Source of the DNA: Prochlorococcus sp. AG-418-C09
Lineage (GTDB): Bacteria > Cyanobacteriota > Cyanobacteriia > PCC-6307 > Cyanobiaceae
Reading direction: 5' to 3'
Length of the DNA stretch: 64,000 bases
NCBI GenBank assembly: GCA_003214355.1
Contig: QCLS01000001.1
Coordinates: 124,001-188,000, forward strand
Below, piece by piece: positions 1 to 64,000 of the stretch. The position numbers were made by a program, and so were the translations under genes. Below the pieces are notes generated by a model. The model saw only the letters and a list, made by a program, of their open reading frames with translations. It searched no databases and was not told the origin of the DNA. Position 1 is the first letter of the stretch. Each line of letters starts with the position of its first letter.

Positions 1-22
1 ATTAGATCTTATGAAATTAATT

Positions 23-127
23 CTATTTTTTTTCTTTTAATGGATCGAATCTAATATCAAAAGTAACTACTATGCCAATACTTATAAGGAGTAAAGCAAT
101 CACAATTTGTGGAGAAGGTAACATCAT
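23..127 (-). CDS. Small single-pass membrane protein, 34 aa
   Basis: A 34-codon reading frame starts with a double ATG and ends at TAG. It has one hydrophobic helix at about residues 8-22 (QIVIALLLISIGIVV), then a charged tail ending KEKK. The ATG lies directly after the stop codon of the 43-aa frame upstream, so the two look like a translationally coupled pair. The family is not recognised. Its size resembles small photosystem or cytochrome b6f subunits, but no known subunit sequence matches. The coding assignment rests on frame, hydrophobicity and gene adjacency only. Confidence 0.5.
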   Translation of the reverse strand: MMLPSPQIVIALLLISIGIVVTFDIRFDPLKEKK

Positions 128-259
128 TTATCTATTCATTACATAAGCAAGAAAACCGGTAAGGGTTAGTAATTTGAATCCAATAAAAAAAGGTAAATAC
201 TTCCTAGATAGTTTTGCAACAGGTAATAATTTATTGAATGACTTGACTATTGTTTCCAT
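128..259 (-). CDS. Small membrane protein, 43 aa
   Basis: This 43-aa frame begins METIVKSFNKLL and ends VMNR. A basic N-terminal half is followed by a hydrophobic stretch at about residues 24-41 (FFIGFKLLTLTGFLAYV), which predicts a single inner or thylakoid membrane helix with a positively charged cytosolic face. Its TAA is immediately followed by the ATG of the 34-aa frame, so they probably share one mRNA. No family is recognised. The 178-nt gap upstream, up to the next gene, would have to hold the promoter. Confidence 0.5.
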   Translation of the reverse strand: METIVKSFNKLLPVAKLSRKYLPFFIGFKLLTLTGFLAYVMNR

Positions 260-437
260 TTTTTAATTGAAGTTATTGAATACTCTAACTAATTATTTTT
301 ATAAATTAGTCCTTACAGTTAATTTGTAAAATTATTACCTCAAAATCACAAGAGACTGAACTATTACTAAAAGAGATTCTAATTAAGAAATATAAACTCT
401 GTTAAATTTAATTTAATACTATTTTGGATTACCATAA

Positions 438-881
438 CTAATTACATTGGGCATTACCTAAACCTCCACCGATAACTGCACCTAAAGGCACTGTCCAACC
501 ATAAGCATCATGAGTTGACAAGGATGCTGCAATCGCACCTCCAATCAATCCGCCTAAGACTGTATTTCCAGTGCACCTTTGTACAGATTCATAATTAGAA
601 TTAGAAGTTATTGGTTCAGTCTCTAAATGATAATAATTTGAAACCGTGGTATTACCATTACAGGGGATAGAAACCCTCTCTTTATAAGAATGAACATACC
701 CAGGGGAATTGGAATTACCTGGAACATAATATTCACGATATTCATAACGGAAACATGTATTCTCTAATGCGTATCCTTCTTGCGACTCATATCCATCACG
801 ACTGGTTAGTTTCCCAAACCCCTCAGAAGCATTTAATGGTATTGAAACTAATAGGAAAATTGATGCAATAATAGTTTTCAT
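438..881 (-). CDS. Secreted glycine-zipper protein, 147 aa
   Basis: The N-terminus (MKTIIASIFLLVSIPLNA) is a typical Sec signal peptide with cleavage predicted after about residue 18. The mature part has a tyrosine- and asparagine-rich region with four cysteines, at about residues 43, 74, 103 and 146. The C-terminal part carries a glycine zipper (GGLIGGAIAA, then GAVIGGGLG), the pattern of glycine-zipper 2TM or 17-kDa surface-antigen-like outer-membrane proteins. The protein is therefore probably periplasmic or outer-membrane associated. Its biochemical role is unknown. The gene is monocistronic, with gaps of more than 170 nt on both sides. Confidence 0.72.
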   Translation of the reverse strand: MKTIIASIFLLVSIPLNASEGFGKLTSRDGYESQEGYALENTCFRYEYREYYVPGNSNSPGYVHSYKERVSIPCNGNTTVSNYYHLETEPITSNSNYESVQRCTGNTVLGGLIGGAIAASLSTHDAYGWTVPLGAVIGGGLGNAQCN

Positions 882-1153
882 TGAAATAAAATGTAGATTT
901 TTTCAATAACTCACACAGTCTAAGAATAAACAATTAGCCTTGAAATTCAAGTTAAGATATTATTGTTTGCTAATTGTCACATGCGACAGTTTGTAAATTT
1001 AATAGGAAATTCATAACTTGAAATTCGGAAGTCTAAACTGCAACTTTTTCTCGCAAAGCATTCGGTACCTAATACACTTTTAAGTAGGAAATTTAATGGA
1101 TAATAATATATTTAATACGATTTCAAAGAGTCTAATTACAAAGCCTTTTGTCC

Positions 1154-1444
1154 TTATCTAAAGCTTAGGTTATGTTGATGAATTAATTTCTTAAAATTCT
1201 CAACTCTTTTTTGTCTGTTTTTTAATGGTCTTGAGGAGTCAAGCACAGCTGCACAACATAATTGCCAACAAGATCTTTCATCTAGGTCTAATTTCTCGCA
1301 TATATTTTTTGGGGCTAAAGTCACTGTATTTAATTCTGCAATATGTTGAGTAGTTTCCCATAACTCTCCCTCAAGAAAGTCAAGTTCAATATTTGATAAT
1401 GATTCTGTAGCTAAGTAATCCTTAATTAGTTCAATTAATTCCAA
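1154..1444 (-). CDS. Hypothetical soluble protein, 96 aa
   Basis: The frame of 96 codons starts at TTG, and no ATG occurs in frame nearby. The product is soluble and mostly helical. It has an acidic N-terminal half (ELIELIKDYL, IELDFLEGELWE) and a basic C-terminus (RPLKNRQKRVENFKKL). Three cysteines sit in the middle, two of them adjacent (CWQLCC). I do not recognise the family. It stands alone, 126 nt downstream of the end of the hli operon on the same strand, so read-through from that operon is possible. Start choice is uncertain because TTG is the only candidate. Confidence 0.6.
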   Translation of the reverse strand: MELIELIKDYLATESLSNIELDFLEGELWETTQHIAELNTVTLAPKNICEKLDLDERSCWQLCCAAVLDSSRPLKNRQKRVENFKKLIHQHNLSFR

Positions 1445-1569
1445 AATTTTTTATTGAAGCAGAATAAGTTAAATGTTCTTTAAGTATTTAATATAGGTAT
1501 AGCAAGATATAAAAAAGCCAACATATTTTCCTTAAAGCAAGCTTAGGATGATTTATGTATAAAACAAAT

Positions 1570-1749
1570 TTATGCTGGCAATCTACAATCAAGTTCTATT
1601 ATTCCTTGATCCATTAAGCGACCAATTTTTAAAATTACTGCCATATCCAATCTTGAAAAGTCTGATTGATGATTTGTAATCCAATCTAAATCAGATAAAG
1701 TTATTACACCAATGATATTAACTTTGAGAAAGAGAATGCCTAAATTCAT
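1570..1749 (-). CDS. Conserved-looking 59-aa protein at end of hli operon
   Basis: This 59-codon frame starts MNLGILFLKVNIIGV and ends DCRLPA. The sequence reads like a compact domain with a motif of the form LDWIxxHQxxFSR, then LKIGRLMDQGxIxL. I believe this resembles a small cyanobacterial hypothetical family, although I cannot verify that without a search. It is the last member of a co-directional run that begins with four hli genes. It lies 4 nt after the 29-aa frame upstream, so it is probably co-transcribed. Function is unknown; the context suggests a role linked to light or stress response. Confidence 0.68.
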   Translation of the reverse strand: MNLGILFLKVNIIGVITLSDLDWITNHQSDFSRLDMAVILKIGRLMDQGIIELDCRLPA

Positions 1750-1753
1750 TTTT

Positions 1754-1843
1754 TTAGTTAGTTACTTTTTTTCCTTTAGATATCATCACGACTGGTACTA
1801 AAAGATATGTAAAGAAGGAAATCAAGAAAATGTCTATGTTCAT
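1754..1843 (-). CDS. Possible membrane microprotein, 29 aa
   Basis: A 29-codon frame begins MNIDIFLISFFTYLLVP and ends SKGKKVTN. It has one hydrophobic segment at about residues 4-20 and a basic tail, like a single-pass thylakoid microprotein. Its ATG lies one base beyond the stop codon of the upstream hli gene, and its stop is 4 nt before the 59-aa frame. Spacing this tight between two likely genes favours real translation. No family is recognised. Confidence 0.5.
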   Translation of the reverse strand: MNIDIFLISFFTYLLVPVVMISKGKKVTN

Positions 1844-1844
1844 T

Positions 1845-1973
1845 TTAAAAAATCCCAGGGATGATCCAGCCAAAAAGACCGTAGTTTACTACTAGTGCAA
1901 ATAAGCCCATCATTGCCATTCTTCCATTAGTTCTTTCAGCGTTTTGCCAATAATTAGAATTTGTTTTTTCCAT
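1845..1973 (-). CDS. hli: High-light-inducible protein (Hli), 42 aa
   Basis: This 42-aa protein carries the Hli/CAB-like chlorophyll-binding helix signature AERTNGRMAMMGL, in which the Glu and Asn side chains coordinate chlorophyll and Glu-Arg pairs stabilise helix dimers. It ends GWIIPGIF, a variant of the C-terminal motif shared by multicopy Prochlorococcus and cyanophage Hli proteins. Such proteins bind chlorophyll and carotenoid in the thylakoid membrane and quench excess excitation under high light or nutrient stress. It is the fourth hli of the cluster, 26 nt after the preceding one. Its length is normal for minimal Hli proteins. Confidence 0.9.
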   Translation of the reverse strand: MEKTNSNYWQNAERTNGRMAMMGLFALVVNYGLFGWIIPGIF

Positions 1974-1999
1974 TTTTAATTAATTTTTTGATGATCTTT

Positions 2000-2146
2000 T
2001 TAAACAAAGCCAGGTATAATCTGGCCTGTAGTTAGATAAGCACCAACTGCTGCTACAAGTCCGATCATTGCAAATCTGCCATTTAGAGTTTCTGCAACAA
2101 CCTTTTCTTTTTCGATTGTTTTTGTTTTTTTGTTTGTGTTTGTCAT
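2000..2146 (-). CDS. hli: High-light-inducible protein (Hli), 48 aa
   Basis: The product is MTNTNKKT... with a basic N-terminal tail, the signature ETLNGRFAMIGLVAAVGAYL and the C-terminus TTGQIIPGFV. These are the single chlorophyll-binding helix and the terminal motif typical of multicopy Hli proteins. The reading frame remains open upstream to position 2335, but that extension contains no Hli feature and runs into the gap below the preceding gene. The ATG at 2146 is therefore the better start. The 113-nt gap upstream could hold a secondary promoter. Predicted location is the thylakoid membrane; predicted role is photoprotection. Confidence 0.92.
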   Translation of the reverse strand: MTNTNKKTKTIEKEKVVAETLNGRFAMIGLVAAVGAYLTTGQIIPGFV

Positions 2147-2259
2147 TTGATTTTTGTTTGAATAAATTAAATTTAGTTTTGGAAATTGCTTTGTTAAGTA
2201 AGCAAAGATTAAATCAGTCAGAAATATTATGGAAATTCCAAAGACTGCTAACAGACTCT

Positions 2260-2469
2260 TTAAAAAATTCCGGGAATAATCTGGCCTGTTGTTGTATAAG
2301 CGCCTAATAGTGCTACAAAGCCAATCATCGCCCAACGACCGTTAACTTTCTCTGCGTTTTGAGGATATCCATCATATGAGACTGATTCATCTATATATGG
2401 ACGAGTCTCTGATGGGAACATGTTCTGTCTTCCTCCAGACTCAGTTGTTGTGTATGAAGAATTGGACAT
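2260..2469 (-). CDS. hli: High-light-inducible protein (Hli), 69 aa
   Basis: This is the longest Hli of the cluster at 69 aa. A soluble N-terminal half (MSNSSYTTTESGG, with SETRPYIDES) precedes the chlorophyll-binding helix AEKVNGRWAMIGFVALLGAY and the terminal TTGQIIPGIF motif. Its ATG shares one base with the stop of the 35-aa hli gene upstream (TAATG), which implies translational coupling. The frame is open further upstream, but that part lies inside the preceding gene in another frame and is rejected. The product should be a thylakoid single-helix pigment-binding protein. Confidence 0.92.
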   Translation of the reverse strand: MSNSSYTTTESGGRQNMFPSETRPYIDESVSYDGYPQNAEKVNGRWAMIGFVALLGAYTTTGQIIPGIF

Positions 2470-2576
2470 TAAAACCAACCAGGAATAATTTGACCAGTTG
2501 TTACGTATGCGCCAACGGCTGCAACGAAACCAAGCATTGCTGCCCATCCGTTAAATCTTTCTGCTTCAGGTGTCAT
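2469..2576 (-). CDS. hli: High-light-inducible protein (Hli), 35 aa
   Basis: This minimal Hli has 35 aa. The helix signature AERFNGWAAMLGFVAAVGAY starts only five residues after the initiator, and the protein ends TTGQIIPGWF. The usual Arg after Asn-Gly is replaced by Trp (NGWAAM rather than NGRxAM), so the inter-helix Glu-Arg salt bridge expected in this family would be lost or changed. It is the first gene of the cluster, about 25 nt downstream of a good predicted promoter, and its stop overlaps the next ATG by one base. Confidence 0.9.
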   Translation of the reverse strand: MTPEAERFNGWAAMLGFVAAVGAYVTTGQIIPGWF

Positions 2577-2602
2577 AATTTAAAAGAATAATTATGTAAC
2601 AA

Positions 2603-2631
2603 AATATAACACAAGTATTAATAAATGTAAA
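2603..2631 (-). promoter_or_regulatory. Predicted sigma70-type promoter of the hli operon
   Basis: Reading the minus strand, a -35 box TTTACA (2631-2626) is followed by exactly 17 nt and then a -10 box TATATT (2608-2603). Transcription would start about 25 nt before the ATG at 2576, giving a very short leader. The spacing and near-consensus boxes support a strong, directly sigma-controlled promoter. Light or stress regulators cannot be read from the sequence. Confidence 0.6.
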
Positions 2632-2782
2632 GGAAATTGTCTGAATATCTGCATCAATGGGTATTCATGCACATTTCTGTTACATTTATGTATAGATAGT
2701 AGTTAATCATGATTGCAAATAAATTAATAATAAAGTAGCGATTGATAGATAAATAAGAAGTCAAAAGAACACCTTTTTTTTC

Positions 2783-2872
2783 ATGAGCAGAAAATGTTTA
2801 TATGCAATCTTTACAAATCCAGAAACCAAACCAACTGTTGAAGCATCTGGTGAAATTTACTCAGTACGATAA
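2783..2872 (+). CDS. Possible 29-aa peptide
   Basis: A 29-codon frame, MSRKCLYAIFTNPETK to GEIYSVR, lies on the plus strand, divergent from the hli operon. It is polar with no membrane segment. The family is not recognised. It could be a real microprotein or the remnant of a longer gene, because the sequence stops abruptly in what looks like a beta-strand. Support comes only from the open frame and an upstream T-rich tract. Confidence 0.35.
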   Translation: MSRKCLYAIFTNPETKPTVEASGEIYSVR

Positions 2873-2977
2873 TTAATTCGGTGGATTTCTGTATAATTTT
2901 GAAACCCTCACTCCTTAGATCGCCATACTTGATTCACTTGACAGCTGATATAAATTAGAGAGATAGAACCTTTTTTT

Positions 2978-3238
2978 ATGGCAATTAAATTTTACCAATG
3001 GTGGAAGAATCATAGGAGATTAGTAACTATTGGTTTATTCCTATTCATTTTTGCTTTTTATCTTAAAACCCCTTTTGAGAAGGAAGCAAAAGTAAAGGAT
3101 ACCTGCGCGAAACTAAATACAAGCTATCAAATCACAGGTGATGAAGCAATGAAGCAGCTTAATCTAAAGGAAATAAAAGATTTTGATAATCGCGAGCTAG
3201 CTAACTATTATTGCGAGAGATATTTAGGTATTAAATAA
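2978..3238 (+). CDS. Hypothetical membrane-anchored protein, 86 aa
   Basis: The 86-aa product begins with a basic cytosolic tail (MAIKFYQWWKNHRR), followed by one hydrophobic helix at about residues 15-29. A soluble domain follows with two cysteines (DTCAKLN and NYYCERYLG). The topology would place the C-terminal domain outside the cytosol, where the cysteines could form a disulfide. A perfect TTGACA-like hexamer lies about 40 nt upstream, but the -10 is not clear. No family is recognised. The gene is followed 70 nt later by a co-directional DUF1330-like gene. Confidence 0.65.
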   Translation: MAIKFYQWWKNHRRLVTIGLFLFIFAFYLKTPFEKEAKVKDTCAKLNTSYQITGDEAMKQLNLKEIKDFDNRELANYYCERYLGIK

Positions 3239-3308
3239 CAAACAATAAATCTTTAATTAATTAAATCTTTATTACATGTTAAAGTCCTAAAAATTTATTT
3301 TTTATTTA

Positions 3309-3605
3309 ATGTCTAAAGGATTTTGGCTCGTTTCTACCACAGTTACAAATCCAGCTTTTGCTGAATATGTTGATGCATTTCAATCTTGGATAAACTCAGT
3401 AGGTGGATCTGTATTCGCAAAAGATATAGATGGTCAAACTGTGGAAGGAAATGGTGGAAAATTATCAGTAATTATTGAGTTTCCATCAAAGCAAGCTGCT
3501 ATTGATGCTTACAACAGTTCTGAATATCAGGAACTAAGCAAGTTACGCTGGGCTAACTCAACCAATACAAATATCATAATCATGGATGGTGGGGTAACTC
3601 ATTAA
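3309..3605 (+). CDS. DUF1330-family protein, 98 aa
   Basis: This 98-aa protein matches the DUF1330 dimeric alpha-beta barrel pattern. It has the N-terminal strand FWLVSTTVTNPAFAEYVDAF, the central GGSVFAKD and the strand IIEFPSKQAAIDAYNSSEYQEL, followed by a final strand IIIMDG. DUF1330 proteins are small ferredoxin-like folds of unknown function, and some are reported as stress responsive. It is probably cytosolic, and length is normal for the family. It is read in the same direction as the membrane-anchored gene before it. Function beyond the fold is not known. Confidence 0.82.
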   Translation: MSKGFWLVSTTVTNPAFAEYVDAFQSWINSVGGSVFAKDIDGQTVEGNGGKLSVIIEFPSKQAAIDAYNSSEYQELSKLRWANSTNTNIIIMDGGVTH

Positions 3606-3657
3606 CTAAATAAGATTGACAGTCCATCTAAACTAAGTAGCAACTAGCTCTTTTTTT

Positions 3658-3798
3658 ATGAATACTTTAATAGTTTCAACTTTTGATTGTTCTTTTGAAT
3701 GTTTTGATATTGCTCATTTAGAGAAGGTTTTAAACGGTAAAGGTAGAGTGATTCTCTATGAAAATATAGACTCGGCTGGTAAATGGTTTTATAGATAA
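3658..3798 (+). CDS. Hypothetical small protein, 46 aa
   Basis: The 46-codon frame encodes MNTLIVSTFDCSFECFDIAH... and ends GKWFYR. It has two cysteines five residues apart and an otherwise balanced, soluble composition (HLEKVLNGKGRVILYENIDS). It sits 52 nt after the DUF1330 gene on the same strand, next to a T-rich tract. I do not recognise a family. The codon choice looks like the neighbours, so expression is plausible. Confidence 0.45.
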   Translation: MNTLIVSTFDCSFECFDIAHLEKVLNGKGRVILYENIDSAGKWFYR

Positions 3799-3855
3799 TT
3801 AAAAGAAGGCAATTCGAATAAGCATAGCCTATTGTTTTTTGAATCTAGATATTGT

Positions 3856-5061
3856 TTAGATAGAAGCTCGTTTCAGTAAATATCCCCCACCAAGTAAGGA
3901 TATTAATACTGGCAGCCAAGCTGATAAGAAAGGAGTAATTACTCCCTTAACCCCTAAAGAACTTGAAAAAAAGGATAAAATGTAATAAACAAGTATTAAT
4001 ATTACGCTTAATCCAAAACCTTGACTTCTAGAAGATCTAAGATTCTGCTTGGAACCTAAACTGCTTCCTATTAGTCCAAAAACGATACAAGCACATGGTA
4101 AAGTAAATTTTTCTTGTATTCTAACTTGCATTTTTCGAGCCTCTTTAACATTTCCAGACTGTTCATAAAGTCTTTTGGCTGCGATTGCTTGAGCAAGTGT
4201 CATATCATTAGCATCTTTTGGTATTTCGGATACCCTAAGTGGGCCATCACCTAAAGGATAAAAATATTTTTCAAAATCTATTATGGTGTTTTCTTCTCCA
4301 TACGAAAAATTAATAATATTTCCATTGTTAAAAATCCAACCAGATTTTTCTTCATCAAATATTGCTTCTTGCGCAGAAATAACTTGTTTATGACCAACTC
4401 TTGAAAAATCAATAACAGTAACATCGCTCATGATCTTATTTTGGACAATCCTAGAAAAAAATATTTGGTTTAAAAAAGTATTCTTTTCCGTAGTTACATT
4501 AGTTTCAGGATCAGTATATGAGCCGTAACCGGCAAAAAATATATCATGACCAGTCTCTATAACCGTTGCTTTCCCTAGCCCTTCTCGTAAAGCGATTTCA
4601 GAATATTTGTTACTGTATGGAACTAAATTATTATTAAAAAAGAAAGTTAAACCTGTCATAAATACAGATAAAATCAACGCTGGTAAAATAAATCTTGATG
4701 TTTTGACTCCCAAACTTCTTAATGCCAGCAATTCTGAATTAGAAGATAATTTACCATAGGCTAATAAGGTAGAGAGTAAAACTGACATTGGAAATGAAAG
4801 GACCAAAAAGCTTGGTAATTTCAGAAATAAAACTTTTATAGCCAAAAAAAATGGAAGACCAAATTCAACAATCTTTCTCACGAGATCAAACATTACTCCA
4901 ACAGAAAGAGAAACAACCGTAAAGGCAGAAATAGCAAAAATCAGTGGTGGTATCAGTTGACCTATCAACCACCTATCAATTAAAGGTATATTTCTAATTA
5001 ATTTAAGAGGATATTGTATTAAAGAATTATTGATACTCTTAATCTGAAATCCATTTATCAT
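3856..5061 (-). CDS. LptF/LptG-family permease (YjgP/YjgQ), 401 aa
   Basis: The protein has the LptF/LptG layout. Three N-terminal membrane helices at about residues 30-120 are followed by a large periplasmic beta domain at about 130-300 (with VTVIDFSRVGHKQVISAQEA), then three C-terminal helices at about 315-398. In Gram-negative bacteria these permeases work with LptB ATPases to pull lipopolysaccharide from the inner membrane. In a marine cyanobacterium the substrate may be a modified lipid A or another glycolipid. No second permease or ATPase gene is adjacent. The next gene diverges, with a 50-nt shared promoter region. Confidence 0.85.
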   Translation of the reverse strand: MINGFQIKSINNSLIQYPLKLIRNIPLIDRWLIGQLIPPLIFAISAFTVVSLSVGVMFDLVRKIVEFGLPFFLAIKVLFLKLPSFLVLSFPMSVLLSTLLAYGKLSSNSELLALRSLGVKTSRFILPALILSVFMTGLTFFFNNNLVPYSNKYSEIALREGLGKATVIETGHDIFFAGYGSYTDPETNVTTEKNTFLNQIFFSRIVQNKIMSDVTVIDFSRVGHKQVISAQEAIFDEEKSGWIFNNGNIINFSYGEENTIIDFEKYFYPLGDGPLRVSEIPKDANDMTLAQAIAAKRLYEQSGNVKEARKMQVRIQEKFTLPCACIVFGLIGSSLGSKQNLRSSRSQGFGLSVILILVYYILSFFSSSLGVKGVITPFLSAWLPVLISLLGGGYLLKRASI

Positions 5062-5111
5062 TATTCTTAAGATATAAATAATTTACAAAAAATTAACAAA
5101 ATAATCCTAGT

Positions 5112-6401
5112 ATGAATAGATCAATAAAACAATCATTGGGCTTTAACCTCAACAAATTAAATATCTCAAAAGAGAATCTTTTTATTATTTTAATAATATT
5201 TGGTATACCTTTAAATTTATATAAAAATAGGTTTTATGATAATAGTTGGACAGTTGGAGAATGGTTAATATCTTATTCAGGAGGATTTGTCAGGAGAGGT
5301 TTACCAGGAACAATTATTCATAAAATTGCGAGCCAATTTTTGATATCACCAATTATATTAACTTGGGTTATTAGTGTTTTATCTATCTTATCCTTAGCAG
5401 GTTTAATTTTATATTCTTGTAAAAATTGTTTTGATAAATCTTTTTTATTATCCCATCTAATAATCTTAGCTCCAATATCTGAGGATTATCTCGTTAGAAA
5501 AGATTCTTTCTTAGTTTTAATTTATGGGATGAATCTATTATTAATTAGACAACTTTACTTTAGAAGAATTAATATATATACATGCCTTACTTGTGTTAAT
5601 TTCCTCTCAATACTTGCAATATTGTCACATGAAAGCTTTGGTATATGGGCTTTGCCAAGCTTAATACTTATTATTTATATTAACCAAATATCTAGCAAGG
5701 AAAATATATATTGGTCTTACAAATCATTTCTAAAAACATTGTTAATGATGAGCCCTTCATTTGTAGCTTTTATTTTATGTTGGCTTTATAAGGGAAACCT
5801 CAACCAAGCAATCAGTATTCATGAAGGATGGCAAGAGCTTAAAGACATTCTTCCAAGCCAAGGAGCATTAGAAGCTCTTACCCCCGATGGAGCAATAGGT
5901 GCAATAGGATGGGGTACTGCTCAAGTTTATACAAGTTCATTATTTTCTCAGTTTAATCTTTTAATTTTCTGGCATCCAGGTATGTGGCTGCTAACTATTT
6001 TTATAGTTATGCGCCTATTCATTGGCAAAACAAAACCTAAATTTCAAAAAGCTAAAAGATTAACTATTTGCCTTCAATTAATTGCATTCTTACCAATGTT
6101 TTTATTCGTTGATATTGGAAGATGGATATTCATGTGGTTGGCATCATCAGCTTTATTATTTGGGTTCATGATGAATGTATCAGATATTGATGTAATTTTA
6201 AAAACCAATCTAAGATTAAAAGGTTCACAAATCTTACCTAAACTAATCCCTGGATTTATCTCCTCAAGAAATTATAATTTGACTTTATTATTAATTGGCC
6301 TCCCTCATTGCTGTTGGTCAGTTGGCAGATATATAGTCTCAAATCCAATAGGTTTTGCTTTCAAGAATGTAATATTTTACTTCAAACTTTTATTCCTTTA
6401 A
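5112..6401 (+). CDS. Polytopic membrane protein, possible GT-C-like, 429 aa
   Basis: The 429-aa product has about nine to ten predicted membrane helices separated by short loops. An early loop holds a Gly/Arg-rich motif, SGGFVRRGLPG at about residue 56-66, and an acidic residue pair follows in SEDYLVRKDS. This resembles the architecture of membrane glycosyltransferases that use lipid-linked sugars, but no diagnostic signature is certain. Its 3' end overlaps the convergent GT2-GtrA gene by 4 nt (TTAA read as TAA on both strands). The neighbour supports a role in envelope glycan synthesis. The exact family is unknown. Confidence 0.62.
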   Translation: MNRSIKQSLGFNLNKLNISKENLFIILIIFGIPLNLYKNRFYDNSWTVGEWLISYSGGFVRRGLPGTIIHKIASQFLISPIILTWVISVLSILSLAGLILYSCKNCFDKSFLLSHLIILAPISEDYLVRKDSFLVLIYGMNLLLIRQLYFRRINIYTCLTCVNFLSILAILSHESFGIWALPSLILIIYINQISSKENIYWSYKSFLKTLLMMSPSFVAFILCWLYKGNLNQAISIHEGWQELKDILPSQGALEALTPDGAIGAIGWGTAQVYTSSLFSQFNLLIFWHPGMWLLTIFIVMRLFIGKTKPKFQKAKRLTICLQLIAFLPMFLFVDIGRWIFMWLASSALLFGFMMNVSDIDVILKTNLRLKGSQILPKLIPGFISSRNYNLTLLLIGLPHCCWSVGRYIVSNPIGFAFKNVIFYFKLLFL

Positions 6402-7507
6402 TTATTCCAAACGACTTTTGAAGATGCTGCATAATTCCAAATAAATACAACAATAATTCCCGCTAATTGTGATAAGAATGTATTCGCAGAGAATTGATTA
6501 TAAAATAACGAAGCAATGCCAACATTTGCAATAATTGGTAAAGATGAAACAATTAAAAACTTCATTAAACCAATATAAAATTTGAGACCCTTTAATTTAT
6601 TTGATCTAAAAGTAAGTGCATTATTTATAATGAAATTTGAGGTGGCAGCAAAAATAACTCCAATAGGGAGTAATGTCTCAAACTCAAGTGCCGTTAAAGC
6701 TAAAAGACAATAAATAGTTGTCATCTGTACAATTACTCCAAAGGAACCAACTAAAGCAAAACTTACAGCCCTTCTTGGCATTAATCTTTGTGAAAAAGTA
6801 TGGATTAAAGATATAAGAAAGTCCCAAACTACAGCCAAATCAAGCTTCGAACTACCAAATTTTCTCTCTTTAAAAAATAGGGGTATTTCCATAATCTTTA
6901 ATTTGCCTTTACTTAAAGAAAGCAACTCATAAAGAAATTTGAACCCATTAACATCAATTTGCTTTATAAATTCTATAGATGCGTCCCTTTTAAGCAAAAT
7001 AAATCCACTCATAAAATCCGTTAAATCTTTATAAGAGTTGTTTAAACTAACACGAGCCAAATAATTAGCTATGGATGATCCACTTTTTCTTTTACTAGTT
7101 AAACCCTTAATTATAGATTTATTGAGAAAGCGACTACCAATAACTATGTCTAAACTATCATTTCTGAGTTTTTCAATCGCAGTTAACAAAGTTGTTGGCT
7201 CATGCTGACCATCAGCATCTAAAACAGCTATTAAATCTCCAGAAGCGCACAAGATCCCCTCTTTAATAGCACTAGCCAAACCAGATCTACCAAATCTACT
7301 TATTAGACGAATTCGTCTATCTACTTTTGAATATTCTCTAACTAAAGATGCTGTTCCATCATGAGAATCGTCATCAACAATTATTATTTCCTTTTCATAT
7401 TCCATCTCTAGTTGAAATAATTGATTTACCAATTTAATAATATTTTCATGCTCATTAAAAGTTGGAATTATTATTGAGAGAATTTTTATTGTATTCCCTA
7501 AACTCAT
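6398..7507 (-). CDS. GT2 glycosyltransferase (DPM1-like) fused to GtrA domain
   Basis: The N-terminal ~235 residues form a GT2 domain like dolichol- or polyprenyl-phosphate mannose synthase: SIIIPTFNEHENI, IIVDDDSHDGTAS and the catalytic VLDADGQHEP. Residues about 240-365 form a GtrA-type domain with four membrane helices (VSFALVGSFGVIVQM and following). Such fusions move a sugar from a nucleotide donor to a polyprenyl phosphate and help flip it to the far side of the membrane. The adjacent polytopic membrane protein on the other strand could use the product. The length of 369 aa matches known fusions. Confidence 0.88.
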   Translation of the reverse strand: MSLGNTIKILSIIIPTFNEHENIIKLVNQLFQLEMEYEKEIIIVDDDSHDGTASLVREYSKVDRRIRLISRFGRSGLASAIKEGILCASGDLIAVLDADGQHEPTTLLTAIEKLRNDSLDIVIGSRFLNKSIIKGLTSKRKSGSSIANYLARVSLNNSYKDLTDFMSGFILLKRDASIEFIKQIDVNGFKFLYELLSLSKGKLKIMEIPLFFKERKFGSSKLDLAVVWDFLISLIHTFSQRLMPRRAVSFALVGSFGVIVQMTTIYCLLALTALEFETLLPIGVIFAATSNFIINNALTFRSNKLKGLKFYIGLMKFLIVSSLPIIANVGIASLFYNQFSANTFLSQLAGIIVVFIWNYAASSKVVWNN

Positions 7508-7517
7508 TTAATCAAAG

Positions 7518-7787
7518 TTAAATTATCATAACTATATCAGAACTATCAAATTCCGATTCAATCTTATTTTGTGGTTCACCAGTGTATATATCTTCTAAAC
7601 TAAAGTTATTTTTTAAAACGTTCATATAAAGATCATTACCACATATAAGTCCTTTAATCTCTGGCTCATTTTTATTAATAAATGCAATATTCAAAAATGA
7701 ACCTGCAAATAAAACTATAAGAATTGATAGGCGGTGCAATCTTTTATAAGATATCCAATTAAATAATTCTTTTATTTTTCTAGGCAT
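7518..7787 (-). CDS. Hypothetical membrane protein, 89 aa
   Basis: The product has a basic N-terminus (MPRKIKELFNWISYKRLHR), a hydrophobic segment at about residues 20-36 (LSILIVLFAGSFLNIAF) and an acidic C-terminal domain with one cysteine (GLICGNDLY). The topology suggests a membrane anchor with an exported domain of about 50 residues. It lies 10 nt upstream of the GT2-GtrA gene and 25 nt downstream of the membrane-fusion-like gene, so these three genes probably share a transcript. I do not recognise a family. Confidence 0.6.
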   Translation of the reverse strand: MPRKIKELFNWISYKRLHRLSILIVLFAGSFLNIAFINKNEPEIKGLICGNDLYMNVLKNNFSLEDIYTGEPQNKIESEFDSSDIVMII

Positions 7788-7812
7788 AGGAATTTAATCC
7801 TCTCTATATCTT

Positions 7813-8229
7813 TCACCATATATGATCAAGCCATGGAGGGATCGCAATAAATATCCTATCACCTAGTTCTATTCCACTTATTATTTCTGTTTTAGAACCT
7901 TCTGATAAACCAAGTTCTACATTTTGGAATAAAGGTTCATAATTTTCACCTATGACCAAGACTCCCTTCTCACCATTTTTGGTTACCAAGGAAACTGTTG
8001 GTACTACTAATACCGTTAAACCTTGAGAAGAGATAGCTGATTCTACAATAACTGTATAATCTTCTAATCTCTTAAGTTGTTCTTCCTTTTTTCTGCTCTC
8101 TTCTATGTGTTCACGGCTGTGTGGAATCGCCCAGGATAGATTTAATTCTGAAAACGATAAAATAAAAATAAAACAATATGCATAAATAAATTTGTTTATT
8201 AATGAAAATCTTTTCAAAACAATCTGCAA
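7813..8229 (-). CDS. Secreted C-terminal domain of HlyD/RND-type membrane fusion protein
   Basis: A hydrophobic signal or anchor at about residues 14-35 is followed by a charged linker (HIEESRKKEEQLKRLED). The rest matches the end of periplasmic adaptor proteins: VPTVSLVTKNGEKGVLVI, then FQNVELGLSEGSKTEIISG, then GDRIFIAIPPW. The lipoyl/barrel-sandwich and hairpin domains that normally precede it are missing, so the 138-aa protein is a stand-alone membrane-proximal domain. The start codon is TTG at 8229, with another TTG 12 nt inside. It could be a decayed adaptor or a small accessory factor. Downstream genes concern envelope glycans. Confidence 0.65.
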   Translation of the reverse strand: MQIVLKRFSLINKFIYAYCFIFILSFSELNLSWAIPHSREHIEESRKKEEQLKRLEDYTVIVESAISSQGLTVLVVPTVSLVTKNGEKGVLVIGENYEPLFQNVELGLSEGSKTEIISGIELGDRIFIAIPPWLDHIW

Positions 8230-8297
8230 ACTTTTAACAATTATATATCAGTTAAATATGTCTTCTCGAAAAACTATTCGTTAAGATTTAAATAATT

Positions 8298-8394
8298 AGG
8301 GTTTGGATTCATGCTGCAAAGCTGGACAGCAGAACCCTCAGGATTAACGATTTACCCAAACTTTACCCAAACCAACCATTTTCGCTGAGAACCC
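8298..8394 (+). promoter_or_regulatory. Structured leader of the EVE-domain gene with 11-bp tandem repeat
   Basis: The leader contains a nested hairpin: AGGGTT (8298-8303) pairs with AACCCT (8333-8338), and TGCTG (8312-8316) pairs with CAGCA (8327-8331). Downstream is an exact tandem repeat, TTTACCCAAAC at 8351-8361 and again at 8362-8372. GGTTTGG at 8300-8306 could instead pair with CCAAACC at 8367-8373, and GGGTT with AACCC at 8390-8394 just before the ATG at 8400. The alternatives exclude one another, as in attenuators. No known riboswitch consensus was recognised. Confidence 0.42.
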
Positions 8395-8399
8395 AGATT

Positions 8400-8864
8400 A
8401 TGAAAGGATTTAACTACTGGCTAATGAAGAGTGAGCCAGACGCCTATAGTATAGAAAACCTTGAAAAAGACATTACAACACTTTGGGACGGAATTAGAAA
8501 CTATCAAGCTCGCAACTTTATGAGAAGAATGGAGCTGAAAGATAGAGTCTTTTTCTATCATTCAAATTGCAAACCACCAGGTATTGTTGGCCTCATGGAA
8601 GTTATTGAAAAAGATCTTGTAGATCCAACTCAATTTGATAAGAATTCAAAATACTATGACCCAAAATCGAGAGAATCATCTCCCAAATGGGATTGCGTCA
8701 AAGTCAAATTTTTATCTAAATCACAAAAAATTCTTAGTTTGCTAGAACTTAAGTCAATCTTCGCTGAAGAAGATCTCATAATAACTAGAAGAGGAAATAG
8801 ATTATCAATAACACCAGTAAAAGAAGAAATCGCTCTTATGATTATAAGAAAATTAAATTTATAA
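8400..8864 (+). CDS. EVE-domain protein, 154 aa
   Basis: The protein is a single EVE domain of the usual size. The opening YWLMKSEPDAYSIENL and TLWDGIRNYQARNFMRRM are hallmark segments, followed by VFFYHSNCKPPGIVGLMEV and a C-terminal helix. EVE domains belong to the PUA-like group and bind modified nucleobases in RNA or DNA; several sit next to defence or RNA-modification genes. Here no such neighbour is present. The gene has an unusual leader upstream. Its stop is directly abutted by the stop of the convergent DUF2811 gene, leaving no room for a terminator. Confidence 0.88.
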   Translation: MKGFNYWLMKSEPDAYSIENLEKDITTLWDGIRNYQARNFMRRMELKDRVFFYHSNCKPPGIVGLMEVIEKDLVDPTQFDKNSKYYDPKSRESSPKWDCVKVKFLSKSQKILSLLELKSIFAEEDLIITRRGNRLSITPVKEEIALMIIRKLNL

Positions 8865-9122
8865 TTAATCTCTATTTTCAAAATTCATTGATAACATATT
8901 CCCTACATATAACCTAGTTAAATCTCTATTACTAGATCCCTTTTGCATCAAGAAACCAGCAATAGCTGCCTGTAAAATTCGATATTGATCCCAATTAGGA
9001 TGCTGATCTATAAAATCCTTCATAGCATTCTGTAGATGCTCATGTAACTCGCATTTAAAACTTACAATTTCATTTTCTTTTTTAAGAAATTCTTGAGTAA
9101 TATCAAAATTAATTTCATTCAT
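8865..9122 (-). CDS. DUF2811-family protein, 85 aa
   Basis: This 85-aa protein has the compact pattern of the cyanobacterial DUF2811 family: VSFKCELHEHLQNAMKDFIDQHPNWDQYRILQAAIAGFLMQKG, then a short C-terminal helix. It is soluble and helical, without cysteines of note apart from one at about residue 25. The family has no established function. The gene is convergent with the EVE gene, with adjoining stop codons. Upstream lies a 314-nt gap carrying an inverted repeat and two DnaA-type boxes, so its expression may be specially controlled. Confidence 0.8.
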   Translation of the reverse strand: MNEINFDITQEFLKKENEIVSFKCELHEHLQNAMKDFIDQHPNWDQYRILQAAIAGFLMQKGSSNRDLTRLYVGNMLSMNFENRD

Positions 9123-9198
9123 AACTTTAAATAATTTTTAAGAGATAGATCTTTACGAACCCTAGTTTTCTCTAAAATTTAAATTTAGTCAATTTGCA

Positions 9199-9230
9199 AT
9201 ATTAATACCTGTCTCATTAAGTATTAATAT
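9199..9230. repeat. 10-bp perfect inverted repeat
   Basis: ATATTAATAC at 9199-9208 is the exact reverse complement of GTATTAATAT at 9221-9230, with a 12-nt spacer CTGTCTCATTAA. The symmetry could be a dimeric regulator operator or an RNA hairpin. Its composition is AT-rich, so chance cannot be excluded, but ten perfect pairs at this spacing are noteworthy. Confidence 0.5.
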
Positions 9231-9319
9231 AAGATTACTTATATTATTGACGTTTCAAAGTTGAGACGAATAGAAATACTTTTTTAGAAAAAACATCAAA
9301 TAATATAGACATAAACATT

Positions 9320-9373
9320 TTTTCCACAGGCTGCATTAGGAGTATGGTCTCTACAAAATTATATTGTGGAAAA
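9320..9373. promoter_or_regulatory. Pair of inverted DnaA-type boxes
   Basis: TTTTCCACA occurs at 9320-9328 on the plus strand and at 9373-9365 on the minus strand, with 36 bp between them. Both match the cyanobacterial DnaA box (TTTTCCACA) exactly. They are in the gap upstream of the DUF2811 gene. There is no dnaN or dnaA nearby, so this is more likely a DnaA-regulated promoter or a titration site than the replication origin. Confidence 0.4.
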
Positions 9374-9436
9374 CTTGTGAAATAAAATTTTCAAACAGGG
9401 GAATCTTTTTCTAAAATTTCCAATTTAATTAATTGT

Positions 9437-9811
9437 TTAATGCATTGATTCCCACATCTTTCTCATTTCAAAAAATAAATCTTTAGCAATTGGTATAGGC
9501 CAATACATTTCGAAAGATCGTATGTCCTCTGAGGTTTCATGAATTATTCTCATACTCCAATTAGTTTTATTGCCTTCAAGTTCTGCATACCATTCTAAAT
9601 CCTCAATTTCCAAGGAAACCAATTCTTCATCCATTAGTTGTGAATGAATTTGGATAAATTGTTGATATAGCTTGTTAAGCAATTGATTTAAAGAATTAAA
9701 TTCACATTCCTTCAATTCAATAGCCCATCTATCAATGCCAATCAAATAGCAATAAGTCCCTCTTTTAGGATCTTTTATTAATCTCCAATCTTTAGCTTTT
9801 TCAGAAGGCAC
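9437..9811 (-). CDS. DUF1818-family protein, 124 aa
   Basis: This cyanobacterial protein of 124 aa fits DUF1818: KDWRLIKDPKRGTYCYLIGIDRWAIEL near the start, a central helix, then ELEGNKTNWSMRIIHE and WPIPIAKDLFFEMRKMW. It is soluble and of unknown function. The start is GTG, overlapping the rpoZ stop by one base (TAGTG). This one-base overlap implies translational coupling to the RNA polymerase omega subunit. The association with rpoZ may hint at a function near transcription, but that is only context. Confidence 0.82.
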   Translation of the reverse strand: MPSEKAKDWRLIKDPKRGTYCYLIGIDRWAIELKECEFNSLNQLLNKLYQQFIQIHSQLMDEELVSLEIEDLEWYAELEGNKTNWSMRIIHETSEDIRSFEMYWPIPIAKDLFFEMRKMWESMH

Positions 9812-10041
9812 TAACCAGGTAGTAAGTCTGGTTGATCTTGTTCGTCACTTAACTCAATTATTGATCTTTGAACAGGTTTTATAGTTGATTCATCCAAAAG
9901 CCCATCAAAATCATCAAATCTTCTTTGTTTTGCCCTGAAAGCAATTTTCACAGTAGTAAGATATCTATTTGTAGATTGTCTTATTAAACTTTCACCTCTT
10001 TTTGCTAAATCGTTTGAGTCAATTGAATTATTAATGTTCAT
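9811..10041 (-). CDS. rpoZ: RNA polymerase omega subunit
   Basis: The 76-aa product matches the short cyanobacterial omega subunit, with a folded core that includes [30 protein letters not shown], which contacts the end of beta'. A variable C-terminal tail ([11 protein letters not shown]) follows. Omega stabilises the core enzyme and in cyanobacteria influences sigma recruitment. The rpoZ gene is far from rpoB-rpoC here, as usual. It is divergent from the Hsp70-like gene, with an intergenic region of about 108 nt that would serve both promoters. Confidence 0.88.
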
Positions 10042-10149
10042 AAGTTTTTTATTTAATTATACAATAAAACTTGATTACTAATTTTTATTTATTCCATAAA
10101 CTCTTTAAAACTTAAAAAAGTTTATTAGTTTAATTATTTGAGGATAATT

Positions 10150-11715
10150 ATGAAGAACGAGTTAAAAGGAACACTTGCAATAGATTTAGGAAATACAAAT
10201 ACCGTTTTAGCTTTTCAATCTGAAACAGAAAGAGATCCAATTCTAATAGATATACCACATATAACTAGTAAGCCAGGTGTTGTACCTACAGCAATATGGT
10301 ATGAGCCAGAAAACAATCTATTGGCTATTGGCGTAGAGGCACTTAATTTAATGAATACAATCAATGAGGCAAAATATTTCTACTCTAATTTCAAAAGATT
10401 GATAGGAAATACTTATGAGAAATTCAACTCAAAAGAACTTAATCCTGAAGAAGCAGGTAGAAAATTTTTTAGAGTTTTATGGAGTAATTTGCCTCCAAAT
10501 TTATTAATTAAAAGATTAGTTTTAACTGCCCCTATTGATACATATAAAAAATATCGAAATTGGTTGATAGACATATGTGATGATCTTCCTATAGAAGAAA
10601 TAGCTTTAGTAGATGAACCTACTGCCGCGGGAATAGGCACTTCTGTGCCATTTGGTTCCAAAATAATGGTCTTAGATATTGGTGGAAGTACCATTGATAT
10701 GAATATAGTAAAGATTGAGGGAGGGGAAGGCAAGGCCGCCCCAATTGCTGAGCTATTAAAGTTCAATGGAGAGGATGTAAGCAAGATTTCAAGACAAAAA
10801 CTGAGATGTGCAGAAATCGTAAGTAAAACTGGCTGTAAAATTGGAGGAAAAGATATAGACAGATGGATTGACGATTATTTTAATCCCACCTACAAGGATG
10901 AAAGGAATTTGATTATTGCTGAAAAATTAAAGTGTAGATTAAGTTCCAAAAGTATAAAGTCTGAAGAAAGATTTGTTGAATCGTTCTTCATTAACAAAGC
11001 TGATAAGAAAGAATTCTCATTTACTAAAAAAGAGCTGGAAGAAGTTCTGATCTCGAATAAACTATTTGATTTGCTAGAAACCCTTTTAAAGAGATTATTA
11101 AATGAAGCTCGAGGCAAAGATTGTAAATTGAATGATTTATATTCAATAGTTCTTGTAGGAGGCGGCACTCAAATTCCTATAATTAGAAATTGGGTTGCTA
11201 ATAAAATGCCAGAATCATTAATTAAATTCCCTCCGCCTATTGAATCAGTTGCTTTAGGAGCCTTATCTTTAACACCTGGGGTAAAAATTAAAGATATTTT
11301 AAATAAATCATTATTAATAAGACTTTTCAATAAGCGAGATAAAAAACTTTTCTGGCATCCAATATTTTTCAAAGGGCAAACTTGGCCAACGGAAAAACCC
11401 TTCGAACTCATTCTTCAAGCGAGTAAAAACAAACAAACAAAATTCGAAATAATTATTGGTGAATCAAGAGAAAAGGAGAATTTTGATATTATTTTTGAAG
11501 ATGGGATCCCAAAAATATCTGATATTCAGCCTTCTGAGAGAATTTTATGCTGGAAAAAAAACACCCTAGAAATCGAACTAAATCAACCCGCATCTCCAGG
11601 AGAAGATTGTTTAAAATTATCTTTCTCCATTAACAATGAATCATTTCTAAATTTAAATTGCAAAGATTTAAATGACAAAAATATTGGCTTTTTCAATCTT
11701 GGCTCAATTTCATAG
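10150..11715 (+). CDS. Divergent Hsp70 (DnaK-like) protein, 521 aa
   Basis: The N-terminal actin-like ATPase domain (about residues 1-380) shows phosphate-1 LAIDLGNTNTVLAF, connect-1 VDEPTAAGIG, phosphate-2 VLDIGGSTIDMNIV and the adenosine motif VLVGGGTQIPIIRNW. The remainder is a shortened beta-rich substrate domain of about 140 aa, lacking the helical lid and the C-terminal EEVD-type tail. The protein is about 110 aa shorter than DnaK, so it is a specialised Hsp70 rather than the main DnaK. ATG at 10150 is preferred over the upstream TTG because GAGGA at 10140-10144 is a well-spaced ribosome binding site. Confidence 0.85.
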   Translation: MKNELKGTLAIDLGNTNTVLAFQSETERDPILIDIPHITSKPGVVPTAIWYEPENNLLAIGVEALNLMNTINEAKYFYSNFKRLIGNTYEKFNSKELNPEEAGRKFFRVLWSNLPPNLLIKRLVLTAPIDTYKKYRNWLIDICDDLPIEEIALVDEPTAAGIGTSVPFGSKIMVLDIGGSTIDMNIVKIEGGEGKAAPIAELLKFNGEDVSKISRQKLRCAEIVSKTGCKIGGKDIDRWIDDYFNPTYKDERNLIIAEKLKCRLSSKSIKSEERFVESFFINKADKKEFSFTKKELEEVLISNKLFDLLETLLKRLLNEARGKDCKLNDLYSIVLVGGGTQIPIIRNWVANKMPESLIKFPPPIESVALGALSLTPGVKIKDILNKSLLIRLFNKRDKKLFWHPIFFKGQTWPTEKPFELILQASKNKQTKFEIIIGESREKENFDIIFEDGIPKISDIQPSERILCWKKNTLEIELNQPASPGEDCLKLSFSINNESFLNLNCKDLNDKNIGFFNLGSIS

Positions 11716-12053
11716 TTTATTGATCAAAAAAACTTTCTTTCTCATTAAATATTAATTATTAAAGTATTTATATATTTTGATTTTTTTATCATTTGAATTG
11801 CAACATTCATATAAAAAATTATTTGATAATCAAAACAATATGAAGTGAATGTGGAGATTGTTTTTTAGTTAATAACTTATTTAAGTATTTCAATTCTTGT
11901 CTCTAGGTTTGACATTAATTAGCAATAATCAATAATATTTAATTACACTATTAAATTAGCAAAAGCTAACTATCTTAATCATAAATTGCTTGAAACCACT
12001 ATTTATGGCTAAGTTAAAGATTGGTTATTACTAAACCAGTAGTTTATTTCTGT
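11716..12053. other. 338-nt intergenic region, AT-rich, no gene seen
   Basis: The gap between the Hsp70-like gene and gpmI is nearly pure A+T. Both strands were read and no frame of convincing length was found. It holds a weak terminator-like inverted repeat near 11832-11866 and a 5-bp hairpin TTAGC-AAAA-GCTAA at 11956-11969. The gpmI promoter must lie in its 3' half. Confidence 0.5.
11832..11866 (+). terminator. Weak intrinsic terminator-like hairpin
   Basis: AAAACAAT (11832-11839) pairs with ATTGTTTT (11857-11864) across a 17-nt loop, and the right arm merges into a run of six T residues (11861-11866). It lies about 120 nt after the Hsp70-like gene on the plus strand. The stem has only two G-C pairs, so termination would be weak. 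Confidence 0.28.
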
Positions 12054-13676
12054 ATGACAAATATCAATTCCTCTAAAATTAATAAATTAAATAAGCCTCA
12101 AAGCCCTGTCGTGCTTGCAATTTTAGACGGATGGGGTCATCGTGATGAGATATCAGATAATGCCGTAAAAAAAGCCAAAACTCCTATTATGGATTCTTTA
12201 TGGCATGCTTATCCCCACACTTTAATCAGTGCCAGTGGTTCAGATGTTGGATTACCAGACGGGCAAATGGGTAACTCTGAGGTTGGTCATTTGACAATTG
12301 GTTCTGGAAGAATTATCCAACAAGAACTTGTAAGAATTTCAGATATCATTAGAAACAACCAATTACACAATGTAGAAGAATTAAATTCAATTGCTGCAGA
12401 TGTAAAAAAAAGAAATGGAACTTTACACATAACGGGTCTGTGTTCCGATGGTGGGGTGCACAGTCATATTGATCATTTATTAGGTTTAATAAAATGGGCT
12501 TCCGAAATAAAAATAAAGAAAATTGCAATTCATGTAATCACGGATGGAAGAGATACTCCAGCTCAAAGCGCTTCAAAATATTTATCCCAGATTGAGGAAT
12601 GTTTATCAAAATATAAATTTGGTAAAGTAGCTTCAATCTGCGGCAGATACTGGATGATGGATAGAAATCATTTATGGGATAGAACAGAAAAAGCTTTTCT
12701 GAATCTTACAAATCCAGACAATGAAGTTAAAGATATAACTGCATCAGAATATATACTTAGAAGTTACGAACAAGGAATAACAGATGAATTTCTAGAGCCA
12801 GTTAGATTGACAAATTCTTTGCTTGAAGATGGAGATAGCCTAATATGTTTTAACTTTCGCCCAGATAGGGCAAGACAAATTATCAAGGTTCTATCCGATA
12901 ACACTTTTGAGGAGTTTAAGAGGATTAACAAGCCGAAATTAAATATCGTAACCTTTACTCAATATGAATCGAGCCTCCCTGTAAAGGTAGCATTCCCTCC
13001 GGAATCATTGAATAATTTCATAGGACAAATTGTGTCTGAAAATGGACTCAAGCAATACAGAACAGCAGAAACAGAGAAATATCCTCATGTTACTTATTTT
13101 TTTAATGGAGGAGTTGAAATACCGTTAAAAGGTGAAGAAAGATATTTAATACCATCTCCTAGAGTAGCCACCTATGATCTAGCACCTGAAATGTCAGCTA
13201 AGGAGCTAACTGCTAGTTGCTCTGCTGCTATTAAAAGTGGAGAATACGCGTTTGTAGTAATTAATTTCGCAAACCCAGACATGGTAGGTCATACCGGTAA
13301 TATGCTTGCAGCAATTAAAGCCATTGAAACCGTCGATGAATGCATAGGTAAGATAGTTAATGCTACAGGAGAGATGGGGGGTAGTATTCTCATAACTGCT
13401 GATCATGGTAATGCAGAGGTAATGAAAGGCTCAAATGGTGAACCATGGACAGCTCATACTACTAATAAAGTTCCACTAATCTTTATAGAAGGAGAGATTA
13501 GAAAGATACCAAATCAAGGTAACAGTATCAATTTAAGAGAGAATGCAGGCCTTTCAGATATTGCTCCAACTTTGCTGCAATTACTACGACTTCCAATACC
13601 AAAAGAAATGACAGGTAAATCATTAATTGAAGAGATAGAATTAAAAGACCCCAAAAAAGTATTCCAGCGTGTTTAA
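12054..13676 (+). CDS. gpmI: 2,3-bisphosphoglycerate-independent phosphoglycerate mutase
   Basis: This Mn-dependent enzyme interconverts 3- and 2-phosphoglycerate in the cytosol. The 540-aa product shows the first metal site ([10 protein letters not shown]), the active-site serine in [15 protein letters not shown], the substrate segment [10 protein letters not shown] and the second metal site [11 protein letters not shown]. The ATG at 12054 is taken because the N-terminal extension from TTG at 12021 adds eleven residues without family resemblance. The next gene, secG, follows 21 nt later and may be co-transcribed, as in several other cyanobacteria. Length is normal. Confidence 0.95.
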
Positions 13677-13697
13677 ATAGAATAAAAGATATTTTTT

Positions 13698-13922
13698 ATG
13701 AGCTCTATAATTACTTGGGTATGGGTAGCATCTGGAATTTTACTCATATTATTAGTTTTGTTACATAGTCCAAAAGGGGATGGAATGGGTGGAATAGCAG
13801 CGAGTGGAAGTTCTATGTTTACCAGTGCAAGTAGTGCTGAAGCATCTCTAAATAAAGCTACCTGGACTATGCTAATTGTTTTTCTATCTCTAGCTGTAAT
13901 ACTTAGTGCTAATTGGATTTAG
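13698..13922 (+). CDS. secG: Preprotein translocase subunit SecG
   Basis: The 74-aa product has the two-helix SecG pattern. The first membrane helix is at about residues 3-22 (WVWVASGILLILLVLLHSP). A polar glycine- and serine-rich loop (KGDGMGGIAASGSSMFTSAS) is typical of SecG and often contacts SecY. The second helix covers about 55-73. SecG assists SecYE-driven protein export at plasma and thylakoid membranes. The gene follows gpmI by 21 nt and is closed by a bidirectional hairpin terminator shared with groL. Confidence 0.92.
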   Translation: MSSIITWVWVASGILLILLVLLHSPKGDGMGGIAASGSSMFTSASSAEASLNKATWTMLIVFLSLAVILSANWI

Positions 13923-13930
13923 TGCATAAA

Positions 13931-13957
13931 AAAAGGAGCTTTTTGATAGCTCCTTTT
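13931..13957. terminator. Bidirectional intrinsic terminator, secG / groL
   Basis: AAAAGGAGCT (13931-13940) is perfectly complementary to AGCTCCTTTT (13948-13957) with a 7-nt loop TTTTGAT. The A-rich left and T-rich right flanks give a U-tract to transcripts from either strand. It lies 8 nt after secG and 24 nt after the stop of groL, so it can end both. It is the clearest terminator in the window. Confidence 0.85.
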
Positions 13958-13981
13958 TGTTTTTTAGATTTGAATATGAAA

Positions 13982-15634
<1,653 letters not shown>

Positions 15635-15672
15635 TTAATAATAAGTTTTAATAATTTTTTGAAACAAATAAA

Positions 15673-15984
15673 TTAGCTTACTACAGCTAAAATATCTTTT
15701 TCTGAAAGCAAGACATATTCGTCTCCTCCCAATTTAATGTCTGTTCCAGCATATTTGCTGTATAGGACTTTGTCGCCAATACTCACTTCAGGAGTTTGCC
15801 GAGAACCATCTTCGTTAAGTTTCCCAGGACCTACCTGAGCAACTTCTCCTACTTGTGGTTTTTCTTTAGCTGAATCGGGCAAAAGTATGCCCCCAGCAGT
15901 TTTTTCCTCAGATTCGGAAACTTTAATAAAAATGCGATCTCCCAGTGGTTTTACTGTAGAGACTGTTAGTGAAACAGCTGCCAT
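15673..15984 (-). CDS. groS: 10-kDa co-chaperonin GroES
   Basis: The 103-aa co-chaperonin closes the GroEL cavity as a heptameric lid. The sequence shows [34 protein letters not shown], where the mobile loop GGILLPD binds GroEL, and the C-terminal strand [15 protein letters not shown]. It is the first gene of the groS-groL operon. Upstream lie a 13-bp palindrome in the leader and, further up, a perfect K-box match. No CIRCE element was found, in line with known Prochlorococcus groE control lacking HrcA. Confidence 0.95.
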
Positions 15985-16008
15985 AGATTAATGCAGGGTC
16001 GTAATTAA

Positions 16009-16021
16009 GACGCTAAGCGTC
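16009..16021 (-). repeat. Short palindrome in the groS leader
   Basis: GACGCTAAGCGTC is a perfect 6-bp inverted repeat around a central A, placed 25-37 nt upstream of the groS ATG. As RNA it could fold only as a small hairpin (GACG / CGTC with a 5-nt loop). It may be an operator or a minor leader structure. Confidence 0.35.
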
Positions 16022-16102
16022 GAAAGGTTTAGAAAGAGCAATACTCAATCCTTATCTTCAACAACATAATCTGTTAAGCAACAATTAAACCACTCCTTTA
16101 CT

Positions 16103-16118
16103 GTGCGGGTGGCCGAAC
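16103..16118 (-). promoter_or_regulatory. K-box-like heat/light element upstream of groS
   Basis: On the minus strand the sequence is GTTCGGCCACCCGCAC. This fits the cyanobacterial K-box consensus GTTCGG-NNAN-CCNNAC at every fixed position. The K-box was described as a positive element for heat- and light-responsive groE transcription when HrcA/CIRCE is absent. The match is about 120 bp upstream of the groS start and faces the operon. It lies about 90 bp from the atpD start, so it sits in the shared divergent region. Confidence 0.7.
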
Positions 16119-16201
16119 CCAGTTAACGAATATGCCCTCGAGATGGTAATATTTTCGGATTAATGCTGCTAAAAATCAGCTAATCATCACTTTGCAAATA
16201 A

Positions 16202-17665
<1,464 letters not shown>

Positions 17666-17671
17666 AAAGTA

Positions 17672-18076
17672 ATGTCAATTTCACTAAAAGTTTTAGCTCC
17701 AAATCAAAATGTCTTTGAGGGTGAAGCAGAAGAAGTTATTTTGCCAAGCACTACTGGGCAATTAGGGGTTCTACCTGGGCATATTTCATTAGTCACCGCA
17801 ATAGATATTGGGGTTCTAAGACTAAGGTCAAATTCAAAATGGACTTCAATTGCTTTAATGGGTGGTTTCGCCGAAATTGAGTCTAATGAGGTTACAGTAC
17901 TAGTTAATAGTGCTGAGATAGGATCTGAAATAAATTCCAAAAGTGCAGAGGAACAATTCATAACAGCCAAGCAGGAATTAAGTAAGTTCTCAGACAATGA
18001 AAAAAGTCCTCAGAAAATTAAAGCTATTAAAGAATTATCAATAGCACAAGCAAGAATTCAGGCTTCAAAGAATTAA
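17672..18076 (+). CDS. atpC: ATP synthase F1 subunit epsilon
   Basis: The 134-aa product has the epsilon beta-sandwich at its N-terminus ([28 protein letters not shown], then [14 protein letters not shown]). Two C-terminal helices ([11 protein letters not shown] and [13 protein letters not shown]) can block wasteful ATP hydrolysis. The gene starts 6 nt after atpD and ends 3 nt before the stop codon of the convergent PSRP-3 gene. The GH of PGHISLV is the usual binding loop of the family. Confidence 0.93.
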
Positions 18077-18079
18077 ATA

Positions 18080-18556
18080 CTAAGCTGTTCCGCAAAAGGT
18101 AACTTCTGGAAATTTTAATTTTGCTTCCTCTAACTTCTTCGTTTTACCCTCTTCCTGCCAATAGTTAATAACTTCAGTTGCTTTGTTAAGTATCTCAACC
18201 CTTTCGTTGTCAGTAATCCACCCTTTATTTTCTAGTTCTGTTTTTAATTTCTCCCAAGCATCTTCTCGTGGCCAAAAGAAATAAGCTGTGAGGGGACTAG
18301 GTCCTCCCCCAACTATTTGATCAACTGATAATGCAACGTTGTCAGGCAGCCATAATACTTTAATAATGAATCTTCCTTCATCTGGTTTAGGAGTATATCC
18401 TGTAGGCACACCATCTTCATCAATAGTAGCTGCAGCCAGAACAGCGGAAGCCCCAAGAAATCCAGCATTTGGATTAACATTTTTAGAATTAACTGATTCA
18501 TTCTTTGTATCTTGTTGATTAGCAAGATTTTCGTTGGGACTATCTTGTGAGGACAT
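18080..18556 (-). CDS. Ribosomal protein PSRP-3 (Ycf65)
   Basis: Residues about 60-150 match the PSRP-3/Ycf65 domain: [40 protein letters not shown] and [16 protein letters not shown]. This protein belongs to the small ribosomal subunit of cyanobacteria and plastids and is thought to tune translation. The first ~55 residues are a polar, Asn- and Ser-rich extension that is probably disordered. The gene is convergent with atpC, separated by 3 nt. The assignment by family pattern is strong; the extended N-terminus could mean the start lies further in, but no closer methionine precedes the domain. Confidence 0.88.
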
Positions 18557-18692
18557 CTATTTGATTTGATTTAATTTGATTTAATTATTAATTTATCAGT
18601 AAATGGTTACCTTTTGGGACTTTGGATTATAAATTCACAAGCTTATTTTTTAGTTTCCAAATTAAATTATCATTAAAAAAATGTTTAATTTG

Positions 18693-18848
18693 TCAAGAAT
18701 TTTTATCAACCTTATAGAAATTGTAAATTTCTGCTTCTAAAGAATCCCAAAGGTCTTTTGGGATATCATTCTCCTCGGCAAACATTCCTAATTGACCTGC
18801 AAGAGCTCTAGCTTGGGATAGCCTTTCATTTAAATTTTGATTTATCAT
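18693..18848 (-). CDS. Conserved-looking 51-aa protein
   Basis: The 51-codon frame MINQNLNERLSQARAL... is amphipathic and helical: ERLSQARALAGQLGMFAEEN followed by IPKDLWDSLEAEIYNFYK. It is soluble, rich in acidic residues and has no cysteines. It resembles small cyanobacterial helical hypothetical proteins of about 50 residues, but no named family is certain. It is flanked by pepP upstream on the same strand (about 70 nt), and PSRP-3 follows downstream. The compact composition without low-complexity runs supports coding. Confidence 0.6.
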   Translation of the reverse strand: MINQNLNERLSQARALAGQLGMFAEENDIPKDLWDSLEAEIYNFYKVDKNS

Positions 18849-18917
18849 GTTTAATTAATTAACGTTAAAAGTTAGTAGTGGCAAAAATATCTTAAATAAA
18901 TAAGAATTCAAAAATAA

Positions 18918-20243
18918 TTATATCTCTAAATCGGAGATTTCTTTTAACGCGGCTTTACTTAATACTTCAGGGACTTCATTTCTTACAAGAACATCATCTT
19001 CAATTCTAATACCAATACCTTTCCATCTTTGGTCTATTTCTGGCTGACCTTTTGGGACTGCAAGTCTATCACTTATATAAATACCTGGTTCTACAGTAAG
19101 TATCATTCCACTTTCTAGAGGGACTTCATAGTCTCCCAGCCTGTAAGCACCAACATCATGTACATCTAATCCTAACCAGTGGCCCGTTTTATGCATATAC
19201 AAATGCCTATATGATCCAGTCTCAATGATTCCATCTGTGTCTCCAGACAATAAGTGTATTTCTTTTAATCCATTTATAAGAATCTTGAGAGCTTGCATAT
19301 GAATATAGTTTGTACTTACTCCTGGAACAACATTATTTATTGCATGTTTTTGGGCTTCTAAAATAATTTCATATATTGCTCTTTGTTCTCCTGAAAACTT
19401 CCCATTTATTGGAAATGTTCTGGTAATGTCACCATTATAATAATCATTCAAAGAGCACCCAGCATCTACTAAAAGTAAATCTCCTTGCTTTAATTCTGAA
19501 TTATTAGATGTGTAATGCAAAACGCATGCATTATCCCCAGACGCAACTATAGAGTTGTAGGCAGGTCCTCTAGCTCCCTTTTCCAAGAAGAAGCCCTCAA
19601 TCAATCCTTGAACTTGTCTCTCATTATTCTTCTGAGAAATATTATTTCTTGCTAATTCATGAGCTTCTGCAGAGATCTGAACAGCTTCTCTCATTCTTTC
19701 AATCTCGTAATTGCTTTTTAAGATACGCATATCATTAAGATATATACTTGGCGATTTAATAGAATTCGGTGCGAAGCCAATCCTAGAACTGTTTTGAAGT
19801 TGATTTGCCCAAGTTTCTAATATAATCTTTTCTATAATTGGATTCTTACCTACAGCGAAAACTATTTCTTCAGTACCTTCTAGATAACTAGGTAGAAGTT
19901 CATCAAACTTATCAACTGAATGAGCTTTTTCAGCCTTAAATATATTCTCAGCACCCTCAACACCCCACCTAAATCCATTCCAAACTTCACTATTTACCTC
20001 CTTTGGATTTACAAATAAAATAAACTTCTCCCCTTTTGACTTGTGAGATAGAAACAAAGCAATTGCGTTAGGTTCGTCAAAACCTGTTAGGTACCAGAAA
20101 TCACTATTTTGTCGAAATGGATATTCACAGTCCGAGTGATGTTGAACAAGATTAGCTCCTGGAATAATTGCTGCTTTACCATTTAATTTAGATAAGAATA
20201 TTTCTCTACGTTCTTGATACACCTGATAATTAAAGTGATACAT
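18918..20243 (-). CDS. pepP: Xaa-Pro aminopeptidase (PepP-like)
   Basis: The 441-aa enzyme removes N-terminal residues next to proline. Its N-terminal creatinase-like domain includes PFRQNSDFWYLTGFDEP. The C-terminal pita-bread metallopeptidase domain shows ligand residues in LLVDAGCSLNDYYNGDITRT, the histidine in KTGHWLGLDVHDVG, and the glutamates in LTVEPGIYI and GIRIEDDVLV. These are the expected two-metal ligands of M24B. The gene is divergent from the CNNM gene, with a 70-nt gap. Confidence 0.93.
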   Translation of the reverse strand: MYHFNYQVYQERREIFLSKLNGKAAIIPGANLVQHHSDCEYPFRQNSDFWYLTGFDEPNAIALFLSHKSKGEKFILFVNPKEVNSEVWNGFRWGVEGAENIFKAEKAHSVDKFDELLPSYLEGTEEIVFAVGKNPIIEKIILETWANQLQNSSRIGFAPNSIKSPSIYLNDMRILKSNYEIERMREAVQISAEAHELARNNISQKNNERQVQGLIEGFFLEKGARGPAYNSIVASGDNACVLHYTSNNSELKQGDLLLVDAGCSLNDYYNGDITRTFPINGKFSGEQRAIYEIILEAQKHAINNVVPGVSTNYIHMQALKILINGLKEIHLLSGDTDGIIETGSYRHLYMHKTGHWLGLDVHDVGAYRLGDYEVPLESGMILTVEPGIYISDRLAVPKGQPEIDQRWKGIGIRIEDDVLVRNEVPEVLSKAALKEISDLEI

Positions 20244-20313
20244 AAAAATGATGTTGGCGAGTTGTAAGAAAAAATGGAAGAATGAAATATAAATTCAATA
20301 GTGTCCAAATTTA

Positions 20314-21291
20314 ATGGAATCTAGTGTTTTCATTCTTATTCTACTAATTCTTGTTATTTTAATAGGTTCAGCTTGTTGTTCAGGGGTGGAGGCTGCTTTT
20401 TTAGCTGTTAACTCAATGAGAATTCTAGAGTTGGCTGCCAAGCAGAAATCAAAGGGTTCCGCCAACCAATTATTAAAACTAAGAAAACATCTTGGTCGAA
20501 CATTAACTGTTATTACCATTACCAATAATGGATTCAACATTATTGGAAGTATAATTCTAGGATTTTACGGAGCTGTTGTAATAAATGATAATTTTGGTCT
20601 AACTTTATTTTCAATTAGTTTTTACATGCTTGTAGTTTTAGTTGGAGAGGTATTACCAAAAGCACTTGGAACACGATTTTCCTTACAAGTAGCAATATTA
20701 TCAGTGCCAATTCTTAGAATGTTGAATATTTTAATGAAACCATTTCTCATACTTATCGAAACACTATTTCCGGTAATAACAGCTGAAAATGAAATTTCAA
20801 CTGATGAAGAAGAAATAAGACAAATGGCAAAATTTGGATCACAAAAAGGATTTATTGAAGCTGATGAAGCTGCAATGATATCAAAAGTTTTCCAACTAAA
20901 TGATCTCAAAGCAAAAGATCTTATGATCCCAAGAGTAGCTGCACCAAGTATTAATGGATCCGAAGAATTAAAAAATGTTTCAGAGACAATTATCCTTACT
21001 GATGCACCTTGGTGGGTAGTCCTAGGAGATAAGGTTGATAAGATTCAGGGTATAGCCAAAAGAGAGAGATTACTTACAGCAATAATTAAAGGGGAAGAAA
21101 AAGTCTTAGTATCTGAGTTGTCTGATCCGGTAGATTATATTCCAGAGATGATTAAGATAGATAAGCTCCTTACAACATTTGACAAAGATAATAAAGGAGT
21201 AAAAGTAGTAGTAGATGAATTCGGAGGATTTGTGGGCTTAATAGGTGCAGAGGCAGTTCTATCAGTTTTAGCTGGATGGTGGAATAAATAA
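20314..21291 (+). CDS. CNNM (DUF21) membrane protein, CorC/HlyC-related
   Basis: The N-terminal ~150 residues match the DUF21/CNNM transmembrane domain: SACCSGVEAAFLAVNSMRI, TITNNGFNIIGSI and VLVGEVLPKALGTRFSLQ. The rest is a CBS-like regulatory region with the linker DEEEIRQMAKFGSQKGFIEADEA. The final CorC_HlyC domain found in longer members is absent. Members are linked to Mg2+ or cobalt transport and membrane ion homeostasis. The gene directly abuts the next one (stop at 21291, start at 21292), so a shared transcript is likely. Confidence 0.87.
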   Translation: MESSVFILILLILVILIGSACCSGVEAAFLAVNSMRILELAAKQKSKGSANQLLKLRKHLGRTLTVITITNNGFNIIGSIILGFYGAVVINDNFGLTLFSISFYMLVVLVGEVLPKALGTRFSLQVAILSVPILRMLNILMKPFLILIETLFPVITAENEISTDEEEIRQMAKFGSQKGFIEADEAAMISKVFQLNDLKAKDLMIPRVAAPSINGSEELKNVSETIILTDAPWWVVLGDKVDKIQGIAKRERLLTAIIKGEEKVLVSELSDPVDYIPEMIKIDKLLTTFDKDNKGVKVVVDEFGGFVGLIGAEAVLSVLAGWWNK

Positions 21292-22530
21292 ATGAGACAT
21301 ATTAAACCGTCCAAAACTTATTCCATTTTAAAAGATTGGTGGAGTACAACAAATCTAACTAATTACGAGAAAAGTATATTCAATAAAGAAATAGTTTCAT
21401 TTAATCAGCAATTAATTAGGTTTAAGAATAGAAAACTCAGGATTGGCGTTTTTGGCAAAGCTGGAGTAGGTAAATCCACAATATTAAATTCAATTTTAAA
21501 TAATGATTATTTTAAAACAGGCATTCTTAATGGATCTACAAAGGAAATTAAAACAAAGGAAATTTATTTAAAAAAGAATACTATAAAAAGTTGTGAACTT
21601 ATTGACTATCCAGGTTTTGATATTTGCAATTCTACAAATAATAATCAAACTGATATAACTGAATTAGATTTAATAATATTTATTATTGCTGGCGATCCTA
21701 ATAGAAATGAAATTCAGAAATTAACTTCATTAATAAATAATGGTAAGAAACTTATTATTATTTTCAATAAAGTAGATACATTTACAACCAATGATATAAA
21801 GACTATTTCTCTAAAGATAAAGAAAAATCTTCCTTTAGATCAAAAAGTACCAATCTTTATAAATGCAAATAAAAACAATTTAAAGGAATATTTATTTAAT
21901 CTTCTTGAAGAAATCGGGGAGAACCTTTTAATTGTAAATACTTTTCAATTAGTTGAGAAATTAATAATTAAAATCAAAGAAAATAGATTAATAAAAAGAA
22001 AAAAAGAAGCTCAAACAATAATTGGAAAGTTTGCAACTATAAAGGCTTCAACTGTTGCTTTAAATCCCTTAATTCTTATTGATATGGCAGGTAGTTTTGC
22101 ATTGGATACAGTCCTAATTAAAGAACTTAGTAAAATTTATGGATTACGGGTCAAAAGTAAATCTGCCAGAAAATTAATTGAAAAGATTTCTATTAATAAC
22201 TTTTTCTTAGGCGCGACTCAAATTGGGATAAATCTTTCATTTAATTTTTTAAAGAAAATTAGTTTAATAGCGGCCCCTTTTACAAGTGGTTTATCTTTAG
22301 TTCCTTATGGCCCAGTAGCTATTGTCCAAGCTTTCTTAGCTGTAAAATCCACAAAACTTATTGGCAAATTAGCCGCTAAAGAAATCCTAAAAAAAAGTAA
22401 TATTAACGGCATGGATCCATTGTATTTTATTAAGGCGATTCATCTCAATGAATCTAAAATAATAGCCTCAGAAAGAATCTTTTCTTACAATAAAAAAATA
22501 AAAAATGATTTATCTACATATCTGCCTTGA
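21292..22530 (+). CDS. P-loop GTPase with C-terminal DUF697 domain
   Basis: The G domain starts at about residue 50: GVFGKAGVGKSTILNSIL is the P-loop, LIDYPGFDI the DxxG G3 motif, and IIFNKVDT the G4 NKxD motif, giving guanine specificity. Residues about 240-400 form a hydrophobic helical DUF697 domain (TSGLSLVPYGPVAIVQ), which may contact or insert into membranes. This architecture resembles YcjF/Era-like GTPases. It sits without gap between the CNNM gene and nadD, and its stop overlaps the nadD start. The role is unknown; a membrane or ion link is inferred from the first neighbour. Confidence 0.85.
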   Translation: MRHIKPSKTYSILKDWWSTTNLTNYEKSIFNKEIVSFNQQLIRFKNRKLRIGVFGKAGVGKSTILNSILNNDYFKTGILNGSTKEIKTKEIYLKKNTIKSCELIDYPGFDICNSTNNNQTDITELDLIIFIIAGDPNRNEIQKLTSLINNGKKLIIIFNKVDTFTTNDIKTISLKIKKNLPLDQKVPIFINANKNNLKEYLFNLLEEIGENLLIVNTFQLVEKLIIKIKENRLIKRKKEAQTIIGKFATIKASTVALNPLILIDMAGSFALDTVLIKELSKIYGLRVKSKSARKLIEKISINNFFLGATQIGINLSFNFLKKISLIAAPFTSGLSLVPYGPVAIVQAFLAVKSTKLIGKLAAKEILKKSNINGMDPLYFIKAIHLNESKIIASERIFSYNKKIKNDLSTYLP

Positions 22531-23105
22531 AATACAAACCTAAAGAGATTGCATTATTTGGAACAAGTGCTGACCCTCCTACAAATGGCCATCAAGAAAT
22601 TATTAAAGAGTTATCAAAAATATTTCCATTAGTTGTATCTTATGCGAGTGATAATCCCTCTAAGAAGCACAAAGAAATACTCACTTATAGAAGTCTTCTA
22701 TTGAGGATTCTTATCGAGGATTTTAATAGCCCCAGTGTCTTATTTGATCAAGAAATAAGTAGTCCTTGGGCTATAAAATCTATTAAAAGATGTAAACAAA
22801 AATACAACCCTGATAAAATAAAATTTGTAATTGGAAGCGATTTAATAAATCAAATGCTTGCATGGAAAAATTTCAACGAAATTATTAACGAATGTGATTT
22901 ATTTATTATTCCAAGAGAGGGATATCCCATTAATCCTTTAACCCTTAAATCAATAAATAATACCAATGCAAAATATGAAATCTCTGAATTTATAGTTCCA
23001 AATATATCAAGTTCAATGATCAGAGAAAAGAATCTATATAAAAAATTACCAAGATCTTTAGTTGATGTTATTAAGAACAAAAATCTATATAGAAATCTAA
23101 AATAA
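22527..23105 (+). CDS. nadD: Nicotinate-mononucleotide adenylyltransferase
   Basis: The 192-aa enzyme adenylates nicotinate mononucleotide to deamido-NAD. It carries the nucleotidyltransferase signature in ALFGTSADPPTNGHQEII (the GTxDPPxxGH motif) and the C-terminal ISSSMIREK in place of the usual STxIR. The start is TTG at 22527, overlapping the GTPase stop by 3 nt (TTGA). The nadE gene follows 4 nt later, so both late steps of NAD synthesis are together. Length is slightly short but normal for cyanobacteria. Confidence 0.9.
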   Translation: MKYKPKEIALFGTSADPPTNGHQEIIKELSKIFPLVVSYASDNPSKKHKEILTYRSLLLRILIEDFNSPSVLFDQEISSPWAIKSIKRCKQKYNPDKIKFVIGSDLINQMLAWKNFNEIINECDLFIIPREGYPINPLTLKSINNTNAKYEISEFIVPNISSSMIREKNLYKKLPRSLVDVIKNKNLYRNLK

Positions 23106-23109
23106 AAAA

Positions 23110-24813
23110 ATGAAGCTCTTTATTGCACAATTCAACCCAGTGGTGGGAGATATTGCAGGAAACGCGAAGAAGATTCTGGATATTTCCGGAAATGCCTATA
23201 AAGATTCTGCAGATTTAGTTTTAACTCCTGAATTATCACTATGGGGATACCCACCAAAAGACTTACTTTTTAAGAAGCATCTAATAAAGGATCAATATCG
23301 AATATTAGATGAATTAGCCTTTGAAATATTAAACAAATTCGGAGATTTAAGCATAACTATTGGAATCGCCGAAGAGATTCATGATGCTTTCTTTCCAAAT
23401 TTATATAATTCAATTGCAATCATAAGCGAAGGTAAATGGTCAATAATTGCAAGAAAAATCATATTGCCAAGTTATGAAGTATTTGATGAAAAAAGATACT
23501 TCAGATCTGCCAATAAAGTTTCTGTGTTGAGAAAAAAGTTCAAAGATAAATTTTGGAATATAGGAATTACTATCTGTGAAGATTTATGGGTTAATGAAAA
23601 TATTGAAGGAAGAGGAAAGCATAAGCAAAACCCAATAAATGATCTCAAAAATGAAGATATTGATTTGTTATTAAATTTCTCCGCATCTCCCTTTACGATA
23701 AATAAACCCTACAAAAGAGAAAAGGTATCATCTTATGCAGCAAACTTGCTTAAAGTACCTTTGATTTATATTAACCAAGTCGGAGGAAACGATGATTTAG
23801 TTTTTGATGGAAATAGTTTTATTGTTGATAAGAATACCAAAAGAATAAAAAGGCTAAAATCATGCGCAGAACAAAATCTATGCTGGGATATTCAGAAGGA
23901 ACGTATTCCATTAAATACTATCAAAAGTGTGTCTGAACTTGAATCAATATTTGATGCATTAGTACTAGGAGTAAGAGATTATGCAAAAAAATGCGGCTTT
24001 AAAACTGCTTTAATTGGACTGAGCGGAGGCATTGATTCTGCATTGGTAACTGTTATTGCCACTGCAGCACTTGGGCAAAATAATGTCTTCTGCTATTCGA
24101 TGCCATCAAAATGGAGTAGTAAAGGTTCAATTGAGGATGCAAAAGAATTATCAAACACTTTACGAATTAATTTACAAACTATTCCTATTCATAAAATCCA
24201 TGAAAGTTTTGCAAATGAATTGATAGAAAACTTAAATTTTAAATTACAAGGAATAACAAACGAGAATATTCAATCAAGAATAAGAGGGACAATATTAATG
24301 GCTCTTGCTAATTCACAAAATCATTTATTACTTTCTACTGGTAATAAATCCGAACTTGCAGTAGGCTATTGCACTTTATATGGAGATATGAACGGTGGAT
24401 TATCTGTTATTGGTGATTTATATAAAACTAATGTTTTCAATATATGTAAATGGCTAGATAGTAATGATTCAATGAGCTCAAGAGAGGTACATAACTTACC
24501 TTCTAAATGCAAAATAATAGGAGATCAGATTCTGAATAAACCTCCAAGTGCTGAATTGGGTCCAAATCAATTAGATATTGATTCACTTCCGCCTTATTCA
24601 AAACTTGATAAAATTCTTAAAGGTATTATTGAAGAAAAAAAAGATATCAAACAACTTGAAATGGAAGGACACAATAATGAATTAATATACAAAATATTAT
24701 CTCTCATAAGAAATTCAGAATTCAAGAGAAGGCAAGCACCTCCAATTTTAAAATTAAGCACTCAATCCTTGGGCAATGATTGGAGATTACCAATAGCAAT
24801 ATCAAACTTATAA
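23110..24813 (+). CDS. nadE: NAD+ synthase, glutamine-hydrolysing
   Basis: The 567-aa enzyme makes NAD from deamido-NAD with glutamine as the amide donor. The N-terminal ~270 residues form a nitrilase-type glutaminase, with catalytic Glu in TPELSLWGYPPKD, Lys in IILPSYEVFDE and Cys in ITICEDLW. The C-terminal part is the synthetase with the PP-loop LIGLSGGIDSALV and the STGNKSELAVGYCTLYGD segment. It follows nadD by 4 nt. The gene ends 4 nt before the stop of the convergent DUF3326 gene. Confidence 0.95.
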   Translation: MKLFIAQFNPVVGDIAGNAKKILDISGNAYKDSADLVLTPELSLWGYPPKDLLFKKHLIKDQYRILDELAFEILNKFGDLSITIGIAEEIHDAFFPNLYNSIAIISEGKWSIIARKIILPSYEVFDEKRYFRSANKVSVLRKKFKDKFWNIGITICEDLWVNENIEGRGKHKQNPINDLKNEDIDLLLNFSASPFTINKPYKREKVSSYAANLLKVPLIYINQVGGNDDLVFDGNSFIVDKNTKRIKRLKSCAEQNLCWDIQKERIPLNTIKSVSELESIFDALVLGVRDYAKKCGFKTALIGLSGGIDSALVTVIATAALGQNNVFCYSMPSKWSSKGSIEDAKELSNTLRINLQTIPIHKIHESFANELIENLNFKLQGITNENIQSRIRGTILMALANSQNHLLLSTGNKSELAVGYCTLYGDMNGGLSVIGDLYKTNVFNICKWLDSNDSMSSREVHNLPSKCKIIGDQILNKPPSAELGPNQLDIDSLPPYSKLDKILKGIIEEKKDIKQLEMEGHNNELIYKILSLIRNSEFKRRQAPPILKLSTQSLGNDWRLPIAISNL

Positions 24814-24817
24814 ATAA

Positions 24818-25876
24818 CTATTTTATTTGAGAGTTTTTAATAGATTTTAAAGGCCTTCTAATAGATTTTAAATCTATGCCTGTCCTTAAAGATAATAAGA
24901 CACCTGAAGCCTCTAGATAATTATCTACTTCAATAAGTTTTTGATATTGAAAATATTGATTATCAACTTTTATTGCAGAATTATTCTTTACCGAAATTAC
25001 ATTTAATCCTTTTTCCATAGAAGCAAGTACCGCTTCTCCCCCTAAGGCACATGAAGGGACTACGATGGACTCTACTTGGTAGGGATGAATATCTTCTCCA
25101 TGAGGAGAATAATCAGGCAACTCAATTAAATCTGGGGCAGTACTTAATCCTATTAGTACTGAAGGTAAAAATGTATAACCAATTTCTTCAGCAGCAGCTC
25201 TTGGATCTAGATCATAATCTATATCAATAGGTTGCAAGGCAGGTGAATGTGCGCATGGAACTCTTAAGTATTTGCTAATTAAATGACTGATAATAGCCTC
25301 AACTCCAGCTATTGAATCAACTCCATTTCCTTGCCTGTATAAGTCGATATTATCATTACCTTTTTGGCTAGGAAAATCTGCAACAATAGCAATTGCAGTA
25401 GTTCCTTGGCTTATTAATTTTTTTCCTGCATCAAGTAACGCCATAGGATTCTTAATTCTGCCAGTGCTAATCTTGGTTGAATTATCACTGTACTCAACAC
25501 CTAATGGAATATCAGTTATTACATATGAACCTATATTAATCCCAAGAGTTGCTCTGCAAGCATCTGCAACTTGGAGATGCCTCACTAAAGTATCATGTTC
25601 AATACTGGAATCAAAAATTATGCCAATATTTTGTTGTCTAACTTTTCTTAAACAAATCTCAGATTTTGCAAATCTATCGAGGCTATAACCCTCAACATAA
25701 TATATTCTCTCATCAACCTCTGATAATGAACCTCCATTCATGACATTAGGATGAGTTATTAAACATCCAGATGCCGCGGCTAGTAGCTTGGCAGAGGGTA
25801 ATGCGTCTCCAGCAAATCCACCTATTTCGCAGCCAATGCCAGTTGGAATTATAAAAATAGTTGGAGATGATCTCAT
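24818..25876 (-). CDS. DUF3326-family protein, 352 aa
   Basis: The protein opens IFIIPTGIGCEIGGFAGDALPSAK and continues with GCLITHPNVMNGGSLSEV, and later VAIVADFPSQ and VPCAHSPALQ. These match the cyanobacterial and plant-lineage DUF3326 family, which lacks an assigned reaction. The residues ITHPNVMNGG and DLDPRAAAEE suggest an active pocket with a conserved Asn-Gly-Gly. No signal peptide or membrane helices were seen, so it is cytosolic. A 63-aa gene and a [2Fe-2S] ferredoxin follow in the upstream direction on the same strand. Confidence 0.82.
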   Translation of the reverse strand: MRSSPTIFIIPTGIGCEIGGFAGDALPSAKLLAAASGCLITHPNVMNGGSLSEVDERIYYVEGYSLDRFAKSEICLRKVRQQNIGIIFDSSIEHDTLVRHLQVADACRATLGINIGSYVITDIPLGVEYSDNSTKISTGRIKNPMALLDAGKKLISQGTTAIAIVADFPSQKGNDNIDLYRQGNGVDSIAGVEAIISHLISKYLRVPCAHSPALQPIDIDYDLDPRAAAEEIGYTFLPSVLIGLSTAPDLIELPDYSPHGEDIHPYQVESIVVPSCALGGEAVLASMEKGLNVISVKNNSAIKVDNQYFQYQKLIEVDNYLEASGVLLSLRTGIDLKSIRRPLKSIKNSQIK

Positions 25877-25915
25877 ATTAATTTAATATCAATTAATCTA
25901 ATTTTATAAGAATAA

Positions 25916-26107
25916 TCAATTAATAATGACGGCATTGATTATTAATTTCTTATGGTTCACTTCTTCTTCAGAGATCTTGATTTGATAAATTGACCACCTT
26001 ATAACATCACCTTTTTGATGGAGCTTATCCAATATATACCCCCTTAGGTTGATTAATTGAATCGATTTAGGCCAACTTAATTCAAATTGAATTTGGCTAA
26101 GTTTCAT
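25916..26107 (-). CDS. Hypothetical 63-aa protein coupled to ferredoxin
   Basis: The 63-aa product, MKLSQIQFELSWPKSIQLIN to INAVIIN, is beta-rich and soluble with no cysteines, so it is not itself an electron carrier. Its ATG overlaps the ferredoxin TGA by two bases (ATGA), which implies that the two are translated together and probably interact. The downstream DUF3326 gene starts 39 nt later. I do not recognise the family but think it is cyanobacterial. Confidence 0.7.
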   Translation of the reverse strand: MKLSQIQFELSWPKSIQLINLRGYILDKLHQKGDVIRWSIYQIKISEEEVNHKKLIINAVIIN

Positions 26108-26430
26108 TTCTGATATTTACCAAATTGATCATTATACAAATCATCTTCAACATCATCACCAATAATAATGTGAAGATCTGATTTAGGAAAAGCAACGCAT
26201 AATAAAGCAAATCCCTTCTCCTTCAGATCATCATTTAATCCCATTGCATCAATTTGTTCTACCTCACCATCTTTAATAAATGATGCACAGCTTGTACATA
26301 CTCCTGCGCAACAACTGCTAGGTAGATCTATCCCATTAGATTTTGCAGCAGAGATTATATCTTGATTGTCTGAACATAAGAAATTATATGTTTTATTTTC
26401 AAAATTAACCTGGATATTAAATTCTGACAT
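26104..26430 (-). CDS. [2Fe-2S] ferredoxin, 108 aa
   Basis: The protein is a plant-type ferredoxin of 108 aa. The cluster ligands are in LPSSCCAGVCTSCASF (pattern Cx4CxxC) and the fourth Cys is in FALLCVAFPKSD. It has a short beta N-terminus and a C-terminal acidic extension (DDVEDDLYNDQFGKYQK) beyond the usual fold. The ATG at 26430 is preferred over a TTG six bases earlier. The gene ends overlapping the 63-aa gene by two bases. It could deliver electrons to that protein or to the DUF3326 enzyme, or act in general photosynthetic electron transfer. Confidence 0.88.
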   Translation of the reverse strand: MSEFNIQVNFENKTYNFLCSDNQDIISAAKSNGIDLPSSCCAGVCTSCASFIKDGEVEQIDAMGLNDDLKEKGFALLCVAFPKSDLHIIIGDDVEDDLYNDQFGKYQK

Positions 26431-26444
26431 AAGCAAAATTTAGA

Positions 26445-27395
26445 TTAAACTGCTGATCCTCCAACAACCTCAAGTATCTCTTGGGTGATTGCTGCCTGCC
26501 TTGCCTTGTTATAGGTTAAATTCAAGGTACTGGCTAATTCTTTAGCATTATCACTTGCATTATTCATTGCAGTCATTCTACATGCAAGTTCAGAAGCAGC
26601 TGACTCTTGAAGAGCTCTTAGTACTTGATTCTGAAGGTACAATGGCAATAATGAATCCAATAGTTGATCTGGACTTTGTTCAAAGACTATATCTGATGGT
26701 AACTTCTCATCACTAGATTTATCGATATTTGTTTTTTCAACAAGTAATTTATTCCCTTTTGTAGTCAATCTAAAGATCTCATCATTCTCTTCAGCGATGC
26801 CCTGTGGATCCAATGGTAGTAAAGTTTGAACTACAGGAGCACAGCTAACTAAAGTTATGAACTTTGTATAAATTATTTCAACTCTATCAGTATTTTCAGA
26901 TACGAACTCAGCTAAGATTTCATTAGTAACCCCTTCAGAATCTTTAGCAGTTGGAACCTGTTCTAATTCTTTAAAAGTACTCTTAATTAGGTACTTATCT
27001 TTTCTATTCTGAAAGTAGCCAATAGCTTTTTTTCCAACTAAAATCAAATTTGGTTGATAACCTTGATCAATTAGTTCAGCATATCTCGTCTCAACCTTTT
27101 TAATAATATTAGTATTGTATCCGCCACAAAGACCTCTATCAGCAGTTATGCAAACCAAAGATATATCTTTGACTGGCCTTTTTGCTAACAGAGGAGAATC
27201 CGAGGCTTCAAATTGAATTCTTGTTTGAATATTTTCTAAAACCCTAGCAAGCTTATCAGCAAACGGTCTGCTTTTTAGAACTTGGTCTTGAGCTCTTCTG
27301 ACTTTAGCTGCAGCTACAAGTCTCATTGCCTCGGTTATTTTTCGGGTGTTCTTTACAGAAACAATTCTGTCTCGGATTTCTTTAAGATTTGCCAT
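26445..27395 (-). CDS. atpG: ATP synthase F1 subunit gamma
   Basis: This 316-aa central-shaft subunit has the conserved ends: [20 protein letters not shown] at the start and [20 protein letters not shown] at the end, which form the coiled-coil axle. The middle is longer than in enterobacteria, as usual for cyanobacterial gamma; no pair of regulatory cysteines like that of plants is seen. It is the last gene of the main atp operon and follows atpA by 22 nt. The ferredoxin gene follows 14 nt later on the same strand. Confidence 0.95.
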
Positions 27396-27417
27396 AGTCT
27401 TTGTTTAGATTAATTTT

Positions 27418-28935
27418 TTATATTTTGGCAAGCATCGATGACTTAACTTCATTAATAACCTCTTTAAGCGTAGCTTCCAGGCCATCATTCAATTTTTTTT
27501 CTTTAAGAATTTCTTCAATGACTTCTGACTTGTTTAATTTGAGGTATTCGCGCAATTCATTAGCAAACTTAGTAACGTCTTCTACGGGAACCTCATCAAT
27601 CAAACCTTTCACACCAGCATAGACTACAGCTACTTGTTCAGCGAGATTAAGTGGAGAGAATTGTGCCTGTTTAAGTAATTCTCTTAATCTTTTTCCTCTC
27701 TCGAGTTGCTGCTGAGTCGCTTCATCAAGATCTGAAGCGAATTGGGAGAAAGCGGCCAATTCATCAAATTGAGCTAATTCTAACTTTAAAGTTCCTGCAA
27801 TCTTTTTAATAGCTTTAGTTTGAGCTGCTCCTCCGACCCTACTTACTGAGATTCCAACATTTATAGCAGGACGAAGTCCAGAATTAAATAAATCTGCACT
27901 AAGGAAAATTTGTCCATCTGTTATCGAGATAACATTTGTAGGAATGTAAGCAGAAACATCACCTGCCTGAGTTTCAATAATAGGTAAAGCAGTCATAGAT
28001 CCACCTCCCATTGCATCAGATAACTTTGCAGCCCTCTCAAGTAACCTACTATGGCAATAAAATACGTCCCCAGGATAAGCTTCTCTTCCTGGTGGTCTTC
28101 TCAACAAAAGAGACATTTGCCTGTAAGCTTGTGCTTGTTTGGTTAAATCATCATAAATTACAAGTGTAGCTTTTCCTTGATACATAAAATGTTCAGCTAT
28201 TGCAGCACCTGTATATGGTGCAAGATATTGCAAGGCCGCAGCCTCAGAAGCTCCAGCGCTTACAACAACTGTATAATCCAGAGCTCCTTTCTCTCTTAAA
28301 ACCTCAACAACATTTGCTACGGAAGCAGACTTCTGACCAACTGCGACATAAACACAAACCACATCTTGACCTTTCTGATTAATGATAGTGTCAATAGCTA
28401 TAGCAGTTTTACCAGTTTGTCTATCACCAATTATTAATTCCCTCTGACCTCTACCTACTGGGATCATCGCATCTATAGATGTAATCCCTGTTTGCATAGG
28501 CTCATGCACTGATCTTCTTTTAATTATCCCTGGCGCTAATTCCTCAATAAGTCTAGTATCACTGGTTGGGATTTCTCCTTTACCATCTATTGGTTGTCCT
28601 AGAGGGTTAACTACTCTTCCCTGCATAGCTTCACCAACAGGTACAGATGCGATTTTCCCTGTTGCCTTAACAGTACTTCCTTCTTGTACCCCTAAGGCAT
28701 CTCCCATGAGAACGGCTCCTACATTATCATCTTCAAGATTCAGTGCGATGCCTTCTGTACCATCTTCAAACTCAAGTAATTCTCCTGCCATTACTTTTTC
28801 CAACCCATATATTCGGGCTATACCATCACCAATTTGGAGTACTGTTCCTACATTACTAACAGATACAGATTGATCATAATCAGTTATTTGTTTTTTTAAT
28901 ATTGAACTGATTTCATCAGGACGTATAGAGACCAT
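27418..28935 (-). CDS. atpA: ATP synthase F1 subunit alpha
   Basis: The 505-aa non-catalytic nucleotide subunit shows the P-loop [13 protein letters not shown] and the segment [18 protein letters not shown], then the arginine-finger region [10 protein letters not shown]. The C-terminus resembles other cyanobacterial alphas ([21 protein letters not shown]). It lies 30 nt after atpH and just ahead of atpG in the same transcript. Length and motifs are fully typical. Confidence 0.97.
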
Positions 28936-28965
28936 GAGTTTAAATAATAAGGTTGAATTTTGAAA

Positions 28966-29508
28966 TTACTTGGAAAGGGAAAGACCAAGTTTTCTAATTT
29001 GAGAGGCAAGACTTGCATCTATTACTTTAGATCCTACACTTGCGACGAAACCGCCGATTAAATTTGGATCTATTTTAGTTACAAGTTCTAATTTTTCTGT
29101 GCCGGCGATAGCACTAATTTTTTGAGTAATTAACTCTTTTTGGACGTTGGTTAGTTCCACAGCCGAAGTAACAGTTGCAAGTGCAATATTACTATTTTCT
29201 CTGTAAAGCTCCAAAAACCTCTCGAGAATGGGAACTAAAATGCCTATTCTTTGCCTATCAGACAAAAGTTTTAGTAGATTTAATAAAGATTCGTTTATTT
29301 TCTCAGAAAATAATTCGATAATAATTCTTTTCTTTGACTCTTTCTCAAGAATTGGAGAAGATAAAGCTTTATTTAGCTCTGGAGATTGATCAACTAGAGC
29401 AACAATCTCTTTTGCTTGTGAAACGATTTCATCAATTTGATTTAAATCATTAGCAACTTGGAGAAATGCCTCAGCATATGGTGTAGTGACAGAATTTAAA
29501 AGGGGCAT
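28966..29508 (-). CDS. atpH: ATP synthase F1 subunit delta
   Basis: The 180-aa delta subunit joins F1 to the peripheral stalk. The N-terminal helical bundle begins SVTTPYAEAFLQVAND; the C-terminal domain includes the family motif IDPNLIGGFVASVGSKVIDASLASQIRKL. Its ATG overlaps the atpF stop by one base (TAATG). The order b', b, delta, alpha, gamma is the usual cyanobacterial one. Confidence 0.94.
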   Translation of the reverse strand: MPLLNSVTTPYAEAFLQVANDLNQIDEIVSQAKEIVALVDQSPELNKALSSPILEKESKKRIIIELFSEKINESLLNLLKLLSDRQRIGILVPILERFLELYRENSNIALATVTSAVELTNVQKELITQKISAIAGTEKLELVTKIDPNLIGGFVASVGSKVIDASLASQIRKLGLSLSK

Positions 29509-30020
29509 TAGTTTATCTCAATATCATTAATTGATTGAGTAACCAAATCTTCCTGGGTATTTTGATCCAGTTTATTTGGTAAAGAATCCAAAGCTTTTAT
29601 TATCGCTAATTCAACAGCTTCTTTACGAAGTTGAGACATAGCTCTTGAAGCTTCAGAACTTTCATCAGAAATTGCACTTTGTTTGATTCTTGCCATTTCT
29701 TCAATTGCATTTTTTTCGCTTTCCATCTTAATAGCTTCAACTCTTTTAATTGAATCAGATTTAATTTGAGAAGCTTTTTCTTCGGCAAGTGAGAGATCAG
29801 CTTTAGCCTTTTCTAGTGCTTTTGTTGCACTTTGAAGTCTTTCATCGGCTTCTTTCAATTCGAGAAGGATACCTTCCCTCCTTTTCTGAAGCATTTTACC
29901 AAGAAACCCTGGTAGGAATTTATAGAGTCCAAAAACAACTACAGCCCAATTAAGTACATTAGTCTCAAAAAGATTGAGGTTTAATCCGAAACCTTCGGTA
30001 GCTAAATATGAAAGATTCAT
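29508..30020 (-). CDS. atpF: ATP synthase F0 subunit b
   Basis: The 170-aa peripheral stalk subunit has an N-terminal membrane helix at about residues 24-40 ([20 protein letters not shown]), followed by a long charged coiled coil ([20 protein letters not shown]) to the end. It pairs with the b' subunit encoded just upstream. Its start overlaps the b' stop by 4 nt (ATGA) and its stop overlaps the delta start by 1 nt, so the three are coupled. Confidence 0.93.
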
Positions 30021-30475
30021 TTCGATTGAATTAATTTATTTACAATAAGTTCGCTTATCTCATCAGCCTGATCGGAAAGTTGCTTACGTGCTGAAGAAGT
30101 CTGACTCTCTATTTCGAGTCTTGACTTTTCTTTAGAAGCATTTGCTTCATTATTTGCAAGTTCTACAGCTTCCTGATAAAGCTTATCAGAATCTTTTTCA
30201 GCTTCATTAACAATTTTTAGAGCCTCAGTGCGAGCTGATTGAAGTTGACTGAGTAAATCAGCTTCAAGCTTTTCAACTTCAACGAGTTTATTTTTAGCCT
30301 CTTTTAAATTAGAACTAACATACCTTTCTCTTTTCTCAACAACATTGCCAACAGGCTTAAAGAAAAGAGAATTTAATAGATAAGTAAGTGCTACAACTTG
30401 AATAGCCATAAGTGGCAGCGTGGCATTTATATCAAATAAACCACCTTCAGTTGCAAAAATAGAAAAGGCCAACAT
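30017..30475 (-). CDS. atpF2: ATP synthase F0 subunit b'
   Basis: This 152-aa second b-type subunit is found in phototrophs, where b and b' form a heterodimeric stalk. It has the N-terminal [21 protein letters not shown] membrane helix, the motif [19 protein letters not shown] and a long coiled coil. The atpF gene overlaps its end by 4 nt. It follows atpE (the c subunit) after a 64-nt gap. Confidence 0.93.
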
Positions 30476-30539
30476 ATGTTTTAGTTGAAATTAAAATTTA
30501 GTAAATAAGAAAGCTACAAAAGCAAAATTTGTTATTTAC

Positions 30540-30872
<333 letters not shown>

Positions 30873-30902
30873 TCAGACCTACGCGATTAGGTATTTTGGC
30901 AG

Positions 30903-30908
30903 ATTATA
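30903..30908 (-). promoter_or_regulatory. Possible internal promoter before atpE (-10 box)
   Basis: The minus strand reads TATAAT exactly at 30908-30903, about 118-123 nt before the atpE start. A weak -35, TTAAAG, lies 18 nt further upstream. A transcript from here would start in the gap after atpB and carry the hairpin at 30842-30860. It would let atpE and the following genes be made at a higher rate. Confidence 0.4.
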
Positions 30909-30946
30909 TGCGCTTTGTAAAAGGGTCTTTAAGTAAAAAAAAGAAG

Positions 30947-31672
30947 TTAATGATGTTCTTCCACTGCCTCACCTATGTAATATGCTGCAAGAGTTGCAAA
31001 AATCAAAGCTTGGATGGCACTCGTAAACAATCCTAAAAACATAACAGGGATTGGCAGGACAAGTGGTACCAAAAACACTAAAACTGAAACGACAAGTTCA
31101 TCCGCAAGAATATTTCCAAAAAGCCTGAAAGATAATGACAATGGTTTTGTGAAGTCCTCTAATATTTTAAAAGGCAGCATTATTGGTGTTGGATGAACAT
31201 AGTATTCAAAATATCTCCAGCCTTTATTACTTAAACCCGCATAAAAATATGACAAGGAAACTAATAAAGCTAATGCAATAGTTGTATTAATATCAGCAGT
31301 TGGTGCACCAAGCTCACCACTTGGTAGCTTAATTAATCTCCAAGGGATAAGAGCTCCTCCCCAGTTACTAACAAATACGAAAAGAAATAAAGTTCCAATA
31401 AATGGCATCCAGTCTCTATAAACTTTTTCACCAATCTGTGTCCTGGATAAATCTCTTATATAATCCCATAAAAACTCAAGCAGATTTTGTAGTCCTTTAG
31501 GATCATTTTCCATTTTCTTAGTTCCTAAAGAAATAAAAACCAAAAGAGCTCCAAGTAAAATCCAAGATGTAAGAAAAACTTGTCCATGAATTCTTATATT
31601 GCCTATTTGCCAATAAAGATGTTGGCCAACTTCTAGTTCTGCAAAATTTGTTATTAAAGAATTAAAACTCAT
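30947..31672 (-). CDS. atpB: ATP synthase F0 subunit a
   Basis: The 241-aa membrane subunit forms the proton half-channels. Helix signatures include [14 protein letters not shown] and the segment with the essential arginine, [19 protein letters not shown]. The last helices are [22 protein letters not shown]. Five to six membrane spans are predicted. The gene follows atpI by 42 nt and precedes the long atpE leader. It is the second gene of the operon. Confidence 0.95.
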
Positions 31673-31714
31673 TTTAAGTATGAAAAAATTAAATAAATTT
31701 TTATTAAAATTTAT

Positions 31715-32185
31715 CTAGGAACGTGAAAAATAAAAAATAAGAGCAGGCTTATATAAAAAAAAGCCAATTATCGCCGGGAGAATCTCAAGAAATTCACTTT
31801 TACTAGAAGCAATGAATAAAAACACTGGTAATAGCAATTGTATTTTTGAAACCCCAGTTGATGATTTACCCAGATTTCCAATACTCTTAGAAAGCAAACG
31901 TAAGTAAAAAATTCCGACAACAGAGCCTATAAAAAAACTTAATCCAAAGGATAAGTTGATACTTATTATTGCGAGAATGGACAGAAATATTGAAATAACA
32001 AAAGTTATTACAAAAATAACCACTTGCATTTTTAAATAATCATCCTTTATTGAAAAGAAATTTCCAATGTGATTATCCAAAGAGAAATGAGATTCTGGTC
32101 CAAGATTGTTTAAAGGGGTAATTGAAGCATCTTTATTTAAAGATTGCTTATTTTTATTCCTTTCTGAGTTCACAGTTGTGAACAT
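31715..32185 (-). CDS. atpI: ATP synthase protein I (AtpI-like)
   Basis: This 156-aa protein is poorly conserved in sequence but in the right place, first in the atp operon and 42 nt before atpB. It has a polar N-terminal ~50 residues and four predicted membrane helices (VVIFVITFVISIFLSILAI, SFGLSFFIGSVVGIFYL, LLLPVFLFIAS and a last one near 140). AtpI is thought to help c-ring assembly. The assignment rests mainly on position and topology. The divergent ftsW-type gene lies 268 nt upstream. Confidence 0.82.
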   Translation of the reverse strand: MFTTVNSERNKNKQSLNKDASITPLNNLGPESHFSLDNHIGNFFSIKDDYLKMQVVIFVITFVISIFLSILAIISINLSFGLSFFIGSVVGIFYLRLLSKSIGNLGKSSTGVSKIQLLLPVFLFIASSKSEFLEILPAIIGFFLYKPALIFYFSRS

Positions 32186-32453
32186 AATTAAGAAAACCCC
32201 TTAAATCTAAATAAGTATATAAACCCACGGAATCTATCATGAATAGGTCCCTTTTAGCTAGAGTTTTTTATTTAAAGTTCTAATTCTTAAGATTTGGAGA
32301 TATTTTTTTAAATTCTTAAAGATATTTTTTGCGCAATTCAGGAAATTTGAATACCCAAATTTTAATTAAATTTAAAAAATATAATTTTAGTTAAACAATA
32401 CTTGGCAAATTATAAATTTAACGTCTCAATGGAGCATCGATATTAATTGAAAA

Positions 32454-33686
32454 TTGCAGGAAAGACCTATTTCTTCAAAAAACTATAAAAATCTAAATAT
32501 TAGAAATATTAATACCTTTCAATTAGCAGAACATCAAAATAGTAACTCTCTAATGCCTTTGCAGTGGAAACTATGGCCTTATGAGGGCAAAATACTTATG
32601 ATTTTGATTGGAATATGGATTGTTTTTGGAATTCTAATTTTAGGTTCTGCAAGTTCTTGGGTAGCAAGCAAAGAGATGGGAGATTGGGCTTACTATTTAA
32701 AAAGACAACTTATTTGGTACATTCCTGGGCTGACTATATCTTTTTTAATTTTTAAATCGAATATTAGAGACCTTTTAAAAATATCAAAATTTACTTTATT
32801 TGTACTCATTATTTTAATTGGCATAACAATTTTATTTGGAACACCTATCAATGGCTCATCAAGATGGATAATCTTAGGTCCATTGCAAATTCAGCCATCT
32901 GAACTAGTCAAGCCTTTTGCAATTTTAGAGGCAGCAAACTTATTTGCTCATTGGCATTTAGTTAATGAAGAAAAAAAGATCTTTTCACTTTGTACATTCG
33001 GTTTATTAATTTTATTGATTATGCTCCAACCGAATTTAAGTACTGCTGGATTAACAGGTATTTTATTTTGGGTTATGGGTTTATGTGGCGGTGTTAGATT
33101 ACCTTCTTTGACTTTAGTTGCTTCAATTGGTCTGCTAAGCGCGTATTTAAGTGTTTTAAATAACGAATACCAAAGGCTTAGGATCATTTCTTTTCTTGAT
33201 CCATGGCGGGATCCAGAAGGGCTAGGCTACCAGTTGATTCAAAGTTTGCTCGCTATCGGATCGGGAGGGCTATTCGGACAGGGTTTTGGCCTATCTATGC
33301 AAAAATTACAATATCTGCCCATTCAAAGTACAGACTTTATTTTTGCTATTTTTGCAGAGGAATTTGGATTATTAGGTTCAATATTTTTATTAGGATTTTT
33401 GTCCTTCTTCTCTTATATAAGTTTAAGAATTGCTATAAAATGCAGAAATAACTATACCAAATTAGTTGCCACAGGCTGTGGAACATTGCTTGTAGGGCAA
33501 TCATTAATTCATATTGCTGTTACAACAGGTTCAATGCCTACTACTGGACTACCTCTACCTTTCGTTAGTTATGGCGGGAACTCCCTAATATCATCTTTAT
33601 TTATTGCATCACTTTTAATTCGTTGTTCACTAGAATCAACAGGTCTTATAGGAGTTCTCAATACAAGAAAGACAAAAATTAGTTAA
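32454..33686 (+). CDS. ftsW: SEDS glycosyltransferase, FtsW/RodA type
   Basis: The 410-aa protein has about ten membrane helices and the SEDS peptidoglycan polymerase motifs: INGSSRWIILGPLQIQPSE, PWRDPEGLGYQLIQSLLAIG and GLPLPFVSYGGNSL. It polymerises lipid II at the septum (FtsW) or side wall (RodA). The FtsW reading is favoured by the long polar N-terminal tail, but the two cannot be fully separated here. The first start candidate is TTG at 32454; ATG at residue 34 is an alternative. The 268-nt region shared with atpI must carry both promoters. Confidence 0.88.
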   Translation: MQERPISSKNYKNLNIRNINTFQLAEHQNSNSLMPLQWKLWPYEGKILMILIGIWIVFGILILGSASSWVASKEMGDWAYYLKRQLIWYIPGLTISFLIFKSNIRDLLKISKFTLFVLIILIGITILFGTPINGSSRWIILGPLQIQPSELVKPFAILEAANLFAHWHLVNEEKKIFSLCTFGLLILLIMLQPNLSTAGLTGILFWVMGLCGGVRLPSLTLVASIGLLSAYLSVLNNEYQRLRIISFLDPWRDPEGLGYQLIQSLLAIGSGGLFGQGFGLSMQKLQYLPIQSTDFIFAIFAEEFGLLGSIFLLGFLSFFSYISLRIAIKCRNNYTKLVATGCGTLLVGQSLIHIAVTTGSMPTTGLPLPFVSYGGNSLISSLFIASLLIRCSLESTGLIGVLNTRKTKIS

Positions 33687-33768
33687 ACTTTATGAAGTAT
33701 AGAAAATTAAGAATATTACTTCAATCAACTTAATTATTTCTGAATTGGCCCAGAGAGGCAACCTTCTT

Positions 33769-34428
33769 ATGGAACAAGGCATAAGTAGTCCAGGTCCCTT
33801 TACTATATTCTTAATCTTTGCGGCAGGCCTTTTAACAAGCTTGGGTCCCTGCTCGCTTTCTTTAATTCCAGTTACAATTGCTTATATAGGTGGAACAGAA
33901 AATAACAAAAATTCTAAGATTCTAATTTTTTGTGGAGGTGTAATATCATCTCTTGTTGTGTTAGGAGCCCTAAGTGGTTTCTTTGGGAAAGTATATGGAC
34001 AATTGCCAGGTTCGTTCACGGTAATAATTTCATTATTTGCAATCGTAATGGGGCTGAATCTTTTGGGATTTGTAAGATTTCAGCTTCCAAATGGACCTAG
34101 CTTAGATTTCATAAAAAATAATACCCCCTCTTTTCTAGCTCCTTTTGTTACTGGTGCGGCATTTGGATTAGCATCTTCTCCTTGCATTACACCTGTATTA
34201 GCAACTCTTTTAGCCTGGGTCTCGCAAGCAAAGAATCCAATGATATCGATCTTATTTCTTTTCGTTTTTGGCTTAGGACAAGTCACTCCTCTAATAATTG
34301 CAGGAATCACTACAGAAAGCTTAAAGAAAATATTGGAATTTAAAAAATACAGTCAACTTATACCTACTTTTAGCGGTATCATACTTTTAACATTAGGAAT
34401 ATTGAATATTCTTTCAAATTGGATTTGA
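33769..34428 (+). CDS. ccdA: Cytochrome c biogenesis protein CcdA
   Basis: The 219-aa thiol transporter has six predicted membrane helices. The two redox cysteines occur in the family contexts [11 protein letters not shown] and [11 protein letters not shown]. It passes reducing power across the thylakoid membrane to keep apocytochrome haem sites reduced. ATG at 33769 is used; a TTG eight codons upstream is also in frame. Its TGA overlaps the ccs1 ATG (TGATG), consistent with the known two-gene CcdA/Ccs1 pathway. Confidence 0.92.
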
Positions 34429-35714
34429 TGAGTTATTTGAGAAAAATTATTCTCTATATATCTAGTTTGAAGTTTGCCATTTTTTTAATAATTTTTATTG
34501 CCATTTCAAGTGGCATAGGAACATTAATTCCACAAGGTGGTTCTTCTTCTGAATATTTATCTTCATATAATTCAAACCCGATATTTGGATTTTTAGATGG
34601 TAAAAGAATTTTATTTCTTGAATTGGATCATATTTACACAAGCGATTGGTTTTTACTATCCTTGGTTATTTTATGCATTTCACTTGCAGCATGTAGCTTT
34701 AGAAGACAAATCCCTTCACTAAAATCATCTCTAATGTGGAAGGATTACGACAATGAAAAAAAATTTAGAAATCTTGAACTAGCTAGCGAGTGGAGAATTA
34801 GTACTAATAAAGAAAGAATATCCAACATAAAAATTTTATTAAATCAAAAGGGTTGGTTGACTTTAATTAATAAAAATAGAATTTCAGCTAGGAAGGGCTT
34901 GATAGGAAAAATTGGGCCCCTAGTAGTTCATATTGGCTTAATTATTCTATTAATTGGTTCCTGTTACGGCAATATAACTCACAAGACACAAGAACAATAT
35001 TTATTTCCCAAACAGAAACTGGATCTCATCAATGATAATTCGAACAAAAAATTAACCATTCAATTAAAAGATTTCAGAATTGAGAGAGAGATCGATGGCA
35101 AGCCAATACAGTTTATTTCAAACTTAGAATTCACTGATTTTGATTCCCAAGATTCAGAATTAAAATTGTTAAAGGTAAATCATCCCATAAGGTACAAGGG
35201 GCTAACTATTTACCAGGCAGATTGGGCAATTTCAAATCTGGTTTTGAAAATAGATGATATTATTTACCAACTTGAAGTAAGAGAAATTCCTGAGATTGGC
35301 GAGCAGATTTGGGGAATATTGATTGAATTAGGAAAGGAAATTAAAAATAATTATTTACTCACAGTAGACAATGAAAATGGCCCGGTTAGGATTTACAAAA
35401 CTGATGACTTTTCAGAAACAGACCTTTATTTAGATAATGAAAAGTCAGAGATCAATTCCTCAATAATTGAGTTAATTAAAATAATACCTAGCAGCGGATT
35501 AATCATAAAAAATGATCCTTCAATCCCATTTATTTATTTTTCTTTTATTTTAATAATTATTGGTACGATTTTAAGTCTTATGCCAACAAAGCAGATTTGG
35601 ATTTTTATAAGCGAAGATTCAAAAAAAATATATTTTGGAGGATTGAGTAATAAAAACTTATCAGGTTTCAGAAGTGAGTTTTTAAATATAAAATCTGCAA
35701 TTAAAGATTATTGA
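34428..35714 (+). CDS. ccs1: Cytochrome c biogenesis protein Ccs1 (ResB)
   Basis: The 428-aa protein has three N-terminal membrane helices ([23 protein letters not shown] and two more), a large lumenal region and a final helix at about residue 370. The order matches the System II haem ligation protein Ccs1/ResB, which works with CcsA. It starts at ATG 34428 overlapping the ccdA stop; a TTG three codons earlier is possible. The last 7 nt overlap the queF stop on the other strand. Confidence 0.9.
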
Positions 35715-36115
35715 AGTTTGTTTTGACCAAAGTAAATATCAAGTTTCATAGCGACATTACCGCGAGGATTAAAATCAGCACATAAATGCATCCAATGAGG
35801 GGAGGAGGCTTTCACTAAGTCATCCATGATTCTATTAACTACCTCTTCATGAGATATCTTTTCATCTCTAAACGAATTAATATAAAGCTTCAAAGATTTG
35901 AGTTCATATACTTTCTGGTTAGGCTGATATTTAATTTGCAATTTTGCAAAATCAGGGTATCCAGAAAAAGGACATTTACAGGTAAATTCTGGCAAATCTA
36001 TTGTTATTTCATAAATCCTAAATTTATTTGGATTATCAAAACAAATTATTTCAGATTCTATAATTTTCCTTTCTCCATAAAAAGGCGTATTAGTTTCTTT
36101 AATTTCTTTGCTCAT
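35708..36115 (-). CDS. queF: 7-cyano-7-deazaguanine reductase (QueF)
   Basis: The 135-aa type I QueF reduces preQ0 to preQ1 in queuosine synthesis, using NADPH. The catalytic cysteine sits in [16 protein letters not shown], the specificity glutamate and lysine in [16 protein letters not shown], and a late motif is [16 protein letters not shown]. The start ATG at 36115 fits the family length. The gene converges with ccs1, with 7 nt overlap of the coding ends. No preQ1 riboswitch was seen upstream. Confidence 0.93.
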
Positions 36116-36296
36116 TCATTTTTTTTAATTATTCTTTAAAAATAAATTAAAAAATAAAATAACGCCAAAATATTACTTAATTCACTTAAGTATTACAAAT
36201 CAATAAGGCATTCTTGATATAAATAGAATTCTGTATCAACAAGCACATTATTTAGGTGCTATTAAAGTGTAAATAAAGTAAAAAGTTTTTGATTCT

Positions 36297-36542
36297 ATGG
36301 ACGTTTGTTTAACTAATGTTGATAATAATCTCAACAAATCTTTAACACCTAAAAGTGTTCATGGCATGTTATGGTTGCAAACTCATTTTGAAGAACTTCA
36401 ATGGGAAGCATTATCAGATGGTAGGGTGATGCTTTCTAAAGAAGATGCAATATCACTTAAAAACGACGCTGAATTAGCTGGGGTAAAAATAGAATATATA
36501 TCTGATATATCAATTTTGGATGTTTTACCAAAAACAAATTAA
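36297..36542 (+). CDS. Hypothetical protein, 81 aa, upstream of glnB
   Basis: The 81-aa protein is soluble and mixed alpha/beta: KSVHGMLWLQTHFEELQWEAL, DGRVMLSKEDAISLKNDAEL and a final strand VKIEYISDISILDVL. It is not recognised, although its position 25 nt before glnB in the same direction is suggestive. The promoter region has a weak GTA-N8-CAC, but this does not match the NtcA site well. A nitrogen link is context only. Confidence 0.75.
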   Translation: MDVCLTNVDNNLNKSLTPKSVHGMLWLQTHFEELQWEALSDGRVMLSKEDAISLKNDAELAGVKIEYISDISILDVLPKTN

Positions 36543-36564
36543 TATTTAAAGAGTCAACTAATAA

Positions 36565-37718
<1,154 letters not shown>

Positions 37719-37936
37719 TTATTTCAATTCAGGATATTTCATACTTAACTGCATAAAAGGCTTTAAATAAGATTAATAACTATAAAATTTAGGAAAAAGA
37801 TTATTATGATTATTTTCTCATACAAGATTCAAAATTGCTATTTTAATAGAATTTTCCAAGTCAAAGCAGACTTTATATTATGTTTTAGATAGAAATAATT
37901 TCTCTATTTAGGAATAACTTTTAAATCTTATGTATA

Positions 37937-38041
37937 ATGTTTTCTTTTAATATAGCCAAAGAAGCATATTTAAAATATGTTCAATGGCAATTAGAACTTC
38001 AAACTAACGAGCCATTATGTAATTTTAGTTATAAAGTTTAA
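37937..38041 (+). CDS. Possible 34-aa peptide upstream of purB
   Basis: A 34-codon frame encodes MFSFNIAKEAYLKYVQWQLE to YKV. It is amphipathic and helix-prone with three aromatic residues in the first half, and it ends 19 nt before the purB ATG. It may be an unannotated peptide or a leader that controls purB. No family recognised. The surrounding 342-nt gap is otherwise empty apart from an A/T-rich 5' half. Confidence 0.38.
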   Translation: MFSFNIAKEAYLKYVQWQLELQTNEPLCNFSYKV

Positions 38042-38060
38042 GATGTAAATTATAAAAATA

Positions 38061-39356
38061 ATGATTGAACGTTACACCCTTCCCGAGATGGGAGAGATCT
38101 GGGAAGAAAATGCAAAGTTCCAAAGTTGGCTTGATGTTGAAATAGCTGCTTGCAAAGCAAATTATGAATTAGGTAACTTGCCAAAAGAGCACCTAGAACA
38201 TATTATTTCGCATGCAAAATTCAGCCCTGAAAGAATTAAAGATATTGAAAAAGAAGTAAAGCATGATGTAATTGCATTCCTGACAAATCTTAACGAATAT
38301 GTAGGAGATGCCGGCAGATATATTCATGTAGGTATGACTAGTAGCGATGTATTAGATACTGGATTATCTATTCAACTCAAAAATTCTTGTAATTTATTAA
38401 TAAAAGAAATAAAGAATCTAGAAGCTCAAGTGAGGAAACTTGCTGGTATTCATAAATTCACAATAATGGTTGGCCGATCTCATGCTATCCATGGAGAACC
38501 AATCTCATTTGGATTTAAATTAGCAGGTTGGTTAGCGGAAATCATTAGAAATAAAAAAAGATTAGTCTCACTTAAAGAAGAAATCTCAACAGGACAAATA
38601 AGTGGTGCCATGGGAACTTACGCTAATACCAATCCTGAAGTTGAGGCTATAACTTGCGCTTTATTAGGATTAAATCCAGATACAGTTAGTACCCAGATTA
38701 TTTCAAGAGACAGGCATGCAGAATATGTACAAACGCTAGCTTTAGTTGGTTCATCTTTAGATAGGTTTGCAACTGAGATAAGAAATTTACAAAGGACTGA
38801 TGTTTTAGAAGTAGAAGAGGGTTTTTCGAAAGGTCAGAAAGGTAGTTCTGCAATGCCGCACAAAAGGAATCCAATAAGGAGTGAAAGAGTCAGTGGTTTA
38901 TCAAGAGTCTTAAAAAGCTATGTCAATACCGCATTAGATAATGTTTCTCTTTGGCATGAAAGAGACATAAGCCACAGCTCCAATGAGAGGATTATGTTAC
39001 CTGATGTATCTATATGTCTCCATTTTATGCTCAGAGAAATGACTGAAATAATGTCAAATTTACAAGTTTATCCAGACAATATGCTAGATAATATGAACAT
39101 ATATGGAGGTGTAATTTTTAGTCAGAAAGTTTTATTAATTCTTGTAGAAAAAGGGATGTCTAGGGAAGATGCATATAAACTTGTCCAGAAGAATGCCCAT
39201 CAAGCATGGAATACAAAAAATGGAGACTTCAGAAAAAACATAGAAAATGATCCTCAAATAATGGACAAAATTACCACTCTAGAACTAGATGAATGCTTTA
39301 ACCCCTCAATCCATCTTTCCAATTTAAATGTAATATGGGATAGGTTAAGTATTTAA
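38061..39356 (+). CDS. purB: Adenylosuccinate lyase
   Basis: The 431-aa enzyme acts twice in purine synthesis, splitting SAICAR and adenylosuccinate, each with fumarate release. The lyase-1 signature is GSSAMPHKRNPIRSE. The catalytic histidine is in VGRSHAIHGEPISFG, and MTSSDVLDTGLS is a substrate loop. It is followed 58 nt later by fumC, a member of the same superfamily that consumes the fumarate. Length is typical. Confidence 0.96.
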   Translation: MIERYTLPEMGEIWEENAKFQSWLDVEIAACKANYELGNLPKEHLEHIISHAKFSPERIKDIEKEVKHDVIAFLTNLNEYVGDAGRYIHVGMTSSDVLDTGLSIQLKNSCNLLIKEIKNLEAQVRKLAGIHKFTIMVGRSHAIHGEPISFGFKLAGWLAEIIRNKKRLVSLKEEISTGQISGAMGTYANTNPEVEAITCALLGLNPDTVSTQIISRDRHAEYVQTLALVGSSLDRFATEIRNLQRTDVLEVEEGFSKGQKGSSAMPHKRNPIRSERVSGLSRVLKSYVNTALDNVSLWHERDISHSSNERIMLPDVSICLHFMLREMTEIMSNLQVYPDNMLDNMNIYGGVIFSQKVLLILVEKGMSREDAYKLVQKNAHQAWNTKNGDFRKNIENDPQIMDKITTLELDECFNPSIHLSNLNVIWDRLSI

Positions 39357-39414
39357 AATCTAATTACTTAATTACTTCTATTTTGGAGACTCAAATTTAG
39401 ATTAATATAAAATA

Positions 39415-40800
39415 ATGAAACAAAAATCTAGATTAGAAAAAGATAGTTTAGGTACTGTTGAAGTGCCAGGCACTGCCTTATGGGGGGCGCAAACACAAAG
39501 ATCTATCGAGAACTTCAGTGTAGGGCAAGAATTAATACCTTTAAATTTAATCTATTCAATTACATTAATAAAAAAAGCGGCTGCTATAGCAAACTATAAT
39601 TTAGGGATAATTCCTAAAGATAAAAAAGAGCTTATTATCTTTAGTTGTGAAGAAATTCTCAATGGTTACCATGACAATCAATTTCCTTTAAAAGTTTGGC
39701 AAACTGGCAGTGGGACTCAAACAAATATGAATGTCAATGAAGTAATTTCTAATATCGCATGCTTAAAATCAAATTCAAAACTTGGTGACCAGAAGCCATT
39801 ACATCCTAATGATGATGTTAATAAATCTCAATCAACAAATGATACCTTTCCAGCCGCTATCCAAATTAGTGTAGTTAGTGATATTAATAAAAAACTAATC
39901 CCATCAATAGAAAAACTAAGTAAAGCATTTGAGGAGAAAATGTATAAATGGGATAAGATAATTAAGATAGGAAGAACACATTTTCAAGATGCTGTACCAA
40001 TATCATTAGGTCAAGAAATATCTGCATGGGCGAAGCAAATTGAAGATGCCAAGAAATCTATCAAATCAAATCTAAATGAATTATATTTTCTACCAATAGG
40101 TGGTACTGCTGTTGGTAATGGGATTAACTGTCCAAAAAACTTTAACCATGAAGTATCAAAAATAATTGCGAATGAAACAAAGCTACCTTTCATAGAATCA
40201 AAAAATAATTTTGCTTTAATGGCTTCTCATGATCGTTTAGCAAATTTAATGAGTTCATTAAAGATTTTAGCTTGTTCATTATTTAAGATTTCAAATGATA
40301 TTAAAATATTATCTTCTGGACCTAGATCAGGTATTTATGAATTAATAATTCCTTCAAATGAGCCTGGAAGTTCTATTATGCCAGGCAAAGTAAATCCTAC
40401 TCAATGTGAAGCATTATCAATGATATGTGCTCAAGTCATGGGATTTGAATGCGCAGTGTCTATTGCTAATTCTAGTGGTACATTACAAATGAATGAATAC
40501 AAACCTCTTATAGGATTTAATCTCATAAATACCGTGAATTTATTAAATGAGGCAATAAATAATTTTAGATTAAAATTAGTTGAAGGTATGGAACCAAATT
40601 ACAAAAACATAAAATCGAACTTAGAAAACTCATTAATGTTAATTACTGCTTTAGTGCCAGAAATTGGTTATGAAAAATCGGCTGAAATTGCAAAATATGC
40701 CTTCAAAGAATCAATTAGCTTAAAAGAAGCCAATTTAAAATTAGGTTTCCTTAGCGAGGAAAAATTTAATCAATTAATAAGAACTGAGAATATGATCTAA
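39415..40800 (+). CDS. fumC: Fumarate hydratase, class II
   Basis: The 461-aa tetrameric enzyme hydrates fumarate to malate. It shows SGTQTNMNVNEVISN, the second site THFQDAVPISLGQE, and the signature GSSIMPGKVNPTQCE. In a cyanobacterium with an interrupted TCA cycle it recycles fumarate from the purine and arginine routes, which fits its place after purB. The start ATG is at 39415. Its stop overlaps the convergent helicase stop by 3 nt within CTAA. Confidence 0.95.
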   Translation: MKQKSRLEKDSLGTVEVPGTALWGAQTQRSIENFSVGQELIPLNLIYSITLIKKAAAIANYNLGIIPKDKKELIIFSCEEILNGYHDNQFPLKVWQTGSGTQTNMNVNEVISNIACLKSNSKLGDQKPLHPNDDVNKSQSTNDTFPAAIQISVVSDINKKLIPSIEKLSKAFEEKMYKWDKIIKIGRTHFQDAVPISLGQEISAWAKQIEDAKKSIKSNLNELYFLPIGGTAVGNGINCPKNFNHEVSKIIANETKLPFIESKNNFALMASHDRLANLMSSLKILACSLFKISNDIKILSSGPRSGIYELIIPSNEPGSSIMPGKVNPTQCEALSMICAQVMGFECAVSIANSSGTLQMNEYKPLIGFNLINTVNLLNEAINNFRLKLVEGMEPNYKNIKSNLENSLMLITALVPEIGYEKSAEIAKYAFKESISLKEANLKLGFLSEEKFNQLIRTENMI

Positions 40801-43529
40801 CTCTGATTATCAACCCTTTTTGTAGCAGGATTTATTTCATCGTTTTCATTCTTACTTAATAAATCATAAGATTCAGAAACAGGAAATCTATTTATAGATT
40901 TCAATACTTTTTGAATTTTCTTTTTAAGTTTATTACTTACTCCTGGACAATATTGCACTTGAGATAAAATATCAATTGTTCGCCTGAAAATCCTTACAAT
41001 ATCCCCTTCATCTAAAGATGTATTGAAAACTAATTCTCTCCACTTCTTACCTTTTGACCATTCTGAAACTAGACCTGTTAATTCTTTTTCTAAATAAACT
41101 GGGCAATCGACTAAATATTTATTCTGTTGGGAGGTTATTAATTTCCTCAAAACATCTAACTCTAAAAAGGTTTCATTAATTTTTACGGACGGTAAATAAT
41201 TACACCATAAATCAGGTCTGCGGGTTTCGACAGAAATAGCTTGAATAATAGATGCTATTTCATGCCCCTCCAAGTCATCCAAATAGCCACTAAGAATAAC
41301 CATACCAACCCACAAATTATTTTCAGTCCTTAATGACATCAAAGAATTGCCCATTTCTGTTAATTCAAGATTATTTAAGCAGCCAAAATGATTAAGAATC
41401 TTTATTAAATCAGTAAATTTCTTCCAATTATAATTTTCTTTTAAAATTAATAATCTATTCCTCTCATTTATTTCTTTTTCAATTTCAATTATTTTTTTTC
41501 TGCACTTCTTTAATTTCTTAAAGTCACCAAAATGATGAGCAGGGTGCTTATTAATTTCTATTTCTAGATTATTTATAATTTCTTTTTGAGTAACTACTTC
41601 GCTAGCTAAATCATATTGAGGAGTACTTAAATCATTAATCTTCGATATTTCTGCTATTTTGTTAGAAGTAACTTTGGAGCTTATTTCACCACGAAAGACT
41701 TCTCCCAAAAATCTCATCTCAGGCTCTACTAATTCTGAAATATCCAAAACTTCAATATCAGGAAAAATATTAACCACAAGATTAGGTTTAATTAAAATAA
41801 ATAAATTATCTATAGTCAGGCAAATTAACCCTGTCAACTTTTCAGCAATATATGTTTTTTTATAAATTATTGCAGGAATTATCCTTCTGTTAATTTGAGG
41901 GGCTTTAATAGATATAAAGCTGCCATTTTTTAGAAACTGCAATGCATGACTAATTTCTTCTGCAAGCTTTATAGAAGCTTGTTTTTCTAAAATTCTTAGT
42001 AATCTTCTCTCCTCTTTTAAACGTCCAGTTAATTTCTCATATGATTCAAAATCTTTCCATGCAATATTATGCGTAAGTTCATTTAGTCTAATCAATTCTT
42101 TTTGGAGACCACCAATATTTACATTTTCTGTAGAAGATTCTTCTGAATAAATAAAACTACCAAAACTTCTTTTTATCAATTCCTTTGACTTTTCTATATC
42201 GTAGTTTTGTAGCAGATTAAGAACCATGCCATAACTTGGAGTGAATTGACTTATTAGCGGATTTGGCTTACTTATAGCTAATAAACTGGCTTCATTTGCT
42301 CCTTCAAATCTATTCTGCACCGCAACAACAAAACCTTGTATATCTTTTCCTCTCCTACCTGCCCTTCCTGACATTTGTAAGAATTCACTACTAAATAATA
42401 ATCTATGTCCTTCCTCAGACCTTTTAGAAAGTGAGGAAATAACAGTTGTTCGCGCTGGCATATTAATTCCTGCAGCTAGTGTTTCTGTTGCAAAAACAAC
42501 TTTTATCAATCCTTCCTGGAATAAGTCTTCTATAACTTCTTTCCATGCAGGAAGTAATCCTGCATGATGAGAAGCTATGCCTCTCTTAAGTGCATCGAAA
42601 TGTTGTTTATCTTTTACACCTTCCTTATTATTCTTAATATATCTTTCCAGTCTTTTCTGAATTAAATTTGACTCATAATAAGTGACTAGAGATAAGTCTT
42701 TGATATTTTCAATAGCCCTTTCACAACCTTTTCTACTAAAAATAAAATATATTGCCGGCAACATTTTTCTTTCCGCAAGTTTAGATACAACAAAAGAAAT
42801 CGAAGGTGCTTTAGGTTGCTGAATCTTTCCATTTCTATTTTTTCTATTTTGACCTTTTGGAGCTCTCCAGACTTTACAGTTAGGATGGATCCCATTCCCT
42901 TTATCATTGAGTAAAGGATGCAATCCTTTTGCACTACAAAATAGAAATTCAAGAGGTACAGGCCTCTCTTCACTGGTAATTAATTCTGTTGGTCCATGAA
43001 CAGTATTAATCCAATTTCTTAACTGAACAGAATTTGATATTGTTGCTGATAAAGCTATAATTTGCGTCCTACTAGGGCAATGGATAATTGTTTCTTCCCA
43101 TACTGTTCCTCTTTGTGGGTCATTCATATAATGGCACTCATCGAGAACAACTGATTCTAGATTCAGTAAGGGATCGTCAGATTCATCGAATTCACCATAA
43201 AGCATATTTCTAAAAATCTCAGTTGTCATAACTAAGATAGGTGCCTCTCTATTAATAGTTACATCCCCGGTCAGTAATCCAACCTTTTCTGTACCAAAAT
43301 GAAGAGAGAAGTCTCTAAATTTCTGATTAGATAGAGCTTTTAAGGGAGTTGTATAAAATACTCTACTTTCATGTAATAAAGCTCTATAAATAGCAAACTC
43401 TCCTAAAAGGGTTTTGCCAGAACCTGTTGGAGCAGTAAGTACAATAGAATTACCGCTATTTATAGCTTTAATTGCTTCCAATTGAAATTCATCCAGAGGA
43501 AATGGAAAAAGGGACTCCGGATCAAGCAA
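40797..43529 (-). CDS. Ski2/Mtr4-like DEAD/DEAH RNA helicase
   Basis: The 910-aa superfamily-2 helicase shows motif I TAPTGSGKTLLGEF, motif II VLDECHYMND, motif III ALSATISN, motif IV-V ATETLAAGINMPART and motif VI QMSGRAGRRGKD. The C-terminal half (about 470-910) has a KOW/beta region and a DSHCT-like helical bundle. This resembles the Ski2/Mtr4 RNA helicases in cyanobacteria, whose role is thought to be RNA turnover or processing. The start is TTG at 43529; the open frame extends only about 40 nt more with no ATG. It converges with fumC. Confidence 0.9.
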   Translation of the reverse strand: MLDPESLFPFPLDEFQLEAIKAINSGNSIVLTAPTGSGKTLLGEFAIYRALLHESRVFYTTPLKALSNQKFRDFSLHFGTEKVGLLTGDVTINREAPILVMTTEIFRNMLYGEFDESDDPLLNLESVVLDECHYMNDPQRGTVWEETIIHCPSRTQIIALSATISNSVQLRNWINTVHGPTELITSEERPVPLEFLFCSAKGLHPLLNDKGNGIHPNCKVWRAPKGQNRKNRNGKIQQPKAPSISFVVSKLAERKMLPAIYFIFSRKGCERAIENIKDLSLVTYYESNLIQKRLERYIKNNKEGVKDKQHFDALKRGIASHHAGLLPAWKEVIEDLFQEGLIKVVFATETLAAGINMPARTTVISSLSKRSEEGHRLLFSSEFLQMSGRAGRRGKDIQGFVVAVQNRFEGANEASLLAISKPNPLISQFTPSYGMVLNLLQNYDIEKSKELIKRSFGSFIYSEESSTENVNIGGLQKELIRLNELTHNIAWKDFESYEKLTGRLKEERRLLRILEKQASIKLAEEISHALQFLKNGSFISIKAPQINRRIIPAIIYKKTYIAEKLTGLICLTIDNLFILIKPNLVVNIFPDIEVLDISELVEPEMRFLGEVFRGEISSKVTSNKIAEISKINDLSTPQYDLASEVVTQKEIINNLEIEINKHPAHHFGDFKKLKKCRKKIIEIEKEINERNRLLILKENYNWKKFTDLIKILNHFGCLNNLELTEMGNSLMSLRTENNLWVGMVILSGYLDDLEGHEIASIIQAISVETRRPDLWCNYLPSVKINETFLELDVLRKLITSQQNKYLVDCPVYLEKELTGLVSEWSKGKKWRELVFNTSLDEGDIVRIFRRTIDILSQVQYCPGVSNKLKKKIQKVLKSINRFPVSESYDLLSKNENDEINPATKRVDNQS

Positions 43530-43667
43530 TAGTTCTGAGTGAGATGAGGATGAGTTGACTTCTTGAGATATGATCTAATTAGATATTAATAAACCGCATA
43601 ATTATCTTGCAAACTTTTCTTTTAAATCTAGACCTTTCAAATAAAAAGCAATCAAGAAAAACAAAAG

Positions 43668-44798
43668 ATGTCTAATATGAAAATACCTAAAAACAGAATA
43701 AGAAGGTTACGTACTTTTGCCCTTGGCAAAGGGGAATGTGAATTTACTATTGAGAATCATAAAAATCTGATAGATTTATGCAGCAATGATTATTTCGGAT
43801 TAAGTAGAGATATAGATATTATCAATGCGGCTTATGAAACAAGTATATTAGAAGGTTTAGGATCAGGAAGCTCAAGATTCATTAGTGGAACAAGGCCAGT
43901 ACATAAATCACTAGAGAAAAGACTATGCGAGTGGCTTGGGTATGATTATGTTCTCTTATTCCCAAGTGGTTTCCAGGCAAATATTGCAGCAGTTCAGGGG
44001 TTGGTTGATAGAAATAGTCTAGTTATTGCCGATAAACTGATACACAATTCTCTTTTAACAGGTGTGAGCGCATCAGGGGCAAAACTAATAAGATTTTTGC
44101 ATAATGACCCAATAGACCTTGAATATAAATTAGCTAAGTTTTCTGATAGTAAGAAATCCATACTAGTTATAATTGAATCAATTTACAGCATGGAGGGGAC
44201 TCTTGCTCCTTTAAAAGAAATTATAGAAATTTGCAAAAAACATAATGCAAGATTATTAGTTGATGAAGCACATGCATTAGGAATATTAGGTCCCAGTGGA
44301 AAAGGCTTATGTCATCAATTTTCAGAAAATATCACAATGATTAGTGGTACATTTGGGAAATCATTTGGCAGTGGCGGAGCTTTTCTGGCTTGCAAAAAAG
44401 TAATTGGGGAAAAATTAATACAAACCAGTAATCCTTTCAGATATACAACTGCTTTATCTCCCTCCCTAACTGCGGGCGCACTTAAAGCTCTTGATAAAAT
44501 TGAGCATAATAACTGGGGCAAAGAAATATTGGACTTATCAAAGAAATGGAGAGAAGAAATTAAGAAGATTGGAAAGTATAAGATTCAAGGTGAGTATCAC
44601 ATTTTATCAATTATGATTGGAGATGAAAATGAAACTATGCGCTTACAACAACATCTAGAAGAAAAAGGATTTTTAGCTATTGCGATTAGGCCCCCAACTG
44701 TACAAATTGGCAAATCCAGAATAAGAATCACTATACGAAAGACCTTAACAGGAAAAATACTTAAGAAATTCATTGAGGCACTTCGATCATATAAATGA
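43668..44798 (+). CDS. bioF: 8-amino-7-oxononanoate synthase
   Basis: The 376-aa PLP enzyme joins pimeloyl-ACP to alanine in the first committed step of the biotin ring. Markers are LCSNDYFGLSRD, SSRFISGTRPVHKSLE, VDEAHALGILGPSGKG and the PLP-lysine motif GTFGKSFGSGGAF. It is the first gene of the bio operon. Its TGA overlaps the ATG of the following gene (ATGA). Length is slightly short but within family range. Confidence 0.95.
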   Translation: MSNMKIPKNRIRRLRTFALGKGECEFTIENHKNLIDLCSNDYFGLSRDIDIINAAYETSILEGLGSGSSRFISGTRPVHKSLEKRLCEWLGYDYVLLFPSGFQANIAAVQGLVDRNSLVIADKLIHNSLLTGVSASGAKLIRFLHNDPIDLEYKLAKFSDSKKSILVIIESIYSMEGTLAPLKEIIEICKKHNARLLVDEAHALGILGPSGKGLCHQFSENITMISGTFGKSFGSGGAFLACKKVIGEKLIQTSNPFRYTTALSPSLTAGALKALDKIEHNNWGKEILDLSKKWREEIKKIGKYKIQGEYHILSIMIGDENETMRLQQHLEEKGFLAIAIRPPTVQIGKSRIRITIRKTLTGKILKKFIEALRSYK

Positions 44799-45511
44799 AT
44801 CAAATTATTACACAACATGGATGGGGATTTGATAGTCAGATTTGGTGTGAGAGTAAAAATCAATTCAATAAGAACGGTTGGTTATGGCAAGATAATGAAA
44901 GAGGTTATTTCAACAAAAGCTCAAAATCCTCTAAATGGTTTAAGGGAAATAGCAAGCAAAATATAAGAATGGCTATTTGCCATTCTTTAGGTACTCATTT
45001 AATTGGAAGTGATACTTTATTGGAAGCGACGCATGCTGTTTTGATAAATACTTTTTTTAACTTCATACCTAAGAATCCGCAGACCAAAAAATTGACCATA
45101 AAAGCACTTAATAGAATGAGAAAGAAAATACAAAATGATGACTGTCAGACAATGATTGAGGAATTCATCAGGAAATCATACTCTCCTAATTGTTTGGATT
45201 TTACTTTTAATAATTTATTAAATATTAATCTGAACTTAATTAACCGATCAGTCTTGTTAAATGACTTTGATAAACTTTTTATTAATTATAAACCTAAGAA
45301 ACTATTCTCAGATAATATCAATTTATTAATTCTGAAATCAGAAAAAGATATGATCCTCCAAAAAGAAGCTTCAAATGACTTTATCAAGATGCTTGCGCAA
45401 AATGAAATTAGTAAAATTAAAATAATTAAATTAGAACATCAAGGTCACATAACAACCAAAATAGAATTATATGAAATCGTTCAGAATTGGCTAAATGAAT
45501 TACATGAATAA
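44795..45511 (+). CDS. bioK: Alpha/beta hydrolase in bio operon, BioK-like
   Basis: The 238-aa protein has an alpha/beta hydrolase pattern: QHGWGFDSQIW after the first strand, the nucleophile elbow AICHSLGTHLIG (Ser in CHSLG), an acid in LKSEKDM, and a late histidine in EHQGHITTK. Biotin synthesis needs an esterase that frees pimeloyl-ACP from its methyl ester. BioH, BioG and BioK are alternative enzymes, and BioK was described for Synechococcus and Prochlorococcus. The placement between bioF and bioC strongly supports this role. The exact symbol is by context. Confidence 0.72.
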   Translation: MNQIITQHGWGFDSQIWCESKNQFNKNGWLWQDNERGYFNKSSKSSKWFKGNSKQNIRMAICHSLGTHLIGSDTLLEATHAVLINTFFNFIPKNPQTKKLTIKALNRMRKKIQNDDCQTMIEEFIRKSYSPNCLDFTFNNLLNINLNLINRSVLLNDFDKLFINYKPKKLFSDNINLLILKSEKDMILQKEASNDFIKMLAQNEISKIKIIKLEHQGHITTKIELYEIVQNWLNELHE

Positions 45512-46262
45512 CAATAAGAATTGGAATAAAGAAATAAAAACAAATTTCGATAATGCTGCGAATCATTATTATTATCACTCTTCGATCCAAAAGCATTTTT
45601 GTTATGAAATAATTTTATTAATTGAAAAACTTTCTATCAGAAATGGCGAATGGTTTGATCTTGGATCAGGCATTGGATTTTTAGCTGATGAAATTGAAAA
45701 ACAATTCCCTCAAAAGAATGTTTGCAGAATTGATTTCAGTGAAAAGATGCTTAGTAACAATAAAAAGAATAGTAAAACGATTTTATGGGATTTAAACAAA
45801 GGTCTTCCTATTGAAGCATCAAGATCTACTCTTCTGATATCAAATTTCTGCTTACATTGGTTGATAGAGCCTGAATTAGCTTTAAAAGATTGGTTTTTTA
45901 AATTAGACGAAGGGGGTTTTTTGATTGTTTGTTTACCCACAAGTAATAGTTTTCCAGAGTGGAAATTTACATGTAAAGAAAATGACTTCGAATATAGTGG
46001 ACTCACTTTTCCAGATTCGAATAGTTTAATAAAAGATTTTAAACCCAATCAAATTTACTCTATAAAAACATATAATTATCAGGAAAATTTTAAGAATGTC
46101 TACAAACTCTTTAGGAATATAATAAATATGGGGGCTCATTCTACAAAAAGCAAAAGAAAATCAATTTCAGAATTGAGAGCTATGCAAGATTTATGGCCAA
46201 AGCATAAGCGGAATTCTGTTAATCTAACATGGGAAATTTGTATATTAGTTTTAAGAAAATAA
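45495..46262 (+). CDS. bioC: Malonyl-ACP O-methyltransferase
   Basis: The 255-aa enzyme methylates malonyl-ACP to start pimelate chain growth. The N-terminus has NFDNAANHYYYHSSIQ, and the SAM site is WFDLGSGIGFLADEI with a later LISNFCLHWLIEPELAL, all typical of BioC. The start at 45495 overlaps the BioK-like gene by 17 nt; ATG at 45504 is also possible. The stop overlaps the bioD ATG by one base. Confidence 0.9.
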   Translation: MNYMNNNKNWNKEIKTNFDNAANHYYYHSSIQKHFCYEIILLIEKLSIRNGEWFDLGSGIGFLADEIEKQFPQKNVCRIDFSEKMLSNNKKNSKTILWDLNKGLPIEASRSTLLISNFCLHWLIEPELALKDWFFKLDEGGFLIVCLPTSNSFPEWKFTCKENDFEYSGLTFPDSNSLIKDFKPNQIYSIKTYNYQENFKNVYKLFRNIINMGAHSTKSKRKSISELRAMQDLWPKHKRNSVNLTWEICILVLRK

Positions 46263-46927
46263 TGAGATCAATTTATACTTCCTTTCAATTCATAGTATGC
46301 GGAACCGACACAGATATTGGCAAAACGATAATAAGCGCTTTTTTCGTTAGAGGGTTAAATTCATATTATTGGAAGCCAATTCAAAGTGGTTTAGAAGATG
46401 AAACTGATAGCCAAACTGTTTCCAGATTGAGTAAAATAAGTAAAGAAAAAATAATCCCTGAAGCATATTTATTTAATGAGCCTGTTTCTCCGCATTGGGC
46501 ATCAGAAATAGACAATAAACAAGTCAAAATATCATCTTTAAAATTACCAATTATTAATGATTCACTTGTTTTAGAGACTGCTGGAGGACTAATGGTTCCA
46601 TTAACCCGAGATTACCTGCAAATTGACCAGATTAAAACTTGGGACTTACCTGTAATTTTAGTTTGTAGGAGTTCTCTTGGGACTCTTAATCACACACTAT
46701 TAAGTATCGAGGCTTTAAAAAAACGTAATATTAAAATTTTAGGAATTGTGATAAATGGTAAAAAACATTTAGATAATCCTAGAACTTTGACTGAATTCTC
46801 AGGCCTACCTATAATCGCTGAATTTCCATTGTTAGATAATCTGAATACAAAGGATTTGGATATACTATGGAAAGAATTAAATATAAAAACCAAACTGGAT
46901 TCCATTATTAACCATAAAAGACTATAG
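46262..46927 (+). CDS. bioD: Dethiobiotin synthase
   Basis: The 221-aa enzyme carboxylates diaminopelargonate to form dethiobiotin. The P-loop is VCGTDTDIGKTIIS, KPIQSGLEDETDSQT carries the catalytic lysine, and ETAGGLMVPLTRDYLQ completes the site. The start at ATG 46262 overlaps the bioC TAA (TAATG). An earlier in-frame ATG at 46229 lies inside bioC and is less likely. The bioA gene starts immediately after its stop. Confidence 0.93.
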   Translation: MRSIYTSFQFIVCGTDTDIGKTIISAFFVRGLNSYYWKPIQSGLEDETDSQTVSRLSKISKEKIIPEAYLFNEPVSPHWASEIDNKQVKISSLKLPIINDSLVLETAGGLMVPLTRDYLQIDQIKTWDLPVILVCRSSLGTLNHTLLSIEALKKRNIKILGIVINGKKHLDNPRTLTEFSGLPIIAEFPLLDNLNTKDLDILWKELNIKTKLDSIINHKRL

Positions 46928-48229
46928 ATGAATAATCAATTTTCCAGCAAATTCAAGAATGAATGGCATCCCAATATTTGGCCACCTTTTACACAAATTA
47001 AAAATAATAGACCACAAATAGAAGTTAGCCATGGAAAAGATGCCCTGATTTATACAAAGAATCCAAAGAGAGAATTAATTGATGCCATCAGTAGTTGGTG
47101 GGTAACATTGCATGGCCATAGTAATGAATACATAGCACTTTCTATAGCTCAGCAGGCAAAGAGGTTAGAACAAATTATCTTTGCTGATTTTCTACACCCA
47201 CAAGCTAAGGATTTATCAGAAAGGATAACTAGTATTACAAGATTAGATAGAGTATTCTTCTCAGACAATGGCTCTACAGCAGTAGAAGTGGCTTTAAAGA
47301 TTGCTTACCAGTGGTGGCAAAATCAAGGCAAAGAAAGATATCAAATAATTGCATTTGATGGTGCTTATCATGGTGATACTTTTGGGGCAATGGCTTTAGG
47401 AGAAAGAAATATTTTTAATGCAAGTTTTGATCGTCTGATGTTTCCTGTAAAGCGTGCACCATGGCCATCGACTTGGATTGATGACGATCAGGTTGAACAG
47501 AAAGAAGAAATTGCCATTAACAAACTTGTTGATTTACTACAAACACCAACTGCTGCAGTTATTGTAGAACCAATCCTGCAAGGTGCAGGAGGAATGAATA
47601 TGGTAAGACCAGAATTTATTAATAAAGTTTCTGAAGTCGTGAGGAAGAACAATAGTTTATTAATAGCAGATGAAGTCTTAACTGGCTTTGGTAGATGTGG
47701 GAGCTTATTTGCTTTTCAGAAGGCCAAGATACAGCCAGATATAGTTGCATTATCTAAAGGCTTGACAGGTGGTTTTCTCCCAATGGGACTAACTTTATCT
47801 AAAGAGGAAATTTTCCAATCTTTTATTAGCGATAATCCTGAAAAAACTTTTTGGCATGGTCATAGCTTTACCGCCAACCCTCTTGGATGCGCAGCAGCTA
47901 ATGCTAGTTTAGATCTCTTAGAAAAAGAACCATCAAAGTATCTCTCTTTTGAGGAAAAACATTTATCTCTAATAAATATTCTCCAGAAATCTTCACATAT
48001 AAATAAATTTAGGGTTTGCGGCACTATTTCTGCATTTGATTTGCAGGTAGGGGAAGGCTCTGGCTATATGAATAATATTGGTAAGAAAATTAAATCCAAT
48101 GCAATAGAAAAAGGTTTATTTATTAGACCGTTAGGTAATGTTATTTATTTGATGCCACCACTTTGCATAACAGATAATCAATTACTAAAAAGTTATGAAA
48201 TCATTAAAGAGATCATTGAGGATTCATAG
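46928..48229 (+). CDS. bioA: Adenosylmethionine-8-amino-7-oxononanoate aminotransferase
   Basis: The 433-aa PLP enzyme converts KAPA to DAPA with SAM as amino donor. Motifs include IWPPFTQIKNNRP, SSWWVTLHGHSNEYI, DGAYHGDTFGAMALGERN and the PLP-lysine segment ALSKGLTGGFLPMGLTL. It begins directly after bioD. It completes bioF-bioK-bioC-bioD-bioA; bioB is not in this window. The stop lies 3 nt before the convergent DUF3143 stop. Confidence 0.95.
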   Translation: MNNQFSSKFKNEWHPNIWPPFTQIKNNRPQIEVSHGKDALIYTKNPKRELIDAISSWWVTLHGHSNEYIALSIAQQAKRLEQIIFADFLHPQAKDLSERITSITRLDRVFFSDNGSTAVEVALKIAYQWWQNQGKERYQIIAFDGAYHGDTFGAMALGERNIFNASFDRLMFPVKRAPWPSTWIDDDQVEQKEEIAINKLVDLLQTPTAAVIVEPILQGAGGMNMVRPEFINKVSEVVRKNNSLLIADEVLTGFGRCGSLFAFQKAKIQPDIVALSKGLTGGFLPMGLTLSKEEIFQSFISDNPEKTFWHGHSFTANPLGCAAANASLDLLEKEPSKYLSFEEKHLSLINILQKSSHINKFRVCGTISAFDLQVGEGSGYMNNIGKKIKSNAIEKGLFIRPLGNVIYLMPPLCITDNQLLKSYEIIKEIIEDS

Positions 48230-48232
48230 ATA

Positions 48233-48490
48233 TTAGGGTCCTTGCATGATTGCATTTTCTACATCATCTCTGTTTATACAGTACGAAAATGATCTCTTAA
48301 TAAACTTTCCATTAGAATCCCAGGAGACACTCAAATCTTCTTGTTCAAAGAAGATAATAGCATTCCAATCAGAACCAGCTAGATACCATTTAGAAGGATT
48401 ATCAATATCTTTTCTAGCTCCCAGATTTACCAACCACAACTCTAAAGCTTGCAATGAGTATTGATTAATTGGTTTTTCCTCTGAATACAT
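48233..48490 (-). CDS. DUF3143-family protein, 85 aa
   Basis: The 85-aa product matches the cyanobacterial DUF3143 pattern: INQYSLQALELWLVNLGARKD, PSKWYLAGSDWNAIIFFEQEDLSVSW and RSFSYCINRDDVENAIM. It is soluble and small, of unknown function. It lies 22 nt downstream of the DnaJ-domain gene on the same strand, which suggests an operon. The pair is conserved in my recollection of cyanobacteria, but this cannot be checked here. Confidence 0.82.
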   Translation of the reverse strand: MYSEEKPINQYSLQALELWLVNLGARKDIDNPSKWYLAGSDWNAIIFFEQEDLSVSWDSNGKFIKRSFSYCINRDDVENAIMQGP

Positions 48491-48512
48491 ATTTTAAAAT
48501 TAATTTTGGTTT

Positions 48513-48962
48513 TTATTTGACAAGCCAAACTGGTATTGAGTTCACTTCTCTGCCAGTAAAATTAGCAAACAACAAGAAAAAAACTAAGCTTAAGGAAATA
48601 GTAATTATTAGTAATAGCAAAGAAAACATCTCGCCATTTGAAAAAGGCCTTCTATGTCCAACTTTGTAAGATGATTCTGTATTTTTTTTATCAATTTCAA
48701 GATAATTATTGGAGTCTATTTGATGATTTTCAATATTCTTTAATTTAATATCATGCAAATTTCTAAGATTTGGATTATGTAAATTCTCATAAGCTTCTAA
48801 TACTATTTGCAATTTCAAACTTGCATCATCATGATTAAGAGATGTTGTATCTGGATGAAGTTCTTTTGTCAATTTGCAGAAAGCCTTTCTTAATTCATGA
48901 GAATTAGCTTTTTCATGAACGCCAAGAATCCTATAATAGTTATGTTCAGCTTTCAAAATCAT
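48513..48962 (-). CDS. DnaJ-domain membrane protein, 149 aa
   Basis: Residues about 9-75 form a J-domain: YYRILGVHEKANSHELRKAF and the catalytic HPD in ELHPDTTS. A polar linker is followed by a C-terminal membrane helix (MFSLLLLIITISLSLVFFLLF). It therefore recruits an Hsp70 to a membrane. No zinc or G/F region exists, so it is a type III DnaJ. It may serve the Hsp70-like protein or DnaK. DUF3143 follows in the same transcript; rsmG diverges from it, about 79 nt apart. Confidence 0.85.
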   Translation of the reverse strand: MILKAEHNYYRILGVHEKANSHELRKAFCKLTKELHPDTTSLNHDDASLKLQIVLEAYENLHNPNLRNLHDIKLKNIENHQIDSNNYLEIDKKNTESSYKVGHRRPFSNGEMFSLLLLIITISLSLVFFLLFANFTGREVNSIPVWLVK

Positions 48963-49041
48963 TTCATAATATTCACTATCTTAATCAATTCTATTGAAAT
49001 TGAATCCCTTTATAAAAATAGACACTGAAACCTCTAAGCCA

Positions 49042-49761
49042 ATGGATACAAAAAATATAATTCAAGAATTAAATTCTATTCTTAATCAAGAAGAAATAAA
49101 GATGTTCATGAGATTGCAAGAGATTATTTCTGTATTAAATAAATCCTCCAATTTGACAAGACTAATAAATGGAAAAGATTATTGGGTGTCTCAGATTTAC
49201 GATAGTATTTGGCCATATTTCGAGGACAAAAGTGATGATTTCCATAAAAAAAAATACATAGATATTGGTTCGGGATGTGGCTTCCCTGGATTGGCATATG
49301 CGATAACCCATCCCAATTCTGAGGTTTACTTAGTTGATTCATCTAGAAAAAAAACAGATGCTCTCAAAAAGATTATTAATGAAATGGATCTGAAGAATAC
49401 AATTTATATAATCAATGATCGTATTGAAAACTTAGCGAGGAATGGTCAATATAGGCACAAATTTGATATTGCAACAGCTCGAGCGGTTGCTAAAACACCG
49501 ACCCTGGCAGAATATCTATTACCAATATTAAATAAAGGGGGGATAGGAATTTTATATTGCGGAAAATGGAATATGAAAGAGCAAGAAAAGTTAGATAATT
49601 CTCTAAATATATTAAATGGATCAATAAAAAAAATCGTTTCAAAATTATTACCTGCTAATAAGGGAGAAAGAAACGTTGTCTTTATTCAACCCAATAGTAA
49701 ATGTCCAGATATATATCCTAGAAAGGCAGGTAAACCATCTAAGTACCCACTCGGAAATTAA
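49042..49761 (+). CDS. rsmG: 16S rRNA (guanine-N7) methyltransferase RsmG
   Basis: The 239-aa enzyme methylates G527 of 16S rRNA. It shows SSNLTRLINGKDYWVSQI, the SAM motif YIDIGSGCGFPGLAYAI, and VDSSRKKTDALKK, with FDIATARAVAKTPTLAEY near the end. The ATG at 49042 fits the family start; TTG at 48994 would add 16 residues. It overlaps by 4 nt the end of the convergent reductase gene (TTAA read as stop on both strands). Confidence 0.9.
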   Translation: MDTKNIIQELNSILNQEEIKMFMRLQEIISVLNKSSNLTRLINGKDYWVSQIYDSIWPYFEDKSDDFHKKKYIDIGSGCGFPGLAYAITHPNSEVYLVDSSRKKTDALKKIINEMDLKNTIYIINDRIENLARNGQYRHKFDIATARAVAKTPTLAEYLLPILNKGGIGILYCGKWNMKEQEKLDNSLNILNGSIKKIVSKLLPANKGERNVVFIQPNSKCPDIYPRKAGKPSKYPLGN

Positions 49762-50957
49762 CTTTTTGATTGTCTATTAATAGTTTGACTACCAAAATCT
49801 TCCTTTAAAGATCTCAATTTAATTATTACATTTTCAGGATCTATATGATTCTTTATTGAATCAAGTATTTCCCTTTCAGAAACAGTATTATCTAATTCAT
49901 TAGAATTATTTCCTGGGAACCAATGACTAGCATTGCCCAATAATTGATATCTGGACTTTACAAAACCTTTCATATCCCAAGCTTCTAGTAAATTGGATAG
50001 CCATATTAAAACAGGTATATTGATATTACCAGGGGTACTTTGCCAACCAGGTAAATTCTTGTAGCAGTTGTAATACCAGTTATGTCCTAGAGAATTTAGA
50101 GACTCTTTTTCTAAGTTGTTTGTAATTTGAGGAATATAATCTTTTGCTTCTGATAATAAAGCTACTGCATCAAGATGATGATCAAAATCAGACTCTTTTG
50201 CTACGCCAACGCTAATAGTATGAACATTTTGATTAGCTAAACAAAAAAGATCATTAAATACTATTGGATGGAGCGGTTTGCATAGATTCAGTAACTTTTC
50301 TGAGGGGGAATAGAGATGTCCACCCTTGTCTGTAGGACTAATTATAAAAACCCCCAGATCATATTTCTTTGCTGACTGAATTGCGATCGAATTATTTTGA
50401 TTAATAAAATACCAATGCAAGTTAACATAATCAAATTTATTAGAGCGTATTGCCTTTTGAATAAGAGAAGACTTTCCATGAGTTGAAAACCCTATATTCC
50501 CAATAAGATTATCCCTCTGCCACTTGTTCAAAATATCCACACAACCATTATCTCTAAGTGATTGTTTAAGATGCTCCTCAGTATTAATGCCATGGATGGA
50601 TAACAAATCAATCTTCTTTACTCCTAGCTTTTCAAAACTAGTTTTTAATTCTTCCTCAAAAATCTTTACATCATTGTTAGGAGGTATTTTAGTTTGAATA
50701 ATTTGAAAGGGTGTTTCCATATTTCTTATTGCATTTCCTAACTGCAATTCAGAAGTGCCATAATGTCTTGCAGTCTCTACATGTTGAAATCCATAACCAA
50801 TTGCGGAATTTATTAAGTTATTAAATTTATTTTGTTCCGAAAATGTTATTTCAGTTTCATCTAGTTCTTTCCAACTCTTCTGAAATCTCATTCCTCCCAG
50901 TGAAAGTATAGGTATTTGAATTTCTGTTCTTCCAAATCTTCTTGTGGGAATACTCAT
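49758..50957 (-). CDS. Aldo/keto reductase, 399 aa
   Basis: The N-terminal ~290 residues form the AKR barrel: RFGRTEIQIPILSLGGMRF, the catalytic tyrosine in ARHYGTSELQLGNAI, lysine in IIQTKIP and the histidine-bearing LLSIHGIN. The C-terminal ~100 residues are a helical extension found in a subgroup of microbial AKRs. The gene lies 6 nt after a ferredoxin gene, and a shared operon suggests the ferredoxin may donate electrons. The substrate is unknown. The 3' end interlocks with rsmG. Confidence 0.86.
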   Translation of the reverse strand: MSIPTRRFGRTEIQIPILSLGGMRFQKSWKELDETEITFSEQNKFNNLINSAIGYGFQHVETARHYGTSELQLGNAIRNMETPFQIIQTKIPPNNDVKIFEEELKTSFEKLGVKKIDLLSIHGINTEEHLKQSLRDNGCVDILNKWQRDNLIGNIGFSTHGKSSLIQKAIRSNKFDYVNLHWYFINQNNSIAIQSAKKYDLGVFIISPTDKGGHLYSPSEKLLNLCKPLHPIVFNDLFCLANQNVHTISVGVAKESDFDHHLDAVALLSEAKDYIPQITNNLEKESLNSLGHNWYYNCYKNLPGWQSTPGNINIPVLIWLSNLLEAWDMKGFVKSRYQLLGNASHWFPGNNSNELDNTVSEREILDSIKNHIDPENVIIKLRSLKEDFGSQTINRQSKS

Positions 50958-50963
50958 TATTAA

Positions 50964-51329
50964 TTAATGCTTGGACATTTTTGGTAATTTTCCAAGTGAT
51001 TGAAAACTATCTCTATTTAAACTTCCATCTAGTCTCTCCAGATCTTCAAATTTAGTCCAATGAATGCAATCTACTGGACATGTATCAATAGCCTCCTGAA
51101 TAGTATCAAGAGAGTCCCCATTTTGTCTTACTGCTCTGCTTCTTCCATATTCTTCATCAACAATGAAAGTATTAGATGCAACATGAACACAATATTTACA
51201 GCCTATACAAACCGACTCATCAACCCAAACAGCTTTTTCAGTTAGTTCTCCACCAAGAACTGGTTCAAAACCTGATATTTTATCTTTATCTTCAAATTGA
51301 ATATATGCACTAGAGGGATCAGTATCCAA
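50964..51329 (-). CDS. Ferredoxin with a 4Fe-4S cluster, 121 aa
   Basis: The middle of the 121-aa protein has VCIGCKYCVHVASNTF and later DTCPVDCIHWTKF. These give CxxCxxC-type ligands and a CP motif that make one [4Fe-4S] cluster, and perhaps no second cluster. N- and C-terminal extensions frame it, including a basic tail. The start is TTG at 51329. It is 3 nt after the Ycf35 gene and 6 nt before the reductase, so a single transcript is likely. It is probably an electron carrier for the neighbouring reductase. Confidence 0.83.
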   Translation of the reverse strand: MDTDPSSAYIQFEDKDKISGFEPVLGGELTEKAVWVDESVCIGCKYCVHVASNTFIVDEEYGRSRAVRQNGDSLDTIQEAIDTCPVDCIHWTKFEDLERLDGSLNRDSFQSLGKLPKMSKH

Positions 51330-51332
51330 TTG

Positions 51333-51725
51333 CTAAGATTCCCATTTAGTTAAAACAAGTTCGATAGAGCCATCATTCTCATTTTTTTGTTCAACTATTT
51401 GATAACCATCCTCTTTCGTTTTCGAAATTATTGTGTGATAAGCATACATTTGGGTTACTTTAGATACAAATCTTTCCACAGGTAACTGATATTTCCACAA
51501 ATCCAGATCGGTTACCAGTTCATAAGAATTTGAATGGGAATCCCATTTAAAACCAACTTTTGTATCCTTAGGTAAATCCAGACTTAAATCTACACCAGTT
51601 GACTTACCATTAAAGCCTTTGACATACTTGTTAGTTGTATCAGGATCATAGCCTAAATGATCAAGAGCCTTAATTAATGGCTCAATTTCTCTTAACTGAG
51701 TTTTGATAGTACTAAAATGTGACAT
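51333..51725 (-). CDS. ycf35: DUF1257 / Ycf35-family protein, 130 aa
   Basis: The 130-aa protein fits DUF1257 (plastid Ycf35): SHFSTIKTQLREIEPLIKAL, LGYDPDTTNKYVKGFNGK, DTKVGFKWDSHSNSYELVTD and YAYHTIISKTKEDGYQI. The function of Ycf35 is unknown, although it is conserved in cyanobacteria and algal plastids. Its start overlaps the DUF2997 stop by 14 nt. It is followed by a ferredoxin gene 3 nt later, so it may act in a redox step. Confidence 0.88.
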   Translation of the reverse strand: MSHFSTIKTQLREIEPLIKALDHLGYDPDTTNKYVKGFNGKSTGVDLSLDLPKDTKVGFKWDSHSNSYELVTDLDLWKYQLPVERFVSKVTQMYAYHTIISKTKEDGYQIVEQKNENDGSIELVLTKWES

Positions 51726-51927
51726 TTGATTGATTGTTTAATGGGATTACTTCGTCATTTTGATTAGAGATAAAAGCTTCAGATGTTTTTTTCTTGATTT
51801 TCACTTCACCAAGAGAATCTTCCAAACTTTTAGTCGCCTGATCACATAAAATTCCGTCAAAACCTTCAACGAATTCTTCAACTCGGCCATTTTGATGGAT
51901 TTTAAATCTAAGTGTTCTTTGAGGCAT
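51712..51927 (-). CDS. DUF2997-family protein, 71 aa
   Basis: The N-terminal ~50 residues match DUF2997: RTLRFKIHQNGRVEEFVEGFDG, then CDQATKSLEDSLGEV, which is the usual partner of DUF1257 proteins. A short Asn- and Ser-rich tail follows. The cysteine in the motif is conserved in this family as far as I recall. The gene overlaps the Ycf35 gene by 14 nt and is the first of the four-gene module. Function is unknown. Confidence 0.85.
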   Translation of the reverse strand: MPQRTLRFKIHQNGRVEEFVEGFDGILCDQATKSLEDSLGEVKIKKKTSEAFISNQNDEVIPLNNQSNVTF

Positions 51928-52042
51928 TAAATCCTAGAACTTTTTGTTACTTTATATAAAATAACGAATTTTTTTTGATTCAGTTGATACAAGTAACTTT
52001 TTTTTCATTTTTAGATATAAAATCTTCCAAAAGTTTTAATTT

Positions 52043-52816
52043 CTAATTATAAAAACCTTTCATTCCCATTGAATCTAATGCCGTCTTAGCCTCTTCCATA
52101 ACAGAAGGTTCATTATCAAAAAGAGCTATTTTAGCGCACTCATCAACAAAAGTTTCCTGTAATTGATTATTCAAATCTTGATACAACCTACATAAAGACC
52201 AAATACAATTACTTCTTACAACGGGTTCATTATCTATTCTGAGACTAATAATTAATTGATCTGCGGCTAATTGCGCATTATCTTCAGAGATACTTCCTAT
52301 TTCGGATAAAGAACTTGAGGCCCATAGTCTCACTGAAGCTACATCATTTTTTAATGCATTTATTAAAGGCTTTAAAACTATTTGGTTATCATAGTTAGCC
52401 AAACTCCAGGCCGTTGCCCTTCTAACGTAAGCATTATCATCTGACTCTAATAAATACACCAATTTAGAGACTGCATCAGGACAAGGATTCCTTCCTAAAG
52501 CATATACAGCACTCATTCTTTCTACCGGACATGGTTGCTCTAATAGTGGGAGCAGTAAAGGGAATGATCTTTTGTCTCTATACTCACAAAAAATCCTCAA
52601 TCCTTGAATCCTTTCCTCTCTATTGCCATTTAAATATTTTAAAGCCTTATCGCATTCAGATATAACGTCCAAATCATCATTCGAAAACCCATCTTGATCG
52701 ATCTCTTCAAGTGGATCAATTTCAAGTTCAACTGCTAATTCCTTTGCTAAAACATCTGGATCTATTGTGATATCTGCTAAGCCATCATCTCTTAAATTGT
52801 TATTTTTATTACTCAT
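52043..52816 (-). CDS. HEAT-repeat protein, 257 aa
   Basis: The protein is built of HEAT/PBS-lyase-like repeats from about residue 70: ERMSAVYALGRNPCPDAVSKL, AYVRRATAWSLANYDNQIV, ASVRLWASSSLSEIGS and PVVRSNCIWSLCRLY. It is soluble. Similar cyanobacterial proteins act as phycobilin lyases or scaffolds, but this organism lacks phycobilisomes of the normal type, so a scaffold role is more likely. It is preceded by 115 nt without genes. No enzymatic residues can be named. Confidence 0.8.
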   Translation of the reverse strand: MSNKNNNLRDDGLADITIDPDVLAKELAVELEIDPLEEIDQDGFSNDDLDVISECDKALKYLNGNREERIQGLRIFCEYRDKRSFPLLLPLLEQPCPVERMSAVYALGRNPCPDAVSKLVYLLESDDNAYVRRATAWSLANYDNQIVLKPLINALKNDVASVRLWASSSLSEIGSISEDNAQLAADQLIISLRIDNEPVVRSNCIWSLCRLYQDLNNQLQETFVDECAKIALFDNEPSVMEEAKTALDSMGMKGFYN

Positions 52817-52827
52817 CGATTTTCATT

Positions 52828-52953
52828 TCAGTTCATTGGTGCAGGTGACATCATATCTCCTGGCAACCAAATTCTCGCACTAACTGCTAAAAAAGCAACT
52901 CCAAAAAGAAGAACGATTGCCAAAGGCAGAGCTTTTGTCCTAAAGAAGTTCAA
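52828..52953 (-). CDS. Small membrane protein, 41 aa
   Basis: A 41-codon frame starts at TTG: NFFRTKALPLAIVLLFGVAF, then LAVSARIWLPGDMMSPAPMN. It has a basic N-terminus, a membrane helix at about residues 9-24 and a proline-rich tail. The sequence is well composed for a small thylakoid or plasma membrane protein. It stands alone between rlmN and the HEAT gene on the same strand. The use of TTG and the lack of a clear ribosome site limit confidence, and no family was identified. Confidence 0.6.
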   Translation of the reverse strand: MNFFRTKALPLAIVLLFGVAFLAVSARIWLPGDMMSPAPMN

Positions 52954-53012
52954 TTTATCAAATCAATTTAAAGTTATATTAACCTGTTAATGAAAGTTTT
53001 AAGCATGAATTC

Positions 53013-54266
<1,254 letters not shown>

Positions 54267-54292
54267 CTAGTAATTGGAATTGATAATGGTTT

Positions 54293-60348
<6,056 letters not shown>

Positions 60349-60368
60349 TTAGATAATTGTTAGAGCGC

Positions 60369-63300
60369 TTAATCTTCTTCATATTCAGACGTTCCTAATG
60401 ATTCATAGGTTGGTCTTGAAGGAGTGTTTCTTCTGGGATTGACATCCTGCATTAAATCAACCTCTTTACCTTCATCTGTATATACTGCTATATCAAGGCC
60501 TAGAGACTGCAATTCCCTCATAAGCACTTTGAATGACTCAGGAGTTCCTGGCCTAGGAATAGGCTTTCCTTTAACTATTGCGTTCAGAGCTTCGTTTCTA
60601 CCTTGCATATCGTCTGACTTCACAGTTAATAGTTCTTGTAAAGTGTATGCAGCACCGTAGGCCTCTAAAGCCCAAACTTCCATCTCCCCTAGCCTCTGAC
60701 CTCCTTGTTGAGCTTTACCGCCAAGAGGTTGTTGAGTAACTAAAGAATAAGGGCCAGTAGATCTTGCATGGATTTTATCATCTACCAAATGGACTAATTT
60801 CAAGAAATGAGAATATCCAACGGCCACTGGCTGATCAAAGGGTTCACCCGTTCTCCCATCAGTAAGTAGGAGTTTTCCTGGATCTTTTCTGTTATATACC
60901 CAGTCCTTACCTTTTTGAATGGATGCTTCTTCTAGAAAAGCTTGAACAGTCTGATGTGACTTCTCAGGTCCATACATTTCATCAAAAGGAACAACTTTCA
61001 CCCTACAATTTAAATTTGAAGCAGCCCAACCCATTAATAATTCAAAAACTTGGCCTACATTCATTCTACTTGGAACTCCAAGAGGATTTAAGACTATGTC
61101 AACAGGGGTCCCATCAGGAAGATAAGGCATATCTTCCCTTGGAAGAATTCTACTTATAATACCTTTATTACCATGTCTTCCTGCCATCTTATCTCCAACT
61201 TGAATTTTGCGTCTTTGTGCGACATAAACTCTGACCACCATATTTGCACCTGGAGGTAGCTCGTCGCCTTGTTCCCTTGTGTAAATCCTTACATCAACAA
61301 CCCTTCCCCTTTCAGTATTTGGGACTCTTAAAGAATTATCTCTCACATCGCGTGCTTTTTCTCCAAAAATTGCCCTTAATAGTTTTTCCTCAGGCGGCTG
61401 ATCTGACTCTCCTTTCGGAGTTACTTTTCCTACTAAAATATCACCACTCTCTACAAAAGCACCTGTCCTAATTATCCCCATTTCATCCAGATTCCCTAAA
61501 CTATCTTCAGATACATTTGGTATCTCTCTAGTTATTTCTTCGGGCCCTAATTTTGTTTGCCTTGCTTCTATTTCATATTTTTCAATATGTACAGAAGTAT
61601 ATAGATCATCAGTTACAAGTCTTTCACTAACAAGTATCGCATCTTCATAGTTATAACCCTCCCATGGCATATAAGCTATTAAAACATTTTGACCTAAAGC
61701 TATCTCGCCTCCTTCACATGCTGAACCATCAGCAATGACTTGGCCGGAAATAACTTTATCTCCATTTTTTACTATTGGTCTTTGATTCAAGCAGGTATCT
61801 TGATTAGACCTTTGATATTTCTGCAGGAAATGTGTATGTTCAATTCCCTCTTCATCTTTTACAATTATCTCATTTGCATCTACATAAGTTACTGTGCCAT
61901 TTACTTTTGTAATTGGAACCATGCCGGAATCTCGTGCAACTTGAGATTCTAAACCTGTCCCTACTAGTGGTCTTTCAGGTCTTAATAGAGGAACGGCTTG
62001 TCGTTGCATGTTTGATCCCATTAAAGCTCTATTAGCATCATCATGTTCAAGGAAAGGGATTAAAGATGTTGCTACTGAAATAACTTGAACTGGAGATAGT
62101 TGAACATAATCAACTTGCAAGGGAGGTACCTTCTCAAAATCTTGCCGATACCTTACTGGAATTAAGTCTGCGAGAATCAGTCCATCATCATCTGTTGCTA
62201 CATCCCCAGGAGCGACTCTACACTCGTCTTCTAAATCTGCAGAGAGATAAATAGGATCTCCACTTTTAATAACTCTTCCTTTATCAACCTTCCAGAAAGG
62301 GGTTTCAATAAAACCATATTCATTAACTCTGGCATGAGTAGCCAATGAGTTAATTAACCCAGCATTTGGTCCTTCTGGTGTTTCAATTGGGCATAGTCTT
62401 CCGTAGTGTGATGGATGGATGTCCCTAACAGCGAATCCAGCTCTTTCTCTAGTTAGACCTCCTGGTCCTAAAGCAGAAATTCTTCTTTTGTGCGTTAATT
62501 CGGCCAATGGGTTCGTTTGATCCATGAATTGACTTAGTTGACTTGAGCCAAAGAATTCTTTTATTGCTGCAACTAATGGTTTTGGATTCACTAACTGAGC
62601 TGGGGTTAACGAATCCGTCTCACCAACTGTCATTCTTTCTTTAATAATTCTCTCTAATCTGTTTAGACCAACTCTCACTTGATTTTGTAATAACTCCCCA
62701 ACAGAACGTACTCGTCTATTCCCTAAATGATCTATGTCATCTAAACTTGCCCCTCCAATATCAAGCTCAAGATTAATTAAGTAATCGATTGATGAAAGAA
62801 CATCTTCATGCGTCAGAGTCCTAACATTATCAGGTACTGTTAATCTTAACTTCTTGTTGATTTTATATCTTCCAACTCTTCCTAAATCATATCTTTTAGG
62901 ATCAAAGAATCTGCTATGGAGAAGTTGCTGGCCTCCTGATACTGAAGGCGGTTCACCTGGTCTTAATTTCTTATACAGCTCTAATAGAGCTTGATCTTCA
63001 GAATTTATACCCTCTTCATTTGCAGCATCAATAGAATTTCTGTAAAATTCAGGGTGTCGTAGTTTATCAATTACATCATTATCTGATAATCCCATAGCTC
63101 TCATTAGAACGTGGGCATTAATCTTTCTTGTTTTATCAACTCTTACATACAACAAATTATTTTTATCGGTTTCAAACTTTAACCAAGCTCCTCTATTAGG
63201 AATAACACTTGCATTATAAGTTCTTCTTCCATTCTTATCTTGCTCGTCTTTAAAATAGACTCCTGGACTTCTAACAATTTGGTTAACAATAACCCTTTCA

Positions 63301-63662
63301 GCTCCATTAATAATAAAAGTTCCTCTTTCTGTCATTAATGGCAATTCACCAATAAATACCTCTTGTTCTTTAATTTCTCCTGTTTCTTTATTAATCAATC
63401 TACAAGTTACGTACATTTGAGATGCAAAAGTTGCGTCTCTTCTCTTAGCCTCTTCTACATCATGCCTAGGTCTTTTGAGCCTGTATTCTTCACCAATGAA
63501 ATGTAATTCTAATTTACCGGTATAATCAGTAATTGGAGAGAAATTTTGGAGTTCCTCAATTAATCCCTTTTCCAAAAACCATTTAAAACTTGCTCTCTGT
63601 ACCTCTACTAAATCTGGTAAATAAGTAACTGTTTTAGCTACTTGTAAAGCGCTACTGCTCAT
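60369..63662 (-). CDS. rpoB: RNA polymerase subunit beta
   Basis: The 1097-aa subunit has the usual motifs: [34 protein letters not shown] (part of the rifampicin pocket), [17 protein letters not shown] and the C-terminal [20 protein letters not shown]. It is the first gene of rpoB-rpoC1-rpoC2, with a predicted promoter about 120 nt before its ATG. The neighbour upstream on the same strand is a tatD-family gene. Confidence 0.97.
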
Positions 63663-63778
63663 CCAAAAAATCCGTGGTTTTGTATGAATTTTTACTAATA
63701 AATTACTTAAATTAAAAAAGATGTTTAATTACTAAACTAAGGAAAATCTGAATCAGAATTTAAAAACAAATAGTCCGA

Positions 63779-63807
63779 ATAATAAATAGATAATTAAATC
63801 CAATCAA
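63779..63807 (-). promoter_or_regulatory. Predicted promoter of rpoB-rpoC1-rpoC2
   Basis: On the minus strand a -35 TTGATT (63807-63802) is followed by exactly 17 nt and a -10 TATTAT (63784-63779). Transcription would begin about 110 nt before the rpoB ATG. Both boxes match four or five of six consensus bases. The long leader may host post-transcriptional control, but no clear structure was seen. Confidence 0.5.
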
Positions 63808-63854
63808 AAATTAAGTAAAATTGCCAGTAATTTTTCATACTAGCAGATGAAAGG

Positions 63855-64000
63855 TCAATTTACCAACCTAAATTTAAACAAATCTTCAGCATTCTTGGTT
63901 GACTGGGTTGCAATTGTTGACAAGTCTGATTCTCTTAGCAAAGCAATAGACTTTGCTACATTTTCTATAAAAGCAGGTTCATTTCTTTTCCCCCTAAATG
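63855..64000 (-). CDS. tatD: TatD-family DNase, 3' end only
   Basis: The window holds the last 48 codons of a minus-strand gene that continues past 64000. The end reads [19 protein letters not shown], then [20 protein letters not shown] and FKFRLVN. The RGKRNEPA motif and the final helix are typical of TatD metal-dependent hydrolases. In related genomes TatD is found upstream of rpoB, in agreement. The N-terminal metal ligands are outside the window. Confidence 0.82.

What the first reader, a model, noticed from the sequence alone, without database searches (positions are those of the whole stretch)
49758..51927. DUF2997 - Ycf35 - ferredoxin - reductase module
Four co-directional genes with overlaps or gaps of 3-6 nt link two unknown plastid-related families to a 4Fe-4S ferredoxin and an aldo/keto reductase. 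DUF1257 and DUF2997 have no assigned biochemistry. The gene order suggests an unrecognised electron-transfer or repair reaction and is the best candidate for an undescribed system in the window.
Basis: inference. Interest (0 to 1): 0.58.

Follow-up and report, generated by a model that had tools for sequence, protein, structure and literature searches.

The report
Ycf35 module and its AAA+ partner
Four linked genes of an ocean cyanobacterium are mostly a known stress operon whose two mystery proteins probably serve a Cdc48-like molecular machine and have also been taken up by marine viruses.

Summary
The four genes are real and correctly placed: DUF2997, Ycf35 (DUF1257), a one-cluster 4Fe-4S ferredoxin and an aldo/keto reductase. 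Three are already described together: duf2997-ycf35-fed7 is 'cluster g' in a 2014 review, and Fed7 has published stress phenotypes and partners. The window ferredoxin keeps Fed7's five-cysteine spacing. The reductase and a HEAT gene are family-level neighbours (27 and 29 of 29 Cyanobiaceae loci; 0 of 30 other class loci).

The recurrent partner of DUF1257 is a Ycf46-type, Cdc48-like AAA+ ATPase. In 15 of 15 'type III' operons DUF1257 lies directly downstream of it; copy numbers match in 47 of 57 genomes; a family without psaAB carries AAA, DUF2997 and a divergent DUF1257 together. In three genomes without intact psaAB, intact canonical Ycf35, Fed7 and Ycf46-type genes are all missing, while the reductase stays in the two examined.

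I propose that Ycf35 and DUF2997 are accessory subunits of a Ycf46-type AAA+ remodeller, redox-coupled through Fed7. The AAA partnership is moderately supported; the redox gating is inferred.

The parts
51712..51927 (-). DUF2997 protein (71 aa), first gene of the trio; invariant Cys28
   Evidence: Pfam PF11211 E 3e-13; Cys28 invariant in 23 of 23 and 53 of 53 aligned homologues
51333..51725 (-). Ycf35 / DUF1257 protein (130 aa), overlaps DUF2997 by 14 nt
   Evidence: Pfam PF06868 E 1.8e-29; AlphaFold model mean pLDDT 91.0
50964..51329 (-). Fed7-type single-cluster [4Fe-4S] ferredoxin (121 aa, TTG start); Cys41, 44, 47, 84, 88
   Evidence: Fer4_13 E 1.6e-16; cysteine spacing 3-3-37-4 identical to C53/56/59/96/100 named for Synechocystis Fed7; all five invariant in 13 of 13
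49758..50957 (-). Aldo/keto reductase (399 aa) with a C-terminal extension lacking clustered cysteines; linked accessory, probably not core
   Evidence: PF00248 E 2.8e-16; adjacent in 27 of 29 Cyanobiaceae loci and 0 of 30 other class loci with 1.5 kb flanks; near the trio in 1 of 17 AKR-centred loci outside the family
52043..52816 (-). HEAT-repeat protein (257 aa), 115 nt upstream of DUF2997; family-level neighbour
   Evidence: PF13646 E 6.9e-25; in 29 of 29 Cyanobiaceae loci, 0 of 30 other class loci with 1.5 kb flanks
48994..49761 (+). rsmG, convergent with the AKR (not part of the system)
   Evidence: TIGR00138 over cut-off; conserved order
48513..48962 (-). small DnaJ-domain protein (149 aa) beyond rsmG; possible but untested Fed7 partner
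   Evidence: PF00226 E 4.5e-14; found in 69 of 80 named Prochlorococcus-group loci

Best explanation
The window holds the canonical cyanobacterial duf2997-ycf35-fed7 stress operon, extended in the Cyanobiaceae by an AKR and a HEAT gene. Ycf35 (DUF1257) and DUF2997 most likely act as small accessory or adaptor subunits of a Ycf46-type, Cdc48/p97-like AAA+ ATPase (in this genome a single unlinked gene, G000 C7:52563-54014) that remodels a client needed in photosynthetic cells under stress. Fed7 supplies the redox input (electrons or thiol state from the FtrC/thioredoxin branch). Shown here: the gene order, the pairing of DUF1257 genes with Ycf46-type AAA genes, joint decay, and the viral pair. 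Taken from papers: Fed7 partners and phenotypes, the Slr0374/Ycf46 phenotype and its light-responsive cysteine. Inferred: physical complex, client remodelling, redox gating. The AKR is a separable enzyme.
For: (1) Type III AAA loci: in 15 of 15 genomes a DUF1257 gene lies directly downstream on the same strand (gap 42-168 nt), with a homologous small RHH-like gene (called so by eye) upstream; 14 of the 15 were chosen without knowing where DUF1257 lay. (2) Type II: the AAA is within 0.5 kb of DUF1257 in 7 of 10 class loci picked by DUF1257, with DUF2997 in 6, GrpE-like in 6 and Hsp70-like in 5 of the 10. (3) In genus g114 the canonical AAA lies about 1.1-1.6 kb upstream of duf2997-ycf35-fed7 in 4 of 4 genomes. 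(4) Copy numbers of DUF1257 and Ycf46-type AAA are equal in 47 of 57 genomes of the window's class; r 0.78, 0.73 after genome size; 20,000 shuffles reached at most 38. (5) Family f31 (no psaAB in 4 of 4): AAA, DUF2997 and a divergent DUF1257 domain near each other in 4 of 4 loci (profile match 93.4%, E 2.5e-7). (6) Joint decay: G141, G177 and G262 lack intact psaAB, Fed7, intact Ycf46-type AAA and intact canonical ycf35; G137 of the same genus keeps all four. (7) Mirror tree r 0.63, rank 11 of 720. (8) Nearest solved relatives of the AAA are Cdc48/p97. (9) PMC13214033: Slr0374 Cys269 is 91.6% reduced in light, 78.3% in dark; by position this fits the Walker A cysteine kept by 15 of 15 type III AAA.
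Against: No interaction is shown. The canonical AAA is unlinked from ycf35 in 30 of 30 loci outside genus g114 (about 1.5 kb flanks). Type III loci show no DUF2997 in the fetched 8-9 kb. Of 7 Cyanobiaceae paralogue loci picked by DUF1257, only 1 has the AAA close by (L116), one has an AAA fragment (L115) and 5 (L117-L121) none; L111, L113 and L114 of the class set also lack it nearby. Of 12 AAA loci read outside the class, 8 show neither DUF1257 nor DUF2997 nearby. Stand-alone DUF1257 genes in families f32, f35, f36 and f37 have unrelated neighbours where tested. Outside the class 16 genomes have the AAA with no Pfam-level DUF1257, and G090 has DUF1257 without the AAA (sample taken to be G000-G125). 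G295 (90% complete) has psaAB and the AAA but neither Ycf35 nor Fed7, perhaps an assembly gap. No phage record matches the AAA over 80% of its length. Equal copy numbers partly reflect operon linkage and shared ancestry, and only 11 AAA candidates a genome were scored. The true pairing is not the best of the 720. The Slr0374 sequence was not in hand.
Confidence: 0.5

Rival explanations
1. Fed7-centred redox reaction: Ycf35 and DUF2997 help Fed7 deliver electrons to, or repair, a photosynthetic target, and the AKR is a downstream reductase.
For: Fed7 lies with ycf35 in 61 of 61 loci examined; Fed7 interacts with FtrC and DnaJ, and its deletion is sensitive to oxidative, metal, salt and low-iron stress (PMC4284462 passages); DUF2997 has an invariant cysteine.
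Against: DUF2997-Ycf35 pairs without Fed7 in 78 of 80 viral loci and in paralogous operons; the AKR is near the trio in 1 of 17 AKR-centred loci outside the Cyanobiaceae and is kept in G141 and G177, where Ycf35 and Fed7 are lost.
Confidence: 0.2
2. A self-sufficient Ycf35-DUF2997 heterodimer regulates or protects photosynthetic electron flow directly, without an AAA+ engine; phages carry it to keep host photosynthesis running.
For: The phage pair is kept as a unit (the same 15 phage records hold both) and lies next to psbA in P-SSM7; no phage record matches the AAA over 80% of its length; loss together with photosystem genes.
Against: Hosts already supply a Ycf46-type AAA; DUF1257 and DUF2997 occur with the AAA in genomes without psaAB.
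Confidence: 0.18
3. The genes share only stress regulation; their neighbourhood reflects co-regulation and there is no shared mechanism.
For: ycf35, fed7 and ssl1263 are SigD-dependent together in Synechocystis (PMC8875361 passages); HEAT and AKR neighbours change between families.
Against: DUF2997 kept directly upstream of ycf35 in viruses, independent AAA-DUF1257 operons, similar copy numbers.
Confidence: 0.1

Closest known systems
Cluster g (duf2997-ycf35-fed7) and Fed7 (Sll0662) of Synechocystis PCC 6803, PMC4284462
   Same: Gene order, family content, Fed7 cysteine spacing; 12 Prochlorococcus strains are listed there with fed7 in context g'
   Different: The window adds an AKR and a HEAT gene; the text I read does not define g'; no role for ycf35 or duf2997 is given in the parts read
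slr0373-slr0374-slr0376 stress operon (slr0374 = Ycf46), PMC7496141
   Same: Three-gene stress operon with an AAA gene, like the RHH-like/AAA/DUF1257 operons seen in 15 of 15 type III loci
   Different: That slr0376 is a DUF1257 protein is inferred from position, not checked; the canonical Ycf35 operon is a separate locus
Cdc48/p97-type AAA+ ATPases
   Same: Best solved relatives of the partner AAA
   Different: 108-120 bits against a CDC48 NCBIfam cut-off of 802.65; bacterial, with DUF1257/DUF2997 companions
DnaJ-ferredoxin proteins of plants and algae (DJC76/77/82, CDJ3-5), PMC3720927 and PMC4284462
   Same: Fed7-like domain joined to a J domain, consistent with a chaperone link
   Different: No Ycf35 or DUF2997 domain is mentioned in the passages read

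Membership tests
Cluster g / Fed7 operon | Order duf2997-ycf35-fed7 on one strand | tested here: met
Cluster g / Fed7 operon | Five cysteines spaced as in Fed7 (53, 56, 59, 96, 100) | tested here: met
   Window 41, 44, 47, 84, 88: spacing 3-3-37-4 in both
Cluster g / Fed7 operon | Co-transcription as one mRNA | not testable with these tools
   Published for Synechocystis; the consensus promoter scan found no excess over shuffles
Ycf35 / DUF1257 | PF06868 above gathering score | tested here: met
   102.4 bits against 22.2
DUF2997 | PF11211 above gathering score | tested here: met
   49.8 bits against 24.1
Aldo/keto reductase | PF00248 above gathering score | tested here: met
   59.9 bits against 24
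AKR with C-terminal ferredoxin domain (COG1453-like, name recalled) | Clustered Fe-S cysteines in the C-terminal part | tested here: not met
   None in the window protein or the orthologues aligned
Ycf46-type AAA+ partner system | AAA gene linked to DUF1257 at this locus | tested here: not met
   In this genome the AAA is on another contig; near the canonical trio only in genus g114, otherwise linked to paralogous DUF1257
Ycf46-type AAA+ partner system | Physical complex of AAA, DUF1257 and DUF2997 | not testable with these tools
   Only single chains could be predicted here

The most novel reading that the evidence does not exclude
Ycf46-type AAA, DUF1257 and DUF2997 form an ancient protein-remodelling machine that predates photosynthesis in the Cyanobacteriota. 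It has Fe-S companions (a radical-SAM-type protein in a family without psaAB, Fed7 in cyanobacteria) and thiol switches (invariant DUF2997 cysteine; a light-responsive cysteine in Slr0374 that fits Walker A). Oxygenic cyanobacteria and plastids use it as a redox-gated stress machine, and marine cyanophages carry the DUF2997-Ycf35 pair to steer the host's AAA+ engine during infection.
Probability: 0.28. Interest if true: 0.85.

Novelty: new variant of a known kind. Interest (0 to 1): 0.6.

Why it matters
Ycf35 and Ycf46 are plastid-encoded reading frames (of red-lineage plastids) without, to my knowledge, assigned biochemistry. Linking them, with DUF2997, to one AAA+ machine turns two unknowns into one testable complex. 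It also gives Fed7's stress phenotypes and the CO2-use phenotype of Ycf46 a possible common cause. The DUF2997-Ycf35 pair in cyanophages, with 551 viral Ycf35 stretches confirmed in one scan, suggests that this machine is worth controlling during infection.

Tried and rejected
Fold of Ycf35: confident model (pLDDT 91.0) but no Foldseek match to the PDB at E 0.001 or better. The VIA-align list tops at Z 6.8 with AMPK/KA1-type domains, within the range the tool calls a common arrangement, so no fold claim is made. The DUF2997 model was poor (pLDDT 56.1) and was not searched. Sequence profiles of both found nothing significant in the PDB (best E 0.069 and 0.1). A scan of viral contigs with patterns of the window AKR confirmed no relative; a distant PHROG match exists.

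Considered and dropped: the AKR as an Fe-S enzyme fed by the ferredoxin (no clustered C-terminal cysteines; mostly unlinked outside the family). A viral Fed7: one ferredoxin-like hit in 80 viral loci (L281), 93.9% identical to a two-cluster, NdhI-like protein of L144 (the name NdhI is recalled); tblastn with the window ferredoxin found none. Treating the DUF1257 remnants near 760-768 kb of G177 and G262 as canonical ycf35: both match the canonical protein only at 24%, and the G177 one lies by an AAA remnant, so they are read as the paralogue. Only G177:1074373-1074663 (38% identity, 7 in-frame stops) is read as a canonical remnant.

Limits of the print search: in an open-licence library; most hits were seen as listings only. 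In the listings and passages seen, nothing states a Ycf35-Ycf46 partnership or names a phage Ycf35. PMC13131479 says DUF2997 is found in 'some viruses' (passage). PMC5940233 reports ycf34, ycf35, ycf46 and pbsA sharing a habitat-linked retention pattern in red algal plastids (passages). Passages only were also seen of PMC12016546, PMC8875361, PMC8141849, PMC7496141, PMC3720927, PMC8066212 and PMC5082946. Jiang 2015 and Singh and Sherman 2002 were not seen; they are known here only through PMC7496141.
Full report
What is there. On the minus strand of a 1.6 Mb genome (Prochlorococcus-like: the 80 best named loci are Prochlorococcus or uncultured Synechococcaceae; I call its family f1 Cyanobiaceae, a recalled name) lie DUF2997 (51712-51927), ycf35/DUF1257 (51333-51725), a single-cluster 4Fe-4S ferredoxin (50964-51329) and an aldo/keto reductase (49758-50957), all above Pfam cut-offs. 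The junctions are a 14-nt overlap, a 3-nt gap and a 6-nt gap. A HEAT-repeat gene lies 115 nt upstream; rsmG converges from downstream, with a small DnaJ gene beyond it. The promoter and terminator scan found no more than its shuffles.

What is already known. A 2014 review (PMC4284462; passages and two sections read) lists duf2997-ycf35-fed7 as conserved cluster g in most of the cyanobacteria in its table. It marks the Prochlorococcus strains g', which the text I read does not define. It reports a tricistronic fed7 operon in Synechocystis; induction of fed7 by low iron, high light and low inorganic carbon; sensitivity of the fed7 deletion to oxidative, metal, salt and low-iron stress; and two-hybrid contacts with FtrC and the DnaJ-like Sll1384. 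The window ferredoxin has cysteines at 41, 44, 47, 84 and 88. The spacing 3-3-37-4 is that of the Fed7 cysteines 53, 56, 59, 96 and 100 named in the review, and all five are invariant in 13 of 13 aligned homologues. SigD controls ycf35, fed7 and ssl1263 together (PMC8875361 passages). So the trio is known; ycf35 and duf2997 remain without a function.

Core and accessories. DUF2997, ycf35 and ferredoxin are together in 61 of 61 loci (L001-L061, the best-scoring loci of three searches, own locus counted twice). With 1.5 kb flanks, the AKR is adjacent in 27 of 29 Cyanobiaceae loci and 0 of 30 other class loci, the HEAT gene in 29 of 29 and 0 of 30. Of 17 AKR-centred loci outside the family only G036 has the trio near, with one gene between. 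Within genus g114 the AKR is seen in one of four longer loci. AKR orthologues lie elsewhere in most class genomes sampled and lack clustered cysteines in the C-terminal part. The AKR is therefore a local addition.

Viruses carry the pair without the redox partner. tblastn against annotated phages found Ycf35 in 15 records (P-SSM2, P-SSM5, P-SSM7 and marine single-virus contigs, some of them duplicates). A DUF2997 search found the same 15 records. In P-SSM7 the pair is next to psbA. PHROGs hold both as families of unknown function. In IMG/VR one N-terminal pattern gave 565 stretches, 551 confirmed as Ycf35 relatives. Of the best 80 loci, 78 have DUF2997 directly upstream by profile search, overlapping or abutting; of the two misses, L242 begins at the edge of the held DNA and L260 shows none. 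tblastn with window genes finds no Fed7, AKR, HEAT, rsmG or dnaJ in the 80; 69 of 80 hold at least 1 kb downstream of ycf35 and 60 at least 1 kb upstream. 35 of 80 match genes of three reference phage regions. In the tree 12 viral proteins (of more than 80 available) form one clade (SH-aLRT 81) inside Cyanobiaceae Ycf35 (98-99), which suggests one capture from marine picocyanobacteria.

The recurrent partner is a Ycf46-type AAA+ ATPase. Cyanobacterial DUF1257 paralogues fall in separate clades, with many unresolved forks. Type II and hsp70b-type loci carry a Cdc48-like AAA with DUF2997, GrpE-like and Hsp70-like genes and no ferredoxin. Of 10 class loci picked by DUF1257, 7 have the AAA within 0.5 kb; of 7 Cyanobiaceae paralogue loci, 1 does, one has a fragment and 5 do not. 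Type III loci were then found from the AAA side: in 15 of 15 genomes (14 picked blind to DUF1257) the order is small RHH-like gene, AAA, DUF1257 on one strand. This resembles the published stress operon slr0373-slr0374-slr0376, where slr0374 is called Ycf46 and its inactivation is said to lower EcaB activity (PMC7496141 passages). Type III loci have no DUF2997 in the fetched stretch, so that subunit is not obligatory there.

Link to the canonical trio. The third AAA clade is canonical and usually unlinked: 30 of 30 loci L313-L342 show no DUF1257 within about 1.5 kb. In genus g114 it lies about 1.1-1.6 kb upstream of duf2997-ycf35-fed7 in 4 of 4 genomes. The window genome has one DUF1257 and one Ycf46-type AAA. 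Over 57 genomes of the window's class the two counts are equal in 47 (r 0.78; 0.73 after genome size; shuffled mean 25.3, maximum 38 in 20,000). That test ignores phylogeny, operon linkage of types II and III contributes, and one search scored at most 11 AAA candidates a genome. Among the 69 other genomes (the sample taken to be handles G000-G125): 7 with both, 16 AAA only, 1 DUF1257 only (G090), 45 neither. A mirror-tree comparison puts the true pairing at rank 11 of 720 (r 0.63).

Outside photosynthesis. Four f31 genomes have no psaAB. Near their AAA each has a DUF2997 gene (Pfam E 1.7e-10 in the one tested) and a protein with a divergent DUF1257 domain (profile match 93.4%, E 2.5e-7; control 0.4%). 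In three loci that gene lies between the AAA and DUF2997; in the fourth it is about 1.7 kb downstream of the AAA. Three of the four also hold a radical-SAM-type gene beside the AAA (Fer4_12 in the two tested). The other 8 of 12 AAA loci read outside the class show neither DUF. Stand-alone DUF1257 genes in families f32, f35, f36 and f37 have unrelated neighbours where tested; 7 of the 8 non-class genomes with DUF1257 still encode the AAA somewhere.

Natural knock-outs. G141, G177 and G262 share a genus with G137 but have no intact psaAB (absent in G141, fragments with stops in the others). I take them for photosynthesis-losing endosymbionts; that is my inference. Fed7 is absent in 3 of 3. No intact Ycf46-type AAA remains in 3 of 3. 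Canonical ycf35 is a remnant with 7 stops in G177 and not found in G141 or G262. The AKR remains open in G141 and G177, the two examined. Reduction of the whole genome could produce the same pattern. Against it stands G295, 90% complete, with psaAB and the AAA but neither Ycf35 nor Fed7; G321 has Ycf35 and Fed7 but no psaAB match, so gaps in draft assemblies matter.

Redox hints. DUF2997 has a cysteine invariant in 23 of 23, 53 of 53 and 4 of 4 aligned sequences. Slr0374 Cys269 is among 27 peptide entries more reduced in light (91.6 against 78.3%; PMC13214033, section read). The peptide 260-271 with cysteine at its tenth residue fits the Walker A stretch of type III AAA, which has Cys there in 15 of 15; canonical AAA have Thr in 34 of 34 and an invariant Cys just before Walker B (34 of 34). 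The assignment is inference, since the Slr0374 sequence was not in hand. Retention of ycf35 and ycf46 in red algal plastids follows the same habitat pattern (PMC5940233 passages).

Verdict. The interpretation as a new redox system is only partly supported. The better reading is a known stress operon whose two unknown proteins belong with a Ycf46-type AAA+ machine, with Fed7 as the likely redox arm and the AKR as a family-level accessory. The AAA partnership is moderately supported by genome evidence; the complex, its client and the redox gating are unproven.

Noticed in passing
L142-L144, L228-L307: Cyanophages and viral contigs carry a DUF2997-Ycf35 gene pair (551 confirmed Ycf35 stretches in one scan); PHROGs list both as unknown function.
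   Followed up: yes
L145:5001-5408: A Treponema succinifaciens plasmid encodes a DUF1257 protein inside a phage-tail/baseplate-like gene cluster, far from photosynthesis.
   Followed up: no
L362, L367, L368: Genomes of family f31 (no psaAB) have a radical-SAM-type protein next to a Ycf46-type AAA, with DUF2997 nearby.
   Followed up: partly
L107-L111, L115, L116, L146: DUF1257/DUF2997 loci with AAA, Hsp70-like and in part weak GrpE-like proteins, one on a plasmid: possibly a distinct chaperone-type or defence-type island.
   Followed up: partly
window 50964-51329 and alignment A3: Fed7 N-termini outside the Cyanobiaceae carry the motif EPELGG twice (7 of 7 aligned), the window protein one degenerate copy (EPVLGG); it could be a binding motif.
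   Followed up: no
window 48513-48962: A small DnaJ gene sits beyond rsmG near fed7 in Cyanobiaceae; Fed7 is reported to bind a DnaJ-like protein (Sll1384), but whether this is its counterpart is untested.
   Followed up: no
window 49758-50957: The AKR family reads ETA..YG where classical AKRs have Asp-Thr-Ala (recalled), in the window and the aligned orthologues.
   Followed up: no
L343-L357, L313-L342: Type III AAA proteins have Cys in Walker A (GVPGCGKS) in 15 of 15; canonical ones have Thr there in 34 of 34 but an invariant Cys just before Walker B (34 of 34).
   Followed up: partly
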